A stretch of DNA of 64,000 nt from an uncultured Lachnospiraceae bacterium (GTDB lineage Bacteria > Bacillota > Clostridia > Lachnospirales > Lachnospiraceae), in assembly GCA_944381405.1 (NCBI GenBank), contig CALWLA010000002.1, forward strand, positions 1-64,000, given 5' to 3'. Position 1 is the stretch's first letter. Every line of letters starts with the position of its first letter. Positions 1-64,000 of this stretch are shown here, in pieces. The translations under genes and the position numbers were made by a program. The notes under the pieces were generated by a model. It searched no databases. It saw nothing but the letters and a program-made list of their open reading frames with translations, and had not been told where the DNA came from.

Positions 1-11
1 GTTTCTGACAG

Positions 12-92
12 ATATAAGAAATGGGCCTGCCCGAAGGAAGGCAAAAGCCGGAAGCACGACAGCTTTCTGCTGCTATCATACCATCCGGCTTT
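12..92 (-). repeat. Dispersed hairpin repeat, copy A
   Basis: About 80 bases here match 15929-16009 closely, including identical outer arms and the same intervening order, with a few substitutions and small gaps. This copy begins 24 bases beyond the stop codon of the last gene of the surface locus, on that gene's downstream side. Both copies have the same orientation. Because both sit just after minus-strand operons, a role as a mobile or duplicated terminator is the simplest reading. Confidence 0.75.
44..92 (-). terminator. Intrinsic terminator-like hairpin ending the surface operon
   Basis: Perfect 9-base arms AAAGCCGGA (44-52) and TCCGGCTTT (84-92) enclose a second inner stem (about 56-63 with 72-79). 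The two mismatches of the inner stem become G-U pairs only in minus-strand RNA, which indicates transcription from that strand. The hairpin is followed on the minus strand by UUUUGCCUUCC, a short U-rich tail. It lies just downstream of the 92-residue gene ending at 116. Confidence 0.65.
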
Positions 93-115
93 CAAAAGCG
101 CAACATGAAAGAAAA

Positions 116-394
116 TCAATAGCCGCTATCCACCTCCGGCAGGCGAATGGCCCCGTTTCTGATGGAGGCTGCGATCACCGCTGCCCGGTTTTCCCGCTTT
201 TGCTGTATCCTTTTCGGCTTCCGCCAGAAAGTCCTGGCGCACTGCTGGCTGCAGAAAATGCAGCGTCGGTCATGCACCGGCTCCTCTCCGGGGGCCGCCT
301 GGGGCACCGTCACGATCTTTCCGCAGTTTTTGCAGACAAACCAACGGTTAATCCCTTCGTTCCCTTGTTCTTTTTCTCCGTACTGTAATTCCAT
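116..394 (-). CDS. Small cysteine-rich (zinc-ribbon-like) protein
   Basis: This 92-residue protein has Cys21 and Cys24 in a CxxC pair and Cys45, Cys48 and Cys52 in a CxxCxxxC cluster, followed by a basic stretch (WRKPKRIQQKREN). The spacing suggests a zinc-binding fold, but I do not recognise the family. The ATG at 394 lies 47 bases inside the end of the upstream surface-protein gene, with AGGA and GGTG sequences 5-11 bases before it, so its translation may be coupled to that gene. It is the last gene of the surface locus and precedes the terminator at 44-92. It has no signal peptide, so it would be cytoplasmic. It could be a nucleic-acid-binding accessory protein, but nothing in the sequence proves that. 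Confidence 0.6.
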   Translation of the reverse strand: MELQYGEKEQGNEGINRWFVCKNCGKIVTVPQAAPGEEPVHDRRCIFCSQQCARTFWRKPKRIQQKRENRAAVIAASIRNGAIRLPEVDSGY

Positions 395-1862
395 AAATCA
401 CCAATCCTGTGAGAGACAATAAAAACAATGCACCGTAAAGCTCAGGCATTCTGGTATCGCCGGTTTTCGGCACCGGCGCTTTTGGGGAATCTGTCTTTCC
501 CGGAGCCGGAGGTGCCTCAGGGGTCTCCGGCTGGCTGGGGCTCGCGATCTCTATCAGTGGCGGCGCTTCCTGTCCGGATGGATCGGGCCCGTCTGTGGGC
601 GGGGTTCCAGAAGGAATCGTGGTCCCAGGTGTTACCGGCGTCACTGTGACGCCGCCACCTCCACCGCCTCCCGGCCTATGCCCACCGGGACTATTTCCTC
701 CAGGGTTGCTGCCGCCGGGCTTATCCCCCTCTGGCACGTCCCGGTCTATGGCGTGCAGGATGATTTCAAATCCAAAGTCCAGGCCTCTGCCGTCATAAGC
801 ATTGGGCAGCTGGGCGGAAAATCCAAGATGATCAAAACTCAGAGTCTGGCCTGGCTCCAGCGTAACGCTTTCCCGTACCTTCCGCAGCTGCTCTCCAGCC
901 CTGCCGGTATGGTTGATGAAATCCCATATGGACAATCCGTCAGGGTCAATCTCAGAGAGGCGGCTCCTGTCCAGGGACGCTGCTTCCGTGTCAAAACTGA
1001 AGGTCTCCCCGTAGGCAAAGAGCCACCAATACCCAAGCTTGATGAGCTCAGGGTCCGTCTCCAGAAATTCATACGGCTGGTCAAAGCCCTCCTCCGTCCG
1101 GTGACTGGTCCTGCCGTAAAGGAAAAACCGGTCATAAACCGGATCCTGCTGCAGCTCCTCCAGGGTAATGGATCTGGGCTGGCGGATCTCCGTCTGACCG
1201 TCAAAGCCATAGGACTTGGTGCCGAAGATCTCCGCAATATGCACCGGCTCAAGCTGGTAAAGGCTCTCTGCCTCCCGGCAGTCCTGACAATGACTCCGAT
1301 ACCAGTGGAGCAGATAATCAGCATAGCTGTCGTAGCCCCGCTGCTGCACCAGCTGATCCACGGAAAGCATCTGCCTGAGGCTGATCTCCGCCGTATCCGG
1401 CACCGGAGAAAACAGCTCCCGCAAAGGCCTGCAGATGCTGCGGAGAATGTTCAGCTTGTAAGGGATCCGCTCCCCATCAAAGCCCCGCAGATTCTCGTAG
1501 ATGCTGCCGCTGCCCTCCAGGTCAGAGCTGATGGGTCCCTCCGCCGCCTGGGGGATTCCGTTCCGGTCCACCAGATTGACGGTGTGAAACGAAATATCCT
1601 GCAACCGGTAGGTATAGGTGGAATTGTTGACGATCCGAAGTCCCACCTCCTTCTGATTGCCAGGCACATCCGTCCCGGCAATGAGAGAGGCGGCCACCTC
1701 GTCTGCGTCGATGGAAAAATCCTCGCCGTCCCGATCGTCAATGGTATAAATGAAGGCCCTGTCTTCCGTATCGATGCGCCGCTCGTAACCAAAGACGGTT
1801 CCTGCCTGGAAAATCAGCAGGAGCGCCAGAAGGCCCGACCGCAGCAGGTTTCGTTTTCTCAT
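348..1862 (-). CDS. Sortase-anchored surface protein with VPKTG signal
   Basis: This 504-residue secreted protein begins with a signal peptide (MRKRN, then a hydrophobic run to about residue 25). Residues about 30-380 form a globular domain I cannot assign. A Gly/Pro-rich linker follows (about 390-460, with repeated PGG and a Gly tract). The C-terminus is a sorting signal: VPKTG at 464-468, a hydrophobic segment, then a charged tail RRKRTRERRD. In known sortase substrates the motif is cleaved between T and G and joined to the cell wall. The gene sits at the end of a locus that carries its own class B-type sortase at 13874-14620, the natural candidate enzyme. It may be the covalently anchored partner of the BsaA-like and giant proteins upstream, none of which has an evident anchor. 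That pairing is inferred from order only. Confidence 0.85.
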   Translation of the reverse strand: MRKRNLLRSGLLALLLIFQAGTVFGYERRIDTEDRAFIYTIDDRDGEDFSIDADEVAASLIAGTDVPGNQKEVGLRIVNNSTYTYRLQDISFHTVNLVDRNGIPQAAEGPISSDLEGSGSIYENLRGFDGERIPYKLNILRSICRPLRELFSPVPDTAEISLRQMLSVDQLVQQRGYDSYADYLLHWYRSHCQDCREAESLYQLEPVHIAEIFGTKSYGFDGQTEIRQPRSITLEELQQDPVYDRFFLYGRTSHRTEEGFDQPYEFLETDPELIKLGYWWLFAYGETFSFDTEAASLDRSRLSEIDPDGLSIWDFINHTGRAGEQLRKVRESVTLEPGQTLSFDHLGFSAQLPNAYDGRGLDFGFEIILHAIDRDVPEGDKPGGSNPGGNSPGGHRPGGGGGGGVTVTPVTPGTTIPSGTPPTDGPDPSGQEAPPLIEIASPSQPETPEAPPAPGKTDSPKAPVPKTGDTRMPELYGALFLLSLTGLVIYGITVRRKRTRERRD

Positions 1863-1992
1863 GGGCGTTTCCTTTCTGCTTCAAAATACGCAGCAGTCTC
1901 CGGTTTCCGGGGATTCCTGCGGGTCTTGAAGCTTTTTCCGGGGCTGGGGTGACAGCCCCGGAAACTTGTAGATAAATCAAATAGCTATAAAA

Positions 1993-3198
1993 TTAGACTG
2001 TCCGAGGCTTTTCATTTTTGATAGTCCAAGTAACAGGAGCATTGGGTTCAGTCGGCTCTGATACCTCAACATTATAGTTATATTTATAAGGATCTCCGCC
2101 ATGCTCACCCTCATAAGTTTTGTCTTTTACGCGATCCCAGGTAGCATCAACTGCGTCTTTATTTGCCTGTACAGCCTCCATCACCGGAGTAATGGTATAG
2201 GTTGCACCGATATAATCGTTCGGCATTTCCTTTGCAAAGGTTACGCTTTCGAGCAGATTTTCAGTTGATGCGCCAGGATCAAGAATGTGTTTGTAGTAAT
2301 ACCAACCTTCGTTGGGGTTAGCTTCACCATCAAGTATCCAATTCGTCACATCATATTCATTTTCTTCATTTTCGCCCTTATTTGCGAAGTTCAGAGTGAT
2401 GTATTCAGTACCTGCAGTATCTGAATTATCTGTATCATTATAGTGAATCCCATTATCCCATTCTTCATCTGCCTTTTCTTTATGGGTCGCTTCATAAGTC
2501 TTATCAGGTTCTTTCAGAACATGGTATGCATATTTTGCCGTATAGGTAGTTGTACCGCCCTCACCTGTCTTAGCTTTGATTTCCACGATCTGTTTATCTG
2601 TGTCATCATACGCAAAATACTGGTAGACTTTATTTTTATCACCGTCTGCTGTGGCGTCTTTTCTGTAAACCGTTACGCCTTCGAGATTTGCACCTGTAAA
2701 AATATCCCATCCAGAGTCCACTGCTTCGATGGTATCGATTACATTCTGATCATAAACAGCTACCACAGCCTTATGAAAATCGGGATAAGGATATTTCGAT
2801 CCGTCCTGGGTCACGAAATTATCTTTATTCTTTAAGAAGGTTTCTGCGTCCCCCGCTTCTGTAGGCGTTTTTACACCATATACCAGCAGACGGTTATTCG
2901 TATTCTCCTTAAATGCCCAGTTCTTCAGCACCAGCTTCTCCTCAAACTTCACTCTCACATACACCGGCACGTCGCCGTAGTTGGTAACGCCAACCTGCTT
3001 GGTGATGGTGGAACCAGGGTTCATGGGGGTCTCGGGGTCGAAGGCCTCGGTGATGGATACGTCAAAATCATCCATATCGAATACGTTCTTTACCTGATCG
3101 GTGGTGCTGAACCAGGCGAAGGTGCCGCCGACTGCTACCACTGCAGCTGCCCCAAGTGCGACTGCAGCCTGTGTCTTCTTTGAAAGTTTCCTTTTCAT
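1993..3198 (-). CDS. BsaA/TasA-like SipW-dependent matrix protein
   Basis: The 401-residue protein starts with a positively charged, hydrophobic leader and the signature GGTFAWFSTTDQVKNVF, typical of SipW-processed CalY/TasA/BsaA-family proteins that form biofilm fibres. Residues about 35-95 carry the conserved family strand region with the motif NYGDVPVYVRVK. The remainder is a variable domain rich in charged residues. The ATG at 3198 has GGAGG about 8 bases upstream. It lies directly after sipW (3312-3866), whose product probably cleaves its leader. Base composition changes sharply inside the gene: about 62% GC in a 60-base stretch near 3001 but about 35% near 2341, with the switch near 2930. 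This suggests that a conserved N-terminal module was joined to a foreign variable domain. I see no LPXTG-type anchor. Confidence 0.85.
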   Translation of the reverse strand: MKRKLSKKTQAAVALGAAAVVAVGGTFAWFSTTDQVKNVFDMDDFDVSITEAFDPETPMNPGSTITKQVGVTNYGDVPVYVRVKFEEKLVLKNWAFKENTNNRLLVYGVKTPTEAGDAETFLKNKDNFVTQDGSKYPYPDFHKAVVAVYDQNVIDTIEAVDSGWDIFTGANLEGVTVYRKDATADGDKNKVYQYFAYDDTDKQIVEIKAKTGEGGTTTYTAKYAYHVLKEPDKTYEATHKEKADEEWDNGIHYNDTDNSDTAGTEYITLNFANKGENEENEYDVTNWILDGEANPNEGWYYYKHILDPGASTENLLESVTFAKEMPNDYIGATYTITPVMEAVQANKDAVDATWDRVKDKTYEGEHGGDPYKYNYNVEVSEPTEPNAPVTWTIKNEKPRTV

Positions 3199-3311
3199 CT
3201 CTTTTTCCTCCTACATGCTACATGATTTTTAGCTTTTTTATTGCTGATATCCTGTCGGATATTCGCCGTGTTTCATGCCTGCCGTTCCTTATGCCTCCGT
3301 CAGGCTCCAAG

Positions 3312-3866
3312 CTATTCTGATTTTTCCTGGGTATCTTCGGGTTCCTCTTCGTCCTTTCCGAAGAATGCGGAGACCGCAAACTTCAAAAGGCCGATGACCG
3401 CCAGCACAACCACCAGGATGATGAGCGCGCCAGCAGGATTTTCCCGGATACTGCCCAGAAGACCGCCTACCTTTGGAATGCTGCAGGTGACGACCCCCAG
3501 CACCCGGTCGCCGCTGATGGGCTGATCCGGCTGATCCACGTTGTCGCCCTGGGTGGTAATGACGATCTGATCGCCCTGCAGGGTCATGTCGATCACCCGG
3601 TGGGTAACGGTGGTCTGGCCGTCATCCGCAAAATAGGTAACAACGTCCCCGGTCTTTACCTCTCCGGCGTCGGTCTTTTTCACCAGCACCAGGTCCCCCA
3701 CCTTGATGGCGGGGCTCATGCTGCCGGACAGGACCTCATAAGCCCGGTAACCAAAGATGGTTTTATCGCTGCTGGGATTCAGGGCAAATAACAGCGCCCC
3801 GCCCAGAACCAGGATCAAAAACACATAAAACACAATATTCCATAGGATCGCGCCTGCACGCTTCAT
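3312..3866 (-). CDS. sipW: SipW-type signal peptidase I
   Basis: The 184-residue membrane protease has an N-terminal transmembrane segment (about 9-29), the catalytic motif SGSMSP with Ser49 as nucleophile, and VTHRV with His89 at the position of the general base. A Ser-His pair instead of Ser-Lys defines the ER/SipW type. A second hydrophobic segment lies near 142-168, before an acidic tail. In Bacillus and Clostridium, SipW processes TasA- and BsaA-like matrix subunits. Here it lies between two such genes: it overlaps the upstream one by 4 bases (ATGA) and is followed 113 bases later by the other. The two neighbours are therefore its likely substrates. It probably acts at the outer face of the membrane. 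Confidence 0.93.
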   Translation of the reverse strand: MKRAGAILWNIVFYVFLILVLGGALLFALNPSSDKTIFGYRAYEVLSGSMSPAIKVGDLVLVKKTDAGEVKTGDVVTYFADDGQTTVTHRVIDMTLQGDQIVITTQGDNVDQPDQPISGDRVLGVVTCSIPKVGGLLGSIRENPAGALIILVVVLAVIGLLKFAVSAFFGKDEEEPEDTQEKSE

Positions 3867-4618
3867 GACTCAGTTCCTCCTGCCTGCGTATTCCATTCCG
3901 TCTTGGGGATGTCATCAGCGCCCCAAAGCTCCATGACCTCCTGTTTATCCTCCTCCGTCTCATAAGGGAGAAATTCCAGATACAGGAGGATGTCCAGGTC
4001 AGAACCTGCGATCTGGTCCTGAGGAATCCCCCCGTCCCAGCCGCGGTTCGTGATCAGAGCGGCGATCTCCCCGAGGGTCAGTACCCGCACCCCGGTAAAT
4101 AGACGCGGCGTTCTATCGCCCACCTGCAGCACCTGATCATAGTAAAAATATCCCAGGTCCTCTCCGTAGCCATCTTGAAGATAGCCTGTTCCCGGAAGCC
4201 AGGCTCCGGTATCGTCAGACCACAGGCCGTAGAGATCCTTAAACGCGCCGGGCTCCAGATCATCTGACCATTCGGTCTTTGTGTACTGGGCATACAGGGG
4301 ATTGAACACCATGTTTCCGGTTTCCGGATCCGTCCAGCGCTCCATCACCTTCACCCGCACCACCACCGGCGTATCCCCGGTGTTTACCACATAGGGATCC
4401 TTTTTTATGGTGCCGCCGGGCAATAATTCCTCCGGTTCCTGCCAGCCGGGCTCCTCAATGTCCGCATCCGGTTCATGGGTGTCAAAGAGCAGATGGAAAA
4501 CGTTCTCCACCCGATCCGTGGTGGTAAACCAGGCAAAGGTCCCGCCAAGGATCAGGGCTGCCGAGACGCCAAGCACTGCCAGCAGGGAATACTCTTTTTT
4601 CAAAAATCTTATGCGCAT
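3863..4618 (-). CDS. BsaA-like SipW-dependent surface protein
   Basis: The 251-residue protein has an N-terminal leader with GGTFAWFTTTDRVENVF, the same signature as the 401-residue protein downstream. It also has the family strand motif NTGDTPVVVRVKV near residue 85. It is shorter than its paralogue and differs after about residue 100, where Trp, Tyr and acidic residues are common. The start at 4618 overlaps the end of the giant repeat gene by 10 bases, with GGAGG 11 bases upstream of the ATG. Its stop overlaps sipW by 4 bases. This tight packing implies co-translation with sipW. A minor or basal fibre subunit (a TapA-like role) is possible because it is coded directly before the peptidase, but this is inference. 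Confidence 0.82.
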   Translation of the reverse strand: MRIRFLKKEYSLLAVLGVSAALILGGTFAWFTTTDRVENVFHLLFDTHEPDADIEEPGWQEPEELLPGGTIKKDPYVVNTGDTPVVVRVKVMERWTDPETGNMVFNPLYAQYTKTEWSDDLEPGAFKDLYGLWSDDTGAWLPGTGYLQDGYGEDLGYFYYDQVLQVGDRTPRLFTGVRVLTLGEIAALITNRGWDGGIPQDQIAGSDLDILLYLEFLPYETEEDKQEVMELWGADDIPKTEWNTQAGGTES

Positions 4619-7600
4619 GGGTCAAGCACCTCCGGGGGTTTCTCCTCCTCGGGCTTGCCGATGGGGATGTGGTTGACAACGTCCGGCGTGCCGATGGAGC
4701 CGCCTCCACCTTCTGCCGTCCGCTGGTTCGTGATCAGGACGTAAGCGCCCTCTATGCCGACGGTGACCTGGAACTGGTAAACGCCATTTGTATTGGACGG
4801 CTGATTTCCTTCCGCCAGTCCTCCGTCAGCGCTACCGCCGGTCTGATACCCCTTCATGGCATAGCCCGTGGGGGTACGCTCGGTGATCGTGTAGTTTCCA
4901 CCGGCGCTTACCGGAATCTTCACAACGCTGTCATCCTTCATCTGTACCGTGCGGATGACCTTACCGTTGGAATCCTTCACCGTGATAAAGAAAGTTTCTC
5001 CATCCGGCACATTTTCTGCAGCAGGGCTGTTGCCGCTCTGCTCCACCACCTGTTTTTCCAGGGTGAGAAGGGTCTGGCCCTCCCCAAGGTCCTGGGATGC
5101 GCCGTCCATCAGGTCTGCCTCACCGGCTGAAACATATGCCGCCACAGGAGAACTGCTGTTGCCATAGGCTGCGCCTTTCAGAGTGCTAAGGTCGTAGGCC
5201 GCCTGATTGTCCGTCACGAAATAGGTCAGCGGATAGGCGGTAAAGCCGTCGCCTACGCCCGGCCGGTCTTCGGCGCTGATGGTCTTGTCAATACCGTCAT
5301 ACTTCGGAAGCGTGATGGATTGCTCCTGGGTCTGCCGGTAGATGCGGTAGGTGTTGCTTTCCTCGATGTAGCTGATTTTAAAGTTGTAGGTTGTTGCAAG
5401 AGTCGTAATGCCAACAAAAGGATTGGTAACGTTCTCCTTGTTTTCAACCACGGAGTCTGTCTGAGTAAACGCCTCTGGGCTGCCCTTTACGGTATCCGCA
5501 TAGATCATTTCATTCCTTGCGATATAGCCCTCCGTGTTCCGGCCCACAAAGCCGCCGGTACCAAACTGTCCGTCTCCATCCTTGGAAGCGTCCGCTCCTG
5601 CACCGTACACGTCGTAGCCGGCAGGGATACCGGAAGCCACACAATCCGTGATGGAGGTACGGTTGCCTTTGATGAGAGCAACGGAAACTTTTCCTTCCTC
5701 GTTGATCACTACGGAGGAATCTCCAATGGTGATCTCTGCCGGATTTCCATCTGCCGACAGCCGAATCGTAATGCTGAGGCCCAGCAGATCGATGCCCAAC
5801 AGGTTACCGTCGCTGAGCAGGTAGATATTCAGGAGCTTGCTGACATCGAAACCGGTATTCTCCGGCAAATTAAAGACGCCATCCAACCATCTGGTGATCT
5901 CTAATTTCAATGTTCCAAGGTCTTCCAGGTTATCAATATGGATCGTTTTTAACATTTGCAGCAACGGAACCACAACAGACTGAAGCAATACAGAGTTTGC
6001 CTCCACATTTACCGCGTACTCCATTGTGGTGCGCCCTGCAAATCCGCCTGCATCGCCAACGCTATAAACAGCGCCTAAGTTTTCAACACTGCTGCGCCGG
6101 ATCTTTCCAAGGTCAGTGAAGCCTACAAAGCCGCCTGCCTCCGGAATCAGGTTCGTAACATCCGAATCGCCGACTGCGCTGTCCGGCCCAAAACATTGCA
6201 CCCGCAAACCGTCCGAGGAGCCGCTCACCTTGCTGTCGCTGATATCTGAGCCAAAAAGGCTCAATACGCCAGCCCCCAGGGACAGGAGTTTTTTGAGAGC
6301 TTCCACGCCCACCACATCCGCCAGTCCGCTTTTGCCGGTGTACCCGGAAAATCCTCCGGCATAGTACCGTGCCTTTACGGAACCGATGTTTTCTGCTACG
6401 GAATCATTGACAGAGCTGTTTAACAGCGCTCCGGAAAATCCTCCGGCAGAACCGATACCGATCGTTTGCTGGAGCACACCGCTTCCGGTGAAATCAGTGC
6501 TCTCTATTGCTGCTCCCTGATCGATTCCCTTAAGCTTTGCATTGTAAATATAGGTGCGCAGCGTATCGAGTGCCGTCAGGTTTCCAACGCTGGCAAGACT
6601 GTCGTCCCAGAGCCCGCCTGTCAGACGTGACAGCAAATCCTCCAGGATGTTGATCTTATCACCGCTGTCGTTTTCGACGCTTACAGCGCTGGCAGTATCC
6701 GCATAGCCCACAAAGCCCCCGGCATAATAGTCCGCCGCAACGCTGCGCAGTCCTTCAGCGAAAACATTGTTTTGGTAAAGCGCTTCAACCTGGCTGTCGC
6801 TGAGCTTTTTGTCATCTGTCTCCCCTTCGATCTTCACCGGATCGACCTCCGGCACCCGGCCCAGGATGGTTCCTTCCATCTTGCCGGCAAAGCCGCCTGC
6901 GGCGATGATGTCCTCACCGCCTACAGTAAATCCGTAGTCGTTGGCAAGATTTTTATCCTGATTGTCGTCCACTGTCCGGACGCCTGCCAGGCGAACCACA
7001 GGGGCCACCAGGTCAAGGACGCTGGCAAGCTGCAAGGGCGTGGTGATCAATTCGGAGATTCCACCCAGCAGGCCGCCGTTCAGCCCGTTGACATCCAATA
7101 CAGAACCGATCTCCATCAATCCCGCAAAGCCGCCTACATAGCTGCTTCCGGTAACGGAACGGAGGTTTGTGGTTTCGCAATACTGGTATTCCGGGTTTGC
7201 TCCGTCTGCTTCTGTGCTGACAGTGCCCCAGATCTGACCGTTGTAGCAAGCGCCTACATAGCCGCCCGCCATACCGGAGTAGGCGTTGTCATCCTTCTTT
7301 CCTGTCGCCAGGATCTCCGCACCGCTTTTCGCGCCTGCAATACTGCCCCGTTCGATCTTTGGAACAAAGATGGTCGCAACGCCTGCGATGGCCTCCAGAT
7401 CCAACGCATCTCCGCCTAAAATACCAATGCTGCCCAATTCCGCAGCGGAGCCAGGCTCCATAGAGCCTGCAAAGCCGCCTGCGGCTGCTCTTGCATAAAC
7501 GTCCAGCAGGTCCATGGCATGGGCATCCTCGATGATTCCGCCCACCATCTTTCCTACATAGCCGCCGCCGGTGCCCATGGTATTGGGCGTGTCACCTGTT

Positions 7601-10600
7601 CTTGCAGTTGCCACCCGAAAGCCATAGGCATATTTTTCGATCATTGCCTCCAACTGGTCCTCAGATGCAACAGCCGTTGGCAGATTTCCCTGATAATTTG
7701 TACTATACTGTCCGATGGCATCCACCCACTTGTTCCACTCCTCCACGCTCAGATTCCGGAGGGGTCCGGTAATGCCGGTGTGTTTCTGGGTGGCATAGAT
7801 GGTGCCGCCTACGCTCAACAGGTTTTTTGTGGAAATCAGACCGCCTAAAATTTCCAGACCGCCTGCCTTTGCCAGTGCGCCGTTTTCCATGAGGCCGGTA
7901 TAACCTCCGGCATAATTTCCGCCATAAACGGAACGGAGCCGGACGATCTCGCAGTCCTGCAGCCGTTCGGTATCCACGGTAGTTGCCGTTTCAGCCGCTT
8001 CACCGGAACCTTCCTCACCGGAAGTTTCTTCCCCTTGGGAACTTGCCTGGCCCCAGATCTGACCGCTGTTATTATGTCCAACATATCCGCCTGCAGCTCC
8101 AACCGCATCCCTGGTCTCTTCCGAGGACGCATAATCCGCCCGGACGACTGCGCCGCAGGGTACGCCGTAGGCGCTGCTGTTTTTGATGCTGGGGACGAAG
8201 GTCTGAGCAACGCTCAAAAGCCCGCCGTCGGTTCTTAAAATTCCCTTTAGTAAGGTTTCTTCCTCTTCGCCGAGGACCTCCGCCGCAGAACCGGAAATCA
8301 TGTTCCCGACATATCCGCCAGCATAAAGCTGCCCGATGATGTATTCAAAGTTATGTACATCCGAAGACTTTATATGACTGCCTTTCAGCTCGCCCACATA
8401 ACCACCGGCTTTGCCCTCCGGGAGATCATCATCCGTAGAAAACAAATCCAAAATAGTCTGACTATTAACCTTTCGGGAGGCAATGACATTGAACCCGCCA
8501 GGAGCGCCCCATACATCGGAATCCTCCACTGTGGAGACGATACATGAGAAAGCAGATACACCCTCCTCAATATTGGCTAATAATCTTTCCAACACACTGA
8601 CGCTTCCAACTGCCGCTGCACTGCCTGCATCCAAGCACCCGGCAAATCCACCGGCATAGCGGGGAGCCGTTACCGCATATTCAGACAGATTACTGTCGAA
8701 GTAGCTGCTGGCATTTTCGTTTTCAAGATCCTTGACATCATCGGTCGTCGGATAGGAAACCTTCGTGGATTTTAGCTGATAGACATCGCTGTTTTTGATC
8801 TGGACTCCTGATCCGTAGCCGATGAAGCCACCGGCAGAACCTGCGTCAGAATTCGCTTGACCATTGAGAAATATCCCATCTTCCGGATTTTCGATGATTT
8901 TTACTGTGAAGCCTGCATGTGTACCATCTTCCAGGTGTGCAGACAGCACAGAGGCACCCTCGATCACGGGAACAAATACATTCAGCAAAGAAAGCAGATA
9001 ATCAATTCCTATAAGTTCTTTTAAAAAATCGATATCTTCATCACCAATAGATGCGGTTGTTCCTGCCTTTACTTGACCTCCGAATCCGCCTGCATAAGCC
9101 CGTGCCTCTACTTCCGCAAGATTGTTGACAGCAACAGATTTCTTGCTGTCTCCATCCAAGGTTACGTCTGGAACTTCCGTGTTATTCGGCTGGGCCGTTC
9201 CTCCCGGCTCAGTTGCCGCATCATTCTGCACAACTGTATTTTTCAGGGATCCGCTTTCCATGAAGCCGACGAAGCCTCCGGCTGCGGAAGCGATCGTTAA
9301 ACTTAGATCGGACTGATTAGTTCCAGCACTGACCGTAAGCCCACCGGTTGTGGTGTTACCATCCGATAACAGGTCCTTACCGGAGACATGGCAATTTTCG
9401 AAGACACAGTAGCCAGCCTCCAGAACACTGAACAGGCTCTGAAAATCCAGGATACTTTTCAATAACGTATCATTTCCATCTTTTCCGCCTACAGATGCAG
9501 CAGTTCCCGCAAGCATTTCTCCGGCAAAGCCGCCAGCCCGGTAACGAGCGTAGATATCCTCGACATCTTCAGCCAAAGCTTCTTTTGCGATCACAGCCGT
9601 TGCAGAACCAAAAAATCCGCCTGCTTTTCCAATATCCGGTTTCTCGGCTACACCGGAAGCCTTGACATAAGCACCCGAAACGGTTGTGTTTTCAACACGT
9701 GAATACCCGACATTTACGATGGAAACCAGCTCCGATACATCTGCAATATCCAGAAACCTTAATGATCCTGTTTGTGCCAGCGAACCAGCCGTCATTTCCC
9801 CGGCAAAGCCTCCTGCGTATTTGGTTCCGGTAACCTGTTCCAGACCGGAAATAACGGTTTTCCCTGTTCCGGCACTATCAAAAACTCGTTTGGGGTCAGG
9901 TTTAACTTCAGGATTTTCTTCTTGTGAAGAGTCAGTTGCATCCGCTGCGTCAGAATCTTCCTCCTCTTCCGGTGTAGACAGTTCGCCTGCATTGACAGCG
10001 ACAGCTTCCCCATAGCCGATAAAGCCTCCGGCATAATCACCTTTAACTTCGCCTTCGGTTATGAAAGCGACGTTGCAGTTGTCGCACTTGACCTGCAGAT
10101 AGGGGGCGACTCCGAGAAGGTTTGAAATATCAATCAGTTCAAGAGCGCTTTCATTTCCGGTTTCCGCTAGTGCGCCCGGCTTTGCAATTCCCGCAAAGCC
10201 TCCTGCATAGCCATCTATAGCGACATGTCCGTTTTGATCAAGCAGAGCTGCTACAGATCTCAGATTTTTTATTTCGCAGCTTTCAAAGGTTCCGCTGACA
10301 GTTTCACCTACAAATCCACCTGCTTTGATTCCGTCTGTTGCTTCCGTATCGCTTTCCTGTGTTGCAGTGACTGTATAACCGCTTTCAATGCCGTTGACCT
10401 CTGTTTTCTTTGCATAGGATTCGATCGTCGGAGCAAATCCCAGCACATTTTCCAATTTAATCAGCCCGAGGAGTTCAAGTCCTCCCACATTTGCAATATT
10501 ACCAGTTCCAAACTGCCCGGCAAAGCCGCCAGCATAGTTATTGGCTGTTACAGAAGCAAGATGATTGAGCGTTACATTTTCCGCCTTACCACCAGCTGCC

Positions 10601-11502
10601 TTTCCAAATGCTCCTCCTGCAAAGTTTTCTTCAGCCATTACAGTAAAGCCTGATTTTTCATCATTAGCTTTGACAATAAAATCAGTAACTTCCGGACTCA
10701 TATAGTCACCTAGTCCAACTGTTTTTCCCAATACATCTGCAGAACTTGCTAAACTTCCTTCGCCAATTATTCCACCGACATATTTTGTTCCAGAAACAGC
10801 AGTTAAATTGAGTAGACTATTTGTTACGGATGTTTCTGGAAGCGTGTATTCCACTCCGTACCAACTTGCCTTTTTACACGTTTTTTCCCAATCATGATAC
10901 AAAGTTTGCTGACGGGGATCCGTTGACTGAGCATAGGTTTTAAATTCGTCTGAAGAGACGATCTTTGAGCCATCCAGTATGCCTACAAATCCGCCTATAT
11001 AATTTTTACCGGAGATTTGAAAACCGTCAGCACTTCCTTCTACTGAGCAACCTATCAAGGCGGTTGGTTTTATTCCAACCAAAGAAAGTAATGTCAAATC
11101 ATTAACACCCAAAAGTGCATTCACCACTCCATCAACATCTAAAACTGCACTACGGACTAAATCCAGAAGATTTTGTGGCGGTTCATCCTCCTGCTCAATG
11201 CCATCAAGCTCAACTTGCGTCATTTTTGTTTGTGTTACTCTACCTGCAAATCCACCTGCAAGGTGAATAGCTTCATCGGATTCGATATCGTCAAGTCCAT
11301 AAACATGACACTCTGATAAGAAACTACTGTAGATTGCACCCGAGAAACCACCTATATATTGGTGCGAGGAATTTGTTTCGTTTATGCATAACTGAATCAG
11401 AGAGTATTCATTACCAGCAGTGCAATTCGTTACTAAAGAGGAGGTCTGAAAAATAGGGTCACCATTGACCAGATTATTCAGGCCACCAAGCCGTTCTAAC
11501 AC
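4609..11502 (-). CDS. Giant GGFxG-repeat surface protein, C-terminal fragment
   Basis: This is an open frame of 2,297 codons, in the same frame as the upstream 704-residue piece and separated from it by a single TAA (11644-11646) and 47 further sense codons. The first usable start is a GTG at 11502, but no signal peptide follows, so this is better read as the remainder of one interrupted gene. I count about 31 GGF/GGY-x-G motifs, alternating between two forms (YAGGFAGxM and xAGGFVG). They form long units of roughly 100-150 residues that include VxNLxSVxA and FVPxIE segments, reminiscent of GLUG-type repeats. Near the C-terminus is a CnaB-like isopeptide domain: Lys in LTLEKQV, Glu in YTITE and Asn in VLITN. 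The tail, ending LDPCA, has no sorting signal, so how it would be held at the surface is unclear. Confidence 0.75.
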   Translation of the reverse strand: MLERLGGLNNLVNGDPIFQTSSLVTNCTAGNEYSLIQLCINETNSSHQYIGGFSGAIYSSFLSECHVYGLDDIESDEAIHLAGGFAGRVTQTKMTQVELDGIEQEDEPPQNLLDLVRSAVLDVDGVVNALLGVNDLTLLSLVGIKPTALIGCSVEGSADGFQISGKNYIGGFVGILDGSKIVSSDEFKTYAQSTDPRQQTLYHDWEKTCKKASWYGVEYTLPETSVTNSLLNLTAVSGTKYVGGIIGEGSLASSADVLGKTVGLGDYMSPEVTDFIVKANDEKSGFTVMAEENFAGGAFGKAAGGKAENVTLNHLASVTANNYAGGFAGQFGTGNIANVGGLELLGLIKLENVLGFAPTIESYAKKTEVNGIESGYTVTATQESDTEATDGIKAGGFVGETVSGTFESCEIKNLRSVAALLDQNGHVAIDGYAGGFAGIAKPGALAETGNESALELIDISNLLGVAPYLQVKCDNCNVAFITEGEVKGDYAGGFIGYGEAVAVNAGELSTPEEEEDSDAADATDSSQEENPEVKPDPKRVFDSAGTGKTVISGLEQVTGTKYAGGFAGEMTAGSLAQTGSLRFLDIADVSELVSIVNVGYSRVENTTVSGAYVKASGVAEKPDIGKAGGFFGSATAVIAKEALAEDVEDIYARYRAGGFAGEMLAGTAASVGGKDGNDTLLKSILDFQSLFSVLEAGYCVFENCHVSGKDLLSDGNTTTGGLTVSAGTNQSDLSLTIASAAGGFVGFMESGSLKNTVVQNDAATEPGGTAQPNNTEVPDVTLDGDSKKSVAVNNLAEVEARAYAGGFGGQVKAGTTASIGDEDIDFLKELIGIDYLLSLLNVFVPVIEGASVLSAHLEDGTHAGFTVKIIENPEDGIFLNGQANSDAGSAGGFIGYGSGVQIKNSDVYQLKSTKVSYPTTDDVKDLENENASSYFDSNLSEYAVTAPRYAGGFAGCLDAGSAAAVGSVSVLERLLANIEEGVSAFSCIVSTVEDSDVWGAPGGFNVIASRKVNSQTILDLFSTDDDLPEGKAGGYVGELKGSHIKSSDVHNFEYIIGQLYAGGYVGNMISGSAAEVLGEEEETLLKGILRTDGGLLSVAQTFVPSIKNSSAYGVPCGAVVRADYASSEETRDAVGAAGGYVGHNNSGQIWGQASSQGEETSGEEGSGEAAETATTVDTERLQDCEIVRLRSVYGGNYAGGYTGLMENGALAKAGGLEILGGLISTKNLLSVGGTIYATQKHTGITGPLRNLSVEEWNKWVDAIGQYSTNYQGNLPTAVASEDQLEAMIEKYAYGFRVATARTGDTPNTMGTGGGYVGKMVGGIIEDAHAMDLLDVYARAAAGGFAGSMEPGSAAELGSIGILGGDALDLEAIAGVATIFVPKIERGSIAGAKSGAEILATGKKDDNAYSGMAGGYVGACYNGQIWGTVSTEADGANPEYQYCETTNLRSVTGSSYVGGFAGLMEIGSVLDVNGLNGGLLGGISELITTPLQLASVLDLVAPVVRLAGVRTVDDNQDKNLANDYGFTVGGEDIIAAGGFAGKMEGTILGRVPEVDPVKIEGETDDKKLSDSQVEALYQNNVFAEGLRSVAADYYAGGFVGYADTASAVSVENDSGDKINILEDLLSRLTGGLWDDSLASVGNLTALDTLRTYIYNAKLKGIDQGAAIESTDFTGSGVLQQTIGIGSAGGFSGALLNSSVNDSVAENIGSVKARYYAGGFSGYTGKSGLADVVGVEALKKLLSLGAGVLSLFGSDISDSKVSGSSDGLRVQCFGPDSAVGDSDVTNLIPEAGGFVGFTDLGKIRRSSVENLGAVYSVGDAGGFAGRTTMEYAVNVEANSVLLQSVVVPLLQMLKTIHIDNLEDLGTLKLEITRWLDGVFNLPENTGFDVSKLLNIYLLSDGNLLGIDLLGLSITIRLSADGNPAEITIGDSSVVINEEGKVSVALIKGNRTSITDCVASGIPAGYDVYGAGADASKDGDGQFGTGGFVGRNTEGYIARNEMIYADTVKGSPEAFTQTDSVVENKENVTNPFVGITTLATTYNFKISYIEESNTYRIYRQTQEQSITLPKYDGIDKTISAEDRPGVGDGFTAYPLTYFVTDNQAAYDLSTLKGAAYGNSSSPVAAYVSAGEADLMDGASQDLGEGQTLLTLEKQVVEQSGNSPAAENVPDGETFFITVKDSNGKVIRTVQMKDDSVVKIPVSAGGNYTITERTPTGYAMKGYQTGGSADGGLAEGNQPSNTNGVYQFQVTVGIEGAYVLITNQRTAEGGGGSIGTPDVVNHIPIGKPEEEKPPEVLDPCA

Positions 11503-11643
11503 TTTGCTCAGATTCCCCTTGACTGTATCATTTTCTATGATCCCGGCAAAACCGCCAATCTCTCCAGTACCTGAGATTTTTAAAGTAGCTTTTCCATTTA
11601 TATCGCTGTCCGTAAATACAGATGAATCATTAACATAAGCACC

Positions 11644-13758
11644 TTATATATACCCGGCAAAACCACCTACTTTCTTTGTTTTTCCATCAACATAAGCATC
11701 ATGTGCATATGAGACACTACATTGATCAACTACAGAGTTAATGTATTGAATGGGAACCAATTCTTCAAGCTTTAGTAACCCTTCATTCAGAAGGACATTA
11801 AGTAAGTTACCAAGGCCCAATATTCCAAGTGTTATGCGATTAATCAAATCCAGAACTTTTTCTAATCCCTCAGTCTCATACACGATAATTCCTTTCGCGG
11901 AACCGACAAATCCTCCTGTATATCCTCTCATACTTGAAACTTTATGGAGGTTTTTAACATGACAGTTGCTGACGTTTACGTTACCTTCTATGACACCTGC
12001 AAAAGCACCTGTCGAAAACAAAACATCATTATCGACATTCACTTTTTGATTTTCTACCAGGCCGATCAGTTTAAGTAAAGGAAGTAGCAATGCATCCAGA
12101 AGTCCTTGGGATTTATCATCCAAACTAGTCGCTTCATTTTTTACCCGTACATCATTTAAGATCAAGTTAGAAACACGAACTGTTTTTTTAGGTAAATTTT
12201 TATCTTCTATATCATTCGACTGCAAATTAAAAAATCCAACACCTACGTCATGCTCATCATGATAATCCACTTTCAGAGCATCTTCTCTTTTATTCCCTTG
12301 AACGGTTGTCTTGACAACAGAAATATTGTTCAATACCGGCATATTCTCTTGAGGAGCGACCTTTAGAATATCTTTTATGCTGTCAAAATCACTAGCACCT
12401 AAGACCTCTTTCAACTTATCATCCTTCGCTCCGAGCATTGTGCCTGTAAAGTACAACGGTTCTCTGTCTGCACCTTCAAAATCAATATCCCGGAAGATGA
12501 TATACTTTGCGTCACGGGAATAGGTTAAACCAGTAAGACCTGCACCAGAATCTTCATCAAACTTCAAATCATCTTTATCATATACTGGTATGACATGCCC
12601 CTGCCCATCTGACTTACCAGGGCAATACTTATAATAAAAATATTGTGCACCCTCTATTGTGTAGTCCCTATAGTTCTTATGTTCCTTACCAAATTCAGCA
12701 TCATTTGTAAAATCAGTATCACCTTCATAGAACAATTCCCAATCTGACCATTCACCAGTACGACCCCTTCTTACACTTCTGTACAACACCCCATTCACCG
12801 GCACATTCGTCCCGATGGCGTCGAACTGGGTCTTATTGCCGATGAGGATATACTTCTCTCCGCCGATCTCAGCCACCGTCTGGCCAGGATAGTCTCTGCC
12901 GTCCAGTGAGATATCCTCCATGTCCAGCAGCGCCACAGAGGGCGTTGCTGTCTCGTATTCCGTGGTAAATCCCGCCTTCAGCACATAGCTGTGATCCTTG
13001 GCGTAGGTAATGTAGTCGTTGGTTTCAGAGGGGCTGGCATTGGGATAGGGATAGATCAGGTTTCCGGTTCCGAACCGGGACACGCTGTAGTCTCCTGTCA
13101 GCACAGGTTCCAGATCGCTGTCCTCCTGATTCAGCACCGCCAGCTGCAGGGGATTGTAAATATAGATGGTATCGCTGCCCCGCTTGTAAAGCACATCAGA
13201 GGTCTGTTCCTGGCTGCTGACAAAGCTGCCGGAAAAATCCTCAGGGATGTTCCACAGATACTCCGGAAGCTCGATATCCCGCATCACCTCGTAAACTGCG
13301 TCCTGGCTGTAGCAGATGAGCTCGTTTTCCAGGTACATCAGTTCCCCAAGGCCGAAATCGCTGTAGCTCCGGTCTGAATCCGTCACTGGCACGCCTGTAC
13401 CGATGGCCTCCAGCTGCCGCTGGTTATAGATGCGAATCACTCCGTCCCGGTATACCGCGTTGGAGGGAGTGGCGGGCTCTGCCTCTGAGGGAGTTCCTGC
13501 AGGGCCCCAGTCCGTATCATAGCCGGAATCGTCAAAATCCCCGTAGTCCACGTCTGCATCAAATCCGGGCATGCTGGGGCTTGCGGTATCCACCGCCGGC
13601 CGGGAGGCATTGCTTTCCGTGGCTGTATCATGCCTGCCTAGTTTCAGTCCTGCCAGACTGCCGGTGCCGCCTCCGTAAACCGTAGTATTGATGAGAAAGG
13701 TCACCACCAGCACCTTGGCCAGCAGTATTCTCATTTTTTTCCAAAGCTTGCTGTTCAT
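11644..13758 (-). CDS. Giant GGFxG-repeat surface protein, N-terminal fragment
   Basis: The 704-residue piece begins at the ATG at 13758, which has AGGGG 9 bases upstream. A longer reading from 13827 would translate a structured leader and is less likely. The N-terminus (MNSKLWKKMRILLAK, then a hydrophobic run) is a signal peptide. A Ser/Thr/Pro-rich segment follows, then three repeats that begin with IYNQRQLEAIG, IYNPLQLAVLN or IGNKTQFDAIG, and then the first GGFxG-type repeats. The frame ends GGFAGYI-TAA in the middle of a repeat. Beyond the TAA the same frame continues without a stop for over 2,300 codons. As it stands, the cell would secrete a truncated protein unless the stop is read through or is a sequence error. 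Composition is AT-rich (about 37% GC near 11641) from about 12780 down to 10250, against about 62% near 7021. Confidence 0.75.
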   Translation of the reverse strand: MNSKLWKKMRILLAKVLVVTFLINTTVYGGGTGSLAGLKLGRHDTATESNASRPAVDTASPSMPGFDADVDYGDFDDSGYDTDWGPAGTPSEAEPATPSNAVYRDGVIRIYNQRQLEAIGTGVPVTDSDRSYSDFGLGELMYLENELICYSQDAVYEVMRDIELPEYLWNIPEDFSGSFVSSQEQTSDVLYKRGSDTIYIYNPLQLAVLNQEDSDLEPVLTGDYSVSRFGTGNLIYPYPNASPSETNDYITYAKDHSYVLKAGFTTEYETATPSVALLDMEDISLDGRDYPGQTVAEIGGEKYILIGNKTQFDAIGTNVPVNGVLYRSVRRGRTGEWSDWELFYEGDTDFTNDAEFGKEHKNYRDYTIEGAQYFYYKYCPGKSDGQGHVIPVYDKDDLKFDEDSGAGLTGLTYSRDAKYIIFRDIDFEGADREPLYFTGTMLGAKDDKLKEVLGASDFDSIKDILKVAPQENMPVLNNISVVKTTVQGNKREDALKVDYHDEHDVGVGFFNLQSNDIEDKNLPKKTVRVSNLILNDVRVKNEATSLDDKSQGLLDALLLPLLKLIGLVENQKVNVDNDVLFSTGAFAGVIEGNVNVSNCHVKNLHKVSSMRGYTGGFVGSAKGIIVYETEGLEKVLDLINRITLGILGLGNLLNVLLNEGLLKLEELVPIQYINSVVDQCSVSYAHDAYVDGKTKKVGGFAGYI

Positions 13759-13774
13759 ACTTCTATCCCCTATA

Positions 13775-13814
13775 CCGGCATCTTTCGCCGGCCTGTCGCC
13801 CGAAGCCAACAGGC
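13775..13814 (-). promoter_or_regulatory. Structured 5' leader of the giant surface gene
   Basis: Minus-strand RNA here can fold into two adjacent hairpins: GCCUGUUG (13807-13814) with CGACAGGC (13791-13798), and CGGC with GCCG around a GAAAGAU loop (13776-13790). A smaller hairpin, AAGCC-UGUU-GGCUU, would compete with the first. The pair sits just upstream of the ribosome binding site of the gene starting at 13758. I could not match it to a riboswitch class that I know. Confidence 0.4.
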
Positions 13815-13825
13815 TTTCAAGCCCC

Positions 13826-13856
13826 AAAAAAAGACGGGCTCTTATCCCATCTTTTT
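13826..13856 (-). terminator. Intrinsic terminator between sortase and giant gene
   Basis: AAAAGAUGGG and CCCGUCUUUU form a 10-pair stem (one G-U) with the loop AUAAGAG, followed by seven U residues. It begins 18 bases after the sortase stop codon. It would separate the regulator-sortase transcript from the giant-gene operon, or attenuate entry into that operon. Confidence 0.85.
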
Positions 13857-13862
13857 GTTCGT

Positions 13863-13890
13863 TTTATAGATTCCTATGCCTCCACGGCAA
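13863..13890 (-). promoter_or_regulatory. Possible promoter inside the 3' end of the sortase gene
   Basis: TTGCCG (13885-13890) and TATAAA (13863-13868) are 16 bases apart. The expected start is at or just before the terminator hairpin at 13826-13856. The -35 box matches only 4 of 6 consensus bases, so this is tentative. I see no better promoter between the terminator and the giant gene. Confidence 0.35.
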
Positions 13891-14620
13891 ATAGGAAGGT
13901 CCTGGCGTTTTTCTGCTCATAGCTGCAGGTAGCCAGGATAAAGAGTTGCCCGCAGCCTTCTTCCGGTTTCTCTCCGAAGCTGCAAGGAGCCAGGAGTTCA
14001 TCCACAAATGTTTCAAAGGCATGTTGGTCCTGAAACTCCGTCTGCCGGATAGCCGGTTCTGCGCCGCCCCATCGGCAGCCTATCGTCTTCAGCAGGATCG
14101 CCCGTTCCGGGGTCTCTATGATGAAATACCGGTGGCTTTCAAAAAAATCCTGTTCCCGAAATTTCAGAAGATCCTTGAACATGGAGCCGTCCTTCATGTT
14201 ATGGCCATAGATGATCTCATTGCGGCCGAGAAAACGGCTGTCGCAGTCTGCGTCCAGGAATACAGCCCCGTGGGCCCGTCTTGCGCCGCTGACGTCATGC
14301 TTCAGATAATAGCTGTTGTCGTCTCCCTGCACGATGGGGTAGTCGATGCGGGTGCCTGGAACCCGAAGCCAGCCTACGATGTCCGGCATCTCCTGTTGCA
14401 GGGCCGCAAAGTCCACGGTTATCTGCAACTGACTTCCTTCCTCCGCTGCCTGCAGAACGGCTTCCTCGGCACTGGCTGCTTCCTCCGTCAATCCCGCCAG
14501 CTCCCTGGCCCGTTCATAGACAGAAGCAGCCTTTGCGTTCTCTTGTTGCATCAGGAACAGCTGTCCACCGGAGTAAATCATCAGGGCCGCCAGCACAAGC
14601 GGTATCAGCCGCCGGATCAT
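13874..14620 (-). CDS. srtB: Class B sortase
   Basis: The 248-residue membrane-anchored transpeptidase has an N-terminal hydrophobic segment (about 5-24) and the sortase fold from about residue 70. The catalytic triad is visible as His140 (IIYGHNM), Cys232 (LATCSYE) and Arg240 (NARTFLF). The spacing, the N-terminal anchor and the VGWLRVPGTRIDYPIVQ segment fit class B rather than class A. It would act on the outer membrane face. The protein with a VPKTG signal at 348-1862 is the only evident substrate in the window. Its start overlaps the small XRE regulator upstream by 4 bases, so the two are co-translated. A terminator follows its stop after 18 bases. Class B sortases include housekeeping, haem-acquisition and pilus types; this context points to a locus-specific enzyme. 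Confidence 0.9.
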   Translation of the reverse strand: MIRRLIPLVLAALMIYSGGQLFLMQQENAKAASVYERARELAGLTEEAASAEEAVLQAAEEGSQLQITVDFAALQQEMPDIVGWLRVPGTRIDYPIVQGDDNSYYLKHDVSGARRAHGAVFLDADCDSRFLGRNEIIYGHNMKDGSMFKDLLKFREQDFFESHRYFIIETPERAILLKTIGCRWGGAEPAIRQTEFQDQHAFETFVDELLAPCSFGEKPEEGCGQLFILATCSYEQKNARTFLFAVEA

Positions 14621-14832
14621 AGGGGCTGCGGAGCCTCATTGATGACAAAGGCGCCCATGGGTACGTCCAGCACCTGACAGAGGGCCACATACTCTCCTAC
14701 CTTGAGCTTTTGCCTACCCTCCAGCAGACCGCCGAGGCGTTGCTCCGGTATGCCGGTTTTCCTGGAAATGTAGGCAGGCTTGAGACCAGAAACCTTGATA
14801 TACTCCTCGATCATTTGAACGTTAATATTCAT
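14617..14832 (-). CDS. Small XRE-type helix-turn-helix regulator
   Basis: The 71-residue protein is essentially one helix-turn-helix domain (MIEEYIKVSG, then ISRKTGIPEQRLGGLLEGRQ, then VGEYVALCQVLDVP). It resembles the Cro/CI fold with no further domain. The ATG at 14832 has a G-rich ribosome binding site (GGGGG) 7 bases upstream and a consensus promoter. Its stop overlaps the sortase start by 4 bases, which ties its expression to sortase. It is divergent from a second XRE gene at 14996. An inverted repeat between its -35 and -10 boxes is a plausible operator for either regulator. Control of the surface locus is an inference from position. Confidence 0.8.
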   Translation of the reverse strand: MNINVQMIEEYIKVSGLKPAYISRKTGIPEQRLGGLLEGRQKLKVGEYVALCQVLDVPMGAFVINEAPQPL

Positions 14833-14866
14833 TCTCTACCCCCGTCCAAATTCTGTATTCTTTGGA

Positions 14867-14896
14867 ATTATAATCCATGTTTTATGGAATTGTCAA
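14867..14896 (-). promoter_or_regulatory. Consensus promoter for XRE-sortase operon, with operator-like repeat
   Basis: TTGACA (14891-14896) and TATAAT (14867-14872) are both perfect boxes, separated by 18 bases. The spacer contains TCCAT-GTTTT-ATGGA (14874-14888), an inverted repeat that could bind a dimeric regulator and block RNA polymerase. Confidence 0.8.
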
Positions 14897-14934
14897 TTGA
14901 TATTTTAAGTTTCCTGGAGTTTCTACAAATTTAT

Positions 14935-14964
14935 TTGACAAAGACGATTTTCTTAAGATATGAT
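14935..14964 (+). promoter_or_regulatory. Consensus-like promoter for the divergent XRE gene
   Basis: TTGACA (14935-14940) and TATGAT (14959-14964) lie 18 bases apart. Transcription would begin about 25 bases before the ATG at 14996. The two divergent promoters share a 163-base intergenic region. Confidence 0.75.
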
Positions 14965-14995
14965 TATGTGGAAATGCAAAAGAAAGCTGGCGTGT

Positions 14996-15358
14996 ATGAA
15001 TAAATTGTTGATCAAAAAGCTAAGGGAAGGAAGAATCCAGAAAGGACTGACCCAGAGCGAGGTTGCCAAGAAGCTCGGTATCAAAAATACCACCATCAGC
15101 AACTATGAAAACGGTGTCACGGAACCAGACATCGACACTTTTTTGCACCTCTGCGACCTCTATGAGATCAATTACAACGATTTCCTGGGGGAGGCTTACG
15201 GCCTGAAGGTCCAGGGCAGCGACGAGGTCGTCCGTCCCTCTGAGCTCTGGCTGCTGCACAGCTTCCGACAGCTTACGCCCTACGATCAGGAGACCGTCCG
15301 CATCAATATCGAACGCATGCTGCGGGACCCTGCCGCCTGCTGGCCCGATGAGGAGTAA
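14996..15358 (+). CDS. XRE-family transcriptional regulator
   Basis: This 120-residue protein has a classic Cro/CI helix-turn-helix in residues about 5-60 (KLREGRIQKGLTQSEVAKKL, then TTISNYENGVTEPD). A C-terminal region of about 55 residues may mediate dimerisation. It is the only clear plus-strand gene in the window. I chose the ATG at 14996 because it sits 10 bases after a weak AGAAAG and begins directly with the helix-turn-helix; an ATG at 14960 would overlap the promoter. It is transcribed away from the small XRE-sortase operon. A terminator follows at 15375-15422. Its targets are unknown; the shared intergenic region suggests autoregulation or cross-regulation of the surface locus. Confidence 0.85.
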   Translation: MNKLLIKKLREGRIQKGLTQSEVAKKLGIKNTTISNYENGVTEPDIDTFLHLCDLYEINYNDFLGEAYGLKVQGSDEVVRPSELWLLHSFRQLTPYDQETVRINIERMLRDPAACWPDEE

Positions 15359-15374
15359 CATTTGCTATAGCAAA

Positions 15375-15422
15375 AAAATCCGGAGCCTGGTTCCATCAGC
15401 TGGACCGTTGGTTCCGGATTTT
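15375..15422 (+). terminator. Terminator after the XRE gene, probably bidirectional
   Basis: AAAATCCGGA (15375-15384) pairs with TCCGGATTTT (15413-15422) around a 28-base loop, 16 bases after the XRE stop codon. A-rich sequence on the left and T-rich sequence on the right allow function on both strands. The perfect palindrome TTGCTATAGCAA (15362-15373) lies just before it. Confidence 0.7.
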
Positions 15423-15505
15423 CTATGCTCCTTACATATGAACTTTTCAGCAGGTTATGCCCGTTTCTCCTTTATGCTCCGGGAAACAGTCTCTTTAAAG
15501 CAGCT

Positions 15506-15748
15506 TTATTCTACCAGACCTGCAGCCTCAGCAAGCCATGCCTTCACCTGTGCAAGGTCTGTGTGCACCGCCTTGGCGATGTCCTCCTCTGCCATACCCA
15601 TGTTCTTTAAGGTGCAGGCTGTTTTCTTCCTGGCATTCAGTTCCCCAACAGTCTGTCCTTCCGTATAGATCTTCTCCGCTACCTCACACATCTCCTGATA
15701 TCCTCCTTCTTCACATTTCAGATAGTGAACTCTCTTCCTCCCTTTTCC
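15506..15748 (-). pseudogene. Remnant of an Rpn-family (PD-(D/E)XK) recombination-promoting nuclease
   Basis: In one minus-strand frame the sequence reads VHYLKCEEGGYQEMCEVAEK, then KIYTEGQTVG, then a helical tail ending KAWLAEAAGLVE. The MCE-xxE motif, the Tyr-Thr-Glu-Gly hinge and the KMGM-like tail match the C-terminus usual for Rpn/YhgA-like transposase-nuclease proteins of gut Clostridia. The catalytic N-terminal domain is missing. An ATG at 15691 gives only 61 residues and there is no good ribosome binding site. It is most likely a decayed fragment. The family assignment rests on my recollection of these tails, so it is moderate. Confidence 0.5.
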
Positions 15749-15928
15749 AGCCAGGCCATATCCAGGATGGCGTCGTGGGCAACCATCCGGGGCAATCGTA
15801 CCTGGGTGCTCAGGGAGATGATCCTAAGTTTGGAAATTTTGAATGATTGATTGTTAGAATGTTAGAATGATTGGGAATTGTTTTGGAACTGTTTCTAAGA
15901 TGAAAGAAAAAGACTTGCTTTCCCAGCA
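15749..15928. other. Intergenic stretch without a supported gene
   Basis: This stretch lies between the Rpn-like remnant and the second hairpin repeat. One minus-strand frame (stop near 15719) reads RLPRMVAHDAILDMAWLEKG and looks protein-like, but it has no start or family I recognise. Positions about 15837-15890 are AT-rich with short repeats of the type GTTAGAAT. It is probably degraded sequence. Confidence 0.4.
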
Positions 15929-16009
15929 TATAAAGAGATGTTCCTGCTGAAAGGAAGCAAAAGCCGGAAGCATGACAGCTTTTGTAAAGCTATCATACCA
16001 TCCGGCTTT
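15929..16009 (-). repeat. Dispersed hairpin repeat, copy B
   Basis: This is the second copy of the roughly 80-base element at 12-92, in the same orientation. Homology runs from ATATAA near 15929 to the right arm of the hairpin at 16009. Confidence 0.75.
15960..16009 (-). terminator. Terminator-like hairpin after oppF
   Basis: AAAGCCGGA (15960-15968) pairs with TCCGGCTTT (16001-16009). Inside, ATGACAGCTTT pairs with AAAGCTATCAT through one G-U pair that exists only in minus-strand RNA. It starts 53 bases beyond the oppF stop and is followed by UUUUGCUUCC. The two-tier shape is the same as in the copy at 44-92. Confidence 0.65.
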
Positions 16010-16061
16010 GGATTATGCAAGATTATATTATGCAAAATACCTTACCCAGGAAGCTCCCCTT

Positions 16062-17045
16062 TTAATCCGCTATCTCCTCTGCTCTGTGGCAGGCCACAAA
16101 GTGTCCCTTTTCCAGCTCCCGAAGCTGCGGGCGCTCCGTCTTGCAGGCCTCTGTGGCATAGGGGCATCTGGGGGCAAAGGGGCATCCTGCAGGCACCTTC
16201 AGAGGGCTGGGAAGCTCGCCCACCAGCTTGATGCGGCGGTTTGCTCTTGCCCGCTTGGGGTCAGCCACCGGCCTTGCGGATAGCAGGGCCTTGGTATAGG
16301 GATGGGTGGGATGCTCGTACAGGGTGTCGCTTTCCGTCAGCTCCACCAGGTGTCCCAGATACATAACGCCGATCCTGGTACTGATGTAGCGCATCATGCT
16401 CAGGTCATGGGACACAAAGAGATAGGTCAGACCCATCTCATGCTGCAGGTCCTCCAGCATGTTCACCACCTGGGCCTGAATGGAACAGTCCAGGGCGGCG
16501 ATGGGCTCGTCGCACATGATGAATTCCGGATTGACCGTCAGGGCTCTGGCGATACCGATACGCTGGCGCTGGCCGCCGGAGAACTCGTAGGGGAACTTCA
16601 CCATGTCGTCCTTTTTCATACCTACCTTGTTCAGCAGGTACTCGATCCGGTCCTTCCGCTCTCCCTCTCCCATGCCGATCTGCTTTAGGGGCTCCTGGAG
16701 AATCTCGTCTACGTTCCAGAAGGGATTCAGGGATGAATAGGGATCCTGGAAAATGATCTGGATCTTGTTCTGGAACTGCTGCATATCCTTGGGGGTAGCG
16801 TTGGTGATGTCCGTTCCCTTGTACTTTACTGTACCGCCGGTCACGTCGTACATACGGATCATGGTACGGCCCAGGGTGGATTTACCGCAGCCGGACTCCC
16901 CTACCAGGCCGAAGGTCTCTCCCTTCATGATATCCATGGTAATGCCGTCCACCGCCTTGACGTACTGGGGCTTGCCGCCGAGGAAACGCTTTACCGGGAA
17001 GTATTTTTTCAGTTCGTTCAGTTCAAATAACTTTTCCGCGCTCAT
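16062..17045 (-). CDS. oppF: Oligopeptide/dipeptide ABC transporter ATP-binding protein
   Basis: The 327-residue ATPase powers peptide import together with OppD. It has Walker A GESGCGKST (49-57), the Q-loop in IIFQDPYSSLNP, the signature SGGQRQRIGIARAL, Walker B ending CDEPIAALD, and the switch His in VSHDLSMM. The C-terminal region has the OppF/DppF cysteine cluster (CPFAPRCPYATEAC, then a later ACH). Length is normal for the family. It is the last gene of the opp operon, with its start directly abutting the oppD stop, and is followed by the hairpin at 15960-16009. Substrate (oligopeptide, dipeptide or a related nutrient) cannot be decided from the ATPase. Confidence 0.93.
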   Translation of the reverse strand: MSAEKLFELNELKKYFPVKRFLGGKPQYVKAVDGITMDIMKGETFGLVGESGCGKSTLGRTMIRMYDVTGGTVKYKGTDITNATPKDMQQFQNKIQIIFQDPYSSLNPFWNVDEILQEPLKQIGMGEGERKDRIEYLLNKVGMKKDDMVKFPYEFSGGQRQRIGIARALTVNPEFIMCDEPIAALDCSIQAQVVNMLEDLQHEMGLTYLFVSHDLSMMRYISTRIGVMYLGHLVELTESDTLYEHPTHPYTKALLSARPVADPKRARANRRIKLVGELPSPLKVPAGCPFAPRCPYATEACKTERPQLRELEKGHFVACHRAEEIAD

Positions 17046-18038
17046 TTAGTTTCCTCCTTTTCTGCACAGATGGCACATCGCCCTGTGGGTCTCGGAAAAC
17101 TCCACATAGGAAGGCAGTTCCTTTCTGCACTGTTCCGTCGCATACTCGCAGCGCTCCGCAAAGGGGCAGCCTGCCGGCGGGTCGATCAATGAGGGCGGCA
17201 GTCCTTCGATGGCCTGCAGCCGCTCTCCCTCCTTCAGTTCCGTGGAAGGAATCGCCCGCAACAGCGCCTTGGTATAGGGATGCTGCGGATTGTAGAAGAT
17301 CTCGTCGGAGGTGCCGGTCTCCATGATCAGTCCGCCGTACATGATGGCGATTCTCTGGCAGACTGTGGCAACCACGCCCATGTCATGGGTGATCAGCACG
17401 ATGGAGGTGTGGTACTGCTCCTCCAGCTCCTGCAGAAGATCCAGGATCTGGGCCTGGATGGTCACGTCCAGAGCCGTGGTAGGCTCGTCGGCGATCAGCA
17501 TCTTGGGATTGCATGCCAGGGCCATGGCGATCAGCACTCTCTGGCGCATACCGCCGGAAAACTCGTGGGGATACTGCTTCAGCCGGGATTCCGGAGCCGG
17601 GATACCGACCTTGTCCAGCATCTCGATGGACTTTTTCCGGATCTCCTCCTTGTTCTTCAGCCCAAGGTTTCTCCTGAGCACCTCTTCCATATGCTTTCCT
17701 ACCGTCATGACCGGATCCAGGGCCGTCATGGGATCCTGGAAGATCATGGTCATATCCGTTCCCCTGAGCTTTCTGTATTCCTCCTCGGAAAGCTTGGTCA
17801 TTTCCGTGTCATGGAGTTTCAGGCTGTCCGCCTTGATGGTGGCGTTTTCCGGCAGGATCCCCAGCACCGCCTTCATGGTAACGGATTTACCGGAGCCGGA
17901 CTCGCCTACGATTCCAACGATCTCTCCCTGATAGACATCCAGATTGACGCCCCGGACTGCCTTGACCTCCTGTCCTCTGGCGTGGAAGGTTACGTTTAAG
18001 TTTCTGACCTCTAATACTTTTTCCCTGTTATCAAGCAT
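17046..18038 (-). CDS. oppD: Oligopeptide/dipeptide ABC transporter ATP-binding protein
   Basis: The protein of about 330 residues has Walker A GESGSGKSV, Q-loop IIFQDPMTALDP, the signature SGGMRQRVLIAMAL, Walker B LIADEPTTALD, and the switch His in ITHDMGVV. A C-terminal cysteine motif (CPFAERCEYATEQC) is typical of the OppD/DppD group. I chose the ATG at 18038, which has AGG about 8 bases upstream, over a GTG three codons earlier. The start overlaps the end of oppC by 8 bases. It forms the ATPase heterodimer with the adjacent OppF. Confidence 0.93.
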   Translation of the reverse strand: MLDNREKVLEVRNLNVTFHARGQEVKAVRGVNLDVYQGEIVGIVGESGSGKSVTMKAVLGILPENATIKADSLKLHDTEMTKLSEEEYRKLRGTDMTMIFQDPMTALDPVMTVGKHMEEVLRRNLGLKNKEEIRKKSIEMLDKVGIPAPESRLKQYPHEFSGGMRQRVLIAMALACNPKMLIADEPTTALDVTIQAQILDLLQELEEQYHTSIVLITHDMGVVATVCQRIAIMYGGLIMETGTSDEIFYNPQHPYTKALLRAIPSTELKEGERLQAIEGLPPSLIDPPAGCPFAERCEYATEQCRKELPSYVEFSETHRAMCHLCRKGGN

Positions 18039-18924
18039 CTTTCTCACCTGCCTGTACTCTGGGTTCTACAAATACGCGGAGCACGTCGCCCAGTTTATTG
18101 AATGAATATACCGTAAGGATGATCAGCACGCCCGGAAGGATCGCCATGTAGGGGGCCATCTGCAGGTACTGCTGTGCCTGCTGCAGAAGGGATCCCCAGG
18201 AGGACATGGGCTGCTGAATGCCCAGTCCCAGGAAGGACAGGGAAGACTCCGTCATAATGGCGTTGGCGATGGCTGCGGTAGCCGCTGTGATGATGGTAGG
18301 GAACACCGAAGGAAGCACATGCTGCAGCATGACGGTAAAGGAATTGACGCCGATGAATTTCGCATACTGCACGTATTCCCGTTCCTTGGAGCTCAGCACC
18401 TCAGACCGTACAAGCCTTGCGATCGGCATCCAGGAAAATAGTCCGATCACGAAGATGATGGAAAAAAGTCCCTTCTTGAAGATGATTCCTACGACCGTCA
18501 CCATGATGATCCATGGGATGGACTGGAACACGTCCACAAGGCGCATCAGGATGCTGTCGATGATACCGCCGAAATAGCCGGATACGGTTCCAACCACAAC
18601 GCCGAAAACGATGCAGGTCAGCATGGCCAGCACGCCTACCACAAGAGAGATCCTGCCGCCGTAAAGCACCCGGGCAAAATAGTCTCTGCCCATGTTGTCG
18701 GTGCCGAACCAGTGCTGGGCGCTGGGCCCCTGAAGCTTGTTTACAACATCGATGGCATCCGGATCCAGGCTGGGAACGAACACCACGAAAATACTGATCA
18801 AAATGACAACGATCAGATAGATGGCCGCAAACATGGCCTGCTTGTTGTGCTTGAATTCATAAATGACGTTTTCAAGACGCCTGTTTCTGTTCTTTTTTTT
18901 GCTTTCTTTCATCTGGTTGCTCAT
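18031..18924 (-). CDS. oppC: Peptide ABC transporter permease
   Basis: The 297-residue inner-membrane permease has a charged N-terminus, a first hydrophobic segment at about 35-55, and five more in the binding-protein-dependent transport domain. Family landmarks are HWFGTDNMGRDYFARVLYG near residue 90 and a cytoplasmic loop ending in AITESSLSFLGLG-like sequence (here IMTESSLSFLGLGIQQP), which contacts the ATPase. It overlaps oppD by 8 bases and follows oppB by 15 bases. It pairs with OppB to form the channel. Confidence 0.92.
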   Translation of the reverse strand: MSNQMKESKKKNRNRRLENVIYEFKHNKQAMFAAIYLIVVILISIFVVFVPSLDPDAIDVVNKLQGPSAQHWFGTDNMGRDYFARVLYGGRISLVVGVLAMLTCIVFGVVVGTVSGYFGGIIDSILMRLVDVFQSIPWIIMVTVVGIIFKKGLFSIIFVIGLFSWMPIARLVRSEVLSSKEREYVQYAKFIGVNSFTVMLQHVLPSVFPTIITAATAAIANAIMTESSLSFLGLGIQQPMSSWGSLLQQAQQYLQMAPYMAILPGVLIILTVYSFNKLGDVLRVFVEPRVQAGEKDA

Positions 18925-18939
18925 ATGCCTCTGCCCTCC

Positions 18940-19890
18940 TTACTGCATGGATTTGATTCTCGGGTCAACTACGCAGTAGAGGATATCCGAGAGGAGGTTT
19001 CCGAGGATGACCAGGGTGCTGGACAGAACCAGGATCGCCATAACGATGGGATAGTCCAGTCCCTGAACCGCTTTTACAAAGTAGTTTCCGATGCCGGGCC
19101 AGGAGAACACGGTCTCGGTGATCACGGCGCCGGTCACCAGCTGCGGAAGCGCCATGCCCAGTTTGGTCACCAGGGGGATCATAACGTTCCTCACAACGTG
19201 GTGGAACAGGATCTGCACTTTCTTCGCGCCGAAGGCCTGCTGTACCGTCACATAATCCTCCTTGAACTGGCCGATGGTGGATCCCCGGACGAAACGGGTC
19301 AGATCCGGCAGGAAGCCTACCGTAAGGGTCACATAAGGCAGGATGAAATGCAGCAGGAAGTCTCCGATGGAATTATCTCCTACCGTGTGCATACCCATGA
19401 TGGGCAGGATCTTCAGCACGAAGCCGAAAATGTACATCAGGATCATGGAGAACCAGAAGGTAGGCATGGAGATGCCGATGGAGCAAAGGCCGTCGATGAT
19501 CTTGTCAGCCCATTTGTTCTTGTTGCTGCCTGCCAGAAGTCCCAGCACGATGGACAGCAGATATGCAGTCGCATAGGACGGAAGCACCAGCTTGATGGTA
19601 TTGGGGATACGGATCGCCAGGTCATACTTGATGCTGGTATGAGACAGGAGCGAATAGCCGAAGTTTCCGTGCAGAATGTTGTTGAGCCAGCGGAGGTACT
19701 GAACGTAAACAGGATCGTTCAATCCGTAGGCTTCTCTTCTGGCCTCGATCTCCGCTGCGCTCATGTCCGGCGTGGTGATGGCGTCCACTGCATCGTAGGG
19801 AGCCATATTGATCAGGACAAAGCAGATCACGGTGATGAGGATCAGAAGGGGGATCGCCTGCGCAATACGCTTAATGATATACTTTAGCAT
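18940..19890 (-). CDS. oppB: Peptide ABC transporter permease
   Basis: The 316-residue permease starts MLKYIIKRIAQAIPLL, the canonical OppB/DppB N-terminus. GGAG lies 8 bases before the ATG at 19890, so I reject a longer reading that starts at 19983. Six hydrophobic segments are visible. The coupling-loop region reads VTGAVITETVFSWPGIGNYF, typical of the family. The gene is separated from the upstream binding-protein gene by 143 bases that contain hairpins, which may lower permease expression relative to the binding protein. Confidence 0.93.
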   Translation of the reverse strand: MLKYIIKRIAQAIPLLILITVICFVLINMAPYDAVDAITTPDMSAAEIEARREAYGLNDPVYVQYLRWLNNILHGNFGYSLLSHTSIKYDLAIRIPNTIKLVLPSYATAYLLSIVLGLLAGSNKNKWADKIIDGLCSIGISMPTFWFSMILMYIFGFVLKILPIMGMHTVGDNSIGDFLLHFILPYVTLTVGFLPDLTRFVRGSTIGQFKEDYVTVQQAFGAKKVQILFHHVVRNVMIPLVTKLGMALPQLVTGAVITETVFSWPGIGNYFVKAVQGLDYPIVMAILVLSSTLVILGNLLSDILYCVVDPRIKSMQ

Positions 19891-19961
19891 GTCATTTTCT
19901 CCTTCAAATGCCCTTGGCCCATGGGGTCTGTTTCCATGGACGGGCCGTTTAACGCAGAGAA

Positions 19962-19990
19962 AGTTACCATGTGATTCCTGCATGGTAACT
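19962..19990 (-). terminator. Strong hairpin between oppA and oppB
   Basis: AGTTACCATG and CATGGTAACT form a perfect 10-pair stem with a 9-base loop, followed on the minus strand by TTCTCT. The poor U-tract suggests partial termination or mRNA stabilisation rather than complete termination. Excess of binding protein over permease is common in such operons. A second GC-rich hairpin (about 19913-19943) lies nearer to oppB. Confidence 0.5.
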
Positions 19991-20033
19991 CACTGTCTGC
20001 ACCGCCCTTCCGAAAGGAAAGGTCAGTCATAAA

Positions 20034-21662
20034 TTACTGATTGATCGTTAGCTTTGAAGCATCTTTAATGGAGTAGATCGGAACCAGTCCGGCATCCTCC
20101 ACACCGCCGATACGGCTGTTTACGATGAGGGTCTTCAGATTGGAACCAAGCGGATACATGACTGCTTCCTCCTGAACCAGTTTCTGAAGTTCCGCATAAA
20201 GGGGCTTTCTGGCTTCGGCATCCGTGATCTGATCCGCCTCCGTCCAGATGGCATCCGCCTCCTCTGAATGGCAGCGCATATAATCTTCTGTCTCAGAGGA
20301 GAACAAAGATTTGTAAGCGTTGGGGTCGATTCCCATCACATAACCGTTCAGCAGAAGGTCGAAGCTGGTGTCCGTCACATCCAGGTAGGACTTGTTATAG
20401 GCGGCAAAGTCTCTGCCGTCCAGGGTAACGTCAATGCCGATCTCCTTCAGAGAAGCCTGGATGGCCAGCGCCATGCGTTCCTGCACTCCGTCAGCCACGT
20501 TATAAAGCAGGTTCAGCTCAGTAGGGCCTCCCGCCGTCAGCTCCTTTGCCTTTTCCAGATCCCGCTCATACTTTTCCACCTGAGAATCGTCGTAGTATTC
20601 GTTGATGGGCGGAAGGAAGGTGTACCCGATCTCGTAAAGCTCCGGATCCGTATAAGCCGCCGTCATGATCTCGTTTCTGTCCAGCGCATACATGATGCCT
20701 TTTCTGTAGTCCTGATCCTGCATGTTGGGAGACACGCTGTTCAGCAGCATGTAAGCCACCCGTCCCTCAGAGTAATTGTAGATGTTGAAATTCTCATTGC
20801 CCTGATAAGGAACCATCTGCTCAGCGGAATTTGCGATCCAGGCGTCTACCTCGCCGCTCTGGAGTGCCAGCGTTGCGGTATCATCCTTTTCGATCACCCG
20901 GTATACCACATTCTCGATGTTCGCGGTGCCCAGGGGATAATTAGGATTTGCGGAAAATTTCAGGTACTGGCCTGTCATGTACTCGTCCAGCACATAGGGG
21001 CCGGAGCCTACCGGAGTTTCCTCCAGCATGTTCACATCAAAGGTCCCCTTCGGCTCGAAGAAATGCTGGGGCAGGATGAAGAGCTCTGCGGAAAGCAGTT
21101 CAAAGACAGAGGCAGAAGGTGACGGAAGAGTGAAGTTTACCGTCAGGTCATCCACCTTTTCTGCCTTGATCAGTTCGCCGCCTACGGAAAGCTTGGGGCT
21201 GAACTCGTTGTTGGCGTTGATGGTGAACACCACGTCGTCAGCCGTAATGGGCTCTCCGTCAGACCACTTCAGATCCGGCTTCAGCTTGCAGGTCCATACG
21301 GTACCGTCCTCATTAGACTCCATACTTTCCGCCAGGATATAGTCTACAGAACCGTCCAGATTGATGAAGTAAAGCGGTGTGTAAAGCATCTTGGTGGCCA
21401 TCAGTCCGTAGCGGTCGTCGGCAGTCAAGGGATTCAGGGTGTTTCCCGTATCTCCGGCGATGGCGTAGGTAAAGGTGTTGTCCGCAGAAACATCCTGGGC
21501 CGGAGCGGCCGCTTCTCCCTCGGATGTTCCGGAGGTTACGCCATCAGCAGCAGATGCTGCTTCCGAAGGCGGCGCTTCCTCCACCACTGCTCCGCCGCAG
21601 CCTGCCAGAAGCGACGCTGCGAGGCCCATGGTAAGCATGGTCTTCAAAGCATTATTTTTCAT
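20034..21662 (-). CDS. oppA: Peptide-binding lipoprotein (family 5), second paralogue
   Basis: A protein of about 542 residues with a lipoprotein signal (LLAGC, lipid-attached Cys22 from the ATG at 21662). GGAGG lies 10 bases upstream of that ATG; a GTG two codons earlier is too close. A low-complexity Ala/Glu/Ser linker follows. The family 5 extracellular solute-binding fold then begins with YAIAGDTGNTLNPLTADDRYG and has PDLKWSDGEPITADDVVFTI. It is strongly similar over its whole length to the paralogue at 21936-23555, so the two arose by tandem duplication. It is the one nearer to the permease genes. Divergent residues in the binding core may give the two different peptide preferences. Confidence 0.9.
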   Translation of the reverse strand: MKNNALKTMLTMGLAASLLAGCGGAVVEEAPPSEAASAADGVTSGTSEGEAAAPAQDVSADNTFTYAIAGDTGNTLNPLTADDRYGLMATKMLYTPLYFINLDGSVDYILAESMESNEDGTVWTCKLKPDLKWSDGEPITADDVVFTINANNEFSPKLSVGGELIKAEKVDDLTVNFTLPSPSASVFELLSAELFILPQHFFEPKGTFDVNMLEETPVGSGPYVLDEYMTGQYLKFSANPNYPLGTANIENVVYRVIEKDDTATLALQSGEVDAWIANSAEQMVPYQGNENFNIYNYSEGRVAYMLLNSVSPNMQDQDYRKGIMYALDRNEIMTAAYTDPELYEIGYTFLPPINEYYDDSQVEKYERDLEKAKELTAGGPTELNLLYNVADGVQERMALAIQASLKEIGIDVTLDGRDFAAYNKSYLDVTDTSFDLLLNGYVMGIDPNAYKSLFSSETEDYMRCHSEEADAIWTEADQITDAEARKPLYAELQKLVQEEAVMYPLGSNLKTLIVNSRIGGVEDAGLVPIYSIKDASKLTINQ

Positions 21663-21734
21663 TGTCACGTTCCTCCTTCACTGCATTTTAAATAATGCAT
21701 TTTTGTGCACACTGTGAATTTTAAAGCGTAATAC

Positions 21735-21763
21735 AAGGTAGCACAGAAGGAATCCGGTGTCAA
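21735..21763 (-). promoter_or_regulatory. Candidate promoter for the second oppA
   Basis: TTGACA (21758-21763) and TACCTT (21735-21740) are 17 bases apart, about 75 bases before the ATG at 21662. The -10 box is weak. Together with the terminator at 21848-21873, this suggests that the second oppA and oppBCDF can be transcribed independently of the first oppA. Confidence 0.5.
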
Positions 21764-21847
21764 TGAAGACAGTGAATTATTTGATTTTCTAATTTAAAAG
21801 GTGCGGATCATTTTAAATTCGATTAAAACAACCCCCTTTAATTTATC

Positions 21848-21873
21848 AAAAAGGCGGAGTTTCCCGCCTTTTT
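21848..21873 (-). terminator. Intrinsic terminator between the two oppA genes
   Basis: AAAAAGGCGG (21848-21857) pairs perfectly with CCGCCTTTTT (21864-21873) around a 6-base loop. A/T runs on both sides make it a good minus-strand terminator 60 bases after the first oppA. Confidence 0.85.
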
Positions 21874-21935
21874 GACAGATGCCTCCGGGGCCGGATTGTA
21901 CGCATTTCCGTACAATCCTTGCCGGTAAGCCATAT

Positions 21936-23555
21936 TTACTCGCTAATGGTGAGCTTGGACAGATCCTTGATGGAGTAGATCGGTACAAGACCGGCCTCTT
22001 CCACATTGCCGACTCTCGCATTGGTCACAAGGGTCCTCATATTGGAGCCAAGGGGATAGAAGATCGCATCCTCCTGGAGCATTGCCTGGATCTGGCTGTA
22101 CAGAGGCTTTCTGGCCTCAGTATCGGTGATCTGGTCCGCCTCTACCCAAAGCTCATCGATGTCGTCTCTGCTGTAGCGGAAGCTGTTGTCGCCGTCCTGA
22201 GAGAACAGAGGCGCATAGAGGTTCGGGTCAGTACCCATGATGTAGCCGCCAAGGTACATATCGAAGTCGCCGTTCTCCTTGTCCTGGTAAGCGGCGGTCC
22301 ATGCTGCGGACTCTACGCCGTTGAGCTCCACGTTGATGCCGATCTCTCCGAGCTCAGCCTGGATGGTAAGCGCCATGCGCTCCTGCATCGCGTCGCTGAC
22401 AAGATACATGATGTTCAGATCCGTGGGACCGCCTGCGGTCAGCTCCTTTGCCAGCTCGATGTCCTGCTCGTACTTTTCCACCTGGGAGTCATCGTAGTAC
22501 TCGTTGACCGGCGGAAGGAAGGTGTAGCATGCCTCGTAGAACTCCGGATCAGAGTAAGCGGCCATGAGGATCTCGTCCTTGTTCAGGGCATAGAAGAGAC
22601 CTCTTCTGTAGTCTGCATCCTGCAGCTTTTCGGAAGTGGGGTTCAGCGCCATGTAGGCCACACGACCCTCGGTGTAATTGTAAATGTTGAAGTTCTCGTT
22701 TGCCTCATAGGGAAGCAGCTGCTCCGGGGTGGACGCCATCCATGCGTCTACCTCGCCGTTCTGCAGGGCCAGGGTCGCGGTATCCTCGTTCTCCACGACT
22801 CTGTATACCACGTTCTCGATGCTGGGAGCCCCCAGAACGTAGTTGGGGTTTGCCTTGAACTGCAGATACTGGCCGGTCTCGTACTTCTCCAGCACATAGG
22901 GGCCGTTTCCTACCGGCTGCTCTTCCAGCATGTTCACGTCAAAGGTGCCCTTTTCTGCGAAATAGTGCTCCGGAAGCATGAACAGCTCTGCGGAAAGCAG
23001 CTCGAACATGGATGCGGAGGGAGCCGGAAGGATGAACTTCACGGTGAGATCGTCCACCTTCTCCACGGTGATGGGCTGATTGTTGACATAGAGCAGCGGA
23101 CCGTTTTCGTTCTGAGCGTTGATGGTGAATACCACGTCGTCAGCGGTCAGGGGCTCTCCGTCAGACCACTTCAGGTCCGGCTTCAGCTTGCAGGTCCACT
23201 CGGTAGCGTCCTCGTTGGCCTCCATGCTCTCTGCCAGGATGTAGTCTACGGTACCATCCAGGTTGATGTAGTACAGCGGAGCGTACAGTACCTTACAGGT
23301 CATAAGGCCGTAACGGTCGTCTGCCGTCAGGGGATTCAGGGTGTTGCCCGTGTCTCCTGCGATGGCATAGGTGAAGGTGCTGCCTCCGGTGGTGGTGGCT
23401 GCTGCCCCCTCTCCTGCCGGTGCAGCAGCCTCGCCCTCTGTTGTGCCGGCAGCCTCAGACGGCGGAGCCTCTTCTACGACGGTACCGCCGCAGCCTGCCA
23501 GAAGAGATGCGGACATGGTCATCGCCATCAGGCCGGCCACAAACTTCTTTTTCAT
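21936..23555 (-). CDS. oppA: Peptide-binding lipoprotein (family 5), first paralogue
   Basis: A lipoprotein of about 539 residues. The ATG at 23555 follows GGGAGG by 9 bases and gives MKKKFVAGLMAM and LLAGC with lipid-attached Cys22; a reading from 23606 is unlikely. The mature domain opens FTYAIAGDTGNTLNP as in its paralogue and keeps PDLKWSDGEPLTADDVVFTI. It is the first gene of the peptide-transport cluster, with the strongest promoter there, and is followed by its own terminator. This suggests that it is made in excess. Both proteins would deliver ligand to the single OppBC channel. Confidence 0.9.
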   Translation of the reverse strand: MKKKFVAGLMAMTMSASLLAGCGGTVVEEAPPSEAAGTTEGEAAAPAGEGAAATTTGGSTFTYAIAGDTGNTLNPLTADDRYGLMTCKVLYAPLYYINLDGTVDYILAESMEANEDATEWTCKLKPDLKWSDGEPLTADDVVFTINAQNENGPLLYVNNQPITVEKVDDLTVKFILPAPSASMFELLSAELFMLPEHYFAEKGTFDVNMLEEQPVGNGPYVLEKYETGQYLQFKANPNYVLGAPSIENVVYRVVENEDTATLALQNGEVDAWMASTPEQLLPYEANENFNIYNYTEGRVAYMALNPTSEKLQDADYRRGLFYALNKDEILMAAYSDPEFYEACYTFLPPVNEYYDDSQVEKYEQDIELAKELTAGGPTDLNIMYLVSDAMQERMALTIQAELGEIGINVELNGVESAAWTAAYQDKENGDFDMYLGGYIMGTDPNLYAPLFSQDGDNSFRYSRDDIDELWVEADQITDTEARKPLYSQIQAMLQEDAIFYPLGSNMRTLVTNARVGNVEEAGLVPIYSIKDLSKLTISE

Positions 23556-23677
23556 GATTCGTTCCTCCCTTTTGTTTTTCCGTGTCGTACATGTTTTTTT
23601 GAACACACCTTGAAGGGTGTCCGTTCTGCAAAATTATGCAAAGCCTCCTGTGTGTTTTGCATAACATTCATTGATAT

Positions 23678-23706
23678 TTTATACCTAAAAAAGGCTATTT
23701 TGTCAA
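23678..23706 (-). promoter_or_regulatory. Strong promoter for the oppA operon
   Basis: TTGACA (23701-23706) and TATAAA (23678-23683) are separated by 17 bases in AT-rich DNA. The leader of about 115 bases before the oppA ATG contains CACC/GGTG and ATGCAAA-type inverted repeats and an overlapping short reading frame beginning at 23667. Their significance is unclear. Confidence 0.8.
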
Positions 23707-23802
23707 TAAAACAGGACAAATTTCATAATATTTTCCATATGATTTACCGTAATACCAATAATCATATTAGCCTTGTTTTTTCTGTATAAACATGTGTTTT
23801 TA

Positions 23803-24249
23803 TCAGGTGGACATTTCCTTCAGGCAGTGGTCCCGGAGGAACAGGATCGCTTCCCGGTATCCTGCAAAGCCCATGCCGTAAAAGGTCTTCAAGCAGGCAG
23901 CCGAGATATAGGAATGATGCCGGAATTCCTCCCGTTCATAGATGTTGGACAGATGCACCTCGCAGGCAGGGAGGTTTACCGCCTTCAGGGCATCCAGGAT
24001 GGCCACGCTGGTGTGGGTGTAGGCCGCCGGATTGATGACGATGCCGTCCATGACCCCGTAGGCCTTCTGGATCTCGTCCACGATGGCGCCCTCGTGGTTG
24101 GACTGGAAGAAGCTGGCTTCGATTCCTTCCGCTTCGCATACCTCCCTGAGATAGTTCAGAAGGCCCTCATAAGTCTCTGTTCCGTAAATGTTCTTTTCCC
24201 GGATCCCCAGCATGTTCAGATTGGGTCCGTTGATGATGAGCAGTTTCAT
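23803..24249 (-). CDS. aroQ: Type II 3-dehydroquinate dehydratase
   Basis: The 148-residue cytoplasmic enzyme removes water from 3-dehydroquinate, the third step of the shikimate pathway. Type II signatures are the N-terminal INGPNLNMLGIRE, with the flexible-loop Arg and the catalytic Tyr in NIYG, the FFQSNHEGAIVD segment, NPAAYTHTSVAI, and EVHLSNIYEREEFRHHS with the catalytic His. Length matches the dodecameric type II family. It is the last gene of the aromatic operon, 17 bases after aroEK. I see no convincing terminator in the 100 bases after it. Confidence 0.95.
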   Translation of the reverse strand: MKLLIINGPNLNMLGIREKNIYGTETYEGLLNYLREVCEAEGIEASFFQSNHEGAIVDEIQKAYGVMDGIVINPAAYTHTSVAILDALKAVNLPACEVHLSNIYEREEFRHHSYISAACLKTFYGMGFAGYREAILFLRDHCLKEMST

Positions 24250-24266
24250 AGGTTCTCCTCTCCTTC

Positions 24267-25571
24267 TTAAAGCTTTCCTGTTTCCTCCGAAAAGGCGGAA
24301 AAGCGGCGGAAAAGCTCCGCAGCGCAGGCCTCCGGGCTTTCGTCGTTTTTGACGGCTTCCGCCGCAAAGGCCCGGTAAAGGGGCATCCGTTCCTCATACA
24401 TGCGCCGCAGGGTCTCCTGGTCCTTTGACAGGGGCCTGCCCTCGGTGCCAAGCTGCTGGAGATCCCGCTCTATGAGATACACTCTGCCGTTCTGCCACAG
24501 GGCTTCCCGGTTTTCCTGCCGCAGCACCGTGCCGCCGCCGCAGGCGATGACGATTCCCCGCTGCTTTCCCACCTCCCGGCATACAAGGCTTTCCTTATCC
24601 CGAAAGCCCGCCTCTCCTTCTTCCGCGAAGATCTCCGGGATGCTTTTTCCATAGCGCTTTACGATCTCCTCATCCAGATCCACAAAGGGGCTTCCGAGGG
24701 CCTCTGCCAGAAGCCTTCCGATGCTGGTCTTACCGGAGCCTGGCATGCCTGTGAGCACCAGATTGCACATATCTGAAAACAGGCTTCTGTAGATGCGCCG
24801 GATCTCCTGCCGGTCCTGCTCCACGTACGCCCGGAGGCTGAACGCCTCCTCCGCCTTGGCAAGCAGCGCCTCCTCCCCCATAAAGAAAAGATCAGAGGCA
24901 AACTTGGCCTGAGCTACCAGCATCAGAAGGCCGTTTCCATAGGGGATCCCCAGTTCCCTGGCCTCCAGCAGAAGTGGCGTCATCAGGGGATTGTAGATCA
25001 CGTCCAGCACCCCTTCGCAGTCAGGGAACTCCCGAAGCCGGATGAGCCTTTCTCCATTTTTCGGATACATCCCAACCGGTGTGGTGTTGAGGATGATCTG
25101 GCTGTCCCGGTACCGGCAGAGGTCCTCATAGGTCACCTCTCCCTGGCGGGAAACCACCGTGATCCGCGCTGCGCCGCTATCCTTTGCCACCGCCTGGGCT
25201 GTCAGGGAGGTTCCGCCGCTGCCCAGGATCAGCACCTTTTTCCCGGCAAAGGAGATTCCTGTCTCCGCCGCAAGAAAGGCAAGGCCCATATAGTCCGTGT
25301 TGTCTCCGTAAAGGCTTCCGTCGGAAAGCTTTACCACCGTATTGACGCTGCCGATGGCCGCCGCCCGCCGGGAGATCACTGCCAGGAAGGGAATCACTGC
25401 CTTTTTATAGGGGATGGTCACATTGATGGCGGAAAAATCCCGCCTTTCCATAAACGCCGCAAGCTGCTCCTTGGGAACGGAAAAAAGTCCGTAATCCTGG
25501 TTCCCCAGCTGCTTATGAATCAGCGGGGAAAAGCTGTGAGACAGCTTTTCCCCTAAAAGTCCGTACTTCAT
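24267..25571 (-). CDS. aroE-aroK: Shikimate dehydrogenase-shikimate kinase fusion
   Basis: The 434-residue bifunctional protein covers two consecutive steps. Residues 1 to about 255 are shikimate dehydrogenase: SHSFSPLIHK at the substrate site, NVTIPYK with the catalytic Lys56, and NTDYMG with Asp93. The NADP-binding GSGGTSLTAQAV follows near 117. Residues about 268-430 are shikimate kinase: Walker A GMPGSGKTS (275-283), DLDEEIVKRYG, GFRDKES and the CGGGTV loop, ending with a lid around EGRPLS. Order is AroE then AroK in one frame with no stop, so the fusion is real and not an overlap. It lies 3 bases after pheA. Such fusions occur in several gut Clostridia. Confidence 0.95.
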   Translation of the reverse strand: MKYGLLGEKLSHSFSPLIHKQLGNQDYGLFSVPKEQLAAFMERRDFSAINVTIPYKKAVIPFLAVISRRAAAIGSVNTVVKLSDGSLYGDNTDYMGLAFLAAETGISFAGKKVLILGSGGTSLTAQAVAKDSGAARITVVSRQGEVTYEDLCRYRDSQIILNTTPVGMYPKNGERLIRLREFPDCEGVLDVIYNPLMTPLLLEARELGIPYGNGLLMLVAQAKFASDLFFMGEEALLAKAEEAFSLRAYVEQDRQEIRRIYRSLFSDMCNLVLTGMPGSGKTSIGRLLAEALGSPFVDLDEEIVKRYGKSIPEIFAEEGEAGFRDKESLVCREVGKQRGIVIACGGGTVLRQENREALWQNGRVYLIERDLQQLGTEGRPLSKDQETLRRMYEERMPLYRAFAAEAVKNDESPEACAAELFRRFSAFSEETGKL

Positions 25572-25574
25572 AGG

Positions 25575-26717
25575 TCAGATCATCTCCGCATAGCTGCCCA
25601 GGAAGGTGAACTGATCGAACTCGTCGTCGAACTCTCCCAGAAGCTTTGTGACCTTGGGGTCGTAGATGCTGGCGTTCAGATCAAAGTAGAACAGGAACTC
25701 GAAGTCCTTGCCGGGCATGGGACGGCTCTCCAGCTTGGTGAGGTTCAGGCCCAGAGAGGAGAACCGGGACACCACGTTATAAAGGGTGCCGGGCTTGTGG
25801 GCGATGGAGAACATCATGCTGATCTTGTCCGCGCCGGGATAGATCTCCATGGATTTGGAAATACAGATGAAGCGGGTATAGTTGTTGTCGTTGTTCTGCA
25901 CCGTATTGAAAAGCACCGACAGGCTGTAAAGCTCCGCGCAGTTTTTGGAGGACAGGGCTGCGAGGTCGGTCCGGTCGCTTTCCGCCACCATCTTTGCCGC
26001 AGCGGCGGTGTTCTCGCAGACGGTGATCTTCACGCCCTTCAGGCTCTTTAAGAACTCGCTGCACTGATCCAGGGCCTGCTGATGGGATACGATCTCCCGG
26101 ATATCTGACAGCTTCACGCCCTTTTTCGCCAGCAGGTTGTGGTCGATCCGAAGCTTGATGCTGCGGACGATGTAGAAGTTGTGCTTTTTCATCAGGTCAT
26201 AGACCTCATTGACGGAACCTGCGGTACTGTTTTCGATGGGCAGGATGCCGTATTTGCAGAGGCCGCTTTCCACTGCCTGGAACACGCCGGAAAAGCTGTT
26301 GAAATACATGATGTTGGGCAGGGAAAAGAGCTTGTCGCAGGCGTTCTGGGAATAAGCGCCCTCCACGCCCTGACAGGCCACCACCGCCCTCTGGGGGAAT
26401 ACCTTGTCGGTGTCCTGGATGGAGGCTTCGATCTGATCCTTCAGTCCGGAGGCAGCGCCGATCAGCTGCCGCTGGTAGGAACGGCTCACGTCGAACAGGG
26501 TCCCGTAAAGCACCCGGATATAGCTCTCCATCTCCTTCCCCGCCAGATCGCAGACGTGATTGATCACATCCCGTTCCCTGGTGCGGTCAAACACCGCCAT
26601 ATGGTTCTCCTTTTTATAGGTTGCGATCTCCTTGGACAGCTCCATCCGCTTTACGAAAAGGGCGGTCAGCTGCTCGTCGATGCTGTTGATGTTGTTTCTG
26701 GCTTCCTGTAAATCCAT
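25575..26717 (-). CDS. pheA: Chorismate mutase/prephenate dehydratase
   Basis: The 380-residue P-protein converts chorismate through prephenate to phenylpyruvate. Residues 1-90 are an AroQ-type chorismate mutase helix bundle (INSIDEQLTALFVKRMELSK). Residues about 110-285 are prephenate dehydratase with ACQGVEGAYSQNA and GILPIENSTAGSVNEVYD; NNYTRFICI stands at the usual catalytic THIRF-like motif. Residues about 295-370 are an ACT domain (KPGTLYNVVSRFSSLGLNLT, then ESRP), the known Phe feedback site. The ATG at 26717 follows AGGAGAACAAGGAA. A 22-base tandem repeat separates it from aroC upstream. Confidence 0.95.
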   Translation of the reverse strand: MDLQEARNNINSIDEQLTALFVKRMELSKEIATYKKENHMAVFDRTRERDVINHVCDLAGKEMESYIRVLYGTLFDVSRSYQRQLIGAASGLKDQIEASIQDTDKVFPQRAVVACQGVEGAYSQNACDKLFSLPNIMYFNSFSGVFQAVESGLCKYGILPIENSTAGSVNEVYDLMKKHNFYIVRSIKLRIDHNLLAKKGVKLSDIREIVSHQQALDQCSEFLKSLKGVKITVCENTAAAAKMVAESDRTDLAALSSKNCAELYSLSVLFNTVQNNDNNYTRFICISKSMEIYPGADKISMMFSIAHKPGTLYNVVSRFSSLGLNLTKLESRPMPGKDFEFLFYFDLNASIYDPKVTKLLGEFDDEFDQFTFLGSYAEMI

Positions 26718-26779
26718 TTCCTTGTTCTCCTGTACGTTAAGATTTCTGTATATTTCGACTTCTGTATATTTCGATTTCC

Positions 26780-26845
26780 GTATTTCTGATATCCGTTTTC
26801 CTGATTTCTGATATCTGTTTTCCTGATTTCTGATATCTGTTTTCC
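26780..26845. repeat. 22-base tandem repeat between aroC and pheA
   Basis: Three head-to-tail copies of a 22-base unit (core TTTCTGATATCTGTTTTCC): the first has two differences and the other two are identical. A related pair, TTCTGTATATTTCGA, lies just to the left (about 26743-26775). The repeats lie in the 141-base intercistronic gap of the aromatic operon. Confidence 0.8.
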
Positions 26846-26858
26846 TGTACCCGCCGGG

Positions 26859-27995
26859 TCATTCCGGTCCGCGGGACTTGCCCATATCCTCCGCCAGCAT
26901 GTCCCAGAGGGCGATGGAAAGGGCCGCCTCCATGCAGGGCACCGCTCTTGGCAGGATGCAGGGATCGTGACGGCCCTGAATCACCAGCCGTTCCTCCTTC
27001 CCCTTGGAAAGGGAAACGGAGTCCTGCTCCTTTGCGATGGAGGGGGTGGGCTTTACCGCTGCCCGGAACAGAAGGGGCATGCCGGTGGTAAGTCCTCCCA
27101 GGATGCCTCCGGCCCGATTGGTCCTGGTGCGCACCTGTCCTGCCTCAAGACAATAAGGGTCGTTGTTTTCGCTTCCAAAAAGGGAGGCGCAGCCAAAGCC
27201 CTCGCCGAACTCCAGCCCTTTTACCGCCGGGATTCCGAAAACGATCTGGGCGATGCGGTTTTCCACCCCGTCAAACATGGGCTCCCCTAGCCCGCAGGGC
27301 AATCCGATGGCGGCGCATTCGATGATTCCCCCTACGGAATCTCCCGCTGCCTTTGCGGCGGCGATCTCCGCCAGCATGGCGGCGCCTGCCCCATCCTCCC
27401 TTACCGGGAACGCCTTTGTTCCCGGCTCCAGAAGCGCCTCTTTTGTGAGCTGTACCGGGTCGAAGGGCTGATCCCAGACGCCATGGACCGATGCAATGTG
27501 TGCCCCCACATAGATGCCCCGTTTTTCCAAAAGCTGCCTGCACAGGGCCCCGGCAAAGCACAGGGGCGCCGTGAGCCTGCCGGAAAAATGTCCGCCGCCC
27601 CGGATATCGTGAAAGCTTCCGTATTTCACATAGGCGGGATAATCCGCATGGGAGGGCCTGGGCACGTCCCGCAGGGACTCGTAGTCCCGGGAGCGCTGGT
27701 CTTTGTTCCAGATCACTGCGCAGATGGGAGCTCCGCAGCTATGGTACCACCTGGGCCCGGAAGGAGGATCAGCCTGCTCCGGCAGGAGGCCGGACAGGAT
27801 CTCCGGCTCGTCCCCTTCCTTCCTGGCGGTGGAAAAGGCCTTGCCTCCCGGGGCTCTCCGCTGCATGAACCGCAGCACCTCTTCCATGTCAAAGCGCTCT
27901 CCTGCGGGGATCCCGTCGATCACCACCCCGATTCCCTTGGAATGAGACTGACCGAAAATAGAGACCCGCAGGTTTTTTCCGTATTCAGACGACAT
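26859..27995 (-). CDS. aroC: Chorismate synthase
   Basis: The 378-residue FMN-dependent enzyme turns EPSP into chorismate. Family signatures are [21 protein letters not shown] at the N-terminus, [24 protein letters not shown], the [12 protein letters not shown] loop with the catalytic His, and [17 protein letters not shown]. Length is normal. It overlaps aroA by 11 bases, and pheA follows 141 bases downstream after a repeat array. The enzyme needs reduced FMN; no dedicated flavin reductase is adjacent. Confidence 0.95.
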
Positions 27996-29211
27996 CTGCT
28001 CTTCCTCCTAGCTTCCGAAAATCCTCGAAAAATCCCGGATAGGATTTTTCCACTGCCTCTGCGCCCCGGATCACCACCGGCTGCTGACAGCCGCTGGCCA
28101 GGACCGCAGCGCTCATGACGATGCGGTGATCGTTGCAGCCATCCACAAAAGCGCCGCCCGGAAGCCCTTCCCGGCCTTCCACCAAAAGTCCGTCGGGATA
28201 CTCCTGCACCTGTCCCCCCAGGGCTTTGATGAGGGCGGTCATGGCGGAAAGCCTGTCGCACTCCTTCAGCCGGAGCCGTTCTGCATGGATGAATCGGGTG
28301 CTGCCTGGTCTTAAGGCCGACAGGGCGGAAAGCACCGGCAAAAGGTCCGGGATGCCGGAGACGTCGATGATCCGCTCCTTTGGTTCCGCTCCGAACTGCG
28401 CCTGCAGAATATCCTTCACCGCCCGGTCCCCCTGGAGGGATTCCTGCCGGAGGCCCGTCACCTGGATCCGGTTTCCTTCTATGGCGTCTGCGCAGAGCCA
28501 GAAGGCTGCGTTGGACCAGTCTCCCTCCGCCTCATAGCTGCCCGGCGTCCGGTAGGGCTCCCCCTCGTAATAAAAGTCCTCCCCTTCCCTGCGGATCCGT
28601 ACCCCAAAGCGGCGCATGGTATCGATGGTCATGTCCACATAGGCCTCCGACTGCAGCTTTGTGGTCAGATGCAGGCTGGAGGGCCCGGAAAGCAGGGGAA
28701 ATGCCAGGAGAAGGCCCGTGATGTACTGGGAACTGATGTTTCCCGGAAGGGAAAAACGCCCAGGCTTAAGGCCCCCTTTGGTCTCCACCGGCAGGGCGTC
28801 TCCCAGCAGGATTGCCCCGTGCTGCCGCAGCAGGGAGCACAGCACCTCAATGGGCCGTTCCGGAAGCTTCCCGGCTCCCGTAAAACGGCAGTCCTTCGGG
28901 AGGGCCGCCATCACCGGCAGCAAAAACCGCAGGGTGGAGCCGCTTTCTCCGCAGAAAAGCTCCGCCGCCCCTTTGTCTCTGCCGATGGGAGCCACCTGGA
29001 TCCGCTCCTGCTCCCGCAAAAGCTGCACCTGCGCCCCCGCCGCCTGCAGGCAGGCAGCCGTGGCTTCGATGTCCTTGGAAAATACGTTGCAGCGGACCGT
29101 CGTGGGGCTGTCCGCCAGGGCTCCGCAGATCAGGGCCCGGTGCACGTCGGATTTGGAGGAGATGGCGGGGAGGCTTCCGGAAAGCCTGCCCGGATAAACG
29201 CGCATGTCCAT
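27985..29211 (-). CDS. aroA: 3-phosphoshikimate 1-carboxyvinyltransferase (EPSP synthase)
   Basis: The 408-residue enzyme adds the enolpyruvyl group of PEP to shikimate-3-phosphate. Visible signatures include SKSDVHRALICGALAD (an SKS-type substrate loop), GESGSTLRFLLPVMAAL, a GAGKLPERP segment, SSQYITGLLLAFP, and LRLKECDRLSAM with DGCNDHRIVMSAAVL near the C-terminus. It is slightly shorter than the usual 425-430 residues. It follows aroB by 3 bases and overlaps aroC. The Met at codon 3 is an alternative start. Confidence 0.95.
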   Translation of the reverse strand: MDMRVYPGRLSGSLPAISSKSDVHRALICGALADSPTTVRCNVFSKDIEATAACLQAAGAQVQLLREQERIQVAPIGRDKGAAELFCGESGSTLRFLLPVMAALPKDCRFTGAGKLPERPIEVLCSLLRQHGAILLGDALPVETKGGLKPGRFSLPGNISSQYITGLLLAFPLLSGPSSLHLTTKLQSEAYVDMTIDTMRRFGVRIRREGEDFYYEGEPYRTPGSYEAEGDWSNAAFWLCADAIEGNRIQVTGLRQESLQGDRAVKDILQAQFGAEPKERIIDVSGIPDLLPVLSALSALRPGSTRFIHAERLRLKECDRLSAMTALIKALGGQVQEYPDGLLVEGREGLPGGAFVDGCNDHRIVMSAAVLASGCQQPVVIRGAEAVEKSYPGFFEDFRKLGGRADVV

Positions 29212-29214
29212 GGC

Positions 29215-30276
29215 TTACTCCTTCCTGAGGGCCGCTTCCGCAAGGCCCGGAAGCTCTGCCACCGGCACCGGATACAGCCTGCAGCGGCCGATCTCCTCCG
29301 GCAGGATCAGGGTGATCTCATCCCCCCGGCGCTTTTTATCCGAAAGCGCAGTCTCTGCCAGCTCCTTTGCGGAAAAATCGGTCTCCGTTGGAAGGGAAAG
29401 CCCTCTGAGGGTCCTTTGGATCCGTTCCACCGTTTCTTTTTTACAAAGGCCCAGGTGCAAGCTGATTCTCGCCGCCAGCACCGTGCCGATGGCCACCGCC
29501 TGGCCGTGAGTCACGGTAAAGCCGCTGCGTTTTTCGATGGCGTGGCCCAGGGTATGCCCCAGGTTCAGAAGCTGCCTCTGTCCCCGGTCGAATTCATCTG
29601 CCATCACCACATCCCGCTTGATGGCGACGCATTCCTGGATGACCGCCTCCAGCTCTTCCTTTACCCGTCCCTTTTCAAAGACCTCAAAGAGCCCCGGAGA
29701 GGCCAGGATGCCGTATTTCACCGCTTCCGCGCAGCCGTCCGCAAAGACCGTCTCCGGCAGGGTGGAAAGGGTGCTGTAGTCGCAGAGCACAAGCCTTGGC
29801 TGCCAGAAGGCCCCTGCCAGATTCTTGCCGCTTTTAAGGTCGATGCCCGTCTTTCCTCCCACGGAGGAATCGATGGCCGCCAGGAAGGTGGTGGGAATCT
29901 GCACAAAGGAGATGCCCCTCAGATAGGTGGCTGCCGCAAAGCCCGCCATATCTCCCGTCACGCCGCCACCAAGGGCCACCACCAGATCCGTTCTGGTGAG
30001 CTGCTCCCTGGCCAGAAACTCCAGCATGTCCAGATAGGTTTTTGCATTTTTGGAGGCCTCTCCGTTTGGAAAGACAAATCTGCATACGGAAAATCCCGCC
30101 TGTAAAAGGGCCTCCTCCGTCTTCCTGCCATAGAGGCCCTCCACGATATCGTCGGTGATCAGCGCTGCCCTGCAGGGCTTTACCGCCTGCCGGATATAGG
30201 CTCCCGCCTCCGGCAGCAGATCTTTTCCGATCAGTACCCGGTAGGGGGTGCTGGTATTGACTTCAACTGTTTTCAT
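29215..30276 (-). CDS. aroB: 3-dehydroquinate synthase
   Basis: The 353-residue NAD-dependent, metal-dependent cyclase makes 3-dehydroquinate from DAHP. Visible are the NAD-binding GGGVTGDMAGFAAATYLRG, the SVGGKTGIDL loop, CAEAVKYGI, and LNLGHTLGHAIEK with metal-binding His residues. Length matches the family. It overlaps tyrA by 14 bases and aroA follows 3 bases later. Confidence 0.95.
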   Translation of the reverse strand: MKTVEVNTSTPYRVLIGKDLLPEAGAYIRQAVKPCRAALITDDIVEGLYGRKTEEALLQAGFSVCRFVFPNGEASKNAKTYLDMLEFLAREQLTRTDLVVALGGGVTGDMAGFAAATYLRGISFVQIPTTFLAAIDSSVGGKTGIDLKSGKNLAGAFWQPRLVLCDYSTLSTLPETVFADGCAEAVKYGILASPGLFEVFEKGRVKEELEAVIQECVAIKRDVVMADEFDRGQRQLLNLGHTLGHAIEKRSGFTVTHGQAVAIGTVLAARISLHLGLCKKETVERIQRTLRGLSLPTETDFSAKELAETALSDKKRRGDEITLILPEEIGRCRLYPVPVAELPGLAEAALRKE

Positions 30277-31156
30277 AGCTGTCGATTCCTTCCTTGCATT
30301 CCCGGCCTTCCTTCAGCAGCCGGAACAAAAGCTCCCGGTCCCGCCGCCGGAGGGCGTCCCCGTATTCTGAAAGCCGCTGGATGATGCCCTCCACCTCCGG
30401 CAAAAGGCTGTCCGCATTGTCTAGGAACAGCTCCGTCCACATGGTCTCGTTCAGCCGGGCCACCCTGGTGAGATCCTTGTAGCTGCCTGCGGAAAAACCG
30501 TAATGCTCCCTGGAGGCAGGGCTTTTCACATAAGCGCTGGAGACCACATGGGCCAGCTGGGAGGTAAAGGCGATGACCCGGTCATGCTCTTCGATGGTGG
30601 AAAGCTTGATCTCCTCAAAACCCAGGGCCAGGAAAAAAGCCTCTGCGCCGGAAAGGGCGCTTTCATATGCCTGCTTAAGCTCCGGATCCGCTTCCGCTCC
30701 CTCCGGCTCCGAGGGCACCAGGATCATGGAGGCTCCGGAAAAAAGCTCCGGGTCCGCGTTGCGGTAGCCGCTTTTTTCCTTTCCCGCCATAGGATGTCCC
30801 CCGATGTAGAAGATCTCCTGGCAGGCAGCTCCCCGTTCCTTCAGCAGGGCCGCAATGGGCTCCATCACCGCCCGCTTTACGCCGCAAAGATCCAGGATCA
30901 GGGCGCCCCTTGACAGAAATCCAAGCTGCTGCCGGAGATATTCCACCGCCGCAGCCGGATACAGGGCCAGAAGCAGCATATCGCATTCCGAAAGCGTTTC
31001 CCCGGTCAGCACCCCGTCGATGCCGCCGTCGGAAAGGGCCTCCTGCAGCACCCCTTCATCCAGGTCAAAGCCGTATACCCGGTGGTCCGTATGGGACTTG
31101 ATGGCCTTCGCCATGGAGCCGCCGATGAGGCCCAGTCCCGCGATGCCTACCGTCAT
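30263..31156 (-). CDS. tyrA: Prephenate dehydrogenase
   Basis: The 297-residue enzyme oxidatively decarboxylates prephenate to 4-hydroxyphenylpyruvate for tyrosine. The N-terminal Rossmann motif is GIAGLGLIGGSMAKAI, and the GGHPMAGKEKSGY segment holds the conserved His. TSQLAHVVSSAYV and GSYKDLTRVARLNETMW are in the helical C-terminal dimerisation domain. There is no ACT domain, so it may not be directly inhibited by Tyr. It overlaps aroF by 4 bases and aroB by 14 bases. Confidence 0.93.
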   Translation of the reverse strand: MTVGIAGLGLIGGSMAKAIKSHTDHRVYGFDLDEGVLQEALSDGGIDGVLTGETLSECDMLLLALYPAAAVEYLRQQLGFLSRGALILDLCGVKRAVMEPIAALLKERGAACQEIFYIGGHPMAGKEKSGYRNADPELFSGASMILVPSEPEGAEADPELKQAYESALSGAEAFFLALGFEEIKLSTIEEHDRVIAFTSQLAHVVSSAYVKSPASREHYGFSAGSYKDLTRVARLNETMWTELFLDNADSLLPEVEGIIQRLSEYGDALRRRDRELLFRLLKEGRECKEGIDSYENS

Positions 31157-32205
31157 GACGCCTGGGCTCCTTCCTCAGCCGCTCCTGCGATGTCGATCTC
31201 CTCCTTGCCCACAACCTTCAGGATGGGGTTCAGGGCCCTGGTCAGGCTGGCAAAGGCCTCCGGGGTAATGGACTGGGGACCGTCGCACTTTGCATGAGGC
31301 GGATCGTTGTGCACCTCGATGATGAGGCCGTCCGCGCCTGCTGCCGCTGCCGCCAGGGACATGGGCCGTACCATCCGGGCGATGCCGGTGGAATGGCTGG
31401 GATCCACGATGATGGGCAGATGGGACAGCTCCTTGATCACCGGGATGGCGGACAGATCCAGGGTGTTTCTGGTATAGGTCTCATAGGTACGGATGCCCCG
31501 CTCGCAGAGGATCACCTGCTCGTTTCCCCCTGCCATGATGTATTCTGCGCTCATGAGCAGCTCCTGGATGGTGTTGGCCAGGCCCCGCTTCAGGAGAATG
31601 GGCTTTCTCAGATGCCCCAGTTCCTTCAGAAGCTCGAAGTTCTGCATGTTCCGGGCGCCTACCTGGATCACGTCCACATCCTCAAAAAGGGGCAGGTGGG
31701 CGGCGTCCATGATCTCCGTCACGATGGGGAGGCCCGTGCGCGCCTTTGCCTTCAGGAGGAGCTTGAGCCCCTCCTCCCGCATGCCCTGGAAGGCGTAGGG
31801 AGAGGTCCTGGGCTTGAAGGCTCCGCCCCGCAGCATGGTGGCGCCCGCCTTTTTTACCTCCTCTGCGATGGTGCAGATCTGCTCCTCCGACTCCACGGAA
31901 CAGGGGCCTGCGATGACCTGGAAATAGCTTCCACCGATCTTGTTTCCATTGATGGAAATGACCGTATCGTCAGGATGGAACTTTCTGTTGGCGTTCTTGA
32001 AGGGCTCCTGGATCCGCTTTACGGACTCCACGAACTCCAGTCCTGACAAAAGGTCCTCGTCCACCACCGAGGTATCTCCCACTAGGCCCAGGATGGTCTG
32101 GTACTTTCCTACGGACAAATGGGTCTCCACCCCCATGGACTTCAGCCATGTAATGAGATTGTCTACCTGATTCTGCTGTGTGTTTTCCTTGAGTACGAGT
32201 ATCAT
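31153..32205 (-). CDS. aroF: DAHP synthase, type I-beta with regulatory N-terminal domain
   Basis: The 350-residue enzyme condenses PEP and erythrose-4-phosphate, the committed step of the pathway. Residues 1 to about 75 form a small ferredoxin-like/ACT-like domain (MILVLKENTQQNQVDNLITW), which in Thermotoga-type enzymes mediates Tyr/Phe feedback inhibition. The barrel domain has VIAGPCSVES with the metal-binding Cys, RGGAFKPRTSPY, GARNMQNF, ILLKRGL, CERGIRTYE, and DPSHSTG with a metal-ligand His. The ATG has GGAGG 7 bases upstream. It is the first structural gene after the attenuator at 32233-32454, so both enzyme activity and transcription may respond to Tyr/Phe. Confidence 0.95.
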   Translation of the reverse strand: MILVLKENTQQNQVDNLITWLKSMGVETHLSVGKYQTILGLVGDTSVVDEDLLSGLEFVESVKRIQEPFKNANRKFHPDDTVISINGNKIGGSYFQVIAGPCSVESEEQICTIAEEVKKAGATMLRGGAFKPRTSPYAFQGMREEGLKLLLKAKARTGLPIVTEIMDAAHLPLFEDVDVIQVGARNMQNFELLKELGHLRKPILLKRGLANTIQELLMSAEYIMAGGNEQVILCERGIRTYETYTRNTLDLSAIPVIKELSHLPIIVDPSHSTGIARMVRPMSLAAAAAGADGLIIEVHNDPPHAKCDGPQSITPEAFASLTRALNPILKVVGKEEIDIAGAAEEGAQAS

Positions 32206-32232
32206 GATCCTTCCTCCCTGCTTCTGTCAAAG

Positions 32233-32265
32233 AAAAAAGCTCCGCAGGTGTTTTCCTGCGAAGCT
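32233..32265 (-). terminator. Attenuator terminator of the aromatic operon
   Basis: AGCUUCGCAGG (32255-32265) and CCUGCGGAGCU (32238-32248) form an 11-pair stem with one G-U and the loop AAAACA, followed by six U residues. It lies between the leader peptide stop (32301) and the aroF ATG (32205). A competing pairing uses 32248-32259, which would break this stem. Confidence 0.9.
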
Positions 32266-32300
32266 CAGATTTCCGTACAGATAAAATGTGAGTTTTTTGA

Positions 32301-32393
32301 TTATGCAGCAAAACACGAATAAACCTTACCATTTTCAAAGGTAAAGTAAAAATAAAAGTAATATGCAGCTGCTGCATTTACGTTTACGTTCAT
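32301..32393 (-). CDS. Aromatic leader peptide controlling attenuation
   Basis: A 30-codon ORF with GGAG 8 bases before the ATG at 32393. It encodes MNVNVNAAAA, then YYFYFYFTF at residues 11-19, and ends VYSCFAA. Five Tyr and five Phe make up a third of the peptide, which is the hallmark of a leader peptide that senses charged tRNA-Tyr and tRNA-Phe. Codons 6-8 contain ATGCAGCA (32370-32377), the exact complement of TGCTGCAT (32303-32310) at the end of the ORF. The latter can instead pair with the terminator arm. A ribosome stalled at the Tyr/Phe codons would mask the first segment and free the second to act as antiterminator. One that reaches the stop would cover the second segment and let the terminator form. 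Mechanism is inferred; the sequence elements are seen. Confidence 0.85.
   Translation of the reverse strand: MNVNVNAAAAYYFYFYFTFENGKVYSCFAA
32303..32316 (-). promoter_or_regulatory. Antiterminator segment of the aromatic attenuator
   Basis: GUGUUUUGCUGC (32305-32316) can pair with GCAGGAAAACAC (32248-32259), 11 of 12 positions matching, which excludes the terminator stem. The overlapping UGCUGCAU (32303-32310) can pair perfectly with 32370-32377. The three alternatives match the segment 1:2, 2:3, 3:4 layout of classical amino-acid operon attenuators. Confidence 0.75.
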
Positions 32394-32414
32394 GTGTTTC
32401 GCTCCAGAATAAAT

Positions 32415-33713
32415 TTAACGGGTTGAGTATACCACTTTTTTTTCTCGATGTAAAGTGGAAAAGACCTCCCGGGCGATTTCTCTCCAGGCGGACAGGGAGG
32501 CCCTGGCCTTTTCCGGAGAAACGCAGTAGGCGATGCGGACATAGCCGCTGCCCTTAAAGGAGCTCCCAGGCACCACCAGCACCCGATGTCTCTTGCAGAT
32601 CTCCACGAACTGCCGCTCCTCCACCGGCGTCTTCATCCACAGGTAAAAGGCTCCTGCAGGGAAAACGCAGGTAAAGCCCAGTTCCGTAAGGGCCTCGTAA
32701 AGGGTCCTGCGGTTTTCGTCATAGCTTTCCACCGCAGGGGAAAGGTCCGCCTCCACCGCCTCCGCCACAGTCTTCTGCATGAGGGAGGGGGCGTTCACAA
32801 ATCCGCTGATGCGGTTGGCGATGACGCAGGCGTTCCGGAGCTCCTCCGCCCCGGACACCTCTCCGGGAATCAGCAGATAGCCGATGCGCTCTCCCGGCAG
32901 GGACAGGGACTTGGAAAAGGAATAGCATACCGCCGTGTTATGGTAAAAGGGCGTCACAAAGGGCGCCGTATGGCCGTCGTAGCAAAGCTCCCGGTAGGGC
33001 TCGTCGGAGATCAGCAGGATCTCCGTGCCAAAGGCCTTTTCCGCCTGGGAAAGCACCCTGGCGATTCCCTTCAGCGTCTCCTCCCCGTAGATCACCCCGG
33101 TGGGGTTGTTGGGGCTATTGATGATCACCGCCTTGGTCCGCTCCGAAAGCTTTTTCTCCAGCTCGGAAAGGTCCGGCAGGAAGGTTTCCGCCTCTGTCCG
33201 CACCTCCCGGAGGATGCCGCCGTAATTCCGGACGTAAGCGCCGTACTCCATGAAATAAGGGGTAAAGACGATCACCTCGTCGTTGGGATCCAGGATGGCC
33301 TTCAGCAGGATATTGAGGCCGCAGGCAGCTCCCACGGTCATGATCAGATCCTCGCCGGAAAAGGCCGTTCCATAGCGGCGGTTCAGGTTTTCCGCAAGGC
33401 GCTGCCGCACCTCCGGAAAGCCGGCGTTTGGCATATAGCCGTGGAGCACCACCGGGTCCTCCGTGGAAAGGAGCCTCATGATGGCGTCCTTCACCGCCTC
33501 CGGCGCAGGAACGCTGGGGTTTCCCAGGGAAAAATCAAAGACCTGGTCCGCCCCGTATTCCCGCTGCATCCGAAGGCCCTCCTCGAACATGGCCCGGATG
33601 GCGGAATTGTTTTCCATGAAGGGCCTCATCCTTTCGCTGATGAGGCCCGCTCCCTGACGGTCGTTGTTCCGCAGGATGTTTTTGTTGGTCACATAGATGT
33701 CTTTCAGCTTCAT
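32415..33713 (-). CDS. Class I/II PLP-dependent aminotransferase
   Basis: A protein of about 432 residues from the ATG at 33713 (MKLKDIYVTNKN). An upstream reading from 33848 would overlap purL and is rejected. The fold-type I core begins near MRPFMENNSAIRAMFEEG and DFSLGNPSVPAPEAV. INSPNNPTGVIY, SDEPYRELCYDG and SFSKSLSLPGERIGY carry the PLP-contacting Asn and Asp and the Schiff-base Lys. It belongs to the aspartate/aromatic aminotransferase superfamily. It sits between purL and the aromatic operon, so it could transaminate phenylpyruvate and 4-hydroxyphenylpyruvate, or could be an aspartate or alanine aminotransferase. Sequence alone does not settle substrate. Its end carries the aro promoter. 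Confidence 0.85.
   Translation of the reverse strand: MKLKDIYVTNKNILRNNDRQGAGLISERMRPFMENNSAIRAMFEEGLRMQREYGADQVFDFSLGNPSVPAPEAVKDAIMRLLSTEDPVVLHGYMPNAGFPEVRQRLAENLNRRYGTAFSGEDLIMTVGAACGLNILLKAILDPNDEVIVFTPYFMEYGAYVRNYGGILREVRTEAETFLPDLSELEKKLSERTKAVIINSPNNPTGVIYGEETLKGIARVLSQAEKAFGTEILLISDEPYRELCYDGHTAPFVTPFYHNTAVCYSFSKSLSLPGERIGYLLIPGEVSGAEELRNACVIANRISGFVNAPSLMQKTVAEAVEADLSPAVESYDENRRTLYEALTELGFTCVFPAGAFYLWMKTPVEERQFVEICKRHRVLVVPGSSFKGSGYVRIAYCVSPEKARASLSAWREIAREVFSTLHREKKVVYSTR
32426..32454 (-). promoter_or_regulatory. Promoter of the aromatic operon
   Basis: TTTACA (32449-32454) and TATACT (32426-32431) are 17 bases apart. Both boxes lie inside the last codons of the aminotransferase gene that ends at 32415. 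Transcription would start about 25 bases before the leader peptide ATG. Confidence 0.8.
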
Positions 33714-33756
33714 GTCTGTTCCGGCCCAGGCGTTCCTGGGCCGTTTCCTTGGCGAT

Positions 33757-36700
33757 TTATGAGAAATATTTCTTGGCTGCCCGGAACATGCCCAGGTCAT
33801 AATTGCCCGGCACGTTCTTGTAAAGCTGGCTGCCGATACGCTCCGCATGGCCCATCTTGCCGAATACCCGGCCGTCCGGGGAGGTGATGCCCTCTACCGC
33901 GCAGATGGAACCGTTGGGGTTGTAGCGGATGTCCATGGTGGGCTCTCCCGTAAGGTCTGCGTACTGGGTTGCGATCTGTCCGTTTTCCGCAAGCTTCCGG
34001 ATCAGCTCCTCAGAGGCCAGGAAGCGTCCCTCTCCGTGGGAGATGGGCACTGCGTACACCTCACCCGGCTTCGTATCCATGAGCCAGGGGGACTTGTTGG
34101 AGGCGATCCTCGTATAAACGATCTTGGACTGGTGTCTTGCGATGGTATTGAAGGTCAGGGTCGGACAGCTTTCGTCCGTATCCATGATCTTTCCATAGGG
34201 TACAAGTCCCAGCTTGATCAGGGCCTGGAAGCCGTTGCAGATACCGCACATCAGGCCGTCCCGCTCCGAAAGAAGCTTCATGACCGCCTCCCGGATCCGT
34301 TCGTTCCGGAAGAAGGAGGTGATGAACTTTGCAGAGCCGTCGGGCTCGTCGCCGCCGGAAAAACCGCCGGGGATGAAGATGATCTGGCTGTCTGCGATCT
34401 CCCTTGCCACCTCATCCACGGATTCCCGGATGTCCGCCGCAGTCAGGTTCCGGATCACGGCGATCCTGGGGCTCAGGCCTGCGTCCGCCACAGCCTTTGC
34501 GCTGTCGTATTCGCAGTTGGTGCCCGGGAAGGCCGGAATCAGCACCTTGGGCGCCCCATGCTTTACAAGGGGTGTGGGCCACGTCTCAGCCCTATAGGTA
34601 AAGGCCGTCTCCTTGGTGCCCTCTCCTGCCGGCCGGTCCTTGCTCATGTTGCAGGCAAATACGTCCTCCAGCTTGTTTTCATAGCCGGAAAGCAGCTCTC
34701 TTAAGGAAAGGCTTTCCTCATTGTAGCGGATGACGCCGCTTTCCTCGGTCCAGCCCAGATCCCGCACCTCAAAGCCGCCCTGCTTGACCGCATCGCAGCC
34801 GTAGATCAGATCTGCGGTCTCCGGGCAGTCGGTCTCCACGATAAAGGAGCCGTAGGCGTATCCGAAGATGTCCTCTACGGAAAGGCTCTCCGCAAAGCGG
34901 AAGCCGATCATATTGCCGAAGCACTGCTTCATCACCGCCTCTGCAGGTCCGCCCATGCAGGGGGTGTAGACAGAAAGCAGCTTCTTGTTGCCGATGGCCT
35001 TGTGGATGGTGGCGTAAAGGGCTGTCAGGGAGCTTATCTCCGGAAGCCCGTTCTCCAGATACCTGGGTCTTAACCACAGCACCCGGCTGCCCGGCTGCTT
35101 GAATTCCGGAGACAGGATATGCTCCGCCTGTTCCGTGGTGATGGCAAAGGACACCAGGGTAGGCGGTACGTCCAGCTGTTCAAAGCTGCCGCTCATGCTG
35201 TCCTTGCCGCCGATGGCCGCGATGCCGAGATCCAGCTGGGCAGAAAATGCTCCCAGCAGTGCGGAAAGGGGCTGTGCCCAGCGCTTGCCGTCGTGGCCCG
35301 GTTTCTTGAAATATTCCTGGAAGGTGAGATAAACGTCGGAGAACTCCGCGCCCTCCGCCACCAGCTTGGAGACGGATTCCACCACTGCCAGGTAAGCCCC
35401 TTTGTAGGGGTCTTTTTCAGCGATAAAGGGATTGTAACCCCATGCCATCACGGAGCAGGTGTCCGTATGACCCTTTTCCACGGAAACCTTGGCCGCCATG
35501 GCCTGGATCGGGGTCAGCTGATATCTTCCGCCGAAGGGCATCAGGATGCTGCCTGCGCCGATGGTAGAGTCAAAGCGCTCGGAAAGTCCCTTTTTGGAGC
35601 AGATGTTCAGGTCCTCGGAAAGTGCCTTCAGGTTTTCCGCAAAACCGCCGGAAACCTGCTTTCTGATATCGGAGGGAGCCTCCGTTTCGATGGTGATATG
35701 CTTTTCCGCGCCGTTGGAGTTCAGGAATGCGCGGCTCAGATCCACGATGTTCCTGCCGTTCCAGCTCATGACGAGCCTGGGCTCCGCCTGGACCCTTGCC
35801 ACCACCGTGGCCTCCAGGTTTTCTGCCTTTGCCAGGGCCATGAAGGCCGCCTCGTCTTCCGGCGCTACCACCACTGCCATACGCTCCTGGGATTCGGAGA
35901 TGGCAAGCTCCGTGCCGTCAAGGCCCTCGTACTTTTTCGGCACCTTGTTCAGGTCGATGGAAAGGCCGTCCGCCAGCTCACCGATGGCCACGGAAACGCC
36001 GCCTGCACCGAAGTCGTTGCAGCGCTTGATCATGCGGGAGGCCTCCGGATTACGGAACAGACGCTGAAGCTTCCGCTCCTCCGGCGCGTTACCCTTCTGC
36101 ACCTCTGCGCCGCAGGTCTCGATGGAATGGAGGTTGTGGGCCTTGGAGGAACCGGTGGCGCCGCCGCAGCCGTCCCGGCCTGTGCGGCCTCCAAGAAGGA
36201 TCACGATATCCCCCGGAGCCGGACGCTCTCTGCGGACATTCTTTGCGGGAGCCGCCGCCACGACTGCGCCGATCTCCATGCGCTTTGCCGCATAGCCGTC
36301 ATGATACAGCTCGTCCACGATGCCCGTGGCAAGGCCGATCTGGTTGCCGTAGGAGGAATAGCCTGCCGCCGCCGTGGTGACAAGCTTTCTCTGGGGCAGC
36401 TTTCCGGGAAGGGTCTCGGAAAGGGCTCTGGTGGGATCCGCCGCACCGGTAACGCGCATGGCGTGATAAACATAGGATCTTCCGGAAAGGGGATCTCTTA
36501 TGGCGCCGCCGATACAGGTGGCCGCGCCGCCGAAGGGCTCGATCTCCGTAGGATGGTTATGGGTCTCGTTTTTGAACAGCAGGAGCCAGTCCTCTGTTTC
36601 TCCGTCCACGTCCACCTTGATCTTTACAGTGCAGGCGTTGATCTCCTCGGATTCGTCCAGCTTGTCCAGCTTTCCTTCCTTCCGGAGGAATTTTGCCGCC

Positions 36701-37560
36701 AGGGTAGCGATGTCCATGAAGTTCATGGGCTTTGTACGGTTCAAAGAGGCTCTGACGTCCTGATACCGCTTCCAGGCCGCTTCCAGCTCCGGGTCCGCAA
36801 AGCTGACGCCGTCGATGGTGGTCAGGAAGGTGGTGTGGCGGCAGTGATCGGACCAGTAGGTGTCGATCATGCGGATCTCCGTAATGGTGGGATCCCGCTG
36901 CTCCTCCTTGAAATAGTCCTGGCAGAATTTGATGTCGTCAAAATCCATGGCCAGGGACAGCTCCTGCCGGAGGGCCTCCAGATCGTTTTCTGAAAGCGCC
37001 GTAAATCCGGAAAGGGTCCTGACCTCCGTGGGGATCTGATACTGTACGTCCAGGGTATCCACCGGATCCAGAGAGGCCTCTCTTGCCTCCACCGGGTTGA
37101 TGACGTAATGCTTGATGGCGCTGATCTCCTCCTGGGAAAGCTTTCCGTAAAGCTTGTAGACCCTGGCGGTGCGCACCAGAGGACGTTCTCCCTCGGAAAG
37201 GATCTGGATACACTGGGCTGCGCTGTCCGCCCGCTGGTCGTACTGGCCCGGCAGGTATTCCACTGCAAAGACGGTGCATTCCGCCTCGGAGATTCCTTTT
37301 TCCGCTGCCTCTGCGCCATAGTAGGCAGCCGCATCCGTGGTGTTGAGATGCTCCGTCAGGATATCCAGCTGAGGCTCGGAAAAGACGGTGCTCTTTGCCT
37401 TTTCAAACACCTCTGGGGTGATCTTATCCACATCGTACCGGTTAAAGAGCCTTACCCCTTTCAGGGCAGTGATGCCCAGAAAGCTTCCTGCGTCGTGCAG
37501 GAGGCCGGAAGCCTCATTTTCCAGTCCGTGTTTTTTTTCTGCATAAATGCGATAAACCAT
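33757..37560 (-). CDS. purL: Phosphoribosylformylglycinamidine synthase (single-chain)
   Basis: The 1,267-residue enzyme makes FGAM from FGAR, glutamine and ATP. It is the long fused type: N-terminal PurS-like region, two AIRS-like halves (TYWSDHCRHTTF near residue 240, NETHNHPTEIEPFGGAATCIGGAIRD, and GFGAGGVSVAIGEL-like sequence) and a C-terminal class I glutamine amidotransferase. The amidotransferase shows LIPAFPGTNCEYDSAKA, the nucleophile Cys in CGICNGFQALI and the His/Glu in SHGEGRF. It is the last pur gene, 12 bases after purD. Confidence 0.95.
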   Translation of the reverse strand: MVYRIYAEKKHGLENEASGLLHDAGSFLGITALKGVRLFNRYDVDKITPEVFEKAKSTVFSEPQLDILTEHLNTTDAAAYYGAEAAEKGISEAECTVFAVEYLPGQYDQRADSAAQCIQILSEGERPLVRTARVYKLYGKLSQEEISAIKHYVINPVEAREASLDPVDTLDVQYQIPTEVRTLSGFTALSENDLEALRQELSLAMDFDDIKFCQDYFKEEQRDPTITEIRMIDTYWSDHCRHTTFLTTIDGVSFADPELEAAWKRYQDVRASLNRTKPMNFMDIATLAAKFLRKEGKLDKLDESEEINACTVKIKVDVDGETEDWLLLFKNETHNHPTEIEPFGGAATCIGGAIRDPLSGRSYVYHAMRVTGAADPTRALSETLPGKLPQRKLVTTAAAGYSSYGNQIGLATGIVDELYHDGYAAKRMEIGAVVAAAPAKNVRRERPAPGDIVILLGGRTGRDGCGGATGSSKAHNLHSIETCGAEVQKGNAPEERKLQRLFRNPEASRMIKRCNDFGAGGVSVAIGELADGLSIDLNKVPKKYEGLDGTELAISESQERMAVVVAPEDEAAFMALAKAENLEATVVARVQAEPRLVMSWNGRNIVDLSRAFLNSNGAEKHITIETEAPSDIRKQVSGGFAENLKALSEDLNICSKKGLSERFDSTIGAGSILMPFGGRYQLTPIQAMAAKVSVEKGHTDTCSVMAWGYNPFIAEKDPYKGAYLAVVESVSKLVAEGAEFSDVYLTFQEYFKKPGHDGKRWAQPLSALLGAFSAQLDLGIAAIGGKDSMSGSFEQLDVPPTLVSFAITTEQAEHILSPEFKQPGSRVLWLRPRYLENGLPEISSLTALYATIHKAIGNKKLLSVYTPCMGGPAEAVMKQCFGNMIGFRFAESLSVEDIFGYAYGSFIVETDCPETADLIYGCDAVKQGGFEVRDLGWTEESGVIRYNEESLSLRELLSGYENKLEDVFACNMSKDRPAGEGTKETAFTYRAETWPTPLVKHGAPKVLIPAFPGTNCEYDSAKAVADAGLSPRIAVIRNLTAADIRESVDEVAREIADSQIIFIPGGFSGGDEPDGSAKFITSFFRNERIREAVMKLLSERDGLMCGICNGFQALIKLGLVPYGKIMDTDESCPTLTFNTIARHQSKIVYTRIASNKSPWLMDTKPGEVYAVPISHGEGRFLASEELIRKLAENGQIATQYADLTGEPTMDIRYNPNGSICAVEGITSPDGRVFGKMGHAERIGSQLYKNVPGNYDLGMFRAAKKYFS

Positions 37561-37572
37561 TTGCTTGCTCCT

Positions 37573-38841
37573 TTAATTCTGGCCGCAGGCCTTAAGGGCC
37601 CTCTGGCCGATGTCATGCCTGAAGTGCATGTCCTGAAAGCTGATGGTACCTGCCTTCTGATAGGCCCGTTCGATGGCCTCCTTCAAGGTGGGAGCCGTCT
37701 GGGTGACTCCCAGCACCCGGCCACCGTTGGTTACGGGCACGCCGTCCTTTTCTCCAACGCCTGCCATGTAGATGCCCTCCTGATCCTCCGGAAGGGTGAT
37801 GGGATAGCCCTTTTCATAGTGCTCCGGATATCCGCCGGAAGCCAGCACCACGCAGGCCGCCCATTCCTTTTTCCATTTCACCGGAACCTGGGAAAGCCGT
37901 TCCTCCGTGACCGCCTGCATGATGGTCAGAAGATCGGAGTCCAGAAGCGGCAGGACCACCTGGGTCTCCGGATCGCCGAAACGGCAGTTGTACTCGATGA
38001 CCTTTGGGCCGTCCTTGGTGAGCATCAGTCCGAAGTAGAGACAGCCCTTGAAGGTCCTGCCCTCGCTGTTCATGGCTTCCATGGTGGGCAGGAAGATCTC
38101 CTCCATGCACTGCTTTGCGATCTCTTCGGTGTAATAGGGGTTGGGGGCTACCGTGCCCATGCCGCCGGTATTCAGTCCCTGATCTCCGTCCAGGGCCCGC
38201 TTGTGGTCCATGCTAGAGACCATGGGTACCAGGGTCTTGCCGTCCGTAAAGCTCAGGACGGATACCTCCGGTCCCTCCAGGAATTCCTCGATGACGATCT
38301 CGTCGCCGCTCTTTCCGAACTTCCGTTCCTCCATGATGGTGTGCACCGCCTCCCGGGCTTCCTCCCGGGTCATGGCGATGAGCACGCCCTTGCCCAGAGC
38401 CAGGCCGGAGGCCTTCAACACCACGGGAATCGGGCAGGTCTCCACATATGCGTATGCGGCAGACGGATCCGTAAAGATCTCATAGGAGGCTGTGGGAATG
38501 TGATATTTCTTCATCAGGTTCTTGGCAAAGGCCTTGGAGCCCTCGATCTCCGCCGCCGCCTTGGAGGGTCCGAAGGCAGGGATCCCCGCCTCCGCCAGAG
38601 CGTCCACCATGCCCAGCACCAGAGGATCGTCCGGGGTCACCACCGCATAGTCCACTCCATGTTCCTTGCAAAACTGCACCGCGCCGGGCACGTCCGTGGC
38701 CGCCACAGGCACGCAGACCGCGTCCTTTGTCATGCCCCCGTTCCCCGGCAGGGCATAGATCTCCGTAATGGAGCTGTTTTCTCTCAGTTTTTTGATCACG
38801 GCATGCTCTCTGCCGCCGCTTCCGATCACCGCGATTTTCAT
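37573..38841 (-). CDS. purD: Phosphoribosylamine-glycine ligase (GAR synthetase)
   Basis: The 422-residue ATP-grasp enzyme joins glycine to phosphoribosylamine. It starts MKIAVIGSGGREHAV, the typical GARS N-domain, and shows GPSKAAAEIEGSKAFAK, LKASGLALGKGV and ATP-grasp segments. RFGDPETQVVLPLL and the N-terminal PGNGG loop are also present. It follows the AICAR transformylase by 31 bases and precedes purL by 12 bases. Confidence 0.96.
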   Translation of the reverse strand: MKIAVIGSGGREHAVIKKLRENSSITEIYALPGNGGMTKDAVCVPVAATDVPGAVQFCKEHGVDYAVVTPDDPLVLGMVDALAEAGIPAFGPSKAAAEIEGSKAFAKNLMKKYHIPTASYEIFTDPSAAYAYVETCPIPVVLKASGLALGKGVLIAMTREEAREAVHTIMEERKFGKSGDEIVIEEFLEGPEVSVLSFTDGKTLVPMVSSMDHKRALDGDQGLNTGGMGTVAPNPYYTEEIAKQCMEEIFLPTMEAMNSEGRTFKGCLYFGLMLTKDGPKVIEYNCRFGDPETQVVLPLLDSDLLTIMQAVTEERLSQVPVKWKKEWAACVVLASGGYPEHYEKGYPITLPEDQEGIYMAGVGEKDGVPVTNGGRVLGVTQTAPTLKEAIERAYQKAGTISFQDMHFRHDIGQRALKACGQN

Positions 38842-38872
38842 TTTCCCTCTCCTCTCTGCAAAAGGCTGCGTT

Positions 38873-40060
38873 TTAATGGTGGAACAGGCGCATTCCGGTA
38901 AAGCACATGGCCATGTTGTACTTGTTACAGGTGTCGATCACCAGATCGTCCCGGACGCTTCCGCCGGGCTCAGCCACATAGCTGACGCCGGATTTCCGCG
39001 CCCGCTCGATGTTGTCCCCGAAGGGGAAGAAGGCGTCGGAGCCAAGGGATACGCCGGTGATCTTTGAGAGATATTCCTTCTGCTCTTCCTTGGTAAAGGG
39101 CTCCGGACGGCTGGTGAAATAGTTCTGCCAGTTCCCCTCTGCCAGTACGTCGTCGCACTCGTCGGAGATATAAACATCGATGACATTGTCCCTGTCTGCG
39201 CGGCCCAGGCCCTCCTTGAAGGGAAGGGAAAGCACCTTGTCGGACTGGCGCAGATGCCAGATGTCCGCCTTCTGTCCTGCCAGCCTGGTGCAGTGGATGC
39301 GAGACTGCTGTCCTGCCCCTACGCCGATGGCCTGGCCTCCCTCTGCAAAGCAGACGGAATTGGACTGGGTATATTTCAGGGTGATGAGGGCGATCAGAAG
39401 ATCCCGCTTTGCCTCCGGCGGAATCTCCTTGTTTTCCGTCACCACATTGCCCAGGAGGGCTTCGTTGATCTCAAAGTTGTTCCTGCCCTGCTCGAAGGTG
39501 ACGCCGTAAACCTGCTTGTGCTCGATCTCCTCCGGCACATAGGCGGGATCGATCTGAATGATATTGTAATTGCCCTTTTTCTTTTCCTTAAGCAGCGCAA
39601 GGGCCTCGTCGGTATAGCCCGGGGCGATGACGCCGTCGGAGACCTCCCGCTTCAGGATCCGGGCGGTAGTCTCGTCGCAGACATCGGAAAGGGCCACGAA
39701 ATCTCCGAAGGAGCTCATGCGGTCCGTGCCTCTGGCTCTGGCATAGGCGCAGGCCAGGGGTGAGTCGTCAAGGCCTTCGATGTCGTCCACAAAGGAAGCC
39801 TTTTTCAGCTTGTCGGAAAGGGGCAGTCCCACTGCGGCAGAGGTGGGGGAAACATGCTTGAAGGAGGTGGCGCAGGGAAGTCCCGTAGCCTCCTTCAGCT
39901 CCTTCACCAGCTGCCAGGAATTGAGGGCGTCCAGGAAATTGATATACCCCGGCCTGCCGTTCAAGATCTCAAAGGGCAGCTCCTGTCCGTTTGCCATAAA
40001 TACCCGGGCCGGCTTCTGGTTCGGGTTGCAGCCATACTTTAATTGAAATTCCTTCATCAT
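38873..40060 (-). CDS. purH: AICAR transformylase (stand-alone)
   Basis: The 395-residue protein matches only the formyltransferase domain of PurH: LKYGCNPNQKPARV at the N-terminus, LPCATSFKHVSPTSAAVG with the catalytic Lys-His pair, and the C-terminal SDAFFPFGDNIERARKSGV and GGSVRDD motifs. The IMP cyclohydrolase domain of bifunctional PurH is absent. A separate PurO-type cyclohydrolase is encoded immediately upstream with a gap of 9 bases. The two proteins therefore replace PurH. The start is MMKEF, with GGAGG just upstream; either Met could be used. Confidence 0.92.
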   Translation of the reverse strand: MMKEFQLKYGCNPNQKPARVFMANGQELPFEILNGRPGYINFLDALNSWQLVKELKEATGLPCATSFKHVSPTSAAVGLPLSDKLKKASFVDDIEGLDDSPLACAYARARGTDRMSSFGDFVALSDVCDETTARILKREVSDGVIAPGYTDEALALLKEKKKGNYNIIQIDPAYVPEEIEHKQVYGVTFEQGRNNFEINEALLGNVVTENKEIPPEAKRDLLIALITLKYTQSNSVCFAEGGQAIGVGAGQQSRIHCTRLAGQKADIWHLRQSDKVLSLPFKEGLGRADRDNVIDVYISDECDDVLAEGNWQNYFTSRPEPFTKEEQKEYLSKITGVSLGSDAFFPFGDNIERARKSGVSYVAEPGGSVRDDLVIDTCNKYNMAMCFTGMRLFHH

Positions 40061-40069
40061 TGACCCTCC

Positions 40070-40798
40070 TTATCCGATTTTCGTGTTTTTATTGAAAAGA
40101 CGGTTTTCCGCCTGGCCGTTCTGCAGGTCCACATATCTCACATACAGGGAGATCTTGTTTTCCGGATGCAGGGCGTTCCATACCTTTTGGGAAAATGCGT
40201 CGATGTCGTCTTCCATGGCGATGCGCTCCGGCTCTCCCTGGAAGGTAGGGATCGGGTTGCCGTCGCATTCATAGGTGTGGATGAAATGTCCGAGGCCTGA
40301 AAGGGGCGCATATTCGTAGGTGTAGCGGTTGCAGCCGCTGCCCGCTCCGTCAGCGGACTTCAGGATGCTCATTTTGTAGGTGAAATCCCCATCGGCAAAT
40401 TCCAGAAGGGCGCTGATCCTGGGGGTCAGATTGGGAGCGTCCGGCTCAAAGCACCGGGTCCTTAAGGCCTCCTCAAAGCTTTTTCCTTCCTTCAGGAAAT
40501 CGTAGATCGTGTCCGTCTGGTCGCCGTTTGTGACGATGAGCTGACCGGCAAGCTTCCGTACCGGCTTGTAGATGATGAGGCTGGGATCCTCCACCTTTGC
40601 GGAATCCGCAGGATAGATGATCAGATCCTCTCCTGTTTCCTCAAATACCCGGTTGCGGCTGTTGGCGCTCCTGCCCATGATGAAATAGGCAAAGACAGCC
40701 TTTTTCCCGTCCGGGGTCTTGCCCACTGCAATGCCCCGTCCCGGATAGCTGTTGGCCGCAAGCAGCTCTCCAAAATCCTTTATCTCATAAATATTCAT
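40070..40798 (-). CDS. purO: IMP cyclohydrolase, PurO-like
   Basis: The 242-residue protein resembles the IMP cyclohydrolase family first known as archaeal PurO, which closes FAICAR to IMP. Recognisable regions are SYPGRGIAVGKTPDGKKAVF near the N-terminus, IMGRSANSRNRVF, NGDQTDTIYD, EPDAPNLTPRISA, and GLGHFIHTYECDGNPIPTF. It lies between purN and the stand-alone AICAR transformylase, which is strong context for this role. The function rests on family resemblance and on the absence of a PurH cyclohydrolase domain next door. Confidence 0.85.
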   Translation of the reverse strand: MNIYEIKDFGELLAANSYPGRGIAVGKTPDGKKAVFAYFIMGRSANSRNRVFEETGEDLIIYPADSAKVEDPSLIIYKPVRKLAGQLIVTNGDQTDTIYDFLKEGKSFEEALRTRCFEPDAPNLTPRISALLEFADGDFTYKMSILKSADGAGSGCNRYTYEYAPLSGLGHFIHTYECDGNPIPTFQGEPERIAMEDDIDAFSQKVWNALHPENKISLYVRYVDLQNGQAENRLFNKNTKIG

Positions 40799-40861
40799 AA
40801 TGAACCTCCCTTTTTTCGCCGTTTCCTTTCCAGCATCCGGTATCCCTCTTAAGGAATCCTT

Positions 40862-41521
40862 TTATCTGCCGCCTTTTTCTGAAAGCTCCGCCGCCACCAG
40901 CTCCAGGGCTCTGGGCAGGAGCTTCCACTCCGCTTCCTCCATCACCCGGCGCTGAAGGATCTCCGGGGTATCCCCCTCACGGATCTCCACTGCCTTCTGC
41001 AGGATGATCCTGCCGCCGTCCGGCACCTCGTTGACGAAATGCACCGTGGCTCCCGTCACCTTCACGCCGTAGGAAAGAGCCGCCTCATGTACCCTGAGTC
41101 CGTAAAAGCCCTGGCCGCAGAAGGAGGGGATCAGGGAGGGATGGATGTTGATGATCCGCTCAGGATACCGCTTGACAAAGTCCTCGCTCAGGATGGCAAG
41201 AAAGCCCGCCAGGACGATGAGCTCTGCTCCGGTCTCCTGCAGGATGGCTAAAAGCCCGGCTTCAAAGGCCGCCTGCTTCCTGGCTGCGTCCTCCGGGTCC
41301 CTGCTTCCGTCAGGCAGCAGGGACGCCTTTTCCTTTTCCACCACATAATGGGGGATGCCTGCCTGCTCTGCCCGGGTCAGGCCGTAGGCCTCCCGCTTAT
41401 TGGAGATCACCGCACAAAGCTTCGCATGGGGCAGGGCCCCTGCCGCCGCCGCGTCGATCAGGGCCTGCAGATTGGTGCCGGAGCCTGAGATCAGCACGGC
41501 TGTTTTGATTTTTTCTCCCAT
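40862..41521 (-). CDS. purN: Phosphoribosylglycinamide formyltransferase
   Basis: The 219-residue enzyme transfers a formyl group from 10-formyl-THF to GAR. Signatures include VLISGSGTNLQALIDAA, VISNKREAYGLTRAEQAGI, INIHPSLIPSF with catalytic His, and GVKVTGATVHFVNEVPDGG. The length matches folate-dependent PurN. It lies between purM and purO in pathway-mixed order. Confidence 0.95.
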   Translation of the reverse strand: MGEKIKTAVLISGSGTNLQALIDAAAAGALPHAKLCAVISNKREAYGLTRAEQAGIPHYVVEKEKASLLPDGSRDPEDAARKQAAFEAGLLAILQETGAELIVLAGFLAILSEDFVKRYPERIINIHPSLIPSFCGQGFYGLRVHEAALSYGVKVTGATVHFVNEVPDGGRIILQKAVEIREGDTPEILQRRVMEEAEWKLLPRALELVAAELSEKGGR

Positions 41522-41599
41522 ATTTCCGCCTCTTTTCTCTTTTCAGTTTCTCCGCAGGAGGTCTCCCTCCGGCAGATGTTCCCGTTTCTTCAAACGCGC

Positions 41600-42643
41600 T
41601 TATACCAGCACCACCGGATCCTCGGACCGGATGATCTCGCCCAGCACATAGGCCTCCTCGCCCTGGTCCTGCAGCACCTGAAGGGCTTTTTTGGCATCCT
41701 GCTTTGCCACCACGATGCTCATGCCAACGCCCATGTTGTAGGTGTTGAACATGTCATGCTCGGAGATGCCGCCCCGTTTCTGGATCAGGTCGAAGATGGG
41801 CAGCACCCGCACGTTTTTCTTTTCGATCCGTGCCCCAAGACCTGCAGGGATGGAACGGGGGATATTTTCGTAAAAGCCGCCGCCGGTAATATGGGAAATG
41901 CCCTTTACGTCCGCCTCCTCAAGAAGCTTCAGCACCGGCTTGACATAGATCTTTGTGGGAGTCAGAAGGGTCTCCCCAAGGCTCTTTCCGGAAAGCTCCG
42001 GAAGGGGCTTTGTAAGTTCCTCCTTTGTGATATGGTCGATATCGAAGACCTTTCTCACCAGGGAAAAGCCGTTGGAGTGGACGCCGCTGGAGGGCAGGCC
42101 GATGACCACGTCTCCCTCCTCCATCCTGGAGTTGTCGATGATCCTGTCCCGGTCCACGATTCCTGTGGTATAGCCCGCCAGGTCAAATTCGTCCTCGGGA
42201 TAAAATCCCGGCATCTCCGCGGTCTCGCCGCCGATCAGCGCCGCCCCGGACTGAACGCAGCCCTCGGCCACACCCTTTACGATGTCGGCGATCTTTTCCG
42301 GCACGTTCTTGCCGCAGGCGATGTAGTCCAGGAAGAACAGGGGCTTTGCGCCGCAGCAGATCACGTCGTTGACGCACATGGCCACGCAGTCGATGCCTAC
42401 GGTGTCATATTTTTCCATCAGGAAGGAGAGCTTCAGCTTGGTTCCCACGCCGTCGGTGCCGGAAACCAGCACCGGCTTCCTGTAGCCCTCCGGCAGGGCG
42501 AAGAGACCTCCGAAGCCTCCGATGTCGGACACCACGCCGCTGGTCATGGTCCAGGCGATATGGGTCTTCATCAGTTCAACTGCCTTGTATCCGGCGGTAA
42601 TGTCTACGCCTGCGTCCTTATAGCTTTCGCTGTAGCTTTTCAT
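41600..42643 (-). CDS. purM: Phosphoribosylformylglycinamidine cyclo-ligase (AIR synthetase)
   Basis: The 347-residue enzyme makes AIR from FGAM with ATP. It has [62 protein letters not shown], and [13 protein letters not shown]. It overlaps purF by 4 bases, indicating translational coupling. The next gene, purN, begins 78 bases after its stop. Confidence 0.96.
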
Positions 42644-44148
42644 GACTGTTTTCCTTCCTTTTCTCCGTTCTTATGCTTTTGGGCTTCCTTTTCCCGCCAC
42701 TCCTTTGGGATCTTTTCCTCAAAGCGGTTCTTGGCGGTGTTGGAGGGCACCTCCGTGGGATATTCTCCGTTAAAGCAGGCTGCGCAGAAGTTGCCGTTTC
42801 CTGCCGCCCCCTTTGCGATCTCCAGGGCGTTTCTTACGGACAGATACCCCAGGGAATCCACCCCGATGATCTTTGCCGTTTCCTCCACCGTATGGTGGCA
42901 GGCGATGAGGTTTTCCTTGGAGTCGATATCGGTTCCGTAGTAGCAGGGATTCAGGAAAGGCGGTGCGGATACCCGCATATGCACCTCTTTGGCCCCTGCC
43001 TCCCGGATCAGCTTCACGATCCGGGCAGAGGTGGTGCCCCGGACGATGGAGTCGTCGATGAGGATCACCCGTTTGCCCCGCAGCACCTCCGCCACCGGAT
43101 TGAGCTTGATGCGCACCAGATTTTCTCTGGCCTTCTGGGTGGGGGCGATGAAGGTACGGCCGATGTATTTGTTCTTGATCAGGCCCACCGCATAGGGGAC
43201 CCCGGACTGTCTCGCATAGCCGATGGCGGCGTCGATGCCGGAATCCGGCACGCCGATGACCACGTCCGCCTGCACCGGGTGCTCCAGTGCCAGGAAGGCT
43301 CCCGCCCGGACTCTCGCCTCGTGAACGCTGCAGCCGTCGATGACGGAATCCGGCCTTGCGAAATAGATATATTCAAAGACGCACATGCTGGGCTGTACCT
43401 TGCCGCAGTGGGTCTCGATGGAGCGGATGCCGTTGTCGTCGAAGATCAGGATCTCGCCGGGCTTTATGTCCCGGATCAGCTTGGCCCCTACTGCGTCCAG
43501 GGCGCAGCTTTCGGAGGCCACCACATAGATGCCGTCCTCCGTCACGCCGTAGCAGAGGGGACGGAAGCCGTGCTCGTCTCTTACGGCGATCAGCTTGGAG
43601 GGGGACATGATCACCAGGGAATAGGCGCCTTTGATCTTGTCCATAGCCCTGCATACCGCGTCCTCCAGGCTTCCGGTCTGGATCCGCTCTCTGGTGATCA
43701 CATAGGAGATCACCTCCGTATCGGTGGTGGACTGGAAGATGCAGCCCTCGTTCTCCAGCTGGGTCCTGAGCTCATAGGAGTTTACCAGGTTGCCGTTGTG
43801 GGCCAGGGCCATACGTCCCTTGGAATGATTGACGACGATGGGCTGAGCGTTGATGCGGTTGGTGATTCCAGAGGTGGAGTACCGCACATGTCCCACCGCC
43901 ATGCGGCCGGTTCCCAGCTTTTCGATCTGGGCCGGGGTGAACACGTCGTTCACCAGTCCCAGGTCTCTGTAATAACGGAACACGCCGTCGTCGTTCACCG
44001 CGATGCCGGCGCTTTCCTGACCCCGGTGCTGCAGGGCGTAAAGGCCGTAGTAGGCAGTCAGGGAAACGTCCGCCGGGTGAGGCGACCAGAGGCCGAATAC
44101 GCCGCATTCTTCGTTGATTTTGTTTTTATTGATCGTAATTCCTTCCAT
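42640..44148 (-). CDS. purF: Amidophosphoribosyltransferase
   Basis: The 502-residue enzyme is the first committed step of purine synthesis. A 14-residue propeptide precedes the N-terminal nucleophile Cys15 in EECGVFG, which is exposed by autocleavage in this class. The glutaminase domain has [17 protein letters not shown] and HNGNLVN. The PRTase domain has [12 protein letters not shown] and [12 protein letters not shown]. Cysteines in SMCVFEY, ACHHT and FCAACF match the ligands of the 4Fe-4S cluster in the Bacillus-type enzyme. The C-terminus is lengthened by a charged tail. Confidence 0.96.
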
Positions 44149-44184
44149 GGTCTCTCTTTTCCTAATGAATTTTCAGTCTGGGTA

Positions 44185-44685
44185 TCAGTCCAGCTTTGAA
44201 TACTTCTCTGAAAGCTCCTGATCCTTTTTCAGAATGGTGGCTGCCTTTTTGTCTCTGGCTTCCTGCAGCTTTTCCGCAAGGCTCTCGTCCGTTACGGAAA
44301 GGATCTCGATAGCCAGAAGCGCCGCATTCTGCGCTCCGTCGATGCCCACCGTGGCCACCGGGATTCCCGGAGGCATCATGACGGTGGATAACAGGGCGTC
44401 GATTCCCTCCAGAGCCTTTGCCTTGATGGGGATGCCGATCACCGGCAGGGTGGTGTTGGCTGCGATGGCTCCCGCCAGATGGGCCGCCATGCCTGCCGCG
44501 CAGATCAGCGCGCCGTAGCCCTCCTTCCGGGCGTTCTTCGCAAATGCCCCGGCCTCAAGGGGGGTCCTGTGGGCAGAATAAACATGGACGCAGACAGGCA
44601 CCCCGTATTCCTTCAGGGTATCCACGGCCTTTTCGACCACCGGGAAATCGCTGTCGCTTCCCATGATGATGCCGACTTTTTTCAT
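44185..44685 (-). CDS. purE: N5-carboxyaminoimidazole ribonucleotide mutase (class I PurE)
   Basis: A protein of about 166 residues from the ATG at 44685 ([20 protein letters not shown]); GAGGAG lies about 10 bases upstream, and an earlier start at 44733 would overlap the leader terminator. The SAHRTP motif and the [20 protein letters not shown] region are typical of class I PurE, which uses N5-CAIR made by PurK. No purK is in the window. A C-terminal Lys/Glu-rich helix extends the usual length slightly. It is the first gene of the main pur operon, following a leader with a promoter, small ORF and terminator. Confidence 0.93.
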
Positions 44686-44734
44686 AACAAGTTCTCTCCT
44701 CTCCCTAATTCCTGATTCTTCCCTTTCAGACAAG

Positions 44735-44768
44735 AAAAAGAGCAGCCGCAGGATATACGGCTACTCTT
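44735..44768 (-). terminator. Terminator in the purE leader
   Basis: AGAGUAGCCG (44758-44767) pairs with CGGCUGCUCU (44739-44748), one G-U, and is followed by five U residues. It lies 50 bases before the purE ATG and only 5 bases after the stop codon of the small leader ORF. Expression of purE from the promoter at 45009-45037 must therefore pass it, which suggests attenuation. Confidence 0.8.
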
Positions 44769-44772
44769 AGAC

Positions 44773-44931
44773 TTATTCTGCATTCCTGCCGGACAGGCGC
44801 ATTTCTTCCGCGTATGCCTTGGGAAGGCCCATCCCGAAAAAGGACGCACCACGGCCTTTGCGCTTACCTGCTGCATGAGCAATCTTACCTGTCCATCTGT
44901 ATTCAGCATGCAAAGCTCTGGCTTCTCTCAT
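44773..44931 (-). CDS. Small leader ORF upstream of purE
   Basis: A 52-codon ORF begins MREARALHAEYRWTGKIAHA and ends LSGRNAE, with an AAGGAAGAG ribosome binding site about 6 bases before the ATG. It is rich in Ala, Arg, Gly and Lys and not in a single sensing amino acid, so it does not look like a classical attenuation peptide. Its stop codon is 5 bases before the terminator stem at 44735-44768, so a terminating ribosome would cover the stem's first arm. It may be a small conserved protein or a cis-acting translated leader. I do not recognise the sequence. Confidence 0.45.
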   Translation of the reverse strand: MREARALHAEYRWTGKIAHAAGKRKGRGASFFGMGLPKAYAEEMRLSGRNAE

Positions 44932-45008
44932 GGTCTCTTCCTTTTCCAATGGTTCTTCCGTCCTCCGGCGGCGACGAAAAGTCCCTGTTTGAAAGGGGAC
45001 TTACCGTC

Positions 45009-45037
45009 ATTATACAAATTCATAAAATAAGCGTCAA
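45009..45037 (-). promoter_or_regulatory. Promoter of the purE operon
   Basis: TTGACG (45032-45037) and TATAAT (45009-45014) are 17 bases apart, just after the purB stop codon. The transcript would have a leader of about 315 bases. Near its 5' end AAGUCCC and GGGACUU form a 7-pair hairpin (about 44978-45000). No purine aptamer is apparent in the leader. Confidence 0.85.
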
Positions 45038-45074
45038 GTGCAAAAGCCCGGTCAATCCCATTTTCAGCGGAATT

Positions 45075-46517
45075 TTAAAGGGAAATCTCCGCCTTGATGC
45101 CGAGCTCTCCGCTGTACTGATCGATCCGCGGCTTTACCACGCCGTTGATGTAATCCTCCGTCTGTCTGGGGGCCCGGCCCACATACAGAGCGGGATCCAG
45201 CAGCTTTTCGATGTCGCTGCGCTCCAGACCGAACAGGGGATCCGCAGCGATCAGGTCCAGGAGGTTATTTTCCAGGCCCTCCTCCTTCACCCGCCTGCCT
45301 GCCTGCATGGACAGCTCCCGGATGCGCTCGTGAAGCTCCTGACGGTTGCCGCCCCGCTTTACGCAATCCATCATGATGTTCTCCGTGGCCATGAAGGGCA
45401 GCTCAGCCCGCAGGTACTTTTCGCAGACCTTGGGATATACCACCAGACCGTCGGCGATGTTGAGGTAAAGCCGCAGGATGGAATCCACGCCCAGGAAGGC
45501 CTCCGGCACGGATATCCGCTTGTTGGCGGAATCGTCCAGGGTCCGCTCGAACCACTGGGTGGCCGCGGTGATGGCGGGATTCATGAGATCGCTCATGACA
45601 TAGTTGGCGATGGAGGCCATACGCTCGGAACGCATGGGATTCCGCTTATAGGCCATGGCGGAGGAACCGATCTGGGTCTTTTCAAAGGGCTCCTCGATCT
45701 GCTTCAGATTCTGCAGAAGGCGGATATCGTTGGAGAACTTATGGGCAGACTGGGCGATGCCGGACAGTACGGAAAGCACCCGGAAATCCACCTTTCTGGA
45801 ATAGGTCTGGCCGGATACGTCATAGCAGCTGTCAAAGCCCATTTTTTCTGCTACCAGCTGCTCGATCTTGCGGCACTTCTCATGGTCGCCGTCGAAAAGC
45901 TCCAGGAAGCTCGCCTGGGTTCCGGTGGTTCCCTTGGAACCCAGGAGCCGGAGGCTGCCCATGACATATTCCAGATCAGAAAGATCCATCATCAGATCCT
46001 GGATCCAGAGGGTAGCCCGCTTGCCGATGGTGGTAGGCTGGGCAGGCTGGAAATGGGTAAATGCCAGGGTCGGCACATCCTTATACTTCAGGGCGAATTT
46101 GGAAAGCTCCGCGATGACGTTCACCAGGGAGCTGTGTAAAAGCTTCAGGCCCTCCCGCATCTGGATCAGGTCCGTATTGTCCCCCACAAAGGCTGAGGTG
46201 GCTCCCAGATGGATGATGCCCGCCGCCTTGGGGCACTGAAGGCCATAGGCGTATACATGGCTCATGACGTCGTGGCGCACCACCTTTTCCCTGGCCTCCG
46301 CATCCGGATAGTTGATGTCCTCTGCATGGGCCTTGAGCTCTGCGATCTGCTCCTCCGTAATGGGAAGCCCCAGCTCCCGCTCGCTTTCTGCCAGGGCGAT
46401 CCAGAGCTTTCTCCAGGTCCGGAATTTGAAATTCTCCGAAAAAACATACAGCATTTCCTTTCCGGCATAGCGTCCGGAAAATGGGCTTACATAAATATCC
46501 CGATTCTTTTCCATCAT
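45075..46517 (-). CDS. purB: Adenylosuccinate lyase
   Basis: A protein of about 480 residues cleaving SAICAR and adenylosuccinate. I chose MMEKNRDIYVSPFSGRYAG at 46517, with GGAGG 5 bases upstream (8 bases from the second Met); a reading from 46634 would run into the preceding gene. Signatures include SHVYAYGLQCPKAAGIIHLG, TSAFVGDNTD, FTHFQPAQPTTIGKR and the mobile loop GSSAMAYKRNPMRSERM with catalytic Ser. It follows the DUF896 gene by 40 bases and is upstream of the purE promoter, so it may belong transcriptionally to the proBA operon. Confidence 0.95.
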   Translation of the reverse strand: MMEKNRDIYVSPFSGRYAGKEMLYVFSENFKFRTWRKLWIALAESERELGLPITEEQIAELKAHAEDINYPDAEAREKVVRHDVMSHVYAYGLQCPKAAGIIHLGATSAFVGDNTDLIQMREGLKLLHSSLVNVIAELSKFALKYKDVPTLAFTHFQPAQPTTIGKRATLWIQDLMMDLSDLEYVMGSLRLLGSKGTTGTQASFLELFDGDHEKCRKIEQLVAEKMGFDSCYDVSGQTYSRKVDFRVLSVLSGIAQSAHKFSNDIRLLQNLKQIEEPFEKTQIGSSAMAYKRNPMRSERMASIANYVMSDLMNPAITAATQWFERTLDDSANKRISVPEAFLGVDSILRLYLNIADGLVVYPKVCEKYLRAELPFMATENIMMDCVKRGGNRQELHERIRELSMQAGRRVKEEGLENNLLDLIAADPLFGLERSDIEKLLDPALYVGRAPRQTEDYINGVVKPRIDQYSGELGIKAEISL

Positions 46518-46557
46518 GGTATCCTCCATTCTTTGATTCCTGTATATGGCCTTGCTT

Positions 46558-46788
46558 TTATTCCTGCACATCTCCGTGCTTTTCTCCCAGATTCGTGACG
46601 CTGCCGTCCTCCTCCAGGATATCGATCCTGTCAAGCTGCCCCCGGAGGCTTCTCTTGACGGCCTCGATATAGTCGCTGCGCAGAAGCGCCTGCTCCTCCC
46701 GTTCCTCTGGCGTAAGGCCCGCCGGCGTCTGGGATTTGTGATAAAGCTCGTTGATTCTGTCGATGACTTCCTTCGTGATCTCTCTCAT
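46558..46788 (-). CDS. DUF896 (YnzC-like) small protein
   Basis: The 76-residue protein matches the DUF896/YnzC family: VIDRINELYHKSQTPAGLTP, EEREEQALLRSDYIEAVK and QLDRIDI are the conserved helical hairpin and end. These cytoplasmic proteins are widespread in Firmicutes; a link to the SOS-response operon is known for YnzC in Bacillus but the biochemical role is unclear. It overlaps proA by 4 bases and precedes purB by 40 bases. Confidence 0.85.
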   Translation of the reverse strand: MREITKEVIDRINELYHKSQTPAGLTPEEREEQALLRSDYIEAVKRSLRGQLDRIDILEEDGSVTNLGEKHGDVQE

Positions 46789-48032
46789 CGGATCTGTCCC
46801 TCCCCGTCGATCAGATACTTATAGCTGGTGATCTCCCGCAGGCCCATGGGCCCCCGGGCATGAAGCTTCTGGGTGGAAATGCCGATCTCCGCGCCGAAGC
46901 CGAACTCGCCTCCGTCTGTAAAACGGGTGGAGGCGTTTACATACACGCAGGCAGCGTCCACTTCCTGCTGGAACCGGCGTCCCCGTTCCATATCCCCTGT
47001 TACGATACATTCGGAATGGCCCGTTCCGTATCGGTTGATATGCCGGATCGCCTCCTCCAGGCTGTCCACCGCCTTCATGGAGATCTTATAGTCCAGATAT
47101 TCCCTTCCGTAATCCTCCTCTGTGGCGGCGGAAAGCTTCGGAAAAATGCTGCGGCAGCTTTCGTCCGCAAAGATCTGCACGCCCCGCTCCCCAAGGGCCC
47201 TTGCGATGAGGGGCACCATCTCCGGCAGCCTGTCCCTGTGGATCAGCAGGGATTCGCAGGCGTTGCAGACCCCTACCCGCTGGGTCTTGGCGTTGACAAT
47301 AATGGAAAGGGCCATATCCGGATCCGCGGAAGCGTCCACGAACACATGGCAGTTTCCGGTTCCGGTCTCGATCACCGGCACCGTGGCGTTTTCCACCACG
47401 GAGCGGATGAGCCCGGCGCTGCCTCTGGGAATCAGCACGTCCAGGATCCCCTTCTGGCGCATCATCTCCCGGGTGCTTTCCCGGTCCGTATGCCGGATCA
47501 GCACGGCGCTGTCCGGATCGGCCCCGGCTGCAAGCAGGCCCCGCCGGATCGACTCCATGATGGCCAGATTCGTTTCCAGGGCCGCAGATCCCCCCTTCAG
47601 CACGCAGGCGCTGCCCGCCTTGAAGCAGAGGGCAAAGGCGTCTGCCGTCACATTGGGCCTTGCCTCGTAAATGATGCCGATGACCCCGAAGGGCACCCGC
47701 ACCTTCCGGATCCGCAGGCCGTTGGGTCGTTCAATGCGTTCCAGTTCTTCCCCCACCGGGTCCGGAAGGGCCGCCACCTGCTCCATGCCGGCGGCCATGG
47801 CCTCGATTCGTTTTTCCGTAAGGGTCAGACGGTCCAGAAGCCCCTCGCTCATGCCCTGGTCCTCTGCCTGATCCTGATCCCTGCGGTTTGCCGCAAGGAT
47901 CTGCTCTGTGTCCTCCCTGAGGGCCTTTGCGCAGGCGTAAAGCACCCGGTTCTTTTCCTCCGGGGAAAGCAGGGCGGTTTTCCTTGCGGCTTCCCTGGCT
48001 CTCAAACAGCTTTCTCTGATGCCTTCCATCAA
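46785..48032 (-). CDS. proA: Glutamate-5-semialdehyde dehydrogenase
   Basis: The 415-residue NADPH-dependent enzyme makes glutamate semialdehyde for proline. Signatures include VPFGVIGIIYEARPNVTADA, CLKGGSAALETN-like sequence, VIETGTGNCHVFVD, and the active-site Cys in RVGVCNACESLLIH. It overlaps proB by 4 bases and the DUF896 gene by 4 bases. Only proB and proA are present; proC is not in the window. Confidence 0.96.
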   Translation of the reverse strand: MMEGIRESCLRAREAARKTALLSPEEKNRVLYACAKALREDTEQILAANRRDQDQAEDQGMSEGLLDRLTLTEKRIEAMAAGMEQVAALPDPVGEELERIERPNGLRIRKVRVPFGVIGIIYEARPNVTADAFALCFKAGSACVLKGGSAALETNLAIMESIRRGLLAAGADPDSAVLIRHTDRESTREMMRQKGILDVLIPRGSAGLIRSVVENATVPVIETGTGNCHVFVDASADPDMALSIIVNAKTQRVGVCNACESLLIHRDRLPEMVPLIARALGERGVQIFADESCRSIFPKLSAATEEDYGREYLDYKISMKAVDSLEEAIRHINRYGTGHSECIVTGDMERGRRFQQEVDAACVYVNASTRFTDGGEFGFGAEIGISTQKLHARGPMGLREITSYKYLIDGEGQIR

Positions 48033-48958
48033 TATTCCTCCCTGATATACCGGTGCAGGTCGAAGCTCCGGTTTTTATGGGCTGCAAAGAGGGTCCCCAC
48101 CGGCGCCCCGGAAAGGGCTTCCATCACCCGCTCCACCGGCTTTCCGTTCATGATCAGCATATCCGCTCCCGCGTCCGTGGCGATTCGGGCAGCCTCGATC
48201 TTGGAGCGCATACCGCCGGTGCCAAGACCTGATCTGGAGCTGGATTTCGCCATGCCCAGAAGGGACTCCCCGATATAGGGCACATAGCTGATAAAGGAGG
48301 CCTCCGGGTTCTGGTTGGGGTCGTCGGTATAAAGCCCGTCGATATCGCTCAGAAGGATCACCAGATCCGCCCCGGTAATGGAGGCCACCAGGGCCGCCAG
48401 CCTGTCGTTGTCTCCAAAGGAGATCTCCGCGGTGGATACCGTATCGTTTTCGTTGATGATGGGCACGGCCTTCAGCTTGAAAAGCTCCTCAAAGGTATTC
48501 CTGGCGTTCTGCAGGGATTCCTGATTGAGCAGGGTATACTTGGTCAGAAGCACCTGGGAGGCCACATGATTGTATTCCGCAAAAAGCTTCTGGTAGATCA
48601 TCATGAGCCTTGCCTGGCCGATGGCCGCCAGGGCCTGCTTTTCCTCTGTGGAGGAGGGCCTTTCCGAGATGTTCATTGCCTGCCTGCCGGCTGCGATGGC
48701 GCCGGAGCTCACCAGCATCACATCCCTGCCGCTGCCGCAGAGGTCGCAGATCAGCCGCACCATTTTTTCCAGCCGGTAAAGATGCACGTCTCCCGAACCC
48801 GGATGGGTCACGGTGGAGGAACCGATCTTCAGGATGATGCGTTTTTTGTTCTGCAGGCGCTTCCGAAGCTCCTCCTCCGAAGGTACATAAAGGGCTCCTT
48901 CCGGCTTTCCGGTTTCCGTATATTCTGTATCTTCTCTATATTCTGTATGTTCTGTCAT
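48029..48958 (-). CDS. proB: Glutamate 5-kinase without PUA domain
   Basis: The 309-residue kinase phosphorylates glutamate for proline synthesis. The kinase core has ILKIGSSTVTHPGSG, LVSSGAIAAGRQAM, INENDTVSTAEISFGDND, LLSDIDGLYT and GLGTGGMRSKIEAARIA. It lacks the C-terminal PUA domain of longer ProB proteins. The N-terminal 35 residues (MTEHTEYREDTEYTETGKPE) are low-complexity, coded by a short ACAGAA-type repeat. The ATG at 48958 overlaps the upstream gene by 4 bases with AGGACAGGA upstream. Confidence 0.93.
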   Translation of the reverse strand: MTEHTEYREDTEYTETGKPEGALYVPSEEELRKRLQNKKRIILKIGSSTVTHPGSGDVHLYRLEKMVRLICDLCGSGRDVMLVSSGAIAAGRQAMNISERPSSTEEKQALAAIGQARLMMIYQKLFAEYNHVASQVLLTKYTLLNQESLQNARNTFEELFKLKAVPIINENDTVSTAEISFGDNDRLAALVASITGADLVILLSDIDGLYTDDPNQNPEASFISYVPYIGESLLGMAKSSSRSGLGTGGMRSKIEAARIATDAGADMLIMNGKPVERVMEALSGAPVGTLFAAHKNRSFDLHRYIREEY

Positions 48959-50712
48959 TCCTGTCCTTCCTGTTCCTGCAGGCCCAGCACCCGGGCTGCC
49001 AGAGCCTCCGCCGTCCGCATGCCGTCGATGGCTGCGGAGGTGATGCCGCCTGCATATCCGGCGCCTTCTCCTGCCGGGAAGATCCCGGAGATGCCGGACT
49101 CAAAGGATCCGTCCCTCAGGATCCGCACCGGCGAAGAGGTCCTTGTTTCCACGCCGGAAAAAAGCGCCTCCTCCCAGTCAAAGCCCCTGATGTTGCGTCC
49201 AAAGGCCTCCATGCCGCAGATCACCGCCTCCTGTAGAAACTCCGGCAGGATGGACCGCAGATCCCCGTAGGCATAATAGCCCTGAAAAGAGGGGGTAAAG
49301 GAGGGCGCGGAAAAATCCGCCTTTTTCCCTCTGAGGAAATCTCCGTAGGTCTCGCAGGGGATGGCCCCGCCGCAGAGGCTGTAGGCCTGCTCCTCCAGCT
49401 TTTCCTGCAGCTCCATGCCGGAAAGGGGCTCCCTGCCGGGAAAATCCTCCGTCCCCACCGTGACGATCAGGGCGGCATTGGCGTTGTCTCCGCTGCGCCC
49501 ATGGCGGCTCATGCCGTTTACGCAAAGCCGGTTTTTCTCTGAAGAGGCGTTGATGACATAGCCTCCGGGACACATGCAGAAGCTGTAGATTCCCCTGCCC
49601 TCCGGGAGCCGGTGGGTGAGCTTATAGGAAGCCGGTCCCAACACCGCCTCCTTTTCCGAAAGCCGGTCCTCTCCATAGAGTGCCCTGTCGATGAGCCGCT
49701 GGGGATGCTGCACCCGAAGGCCCATGGCAAAGGGCTTCTGCTCCATGGGGACCCCCGCCTCACAAAGCATCCGGAAGGTATCCCTGGCGCTGTGGCCGAT
49801 GGCCAGGATCAGGCTGCTGCAGGGAAGCTTTACCGTTTCTCCGGGCGCCGCCTTGATGGAAAGGCTTCTTTCCGCCTCCAAAAAGGCACCATGGTCTCCC
49901 GGAAGTTCCAGCTGGATGGCGGAAAGGGCGCCGCCCTCTGTTTCGATCCCGGTGAGCCTGGTTTCAAAGAGGAAGCTTCCTCCCATAGCCAGGATCTCCT
50001 GCCGCAGGTTTTTCACCACCTCCCTCAGGATATCCGTGCCGATATGGGGCTTCTGGTCATAAAGGATCTCCTCCGGGGCTCCGCAACGGTAAAACTGCTC
50101 CAGCACATAGCGGATGCGGCTTCCCTGCCCTTTGATGGAGGTGTTGAGCTTTCCGTCGGAAAAGGTTCCCGCGCCCCCTTCGCCGAACTGGACGTTGGAG
50201 TTTTCCCGGAGGCTTCCGGTCTGGAAAAAGCGCTCCACGGTCTCCATCCGTTTTTCCACCGCCTCTCCCCGTTCCAGAATCAGGGGCCTTAAGCCCATGA
50301 GGCACAGGGTATGGGCGGCAAAGAGGCCGCAGGGGCCGCTGCCCACCACCACCGGCCGGCCGGCCTTTTCCTCAAAGGCTGCGATCTGCTCCGGAGAAAG
50401 CCGTTCCACCCGTACCGGGATCTCCGTCTCCACCGTCACGTCCCTGTCGGAAAGCCTGCGGACAAAGGCCGCCTCCGTTTCCCGGCTGGGGCCCGTGATG
50501 CTGTCGTGGAGACGCAGATCAAGTATATAAACGTAAAGGATATTTTCTTTTTTTCTGGCGTCCACGGAACGCCTGAGGATCTTCAGCTTCCGGATGCCCT
50601 CCGGCCTGATGCGGAGCTTTTTTGCCGCTTCCCGTTTCAGAAGCCGCAGCTCCTCCTTTCGATCCTTGCCTGCGGAAAAGATCGGCAGCTTGATCTGACT
50701 GACCCGTATCAT
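48955..50712 (-). CDS. FAD-dependent dehydrogenase of the COG2509 type
   Basis: The 585-residue flavoprotein has an N-terminal 100-residue domain (LLKREAAKKLRIRPEGIRKL, typical of this family), then a dinucleotide-binding VVVGSGPCGLFAAHTLCLMG. NSNVQFGEGGAGTFSDGKLN, ILAIGHSARDTF and the C-terminal GIFPAGEGAGYAGGITSAAI follow. The family is widespread in Firmicutes and has no settled substrate. It overlaps the other flavoprotein gene and proB by 4 bases each, so it is translated in one block with them. Confidence 0.88.
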   Translation of the reverse strand: MIRVSQIKLPIFSAGKDRKEELRLLKREAAKKLRIRPEGIRKLKILRRSVDARKKENILYVYILDLRLHDSITGPSRETEAAFVRRLSDRDVTVETEIPVRVERLSPEQIAAFEEKAGRPVVVGSGPCGLFAAHTLCLMGLRPLILERGEAVEKRMETVERFFQTGSLRENSNVQFGEGGAGTFSDGKLNTSIKGQGSRIRYVLEQFYRCGAPEEILYDQKPHIGTDILREVVKNLRQEILAMGGSFLFETRLTGIETEGGALSAIQLELPGDHGAFLEAERSLSIKAAPGETVKLPCSSLILAIGHSARDTFRMLCEAGVPMEQKPFAMGLRVQHPQRLIDRALYGEDRLSEKEAVLGPASYKLTHRLPEGRGIYSFCMCPGGYVINASSEKNRLCVNGMSRHGRSGDNANAALIVTVGTEDFPGREPLSGMELQEKLEEQAYSLCGGAIPCETYGDFLRGKKADFSAPSFTPSFQGYYAYGDLRSILPEFLQEAVICGMEAFGRNIRGFDWEEALFSGVETRTSSPVRILRDGSFESGISGIFPAGEGAGYAGGITSAAIDGMRTAEALAARVLGLQEQEGQE

Positions 50713-52133
50713 GCTTCCTCCTCCGGATCCTGATAATCTGCGGAATTGGTCTCAAAGCGTTCCGGATAATTCCGGTAGCGCCGCACTTTGCCTGCGCTCC
50801 TGCCTGCGATGGCGCCGGTAGCAAAGGCCCAGTGGAGGTTGTATCCGCCGCAGTCTCCATCCACGTCTATGAGCTCTCCTGCAAAAAAGAGCTCCGGGAT
50901 AAGCCTTGATTCCATGGTTTCGGGATCGATCTCCGAGGTGTCGATGCCTCCGGCGCTGCACTGGCAGCTGTCAAAGCCGTTGGTATCCAGCACGCTGATG
51001 CGGAAGCCCTTCAGCAGGGCCGCCAGCTTGTCCAAAAGGGGATCCGGAATAAAATAAACCCCCAGGTTTGCCCGGATGCCCGCTTTTTCCATCATCACCC
51101 GTCCCAGCTTTTCCGGCAGCAGGCCGTTTAAAAGGATCTCTGCGTTCCGGTCGGAAAATTTATCCCGCCGGCGGCAAAGCTCCTGCCGCAGCTCCTCCGG
51201 AGAATAGTCCGGAAGCATATCCAGAAGGATATGCCGCTCCCGCCGCAACTTCACCGCAAGGCTCACATACCGGGACAGCTGAAAGGCCGGGATGCCGGAA
51301 AGGCCGTAGTCCGTAAACTGCACCTCTCCCCGGCTCTCATAGCTTTCTTCCAGGAGACCGTCCTGATGAAAGGCAAAATAATCCGCCTCGCTCTCCCCGT
51401 GCTCCCGTTTCCGGTCCCTGCTGACGCCCTCCTCCGGTCCTGCGATCATCAGCTTCAGGCCGCATTCCCAGCGGACGCCCTTCAGCTCCCGGAAAAAGCT
51501 GCCCACACAGCGGAGGGCGCAGAGGGCTGGAAGGAATTCCCACATGAGGTGTCCGAAGGCAGAGGGAATGAGGTAGCTCTTTCCGTCGGAGCCGGTCTTT
51601 GGCATGGCCGCGCCGCCTGCCGCCATGATGACGGAATCCGCCCGCACCATGCCCTGATTGGTATCCAGCTGGAACAGGGGCCTTCCGTCCTGGTCCTTCA
51701 TATGGGCCACGGAATAGACCCGGCAGCCGCAGAAAAACCGGACGTTCAGGAAGGCGGCTTCGCTGAGAAACGCCTTAAGCACCGCCCTGGCCTCTCCGGA
51801 GGCTGGATAGACATAGCCCCCTTCGTCGTATTCATAATGCCGGATCCTGGGATTTATCCCAAGCTCCCGGAAAAACTGCACCGTATCCTCCCAGCCAAAG
51901 GCGGACAGCACGGTCTGCACAAAGGTCCCGTTACGGTCCGAATGGCTGTGGAAATGGGCTGGCGACATGTCCGTATTGGTATAATTGCAGCGCCCGTTTC
52001 CGGTCATCAGGAGCTTTTTCCCGATCTCTCCGGTATGCTCCAGCACGATCACGTCAGCGCCGGTGCGCGCCGCCTCGATGGCCGCCGCAAGGCCGGAGGC
52101 TCCGGCCCCGATAATCACGATTCTTTTTTTCAT
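50709..52133 (-). CDS. BaiN/YhiN-like NAD(P)/FAD-dependent oxidoreductase
   Basis: The 474-residue flavoprotein begins KKRIVIIGAGASGLAAAIEA and has KKLLMTGNGRCNYTN, the signature of the HI0933/YhiN family, plus MAAGGAAMPKTGSDG and the C-terminal FFAGELIDVDGDCGGYNLHW. Homologues have been linked to bile-acid 7-dehydroxylation (BaiN) and to aminoacetone oxidase annotation, but most have unknown substrates. It is adjacent to a second flavoprotein gene with a 4-base overlap. I would not assign a substrate here. Confidence 0.88.
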   Translation of the reverse strand: MKKRIVIIGAGASGLAAAIEAARTGADVIVLEHTGEIGKKLLMTGNGRCNYTNTDMSPAHFHSHSDRNGTFVQTVLSAFGWEDTVQFFRELGINPRIRHYEYDEGGYVYPASGEARAVLKAFLSEAAFLNVRFFCGCRVYSVAHMKDQDGRPLFQLDTNQGMVRADSVIMAAGGAAMPKTGSDGKSYLIPSAFGHLMWEFLPALCALRCVGSFFRELKGVRWECGLKLMIAGPEEGVSRDRKREHGESEADYFAFHQDGLLEESYESRGEVQFTDYGLSGIPAFQLSRYVSLAVKLRRERHILLDMLPDYSPEELRQELCRRRDKFSDRNAEILLNGLLPEKLGRVMMEKAGIRANLGVYFIPDPLLDKLAALLKGFRISVLDTNGFDSCQCSAGGIDTSEIDPETMESRLIPELFFAGELIDVDGDCGGYNLHWAFATGAIAGRSAGKVRRYRNYPERFETNSADYQDPEEEA

Positions 52134-52187
52134 GTGCTCCTCCTGTCAGATTCTGCCTGCCATCAAAAAATCCAGTTCTGCCTGCCA

Positions 52188-53852
52188 TCACAAAAGTCCG
52201 GATTTTGCAGCCAGCCGGAAGAAAAGCGGTCCCAGGGGCATCTCCAGAAGCTCGTCCCTGCGCACTGTCCGGGTGGCGATCAGAAACAGAAAATAAACGC
52301 AGAAGCCAAGGGCTGCAAAAACTACGGTCATCAGCGCGGACAGGATCCGTCCGTTATAAACCGCCTGGGGCAGCACCAGGGCGCAGAGCCGCTCCGGGAG
52401 GAACAACACCACAAAGCAGAGTGCCGCCGCCAGCCCGGGCATCAGATAAAACCGTTTCACCTCCCGGCGGAAAAAGAGACACCCACGAAGGCTCAGAGCC
52501 GTAGCCAGCCAGAACACCCCGAGGCCCGCCAGATTGGCGAACAGCACCGCCAGCATCTCCATTTTCAGGACAAACATCAGCACCAGCAGACTGACAAGAT
52601 GGGCAGCCGCTGAAAGCGCCGCCGCCTTCAGGGGCTCGCCGAAATGGGAAAGTCCGTAAAGGATCCCGCTGTTGGTCAGGGAAAAGCATACGAACAGGGC
52701 TGCCGGAGCGCTGTAAAGCAGCATCCGCCGCAACAGCATGTTGTCCTCTCCGGAAAAGAACAGATTGGAAAGGGCCGTCCGCAGAGCCGGGAAAGTCACG
52801 CAGAAAAAGAAAGCTGCCAGCACTGCAAAGCGGGAAAGGATCCGCACCCGGTGCAGAAGCAGCCGGCGGTTTTTCTGTGCCGCCGCATTCCGGACAGACC
52901 CCATGGCGCCAGCCAGAAGGCCGCAGGCCGGTAGGGCCGCGAGAAGTCCCCAGCATAAAAGACCTGACAAGGCGCCGAAGACCCGGGCCGTGCCGGTCCC
53001 TTCTCCGTAAATGCCGCTGATCCTGGGTCCCAGGATCAGGATATCCAGCACCGGCAGGCACAGAAGCAGCAGAAAGGCCAGAAGCACCGGGAAAAAGCCC
53101 TTGCGAAGGGACCGGTGCAGGCTGTCCATGTTTTCCATCCGCCGTCCCGCGTTGGCCTCCTGCAGCACGCCGCCCCGGAGCGCGGAAAGAAGGTGCAGTA
53201 GCACAAGGGCCAGGAGGGAGCCGATCAGGAAGGAAAGCACAAGGCCCATGGCGCCGTAAGCCGCCTGATAGCCGCTGGTCTCATACAATAAGTCCGCCTT
53301 TGCCCCATAATTCAGGAAAAAAGCCCCCAGAAGCAGAGAGGCGATGCCTGCGATCAGCTGTTCCAGAAAAACGGAAAGCTGGGAAAAGGCAGAGCTGCCC
53401 ATTCCCTGATAATAGCCCCGCAAAAGCCCCAGATATCCCATGATCCACAGCACCGGTCCCATGAGCCGCAGGGCTCTGCCGCTCATGGGGATCCCCACAA
53501 GCGCTGCCGCAAAGGGCCCCAGGAACCAGAACAGAAGGGTCATCAAAAGACCGCAGCCGGTCATGTAAAGCATCAGGGTCCGCAGCAACCTCTCTGCATC
53601 CGCCGGATGCTTTTTTTCCAGCCTTGCGGCAAACATGCGGGAGGAAGCCGCCGGCAGCACAAAGGCGTTCATCAGAAGCGCCGCCAGATAGCAGATCAGA
53701 GGCAGCAGCAGATTCCCCATGCCCTCCATTCCGGTCACCGCCATAAAGGGCAGCCGGAACAGGATAAAAAGCAGGGCGGAGATCAGGGCCGCCCCAAAAT
53801 AAAAGCTGTTTTCAATTGTATAATAACCGATCACTCGCTGTTTCTCTCTCAT
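52188..53852 (-). CDS. MurJ/SpoVB-like lipid flippase
   Basis: The 554-residue integral membrane protein has about 13-14 hydrophobic segments and begins with a segment like that of polysaccharide/MOP-superfamily flippases (ENSFYFGAALISALLFILF). RGYYQGMGSSAFSQLSVFLEQ and a GYQAAYGAMG segment recall SpoVB/MurJ proteins of Firmicutes. It could flip lipid II or another undecaprenyl-linked sugar. It overlaps ybeY by 4 bases. A 15-base direct repeat (TTCTGCCTGCCATCA) lies in the 54-base gap to the next gene. Confidence 0.82.
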   Translation of the reverse strand: MREKQRVIGYYTIENSFYFGAALISALLFILFRLPFMAVTGMEGMGNLLLPLICYLAALLMNAFVLPAASSRMFAARLEKKHPADAERLLRTLMLYMTGCGLLMTLLFWFLGPFAAALVGIPMSGRALRLMGPVLWIMGYLGLLRGYYQGMGSSAFSQLSVFLEQLIAGIASLLLGAFFLNYGAKADLLYETSGYQAAYGAMGLVLSFLIGSLLALVLLHLLSALRGGVLQEANAGRRMENMDSLHRSLRKGFFPVLLAFLLLLCLPVLDILILGPRISGIYGEGTGTARVFGALSGLLCWGLLAALPACGLLAGAMGSVRNAAAQKNRRLLLHRVRILSRFAVLAAFFFCVTFPALRTALSNLFFSGEDNMLLRRMLLYSAPAALFVCFSLTNSGILYGLSHFGEPLKAAALSAAAHLVSLLVLMFVLKMEMLAVLFANLAGLGVFWLATALSLRGCLFFRREVKRFYLMPGLAAALCFVVLFLPERLCALVLPQAVYNGRILSALMTVVFAALGFCVYFLFLIATRTVRRDELLEMPLGPLFFRLAAKSGLL

Positions 53853-54355
53853 ACCGCGCTTTCCCTGTCATAGCCGAGCTTGTGCAGGATCTCCTCCTGT
53901 TTTTCTTCCATCTGCCTGCGCTCCTCTTCCTCCATATGGTCGTAGCCCAGCAGATGTAGCATGCTGTGGGCTGTCAGGAAGGCCAGCTCCCGGATCTCCG
54001 AGTGACCGTATTCCCTGGCCTGATCCCGGACATGATCCATGGAGATGACGATGTCTCCCAAAAGCAGCTCTCCGGTTTCCGGATTGAACAGCTCTCCCCG
54101 GTCGTCGAAGCCCTCAAAATCCGCAGGGGCCTCGTAGTCGATCATGGGAAAACTCAGCACGTCGGTGCTGCGGTCCAGCTCCCGGAACCGGGCGTTCATA
54201 TCCCGGATTGCATCGTCGTCCGTCAGCAGCACGTTGACCTCGCACTCATAGGGACAGCTTTCATAATCCAGGGCTTCCAGCACCACCCGTTCTATGATCT
54301 CCTCATAGGGGAGGCCGATGTCTCCCTCATATTCTTTTTCGATGTCGATAGTCAT
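53849..54355 (-). CDS. ybeY: Endoribonuclease YbeY
   Basis: The 168-residue rRNA-maturation RNase has the zinc motif HSMLHLLGYDH near residue 130, where the family consensus is HGxLHLxGYDH, and LLTDDDAIRDMNARFRELD with STDVLSFP. The Gly-to-Ser change at the second motif position is mild. It acts on 16S rRNA 3' end processing in known cases. It overlaps phoH and the flippase gene by 4 bases. Confidence 0.94.
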   Translation of the reverse strand: MTIDIEKEYEGDIGLPYEEIIERVVLEALDYESCPYECEVNVLLTDDDAIRDMNARFRELDRSTDVLSFPMIDYEAPADFEGFDDRGELFNPETGELLLGDIVISMDHVRDQAREYGHSEIRELAFLTAHSMLHLLGYDHMEEEERRQMEEKQEEILHKLGYDRESAV

Positions 54356-55335
54356 GATCTCTTCCTGTTCTGTTTTCCCTTGGCAAGCCGGGCTTCGTAT
54401 TCGTCATAGGCCCGGACGATCTTCTGTACCAGCGGATGCCGCACCACGTCTGCCGCCGTCAGCTCCGCAAAGCCGATGTCGTCGATCTTCCCCAACACCC
54501 GCAGGGCCACCTCCAGGCCGGACTGCTGATCCCGGTCCAGATCCTTCTGGGTCAGGTCTCCCGTTACGATGACCTTGGAGTTGAAGCCGATCCTGGTGAG
54601 GAACATCTTCATCTGGGCCGGAGTGGTGTTCTGGGCCTCGTCCAGGATAATATAGGCGTTGTCCAGGGTCCTGCCCCGCATGTAGGCCAGGGGCGCCACT
54701 TCGATGAGTCCCTTTTCGGAATTGGCCAGAAAGGCCTCTGCCCCCATGATGCTGTACAGGGCGTCATAAAGGGGCCTCAGATAGGGATCGATCTTCTGCT
54801 GCAGGTCTCCCGGCAGAAAGCCCAGCTTTTCTCCCGCTTCGATGGCGGGACGGGTCAGGATGATCCGCTGCACCTCTCCCGCTTTAAAGGCCTTGATGGC
54901 CATGGCCATGGCCAGATAGGTCTTTCCCGTGCCTGCAGGGCCGATGCCGAAGGTGATCATGCGGGTCCGGATGAGATCCACATACTGCTTCTGTCCCACG
55001 GTCTTGGGCTTGATGGGCTTGCCGGTGATGCTGCGGGCAATGATCTCCCGGTCCAGCTCCACCAGATCCTCCTGTTCCTCCATGCTAAGGCTCAGGGCGT
55101 AATCCACCTGCTGCTCGCTGATCTCGTTTCCCCGTTCAGAAAGCTGCACCAGGCTGTGGAGCACGGAACCCGCCCGTTTTGCGGCGGCTTCCTCTCCTAT
55201 GATCTTCACGGCTCCGTTCCGTTCGATGATATCCACGGAGAGGGCCCTTTCTATTTTTTTCAGGTAAGCGTCAAAGCTTCCGCATACGTTTTTCTCGTGT
55301 TCAATCGGTATATCGATCAGCAGTTCTTCTGTCAA
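54352..55335 (-). CDS. phoH: PhoH-family ATPase
   Basis: The 327-residue P-loop protein has Walker A GPAGTGKTYLAMA, LTRPAIEAGEKLGFLPGDLQ, GRTLDNAYIILDEAQNTTPAQMKMFLTRIG and GDLTQKDL, all typical of PhoH-like/YbeZ proteins. Start is TTG at 55335 with AAAGGA about 6 bases upstream; no ATG is better placed. It is the first gene of a packed operon with ybeY, a pair that is conserved widely and acts together in RNA metabolism. Confidence 0.93.
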   Translation of the reverse strand: MTEELLIDIPIEHEKNVCGSFDAYLKKIERALSVDIIERNGAVKIIGEEAAAKRAGSVLHSLVQLSERGNEISEQQVDYALSLSMEEQEDLVELDREIIARSITGKPIKPKTVGQKQYVDLIRTRMITFGIGPAGTGKTYLAMAMAIKAFKAGEVQRIILTRPAIEAGEKLGFLPGDLQQKIDPYLRPLYDALYSIMGAEAFLANSEKGLIEVAPLAYMRGRTLDNAYIILDEAQNTTPAQMKMFLTRIGFNSKVIVTGDLTQKDLDRDQQSGLEVALRVLGKIDDIGFAELTAADVVRHPLVQKIVRAYDEYEARLAKGKQNRKRS

Positions 55336-55422
55336 GGTCTTCCTTTCTCAAGGGCAGCCGGGGGCTGCCGCATGCAATCTGAAATAAAGGGCCAAAGGCC
55401 CCCGTATGCTCCAAAGTATAAC

Positions 55423-55462
55423 AAAAAAGCTGTAAGTAAGCAAGCTTACATACAGCCTTTTT
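55423..55462 (-). terminator. Terminator after rpsU
   Basis: GCTGTAAGTAAGC (55429-55441) pairs with GCTTACATACAGC (55444-55456), one mismatch, with A and T runs outside. It lies 26 bases after the rpsU stop. phoH starts about 90 bases further on. Confidence 0.85.
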
Positions 55463-55487
55463 CTCATCTGCCCTGAGGGCATTCATA

Positions 55488-55664
55488 TTAATTGTACTTA
55501 CGCTTTCTGGCCGCCTCAGACTTTTTCTTACGTCTTACGCTCGGCTTCTCGTAATGCTCTCTCTTGCGAATCTCCTGCTGGATACCAGCCTTTGCGCAGT
55601 TTCTTTTGAATCTGCGGAGTGCGGAATCGAGAGACTCGTTCTCCTTAACGATTACGTTTGACAA
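55488..55664 (-). CDS. rpsU: Ribosomal protein S21
   Basis: The 58-residue protein ([20 protein letters not shown], then a basic tail ending RKRKYN) is a clear bS21. The start is a TTG at 55664 with GGGAGG 10 bases upstream; a longer reading from 55778 would translate the leader. A small hairpin (GCGG with CCGC) lies in the 5' leader. It has its own promoter and terminator, so it forms a single-gene transcription unit. Confidence 0.95.
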
Positions 55665-55749
55665 AGACCCCTGACCTCCCTCCAGTTGCAAGGAATCTGT
55701 AAATGGTTTTACATGCAACACAGTGCGGGGTTTAATCACACCGCAATAA

Positions 55750-55778
55750 AATATAACATAACTTTCCCGCGAAAGCAA
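55750..55778 (-). promoter_or_regulatory. Promoter of rpsU
   Basis: TTGCTT (55773-55778) and TATATT (55750-55755) lie 17 bases apart, about 85 bases before the TTG start. The -35 box is partial. Confidence 0.65.
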
Positions 55779-55819
55779 GCGTTTTTTCCTTTGGAAACGA
55801 TATTTTCAAAAGGGTTTCT

Positions 55820-58465
55820 TTATGCCAGCTGAGACTTTGCGGTCTCCAGGGCCTGTTTTAAGGCCTCCGGAAGCTTGTCCGCCTCGCTGCCGCCTGCCTG
55901 GGCCATGTTGGGGCGTCCGCCGCCCTTGCCGCCGATCACCGGAGCCGCCGCCTTGATGATGTTTCCTGCCATGATGCCTGCCTTGACCGCGCCGTCGGTA
56001 GCGGTTGCCATCAGGCTCACCTTGCCGTCTGCGGCGCTGCCCAGGATCACCACGCACTCTCCCAGCTTTTCCTTCAGGCTGTCTCCCATGGTGCGGAGGG
56101 CGTTTCCGTCAGCTCCCTCCACCTGGAGCGCCAGGGCCTTCACGCCCTTTCCGAGCTCCACTGCGGACTGGGCCGCGTCTCCCAGGGAAGCGTTGGCCGC
56201 CTTTGCCGCCAGGTGCTCGTTTTCAGAGCGCAGCTTCTTGAGCTCCTCCAGCAATGCGCTGATCTTTGCGGAAAGCTCCGCAGGGCTTGTCTTCAGCTTG
56301 CCTGCCGCCTCCAGGAGTTCTCTTTCCTCCTCCCGGTAATGCCGCATCAGTCCCTCTGCCGTAAGGGCCTCGATACGTCTTACACCGGCTGCGATGCCGG
56401 ATTCTCCCAGGATGCGGATGGCCTGAATTTCTCCCGTATGCTTCACATGGGTTCCGCCGCAGAGCTCCGTGGAGAAGTCTCCCATTTTTACGACCCGCAC
56501 CAGGTCGCCGTACTTTTCTCCGAAGAGCGCCATAGCGCCGGATTTCTTGGCATCCTCCAGGGTCATTTCCTGGGTCACCACCGGAAGGTCCGCGGCGATC
56601 TGTTCGTTTACCATGTCCTCCACCTTCTGGAGCTCTTCCTTCGTCATGGCCTGGAAATGAGTGAAGTCAAAGCGCAGGCGATCCTGATCCACATAGGAGC
56701 CTGCCTGCTCCACATGGTCTCCCAGGACGGTCCGAAGTGCCTTCTGCAGAAGATGCGTTGCAGAATGGTTCCTGGCGGTGCCTGCTCTGCGGGAGGCGTC
56801 CACGGAAAGCTTCACCTCATCGCCGGTCTTCAGCATGCCTGCTGTCATAACGCCTACATGGCCGATGCGGCCGCCCTTCAGATGAATGGTCTCCAGCACC
56901 TGGAAGCTGCCTCCGTCGCTTTCGATGAGACCGCTGTCTCCCAGCTGTCCGCCCATAGTGCCGTAGAATGGGGTCCGGTCCGTTACGACGGTGCCCTTCT
57001 GGCCGTCCGTAAGTGCCTCCACGATCTCATCCTCCGTGGTGAGCACCAGGATCTTTCCCTGATCCCTGAGGCGGTCATAGCCCGTAAATTCAGAGGTGAT
57101 ATGGGGATCGATCTCATCGTAGACCGTAGCGTCCGCTCCCATGTAATTGGAATGCTTTCTGGCCTTTCTGGCCTTTTCCTTCTGTTCCTGCATGCAGGCG
57201 TCGAAGCCCGCCTTATCCACCGTAAGCCCCTGCTCGGAAAGGATCTCCTCCGTCAGGTCATAGGGGAATCCGTAGGTATCGTAAAGCTTGAAGGCATCCT
57301 TTGCGTCAAAGGCCGTGCTGCCTGCTTCCTTCGTCTTTTTCACCAGATCGGAAAGGATCTCCATGCCGGAGTCGATGGTCTTGTTGAACTTCTCCTCCTC
57401 CTCGGAAAGGACCTTCAGGATCATGGCCTCCTTTTCCTTAAGCTCCGGATAGCCGTCCTTGTTGTTCTCGATGACGTTCTTTGCCATGTCCGTCATGAAG
57501 TTGTGGGTGATGCCCAGCTTTCTGCCGTGGCGCACTGCCCGGCGGATCAGACGCCGGAGCACATAGCCCCGGCCCTCGTTGGAGGGCATGATGCCGTCGG
57601 AGATCATGAAGGTGCAGGACTTGGTATGGTCGGTGACGATGCGCAGGGATACGTCCTTGTCCTCGTCCTCATGGTATCTGATGCCGGACAGGCGGCACAC
57701 GTCCTCCAGAAGCGCCCGGTTGGTATCCACGGTGTAGATGGATTCCTCATCCTGCACCACCATGGCAAGACGCTCAAGGCCCATGCCCGTATCGATGTTC
57801 TTCTGCACAAGCTCCGTGTAGTTGCCGTGGCCGTCGTTATCGAACTGGGAGAACACCACGTTCCAGACCTCCACATAGCGGTCGCAGTCGCAGCCTACCT
57901 TGCAGTCCGGCTTTCCGCAGCCGTACTTTTCTCCCCGGTCATAGTAGATCTCCGTACAGGGACCGCAGGGACCCTCGCCGTGCTCCCAGAAATTGTCCTC
58001 CTTGCCGAATTTGGAGATCCGGGAGGGGTCGATGTGCATTTCATTGACCCAGATATCAAAGGATTCCTGGTCGTCCACATATACGGAGGGATAAAGCCTG
58101 TCAGCGTCCAGTCCCACCACCTGGGTCAGGAAGTTCCAGGCAAAGGGAATGGCCTCATGCTTGAAATAATCGCCGAAGGAAAAGTTTCCCAGCATCTCGA
58201 AAAAGGTGCCGTGACGGGCGGTCTTTCCAACGTTCTCGATATCCCCCGTGCGGATGCACTTCTGGCAGGTGGTGACCCTGCGGCAGGGCGGAATCTCCTG
58301 TCCCGTAAAATAAGGCTTTAAGGGCGCCATACCCGAATTGATCAGCAGAAGGGAATTATCGTTGTGAGGAACCAGAGAAAAGCTCTTCATCACAAGATGT
58401 CCGTTCTTTTCAAAATACTCCAGGAACATCCTCCGGAGTTCATTTACGCCTCTGACCTGTACCAT
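55820..58465 (-). CDS. alaS: Alanyl-tRNA synthetase
   Basis: The 881-residue class II synthetase charges tRNA-Ala. The catalytic domain (LLLINSGMAPLKPYFTGQ, RTGDIENVGKTARHGTFFEM) is followed by the tRNA recognition region, the editing domain with HSATHLLQKAL and CGGTHVKHTGEI zinc motifs, and the C-Ala domain with GGGRPNMAQAGG. Length is full. Promoter boxes lie at 58540-58568, and AGAGG is 11 bases before the ATG. I find no T-box motif in its short leader. Confidence 0.97.
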   Translation of the reverse strand: MVQVRGVNELRRMFLEYFEKNGHLVMKSFSLVPHNDNSLLLINSGMAPLKPYFTGQEIPPCRRVTTCQKCIRTGDIENVGKTARHGTFFEMLGNFSFGDYFKHEAIPFAWNFLTQVVGLDADRLYPSVYVDDQESFDIWVNEMHIDPSRISKFGKEDNFWEHGEGPCGPCTEIYYDRGEKYGCGKPDCKVGCDCDRYVEVWNVVFSQFDNDGHGNYTELVQKNIDTGMGLERLAMVVQDEESIYTVDTNRALLEDVCRLSGIRYHEDEDKDVSLRIVTDHTKSCTFMISDGIMPSNEGRGYVLRRLIRRAVRHGRKLGITHNFMTDMAKNVIENNKDGYPELKEKEAMILKVLSEEEEKFNKTIDSGMEILSDLVKKTKEAGSTAFDAKDAFKLYDTYGFPYDLTEEILSEQGLTVDKAGFDACMQEQKEKARKARKHSNYMGADATVYDEIDPHITSEFTGYDRLRDQGKILVLTTEDEIVEALTDGQKGTVVTDRTPFYGTMGGQLGDSGLIESDGGSFQVLETIHLKGGRIGHVGVMTAGMLKTGDEVKLSVDASRRAGTARNHSATHLLQKALRTVLGDHVEQAGSYVDQDRLRFDFTHFQAMTKEELQKVEDMVNEQIAADLPVVTQEMTLEDAKKSGAMALFGEKYGDLVRVVKMGDFSTELCGGTHVKHTGEIQAIRILGESGIAAGVRRIEALTAEGLMRHYREEERELLEAAGKLKTSPAELSAKISALLEELKKLRSENEHLAAKAANASLGDAAQSAVELGKGVKALALQVEGADGNALRTMGDSLKEKLGECVVILGSAADGKVSLMATATDGAVKAGIMAGNIIKAAAPVIGGKGGGRPNMAQAGGSEADKLPEALKQALETAKSQLA

Positions 58466-58539
58466 ATTCTAAAACCTCTTTTCTATATGCGATGATTGCT
58501 CCGGCCTCCGGCCGGTTGGATTTTTAGCACTAAATTTAA

Positions 58540-58568
58540 TTTATACTATAAAACAGTCCGGATTTCAA
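58540..58568 (-). promoter_or_regulatory. Promoter of alaS, overlapping the upstream terminator
   Basis: TTGAAA (58563-58568) and TATAAA (58540-58545) are separated by 17 bases. The -35 box is within and beside the 58556-58566 arm of the rnhA terminator. Downstream, CCGGCC-TCC-GGCCGG (58501-58515) forms a short stable leader hairpin. Confidence 0.8.
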
Positions 58569-58600
58569 GGCTTCCCATGCTTCGGGAAGGAAATCCGGAC
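58556..58600 (-). terminator. Terminator after rnhA
   Basis: GTCCGGATTTC (58556-58566) pairs perfectly with GAAATCCGGAC (58590-58600), with an inner CTTCCC/GGGAAG stem. It is followed on the minus strand by TGTTTTATAG. It ends rnhA 15 bases after its stop codon. Confidence 0.75.
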
Positions 58601-58615
58601 CTAATGTCCTCATTT

Positions 58616-59098
58616 TTACAGCCTGAGGCCCTCGTCTTCCATCAGGTCCCGGCTCGTGGCCGCCCGCACTGCCAACCTGTCGCAGCGCTCGTTTTCCGGA
58701 TGGCCCGCATGGCCCTTTACCCAGAGAAACCGGACCTTGTGTGGCTCTATGGCCTGCAGGAGCCGCTTCCACAGATCGATGTTCTTCACCGGCCCGCTCT
58801 TGCCCCGCTTCCAGTCGTTTTTGACCCAGTTCTCGATCCAGTTCTGGTTGAAGGCGTCCACCAGATATTTGGAATCGCTGTAGAGATCCACAAGGCAGGG
58901 CCTGTTCAGGGCCTCCAGCCCTGCGATGGCCGCCATCAGCTCCATCCGGTTGTTGGTGGTCCTGATGTAGCCCTGGGAAAGCTCCTTTTCATGCAGCACC
59001 CCTTTCCCGTCGGTATACTGCAGGATGGTTCCATAGCCGCCGGGGCCGTCCGGGTTTCCCCGGGCGGCTCCGTCGGTGAAAATACTCACAACTCCCAT
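58616..59098 (-). CDS. rnhA: Ribonuclease HI
   Basis: The 160-residue enzyme cuts RNA in RNA-DNA hybrids. The catalytic acids lie in [38 protein letters not shown] and [15 protein letters not shown], as in bacterial RNase HI. Length is normal. It follows the metallo-hydrolase gene by 18 bases and is co-transcribed with it, ending at the large hairpin at 58556-58600. Confidence 0.96.
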
Positions 59099-59116
59099 TC
59101 TGTAAAGAATTCCTTT

Positions 59117-60721
59117 CTATTTCACATTCCATTTGGCCAGAAGGCTCCGGATATCCTTGGTGAGTCGGCGCATATCCGCATTGGCTCCCTCCCGGCTCTC
59201 GGAAACCAGCTCCGTAAGCTCTGCAAGCGCCAGGGTAAGCTCCTGCTGCACCGTGGTATTCCGCACGGAAATGGCGGTTTCCTTTTTGATGAAATGAGGC
59301 TCCGCCTCGAACTCATAGCGTCCCTCTGCAAGATCGTAGACCGATCCGCTGTAGGGGCAGGAGGCCTCAAGGCCCGTTTCCTTTTTGATCAGCGCGGAAA
59401 GCTCCGTCATGGACTCGTCGTCGCCATGCACCAGGAACAGCTGCTCCGGTCCCTCCCGGAAGGCCTGGATCCACTCCAGAAGCCCCTGCTGGTCCGCATG
59501 GGAGCTCATGCTGCCCATGGTCTCGATCTGGGCCTTCACGTCGATCTCCTCCCCGAAGATCTTGACGGATTCCGCTCCCTCCTGCAGGGTCCTGCCCAGG
59601 GTGCCCGCAGCCTGGAAGCCTGCGAATACCACGGTGCATTCCCGCCTCCAGAGGTTGTGCTTCAGATGATGGCGGATACGGCCTGCATCGCACATGCCGG
59701 AAGCCGCCAGGATCACCTTTGGCTCCATATCGAAGTTGATGGCCTTGGAATCTTCTGCGGAAACGCTCAGATGCAGGCCCTTGAAGCCGATGGGATTGAT
59801 GCCCTTCTGCACCAGCTCTCTTGTCTCCGCATCGTAACACTCCGTCAGGTTCTCCTTGAACACGCTGGTGGCCTGCACCGCAAGAGGGCTGTCCACATAG
59901 ACCGGGAAGTTTTCATGCCCTGAGATCAGGTTCTGCTGCTTTAAGCAGCGGATCAGGTACAAAAGCTCCTGGGTACGGCCCACCGCAAAGGCGGGGATGA
60001 TCACGTTTCCGCCCCGGTCCAGGGTCTCCTGGATGATGCGCCGAAGCTCCTCCAGATGATCCAGGCTCTTGTCGTGATGCCGGTTTCCGTAAGTGCTCTC
60101 CATTACCACATAATCCGCCTCGGCGATGTACTGGGGATCCCGGATCAGGGGCTTGTCCTTGTTTCCGATGTCGCCGGAAAAGACGATCTTCTTTTTCACC
60201 CCGTCTTCGTTGATCCAGATCTCCAGGGAAGCGGAGCCCAGCAGATGTCCCGCGTCGGTAAAGCGCACCTTTACCGTATCGGAAAGCTCCACCACATGGT
60301 CGTAGGGCACCGGGCTGAAGTTTTTGATCACCGCCTCTGCATCCTGTACCGTGTAGAGAGGCTCCACCGCGGCCTTTCCGGCACGCTGTCCCTTCCGGTT
60401 CTGCCACTCCGCCTCCTGTTCCTGGATGTGGGCGCTGTCCAGGAGCATGATGCTGTCCAGATCCATGGAGGCGTTGGTGGTGACGATGGTTCCGTTGAAG
60501 CCCTGCTTATATGCCCAGGGGATCAGGCCTGCATGGTCGATGTGGGCATGGGTCAGCAGGATATAATCGATCTCGCTGTAGGGGACCGGCAGAGGCGCGT
60601 TTTCATAGACGTTTCTGCCCTGCTCCAGTCCGCAGTCAACGAGCACTTTGATGTCCTTTGTTTCCAGAAGATGCTGGGAGCCTGTGACCTCGTGGTCCGC
60701 TCCGATAAATGTCAGTTTCAT
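59117..60721 (-). CDS. Beta-CASP metallo-beta-lactamase-fold RNA hydrolase
   Basis: The 534-residue protein has metallo-beta-lactamase motifs THAHIDHAGLIP, the metal-ligand Asp in FSGDIGN and ESTYGNRHH, plus beta-CASP elements VIIPAFAVGRTQELLY and SGMCDAGRIRHHL and the SSHADQQGLLEW motif. This matches the bacterial CPSF73/Ysh1-like group rather than RNase J, which has an extra C-terminal domain. It probably hydrolyses RNA. It shares a transcript with rnhA, another RNA-cutting enzyme. Confidence 0.88.
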   Translation of the reverse strand: MKLTFIGADHEVTGSQHLLETKDIKVLVDCGLEQGRNVYENAPLPVPYSEIDYILLTHAHIDHAGLIPWAYKQGFNGTIVTTNASMDLDSIMLLDSAHIQEQEAEWQNRKGQRAGKAAVEPLYTVQDAEAVIKNFSPVPYDHVVELSDTVKVRFTDAGHLLGSASLEIWINEDGVKKKIVFSGDIGNKDKPLIRDPQYIAEADYVVMESTYGNRHHDKSLDHLEELRRIIQETLDRGGNVIIPAFAVGRTQELLYLIRCLKQQNLISGHENFPVYVDSPLAVQATSVFKENLTECYDAETRELVQKGINPIGFKGLHLSVSAEDSKAINFDMEPKVILAASGMCDAGRIRHHLKHNLWRRECTVVFAGFQAAGTLGRTLQEGAESVKIFGEEIDVKAQIETMGSMSSHADQQGLLEWIQAFREGPEQLFLVHGDDESMTELSALIKKETGLEASCPYSGSVYDLAEGRYEFEAEPHFIKKETAISVRNTTVQQELTLALAELTELVSESREGANADMRRLTKDIRSLLAKWNVK

Positions 60722-60799
60722 GGACTTATCCCTCCTTAAGGCCCATTGTTTTACTATTATACCTGAAAATACGCCGCCTCACAAGTTTTTCCCCAAAAA

Positions 60800-60830
60800 G
60801 GCAAAAGGGACAGACGCCGGCGTCTGTCCC
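60800..60830 (-). terminator. Terminator after the liv operon
   Basis: GGGACAGACGCC and GGCGTCTGTCCC (60807-60830) form a perfect 24-base palindrome, followed on the minus strand by TTTTGCC and another T run. It lies about 75 bases after livF. Confidence 0.8.
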
Positions 60831-60904
60831 CCTGTATGCTTTTTTCTTTTGCAATTTTTTCAAATGAAAGGCTACCGCCGTGCGCTTTCGGCAGCATGGA
60901 AGCC

Positions 60905-61618
60905 TTATTCGGAAAGATACGCCGCCTTTACCTGGGGATTTTCCATAAGCTCGTGAGCGTCTCCCTCCAGCACGATCTTTCCGGTCTCCAGCACATAGGC
61001 CCGGTTGGCGATGGCCAGGGCCTTGTTGGCGTTCTGCTCCACCAGAAGCACCGTTACGCCGTCGGCGTTGATCTTCTGGATGATGTCGAAGATCTCGTTG
61101 ACATAGATGGGAGAAAGTCCCATGGAGGGCTCGTCCAGCAGCATCAGCCTGGGCTTTGACATCAGGGCCCGGCCCATGGCCAGCATCTGCTGCTCGCCGC
61201 CGGAAAGGGTACCGGCCCGCTGCTCCTTCCGTTCCAGAAGCCTGGGGAAGCGGTCATAGACCATCTGCAGGGTCTGCTCCGTTTCCGCCTTGTCCTTTCT
61301 GGTAAAGGCCCCCAGCATCAGGTTCTGATAAACGGACAGGTCCGCAAAGACCCTCCTGCCCTCGGGCACATGGGCGATGCCCTGCCCCACCAGCTTGTAG
61401 CCCGGGGTCTTGGAGATATCCTTTCCCTCGTAGGTCACCTTGCCGCTCCTTGCAGGGATCAGCCCTGTTACGGTCTGCAGGGTGGTGGTCTTTCCGGCGC
61501 CGTTGGCGCCGATCAGCGTGACGATCTCCCCCTTTCCCACATGAAAGGAGATGTCCTTGATGGCATGAATCACGCCGTAATATACGTTCAGATCTTTTAC
61601 TTCAAGTATGTTTTCCAT
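60905..61618 (-). CDS. livF: Branched-chain amino-acid ABC transporter ATPase
   Basis: The 237-residue ATPase has Walker A GANGAGKTT, signature LSGGEQQMLAMGRAL, Walker B LMLLDEPSMGLSP and the switch segment VLLVEQNANKAL. Its size and the VRPSEGRRVFADLSV-like segment (here VPEGRRVFADLSV) fit LivF. It is the last gene of the liv operon, 12 bases after livG. Confidence 0.95.
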   Translation of the reverse strand: MENILEVKDLNVYYGVIHAIKDISFHVGKGEIVTLIGANGAGKTTTLQTVTGLIPARSGKVTYEGKDISKTPGYKLVGQGIAHVPEGRRVFADLSVYQNLMLGAFTRKDKAETEQTLQMVYDRFPRLLERKEQRAGTLSGGEQQMLAMGRALMSKPRLMLLDEPSMGLSPIYVNEIFDIIQKINADGVTVLLVEQNANKALAIANRAYVLETGKIVLEGDAHELMENPQVKAAYLSE

Positions 61619-61630
61619 CCCAGTCTCTCC

Positions 61631-62437
61631 TTAATCTCCCAGATAGGCCTTGATGACTTCCGGATTGTTCAGGACCTCCTTGGTGGCTCCACTGCAGAGC
61701 ACCTGGCCGAAGTTCAGCACCGTCAGCTCCTCGCAGATACCGCTTACCAGCTTCATGTCGTGCTCGATCAGGAGGATGGTCATGTCAAAGCTGTCCCGCA
61801 CGAAGCGGATGGTATCCATCAGCTCCTGGGTCTCCTGGGGGTTCATGCCCGCCGCAGGCTCATCCAGCAAAAGGAGCTTTGGCTCCGTTGCCAGGGCCCT
61901 TGCGATCTCCAGCTTTCTCTGACGTCCGTAAGGTAGCTGAGAGGCCTTGTAGGACGCAGCCTCATCCAGATCAAAGACCTTCAGGATCTCCATGGCCTTT
62001 TCGTTCATAGCCCGCTCCATTTTGTAGAATTTCGGGGTCCGGAAAATGCCAGAGACCGTTCCGTAAACATAATGGGCGTGAAGTCCCGCCTTGACGTTGT
62101 CCAGCACCGACAGGTTGCCGAAAAGCCGGATATTCTGGAAGGTACGGGCGATGCCCGCGTGGTTGATGTCGATGGTATGCTTGCCTGTGATATTTTCGCC
62201 GTCCAGCAGGATGCTTCCCGTGTCCGGCTTGTACACGCCAGTAAGCAGGTTGAACACCGTGGTCTTACCTGCGCCGTTGGGTCCGATGAGGCCGTAAAGC
62301 TCATGCTTTTTGATCTGCATGTGGAAATTTTCCACGGCCTTCAGGCCGCCGAAGGAAATGCTCAGGTTTTCCACATTCAGCATCAGGCCCTTTTCCTGCC
62401 TTACATCTGCCGCTTTGATGATCTTCTCTTCCATCAC
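61631..62437 (-). CDS. livG: Branched-chain amino-acid ABC transporter ATPase
   Basis: The 268-residue ATPase has Walker A GPNGAGKTT, YGRQRKLEIARAL as the signature region, Walker B LLLLDEPAAGMNP and switch ILLIEHDM. The N-terminus is longer than usual by about 15 residues. It overlaps livM by 4 bases. Together with LivF it drives the LivHM channel. Confidence 0.95.
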   Translation of the reverse strand: MMEEKIIKAADVRQEKGLMLNVENLSISFGGLKAVENFHMQIKKHELYGLIGPNGAGKTTVFNLLTGVYKPDTGSILLDGENITGKHTIDINHAGIARTFQNIRLFGNLSVLDNVKAGLHAHYVYGTVSGIFRTPKFYKMERAMNEKAMEILKVFDLDEAASYKASQLPYGRQRKLEIARALATEPKLLLLDEPAAGMNPQETQELMDTIRFVRDSFDMTILLIEHDMKLVSGICEELTVLNFGQVLCSGATKEVLNNPEVIKAYLGD

Positions 62438-63504
62438 TGGGCCTCCTTTCCGGCTTCAGCCTTTTTCCCGCTGAAGAAACGCTCCTTTATGCTCTTTCTC
62501 CAAGCGATGGCCTTGGGCGCCGAGTTAAAGAGCATCATGGTGATCAGCACGATGGCATAGATCAGCATCCGGTAGTCTGAGAGAAATCTGAGCTTTTCCG
62601 GAAGGATGGTCAGGATAAAGGCCGCGATGACGGAGCCCCGGATATTTCCGATGCCGCCCAGCACCACGAACACCAGGATCATGATGGACTGGTTGTAGCC
62701 GAAGTTCTTAGAGGTGGCCTGGAGGGTGCTTAAGTTATGGGAATACAGCACGCCTGCGACGCCTGCCAGAGCTGCAGAGATCACAAAGGCCATCATCTTG
62801 TACTTGGAAACGGAAAGTCCGATGGACTCCGCTGCGATCCGGTTGTCCCGGATGGCCATGATGGCTCTTCCCTGTCTGGAATTCACCAGATTCAGCACGA
62901 TGAACAGGGTGATGAACACCAGGATGATGCCGGTGGTAAAGGTAGCCGTCCTGGGCAGGCCGCTGATTCCCTGGGCGCCGTTGATGATCTCGATGCCGTT
63001 CTCGCTCAGTCCAAGGCTCAGGGAATCCTTCATGGAAAAATGCAGTCCATTTTCATCCACACCTACATACACGGCGTTCACCACGTTTTTGATGATCTCG
63101 CCAAAGGCCAGGGTGACGATGGCCAGATAGTCTCCCCGAAGCCGCAGGACGGGGATACCGATGAGAAATCCGAACACTGCCGTTACAGCAGCGCCGATCA
63201 CAAGGGCCAGCAAAAGCTCTGCCATCTCCGGGATCTTTCCATCCACACAGACGGCGAAGATGGCGCTGGAATAAGCACCGATGCACATGAAGCCGGCATG
63301 GCCCAGGGACAGCTCTCCAGAGATGCCCACCACCAGGTTCAGGGAAACCGCCAGGATCACATAGTAACAGATGGGCACCATCAGTCCCTTCATCAGGGAG
63401 GACATGTTGCCGCTCATGATCAGTCCCTGACAGATCAGATAAAACAGCAGAACCATGGCATAGGTGATGGCATTCTGTCTGAAGGTTTTGTTTTTGATTT
63501 TCAT
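62434..63504 (-). CDS. livM: Branched-chain amino-acid ABC transporter permease
   Basis: The 356-residue permease has about 8-9 hydrophobic segments. Landmarks are LVVGISGELSLGHAGFMCIGAYSSA, typical of LivM, a RLRGDYLAIVTLAFGEIIKN segment, and VLGGIGNIRGSVIAAF near the C-terminus. It follows livH by 16 bases and overlaps livG by 4 bases. Confidence 0.94.
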   Translation of the reverse strand: MKIKNKTFRQNAITYAMVLLFYLICQGLIMSGNMSSLMKGLMVPICYYVILAVSLNLVVGISGELSLGHAGFMCIGAYSSAIFAVCVDGKIPEMAELLLALVIGAAVTAVFGFLIGIPVLRLRGDYLAIVTLAFGEIIKNVVNAVYVGVDENGLHFSMKDSLSLGLSENGIEIINGAQGISGLPRTATFTTGIILVFITLFIVLNLVNSRQGRAIMAIRDNRIAAESIGLSVSKYKMMAFVISAALAGVAGVLYSHNLSTLQATSKNFGYNQSIMILVFVVLGGIGNIRGSVIAAFILTILPEKLRFLSDYRMLIYAIVLITMMLFNSAPKAIAWRKSIKERFFSGKKAEAGKEAQ

Positions 63505-63520
63505 TTGATGCCTCCCGCCT

Positions 63521-64000
63521 TTATACTTTTTCCTGAATCTGCTTGCCCAGAAGACCCGTGGGCCGTACCAGAAGCACGATGATCAGCACGGAGAACACGA
63601 TAGCATCCGAAAGCTGTGAGGAAATATATGCCTTGGACAGATTCTCGATGACGCCCATGGCGATGCCGCCGATGAGGGCTCCGGGAATGGAGCCGATGCC
63701 GCCGAATACGGCTGCCGTAAAGGCCTTGATGCCGGGCATGGCGCCGGTGGTGGAGGAAAGCACCGGATAGGAGGAACAAAGCAGCACTCCTGCAATGGCC
63801 GCCAGTGCGGAACCGATGGCAAAGGTCACGGCGATGGTGCGGTTCACGTTGATGCCCATCAGGGTAGCTGCTCCCTTGTCCTCGGAAACTGCCAGCATGG
63901 CCTGGCCGGTTTTCGTCCGGTTGATGAAGGTGGTCAGGGCCAGAAGGATCACGGCGCAGCTCAGGATGGTCACCAGGGTCTCGCCGGAAACCGTTACCTG
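63521..64000 (-). CDS. livH: Branched-chain amino-acid ABC transporter permease (5' end outside window)
   Basis: The open frame continues to the right edge, so the N-terminus is missing. The visible 159 residues include INRTKTGQAMLAVSEDKGAA, SYPVLSSTTGAMPGIKAF and FGGIGSIPGALIGGI, typical of LivH. Four or five membrane segments are visible. The binding protein LivJ/K and the promoter must lie outside the window. Confidence 0.93.
   Translation of the reverse strand, partial: QVTVSGETLVTILSCAVILLALTTFINRTKTGQAMLAVSEDKGAATLMGINVNRTIAVTFAIGSALAAIAGVLLCSSYPVLSSTTGAMPGIKAFTAAVFGGIGSIPGALIGGIAMGVIENLSKAYISSQLSDAIVFSVLIIVLLVRPTGLLGKQIQEKV

Follow-up and report, generated by a model that had tools for sequence, protein, structure and literature searches.

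The window, by which we mean the whole stretch of 64,000 nucleotides analyzed here, derives from an uncultured Lachnospiraceae bacterium and carries on its minus strand an aroF-tyrA-aroB-aroA-aroC-pheA-aroEK-aroQ gene series, which constitutes the route to tyrosine and phenylalanine:

31153..32205, minus strand: aroF, DAHP synthase
30263..31156, minus strand: tyrA, prephenate dehydrogenase (top match 147 bits, under the curated cut-offs)
29215..30276, minus strand: aroB
27985..29211, minus strand: aroA
26859..27995, minus strand: aroC
25575..26717, minus strand: pheA, chorismate mutase-prephenate dehydratase
24267..25571, minus strand: aroE-aroK fusion, shikimate dehydrogenase and shikimate kinase in one ORF
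23803..24249, minus strand: aroQ, type II dehydroquinate dehydratase

Since most neighbors in this operon overlap or are at most 20 bases apart, the genes are likely co-transcribed. A search of the genome of the window species (99% complete) returned no match to trpE, and therefore tyrosine and phenylalanine are probably the main amino acids that this genome derives from chorismate; the species itself is probably a tryptophan auxotroph.

Between aroF and a PLP aminotransferase gene (32415-33848) lies a leader region with the following features, which were read from the sequence unless another basis is given:

32449..32454, minus strand: -35 hexamer TTTACA
32426..32431, minus strand: -10 hexamer TATACT, preceded by TG (extended -10); the pattern TG.TA...T is kept in the genus
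32402..32405, minus strand: Shine-Dalgarno-like GGAG, 8 nt 5' of the ATG
32394..32403, minus strand: ribosome-binding region AGCGAAACAC, which by folding can pair with segment 2 (32307-32316) as a possible lock
32301..32393, minus strand: leader peptide ORF of 30 codons, MNVNVNAAAAYYFYFYFTFENGKVYSCFAA
32337..32363, minus strand: putative regulatory Tyr/Phe codon run YYFYFYFTF, residues 11-19
32370..32377, minus strand: segment 1, ATGCAGCA, partner of 32303-32310 (swap test, below)
32323..32347, minus strand: inner hairpin, ACTTTACC (32347-32340) with GGTAAGGT (32330-32323), within the 1:2 arm (from folding; kept in the genus)
32303..32316, minus strand: segment 2, GTGTTTTGCTGCAT, partner of segment 1 or segment 3 (sequence and swap test)
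32248..32259, minus strand: segment 3, GCAGGAAAACAC, antiterminator with segment 2, or part of the 5' arm and loop of the terminator (swap test)
32237..32266, minus strand: intrinsic terminator hairpin (3:4)
32233..32238, minus strand: terminator T run, six T

The two hexamers are separated by a spacer of 17 nt and form a sigma-70-type promoter with an extended -10, and the first seven codons of the YYFYFYFTF run all encode tyrosine or phenylalanine. A preliminary description of this DNA, made from its letters alone, had reported the promoter, the GGAG, the 30-codon ORF with its run at residues 11-19 and the terminator before aroF, and each of them proved exact to the base. The three mutually exclusive pairings that it proposed were likewise recovered: segments 1 and 2 pair through ATGCAGCA (32377-32370) and TGCTGCAT (32310-32303) at 8 of 8 positions; segments 2 and 3 pair through GTGTTTTGCTGC (32316-32305) and GCAGGAAAACAC (32259-32248) at 11 of 12 positions, with one G.G; and the terminator arms AGCTTCGCAGG (32265-32255) and CCTGCGGAGCT (32248-32238) pair at 11 of 11 positions, through 10 Watson-Crick pairs and one G.U. 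The predicted fold of the leader RNA is much stronger than that of shuffled sequences (z -5.8).

To place the leader in its genus, we analyzed 25 of its genomes. A strong AroF match was present in 18 of these, and 12 (including the window species) form a single clade with 78-100% AroF identity. All 12 clade members keep the TTTACA hexamer (invariant), the -10 hexamer, the leader with its Tyr/Phe run in frame, and the terminator. Up to and within the run, gaps occur in threes and substitutions are TAT/TAC or TTT/TTC changes or exchanges of Tyr for Phe. Downstream of the run the frame shifts, and segment 2 reads F-A-A (stop) in the window species and V-C-C (stop) in L084-L086. What is conserved in the run is therefore its codons, and in segment 2, with its two reading frames, the RNA and not the peptide. 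The 2:3 pairing is also present in the 12 members, with 0-1 mismatch and with compensatory changes (GUG/CAC, GG/CC, AG/CU). The preliminary description had proposed this comparison and named relatives lacking the ORF or the alternative pairings as evidence against an attenuator; judged by this criterion, the relatives compared do not refute the attenuator. Six further members of the genus (L093-L098), with a more distant AroF (53-67%), have other leaders or, in the case of L098, none, and their aroF seems to have been replaced.

These patterns also bear on how the ribosome would be halted. A hydrophobic, aromatic-rich peptide could in principle cause nascent-peptide arrest of the TnaC or Erm kind, in response to free tyrosine or phenylalanine, another metabolite or a drug, and the same RNA switch would serve such an arrest as well as codon-specific stalling. 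However, outside its Tyr/Phe content the peptide is not conserved, different genus members encode its C-terminus in different frames, and the Tyr and Phe residues vary in position and order, all of which make arrest by the peptide itself very unlikely.

Beyond the genus, we examined 233 usable aroF upstream regions, taken from 80 named loci of a public genome collection together with a same-family sample and a class sample, and scored an ORF as Tyr/Phe-rich when it contained at least 6 Tyr/Phe within 12 codons. Where AroF was at least 60% identical to that of the window, such an ORF was present in 147 of 198 regions, and was followed by a terminator in 135 of 198. The combination of Tyr/Phe leader and terminator was found in 13 of 1584 dinucleotide shuffles (0.8%) and in 2 of the 35 regions with AroF below 60% identity. 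No other residue pair was enriched like Tyr/Phe in ORFs upstream of aroF, when related regions were compared with shuffles. A Tyr/Phe leader with a terminator thus precedes aroF more often than chance would produce. About a third of the AroF relatives received no leader-plus-terminator call, and some of these missing calls trace to the thresholds applied, to contig ends or to leaders of another design. Cultured carriers of the leader include Sporobacter termitidis, Aminicella lysinilytica, Yanshouia hominis and Angelakisella massiliensis.

A non-redundant set of 119 leaders has a median length of 31 codons, with the terminator starting a median of 35 nt after the stop codon and ending a median of 42 nt before aroF; the terminators themselves differ widely among relatives. 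On this set we performed a swap test, in which the pairing energy of a segment with its own partner is compared to that with the partner from another species. We chose it over column-wise covariation within the genus because there is little variation among the closest species and indels occur in segments 2 and 3. For the 2:3 pairing, own partners gave -13.66 kcal/mol and swapped partners -10.07 kcal/mol (z -16.3), and for the 1:2 pairing the values were -14.98 and -11.87 kcal/mol (z -12.2), with 0 of 10,000 permutations as low in either case; these z values are not exact probabilities, as species relatedness is still contained in them, and the control region is equally affected. In that control, the region upstream of the ORF showed no preference for its own segment 3 (z +1.3). 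Its own-partner preference toward the segment-2 region was weaker than those of the two pairings (z -3.4). The complementarity kept between diverging partners points to selection on the mutually exclusive 1:2, 2:3 and 3:4 pairings.

It could still be supposed that the terminator is unregulated, for instance as the end of a separate short transcript, and that the ORF is there by chance. This supposition is contradicted by the shuffle, other-residue and swap controls and by an anatomy conserved across the class, and we consider it extremely improbable.

Some short leaders (L008, L018, L031, L054, L061 and others) have the segment-2 motif TTTTGCTG just 3' of the stop codon, outside the ORF; the motif inside the ORF and the motif after the stop are two layouts of one switch.

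Taken together, we assign a probability of about 0.9 to control of the Tyr/Phe operon by a classical ribosome-mediated transcription attenuator of the trp/phe-leader type. The evidence consists of the anatomy, its conservation, the complementarity between diverging partners and the predicted folding, and from it we infer translation of the leader, stalling of the ribosome, termination in the cell and the amino acids sensed. Under this model, polymerase would start at the promoter at 32454-32426 and a ribosome would translate the 30-codon leader. A shortage of charged tRNA-Tyr or tRNA-Phe would stall the ribosome on the mixed Tyr/Phe codons, where it would cover segment 1, leaving segment 2 to pair with segment 3 as an antiterminator, with read-through into aroF. 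When both charged tRNAs are plentiful, the ribosome would reach the stop codon and sit on segment 2, so that 3:4 would form and transcription would end at the T run. If the leader is not translated, segment 2 would be held by segment 1 or, in the window species, by the ribosome-binding region, and termination would be favored. Since the run mixes Tyr with Phe codons, shortage of either amino acid should open the operon, as in an OR gate.

The proposed switch was modeled by folding the transcript to the end of segment 3 under a 30-nt ribosome mask. Across the 119 leaders, the number of predicted antiterminator pairs was 9.5 with the ribosome on the first Tyr/Phe codons, 5.5 with no ribosome and 3.7 with the ribosome at the stop codon, and the stalled position gave more pairs than the stop position in 106 of 119 leaders. 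This folding response, along with the comparative evidence from the run, the terminator and the 1:2 and 2:3 complementarity, strongly supports the trp/phe-type attenuation logic put forward in the preliminary description.

The leader of the window species has in addition a fourth competing pairing, absent from the preliminary description, in which AGCGAAACAC (32403-32394) is complementary to GUGUUUUGCU of segment 2 (32316-32307) over 10 pairs. When the leader is folded without constraints, this is the dominant pairing. The control value of z -3.4 given above is a weak trend in the same direction across the class. In the fold model of this species, stalling alone gives no gain in antiterminator (4.5 versus 4.5 pairs), and stalling with the ribosome-binding region covered, as a following ribosome could do, gives 13 antiterminator pairs. 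With that region covered, a stall at any of the nine codons of the run yields 10-13 pairs, which in the model is the geometry of a Tyr/Phe OR gate. The folding suggests a possible lock of segment 2 by the ribosome-binding region, which may also promote termination in the absence of leader translation.

Leader-peptide attenuation has long been considered a proteobacterial and actinobacterial device, and Firmicutes have been thought to rely on T-boxes and proteins. T-boxes are indeed present in 22 of the 25 genus genomes, and the genome of the window species has them before pheST, thrS, a metN-type transporter gene and, with a match below cut-off, a trpX transporter gene (L236-L239 for this set), so that control of aroF by a T-box or by a metabolite riboswitch might be supposed. 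Against this, no Rfam family reached its gathering score in the window and none was significant in 31900-32700. The T-box covariance model (RF00230), which finds matches elsewhere in the same genome, had no match in the window; the amino-acid leader families of Rfam likewise gave no match at gathering score in the window and none at E 5 in 31900-32700; and the T-box core motif occurred in 2 of the 233 aroF upstream regions. The probability of a T-box or riboswitch on aroF is accordingly close to nil. A loose-threshold search of the leader region returned a trpB-motif match (20 bits against a gathering score of 59), which was set aside.

Both kinds of tRNA-charging sensor coexist in this genome, and the leader is the one found on the two-product operon. 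In the four trpE-bearing members of the genus (G007, G014, G015 and G021; L240-L243), a T-box match below the Rfam cut-off lies directly 5' of trpE, suggesting that in these species the tryptophan branch may use a T-box and the Tyr/Phe branch the leader. A T-box reads one specifier codon, and a mixed leader can read two. Reading of two codons by a mixed leader may explain why a leader was chosen for a two-product operon.

Whether the attenuator senses one amino acid or two can be approached from codon use. The runs of the 119 leaders contain 473 Phe, 456 Tyr and 13 Trp codons, with Tyr and Phe both present in 117 of 119 leaders, and adjacent Tyr/Phe codons alternate in 371 pairs and repeat in 216. 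One alternative holds that the same attenuator senses a single amino acid, namely phenylalanine, and that the Tyr codons are tolerated near-equivalents. This is the behavior reported for the AroR leader of Corynebacterium glutamicum aroF, which has a Phe-Tyr-Phe stretch and on which Phe supply was effective and Tyr supply was not (Neshat et al., 2014, as reported in PMC11802643 and PMC4046766). In line with this alternative, an underdispersion test for a maintained Tyr:Phe balance per leader was negative, the split being no tighter than random exchange and hence consistent with free exchange of the two codons. On the other hand, Tyr codons are about as many as Phe codons and accompany them in nearly every leader, neighbors alternate more than they repeat, and the operon carries tyrA besides pheA. 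We therefore regard a one-input attenuator as rather unlikely, and sensing of both tyrosine and phenylalanine as plausible and probably the case.

Several known systems resemble this attenuator. According to its published description, AroR shares the Phe and Tyr leader codons before a DAHP synthase gene and ribosome-mediated transcription attenuation, and differs in being actinobacterial, with one Phe-Tyr-Phe stretch and a Phe response, whereas the clostridial leaders have 7-10 mixed Tyr/Phe codons, precede a whole Tyr and Phe operon and are spread across the class. The uORFC-13-1 motif, a computational candidate with 24 representatives from Acholeplasma and environmental sequences, also combines a promoter, an upstream ORF with Phe codon(s), a terminator and a downstream aroF; compared by its published description, it has at least 1 Phe codon and no Tyr run is described for it (PMC8632094). 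The E. coli pheA (pheL), pheST and trp leaders share the 1:2, 2:3 and 3:4 logic, the codons for the product amino acid and the terminator before the first gene, but each senses a single amino acid, Phe or Trp, and their sequences are unrelated. For E. coli aroF, an attenuator sensing Tyr-tRNA has been suggested (cited in PMC2659441). In Firmicutes, leader attenuators have been predicted for hisS and hisZ (PMC2965389) and for his operons, including that of C. difficile (PMC9413887), and mutants support one for ilv-leu in S. aureus (PMC5794164). These have a leader peptide, a terminator and an antiterminator in place of a T-box, and differ in that they concern other amino acids and genes and few lineages each, whereas the clostridial aroF device spans much of its class.

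The preliminary description had suggested that such a device, and a single peptide sensing both Tyr and Phe, may be undescribed. As a statement on Tyr/Phe leaders this fails as written, given the reports on AroR and aroF in C. glutamicum (PMC11802643, PMC4046766). As a statement on the device it stands in part: we found no description of the clostridial aroF device in the literature searched, which was largely open-access, but leader attenuators as such are known in Firmicutes, as cited above. What is new is the class-wide clostridial extent, the near-equal use of Tyr and Phe codons and the possible lock of the Shine-Dalgarno region on segment 2. Probable leader-peptide attenuators stand before aroF in much of this major class, side by side with T-boxes in the same genomes.

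A broader reading would make these leaders a class-wide clostridial attenuator family, occasionally moved to other phyla together with aroF, that acts as a true two-input OR gate on the charging of tRNA-Tyr and tRNA-Phe, governs the whole Tyr and Phe operon and has segment 2 locked by its own ribosome-binding region, with T-boxes serving single-amino-acid decisions. We give this combination somewhat less than even odds.

In L223, L224, L226 and L229 a leader of different design (e.g. RFTGFWYPRYFMAWGF) lies upstream of aroF; it contains Tyr and Phe codons and frequently Trp codons as well, and might sense each of the three aromatic amino acids. Finally, metagenome-assembled genomes (MAGs) assigned to other phyla encode a close AroF behind a Tyr/Phe leader, most with a terminator, including members of the Lentisphaerota (L017, L021, L045, L058), Planctomycetota (L016) and Spirochaetota (L048, L081); aroF and the attenuator may have been transferred jointly to these phyla, or the MAGs may be mis-binned.
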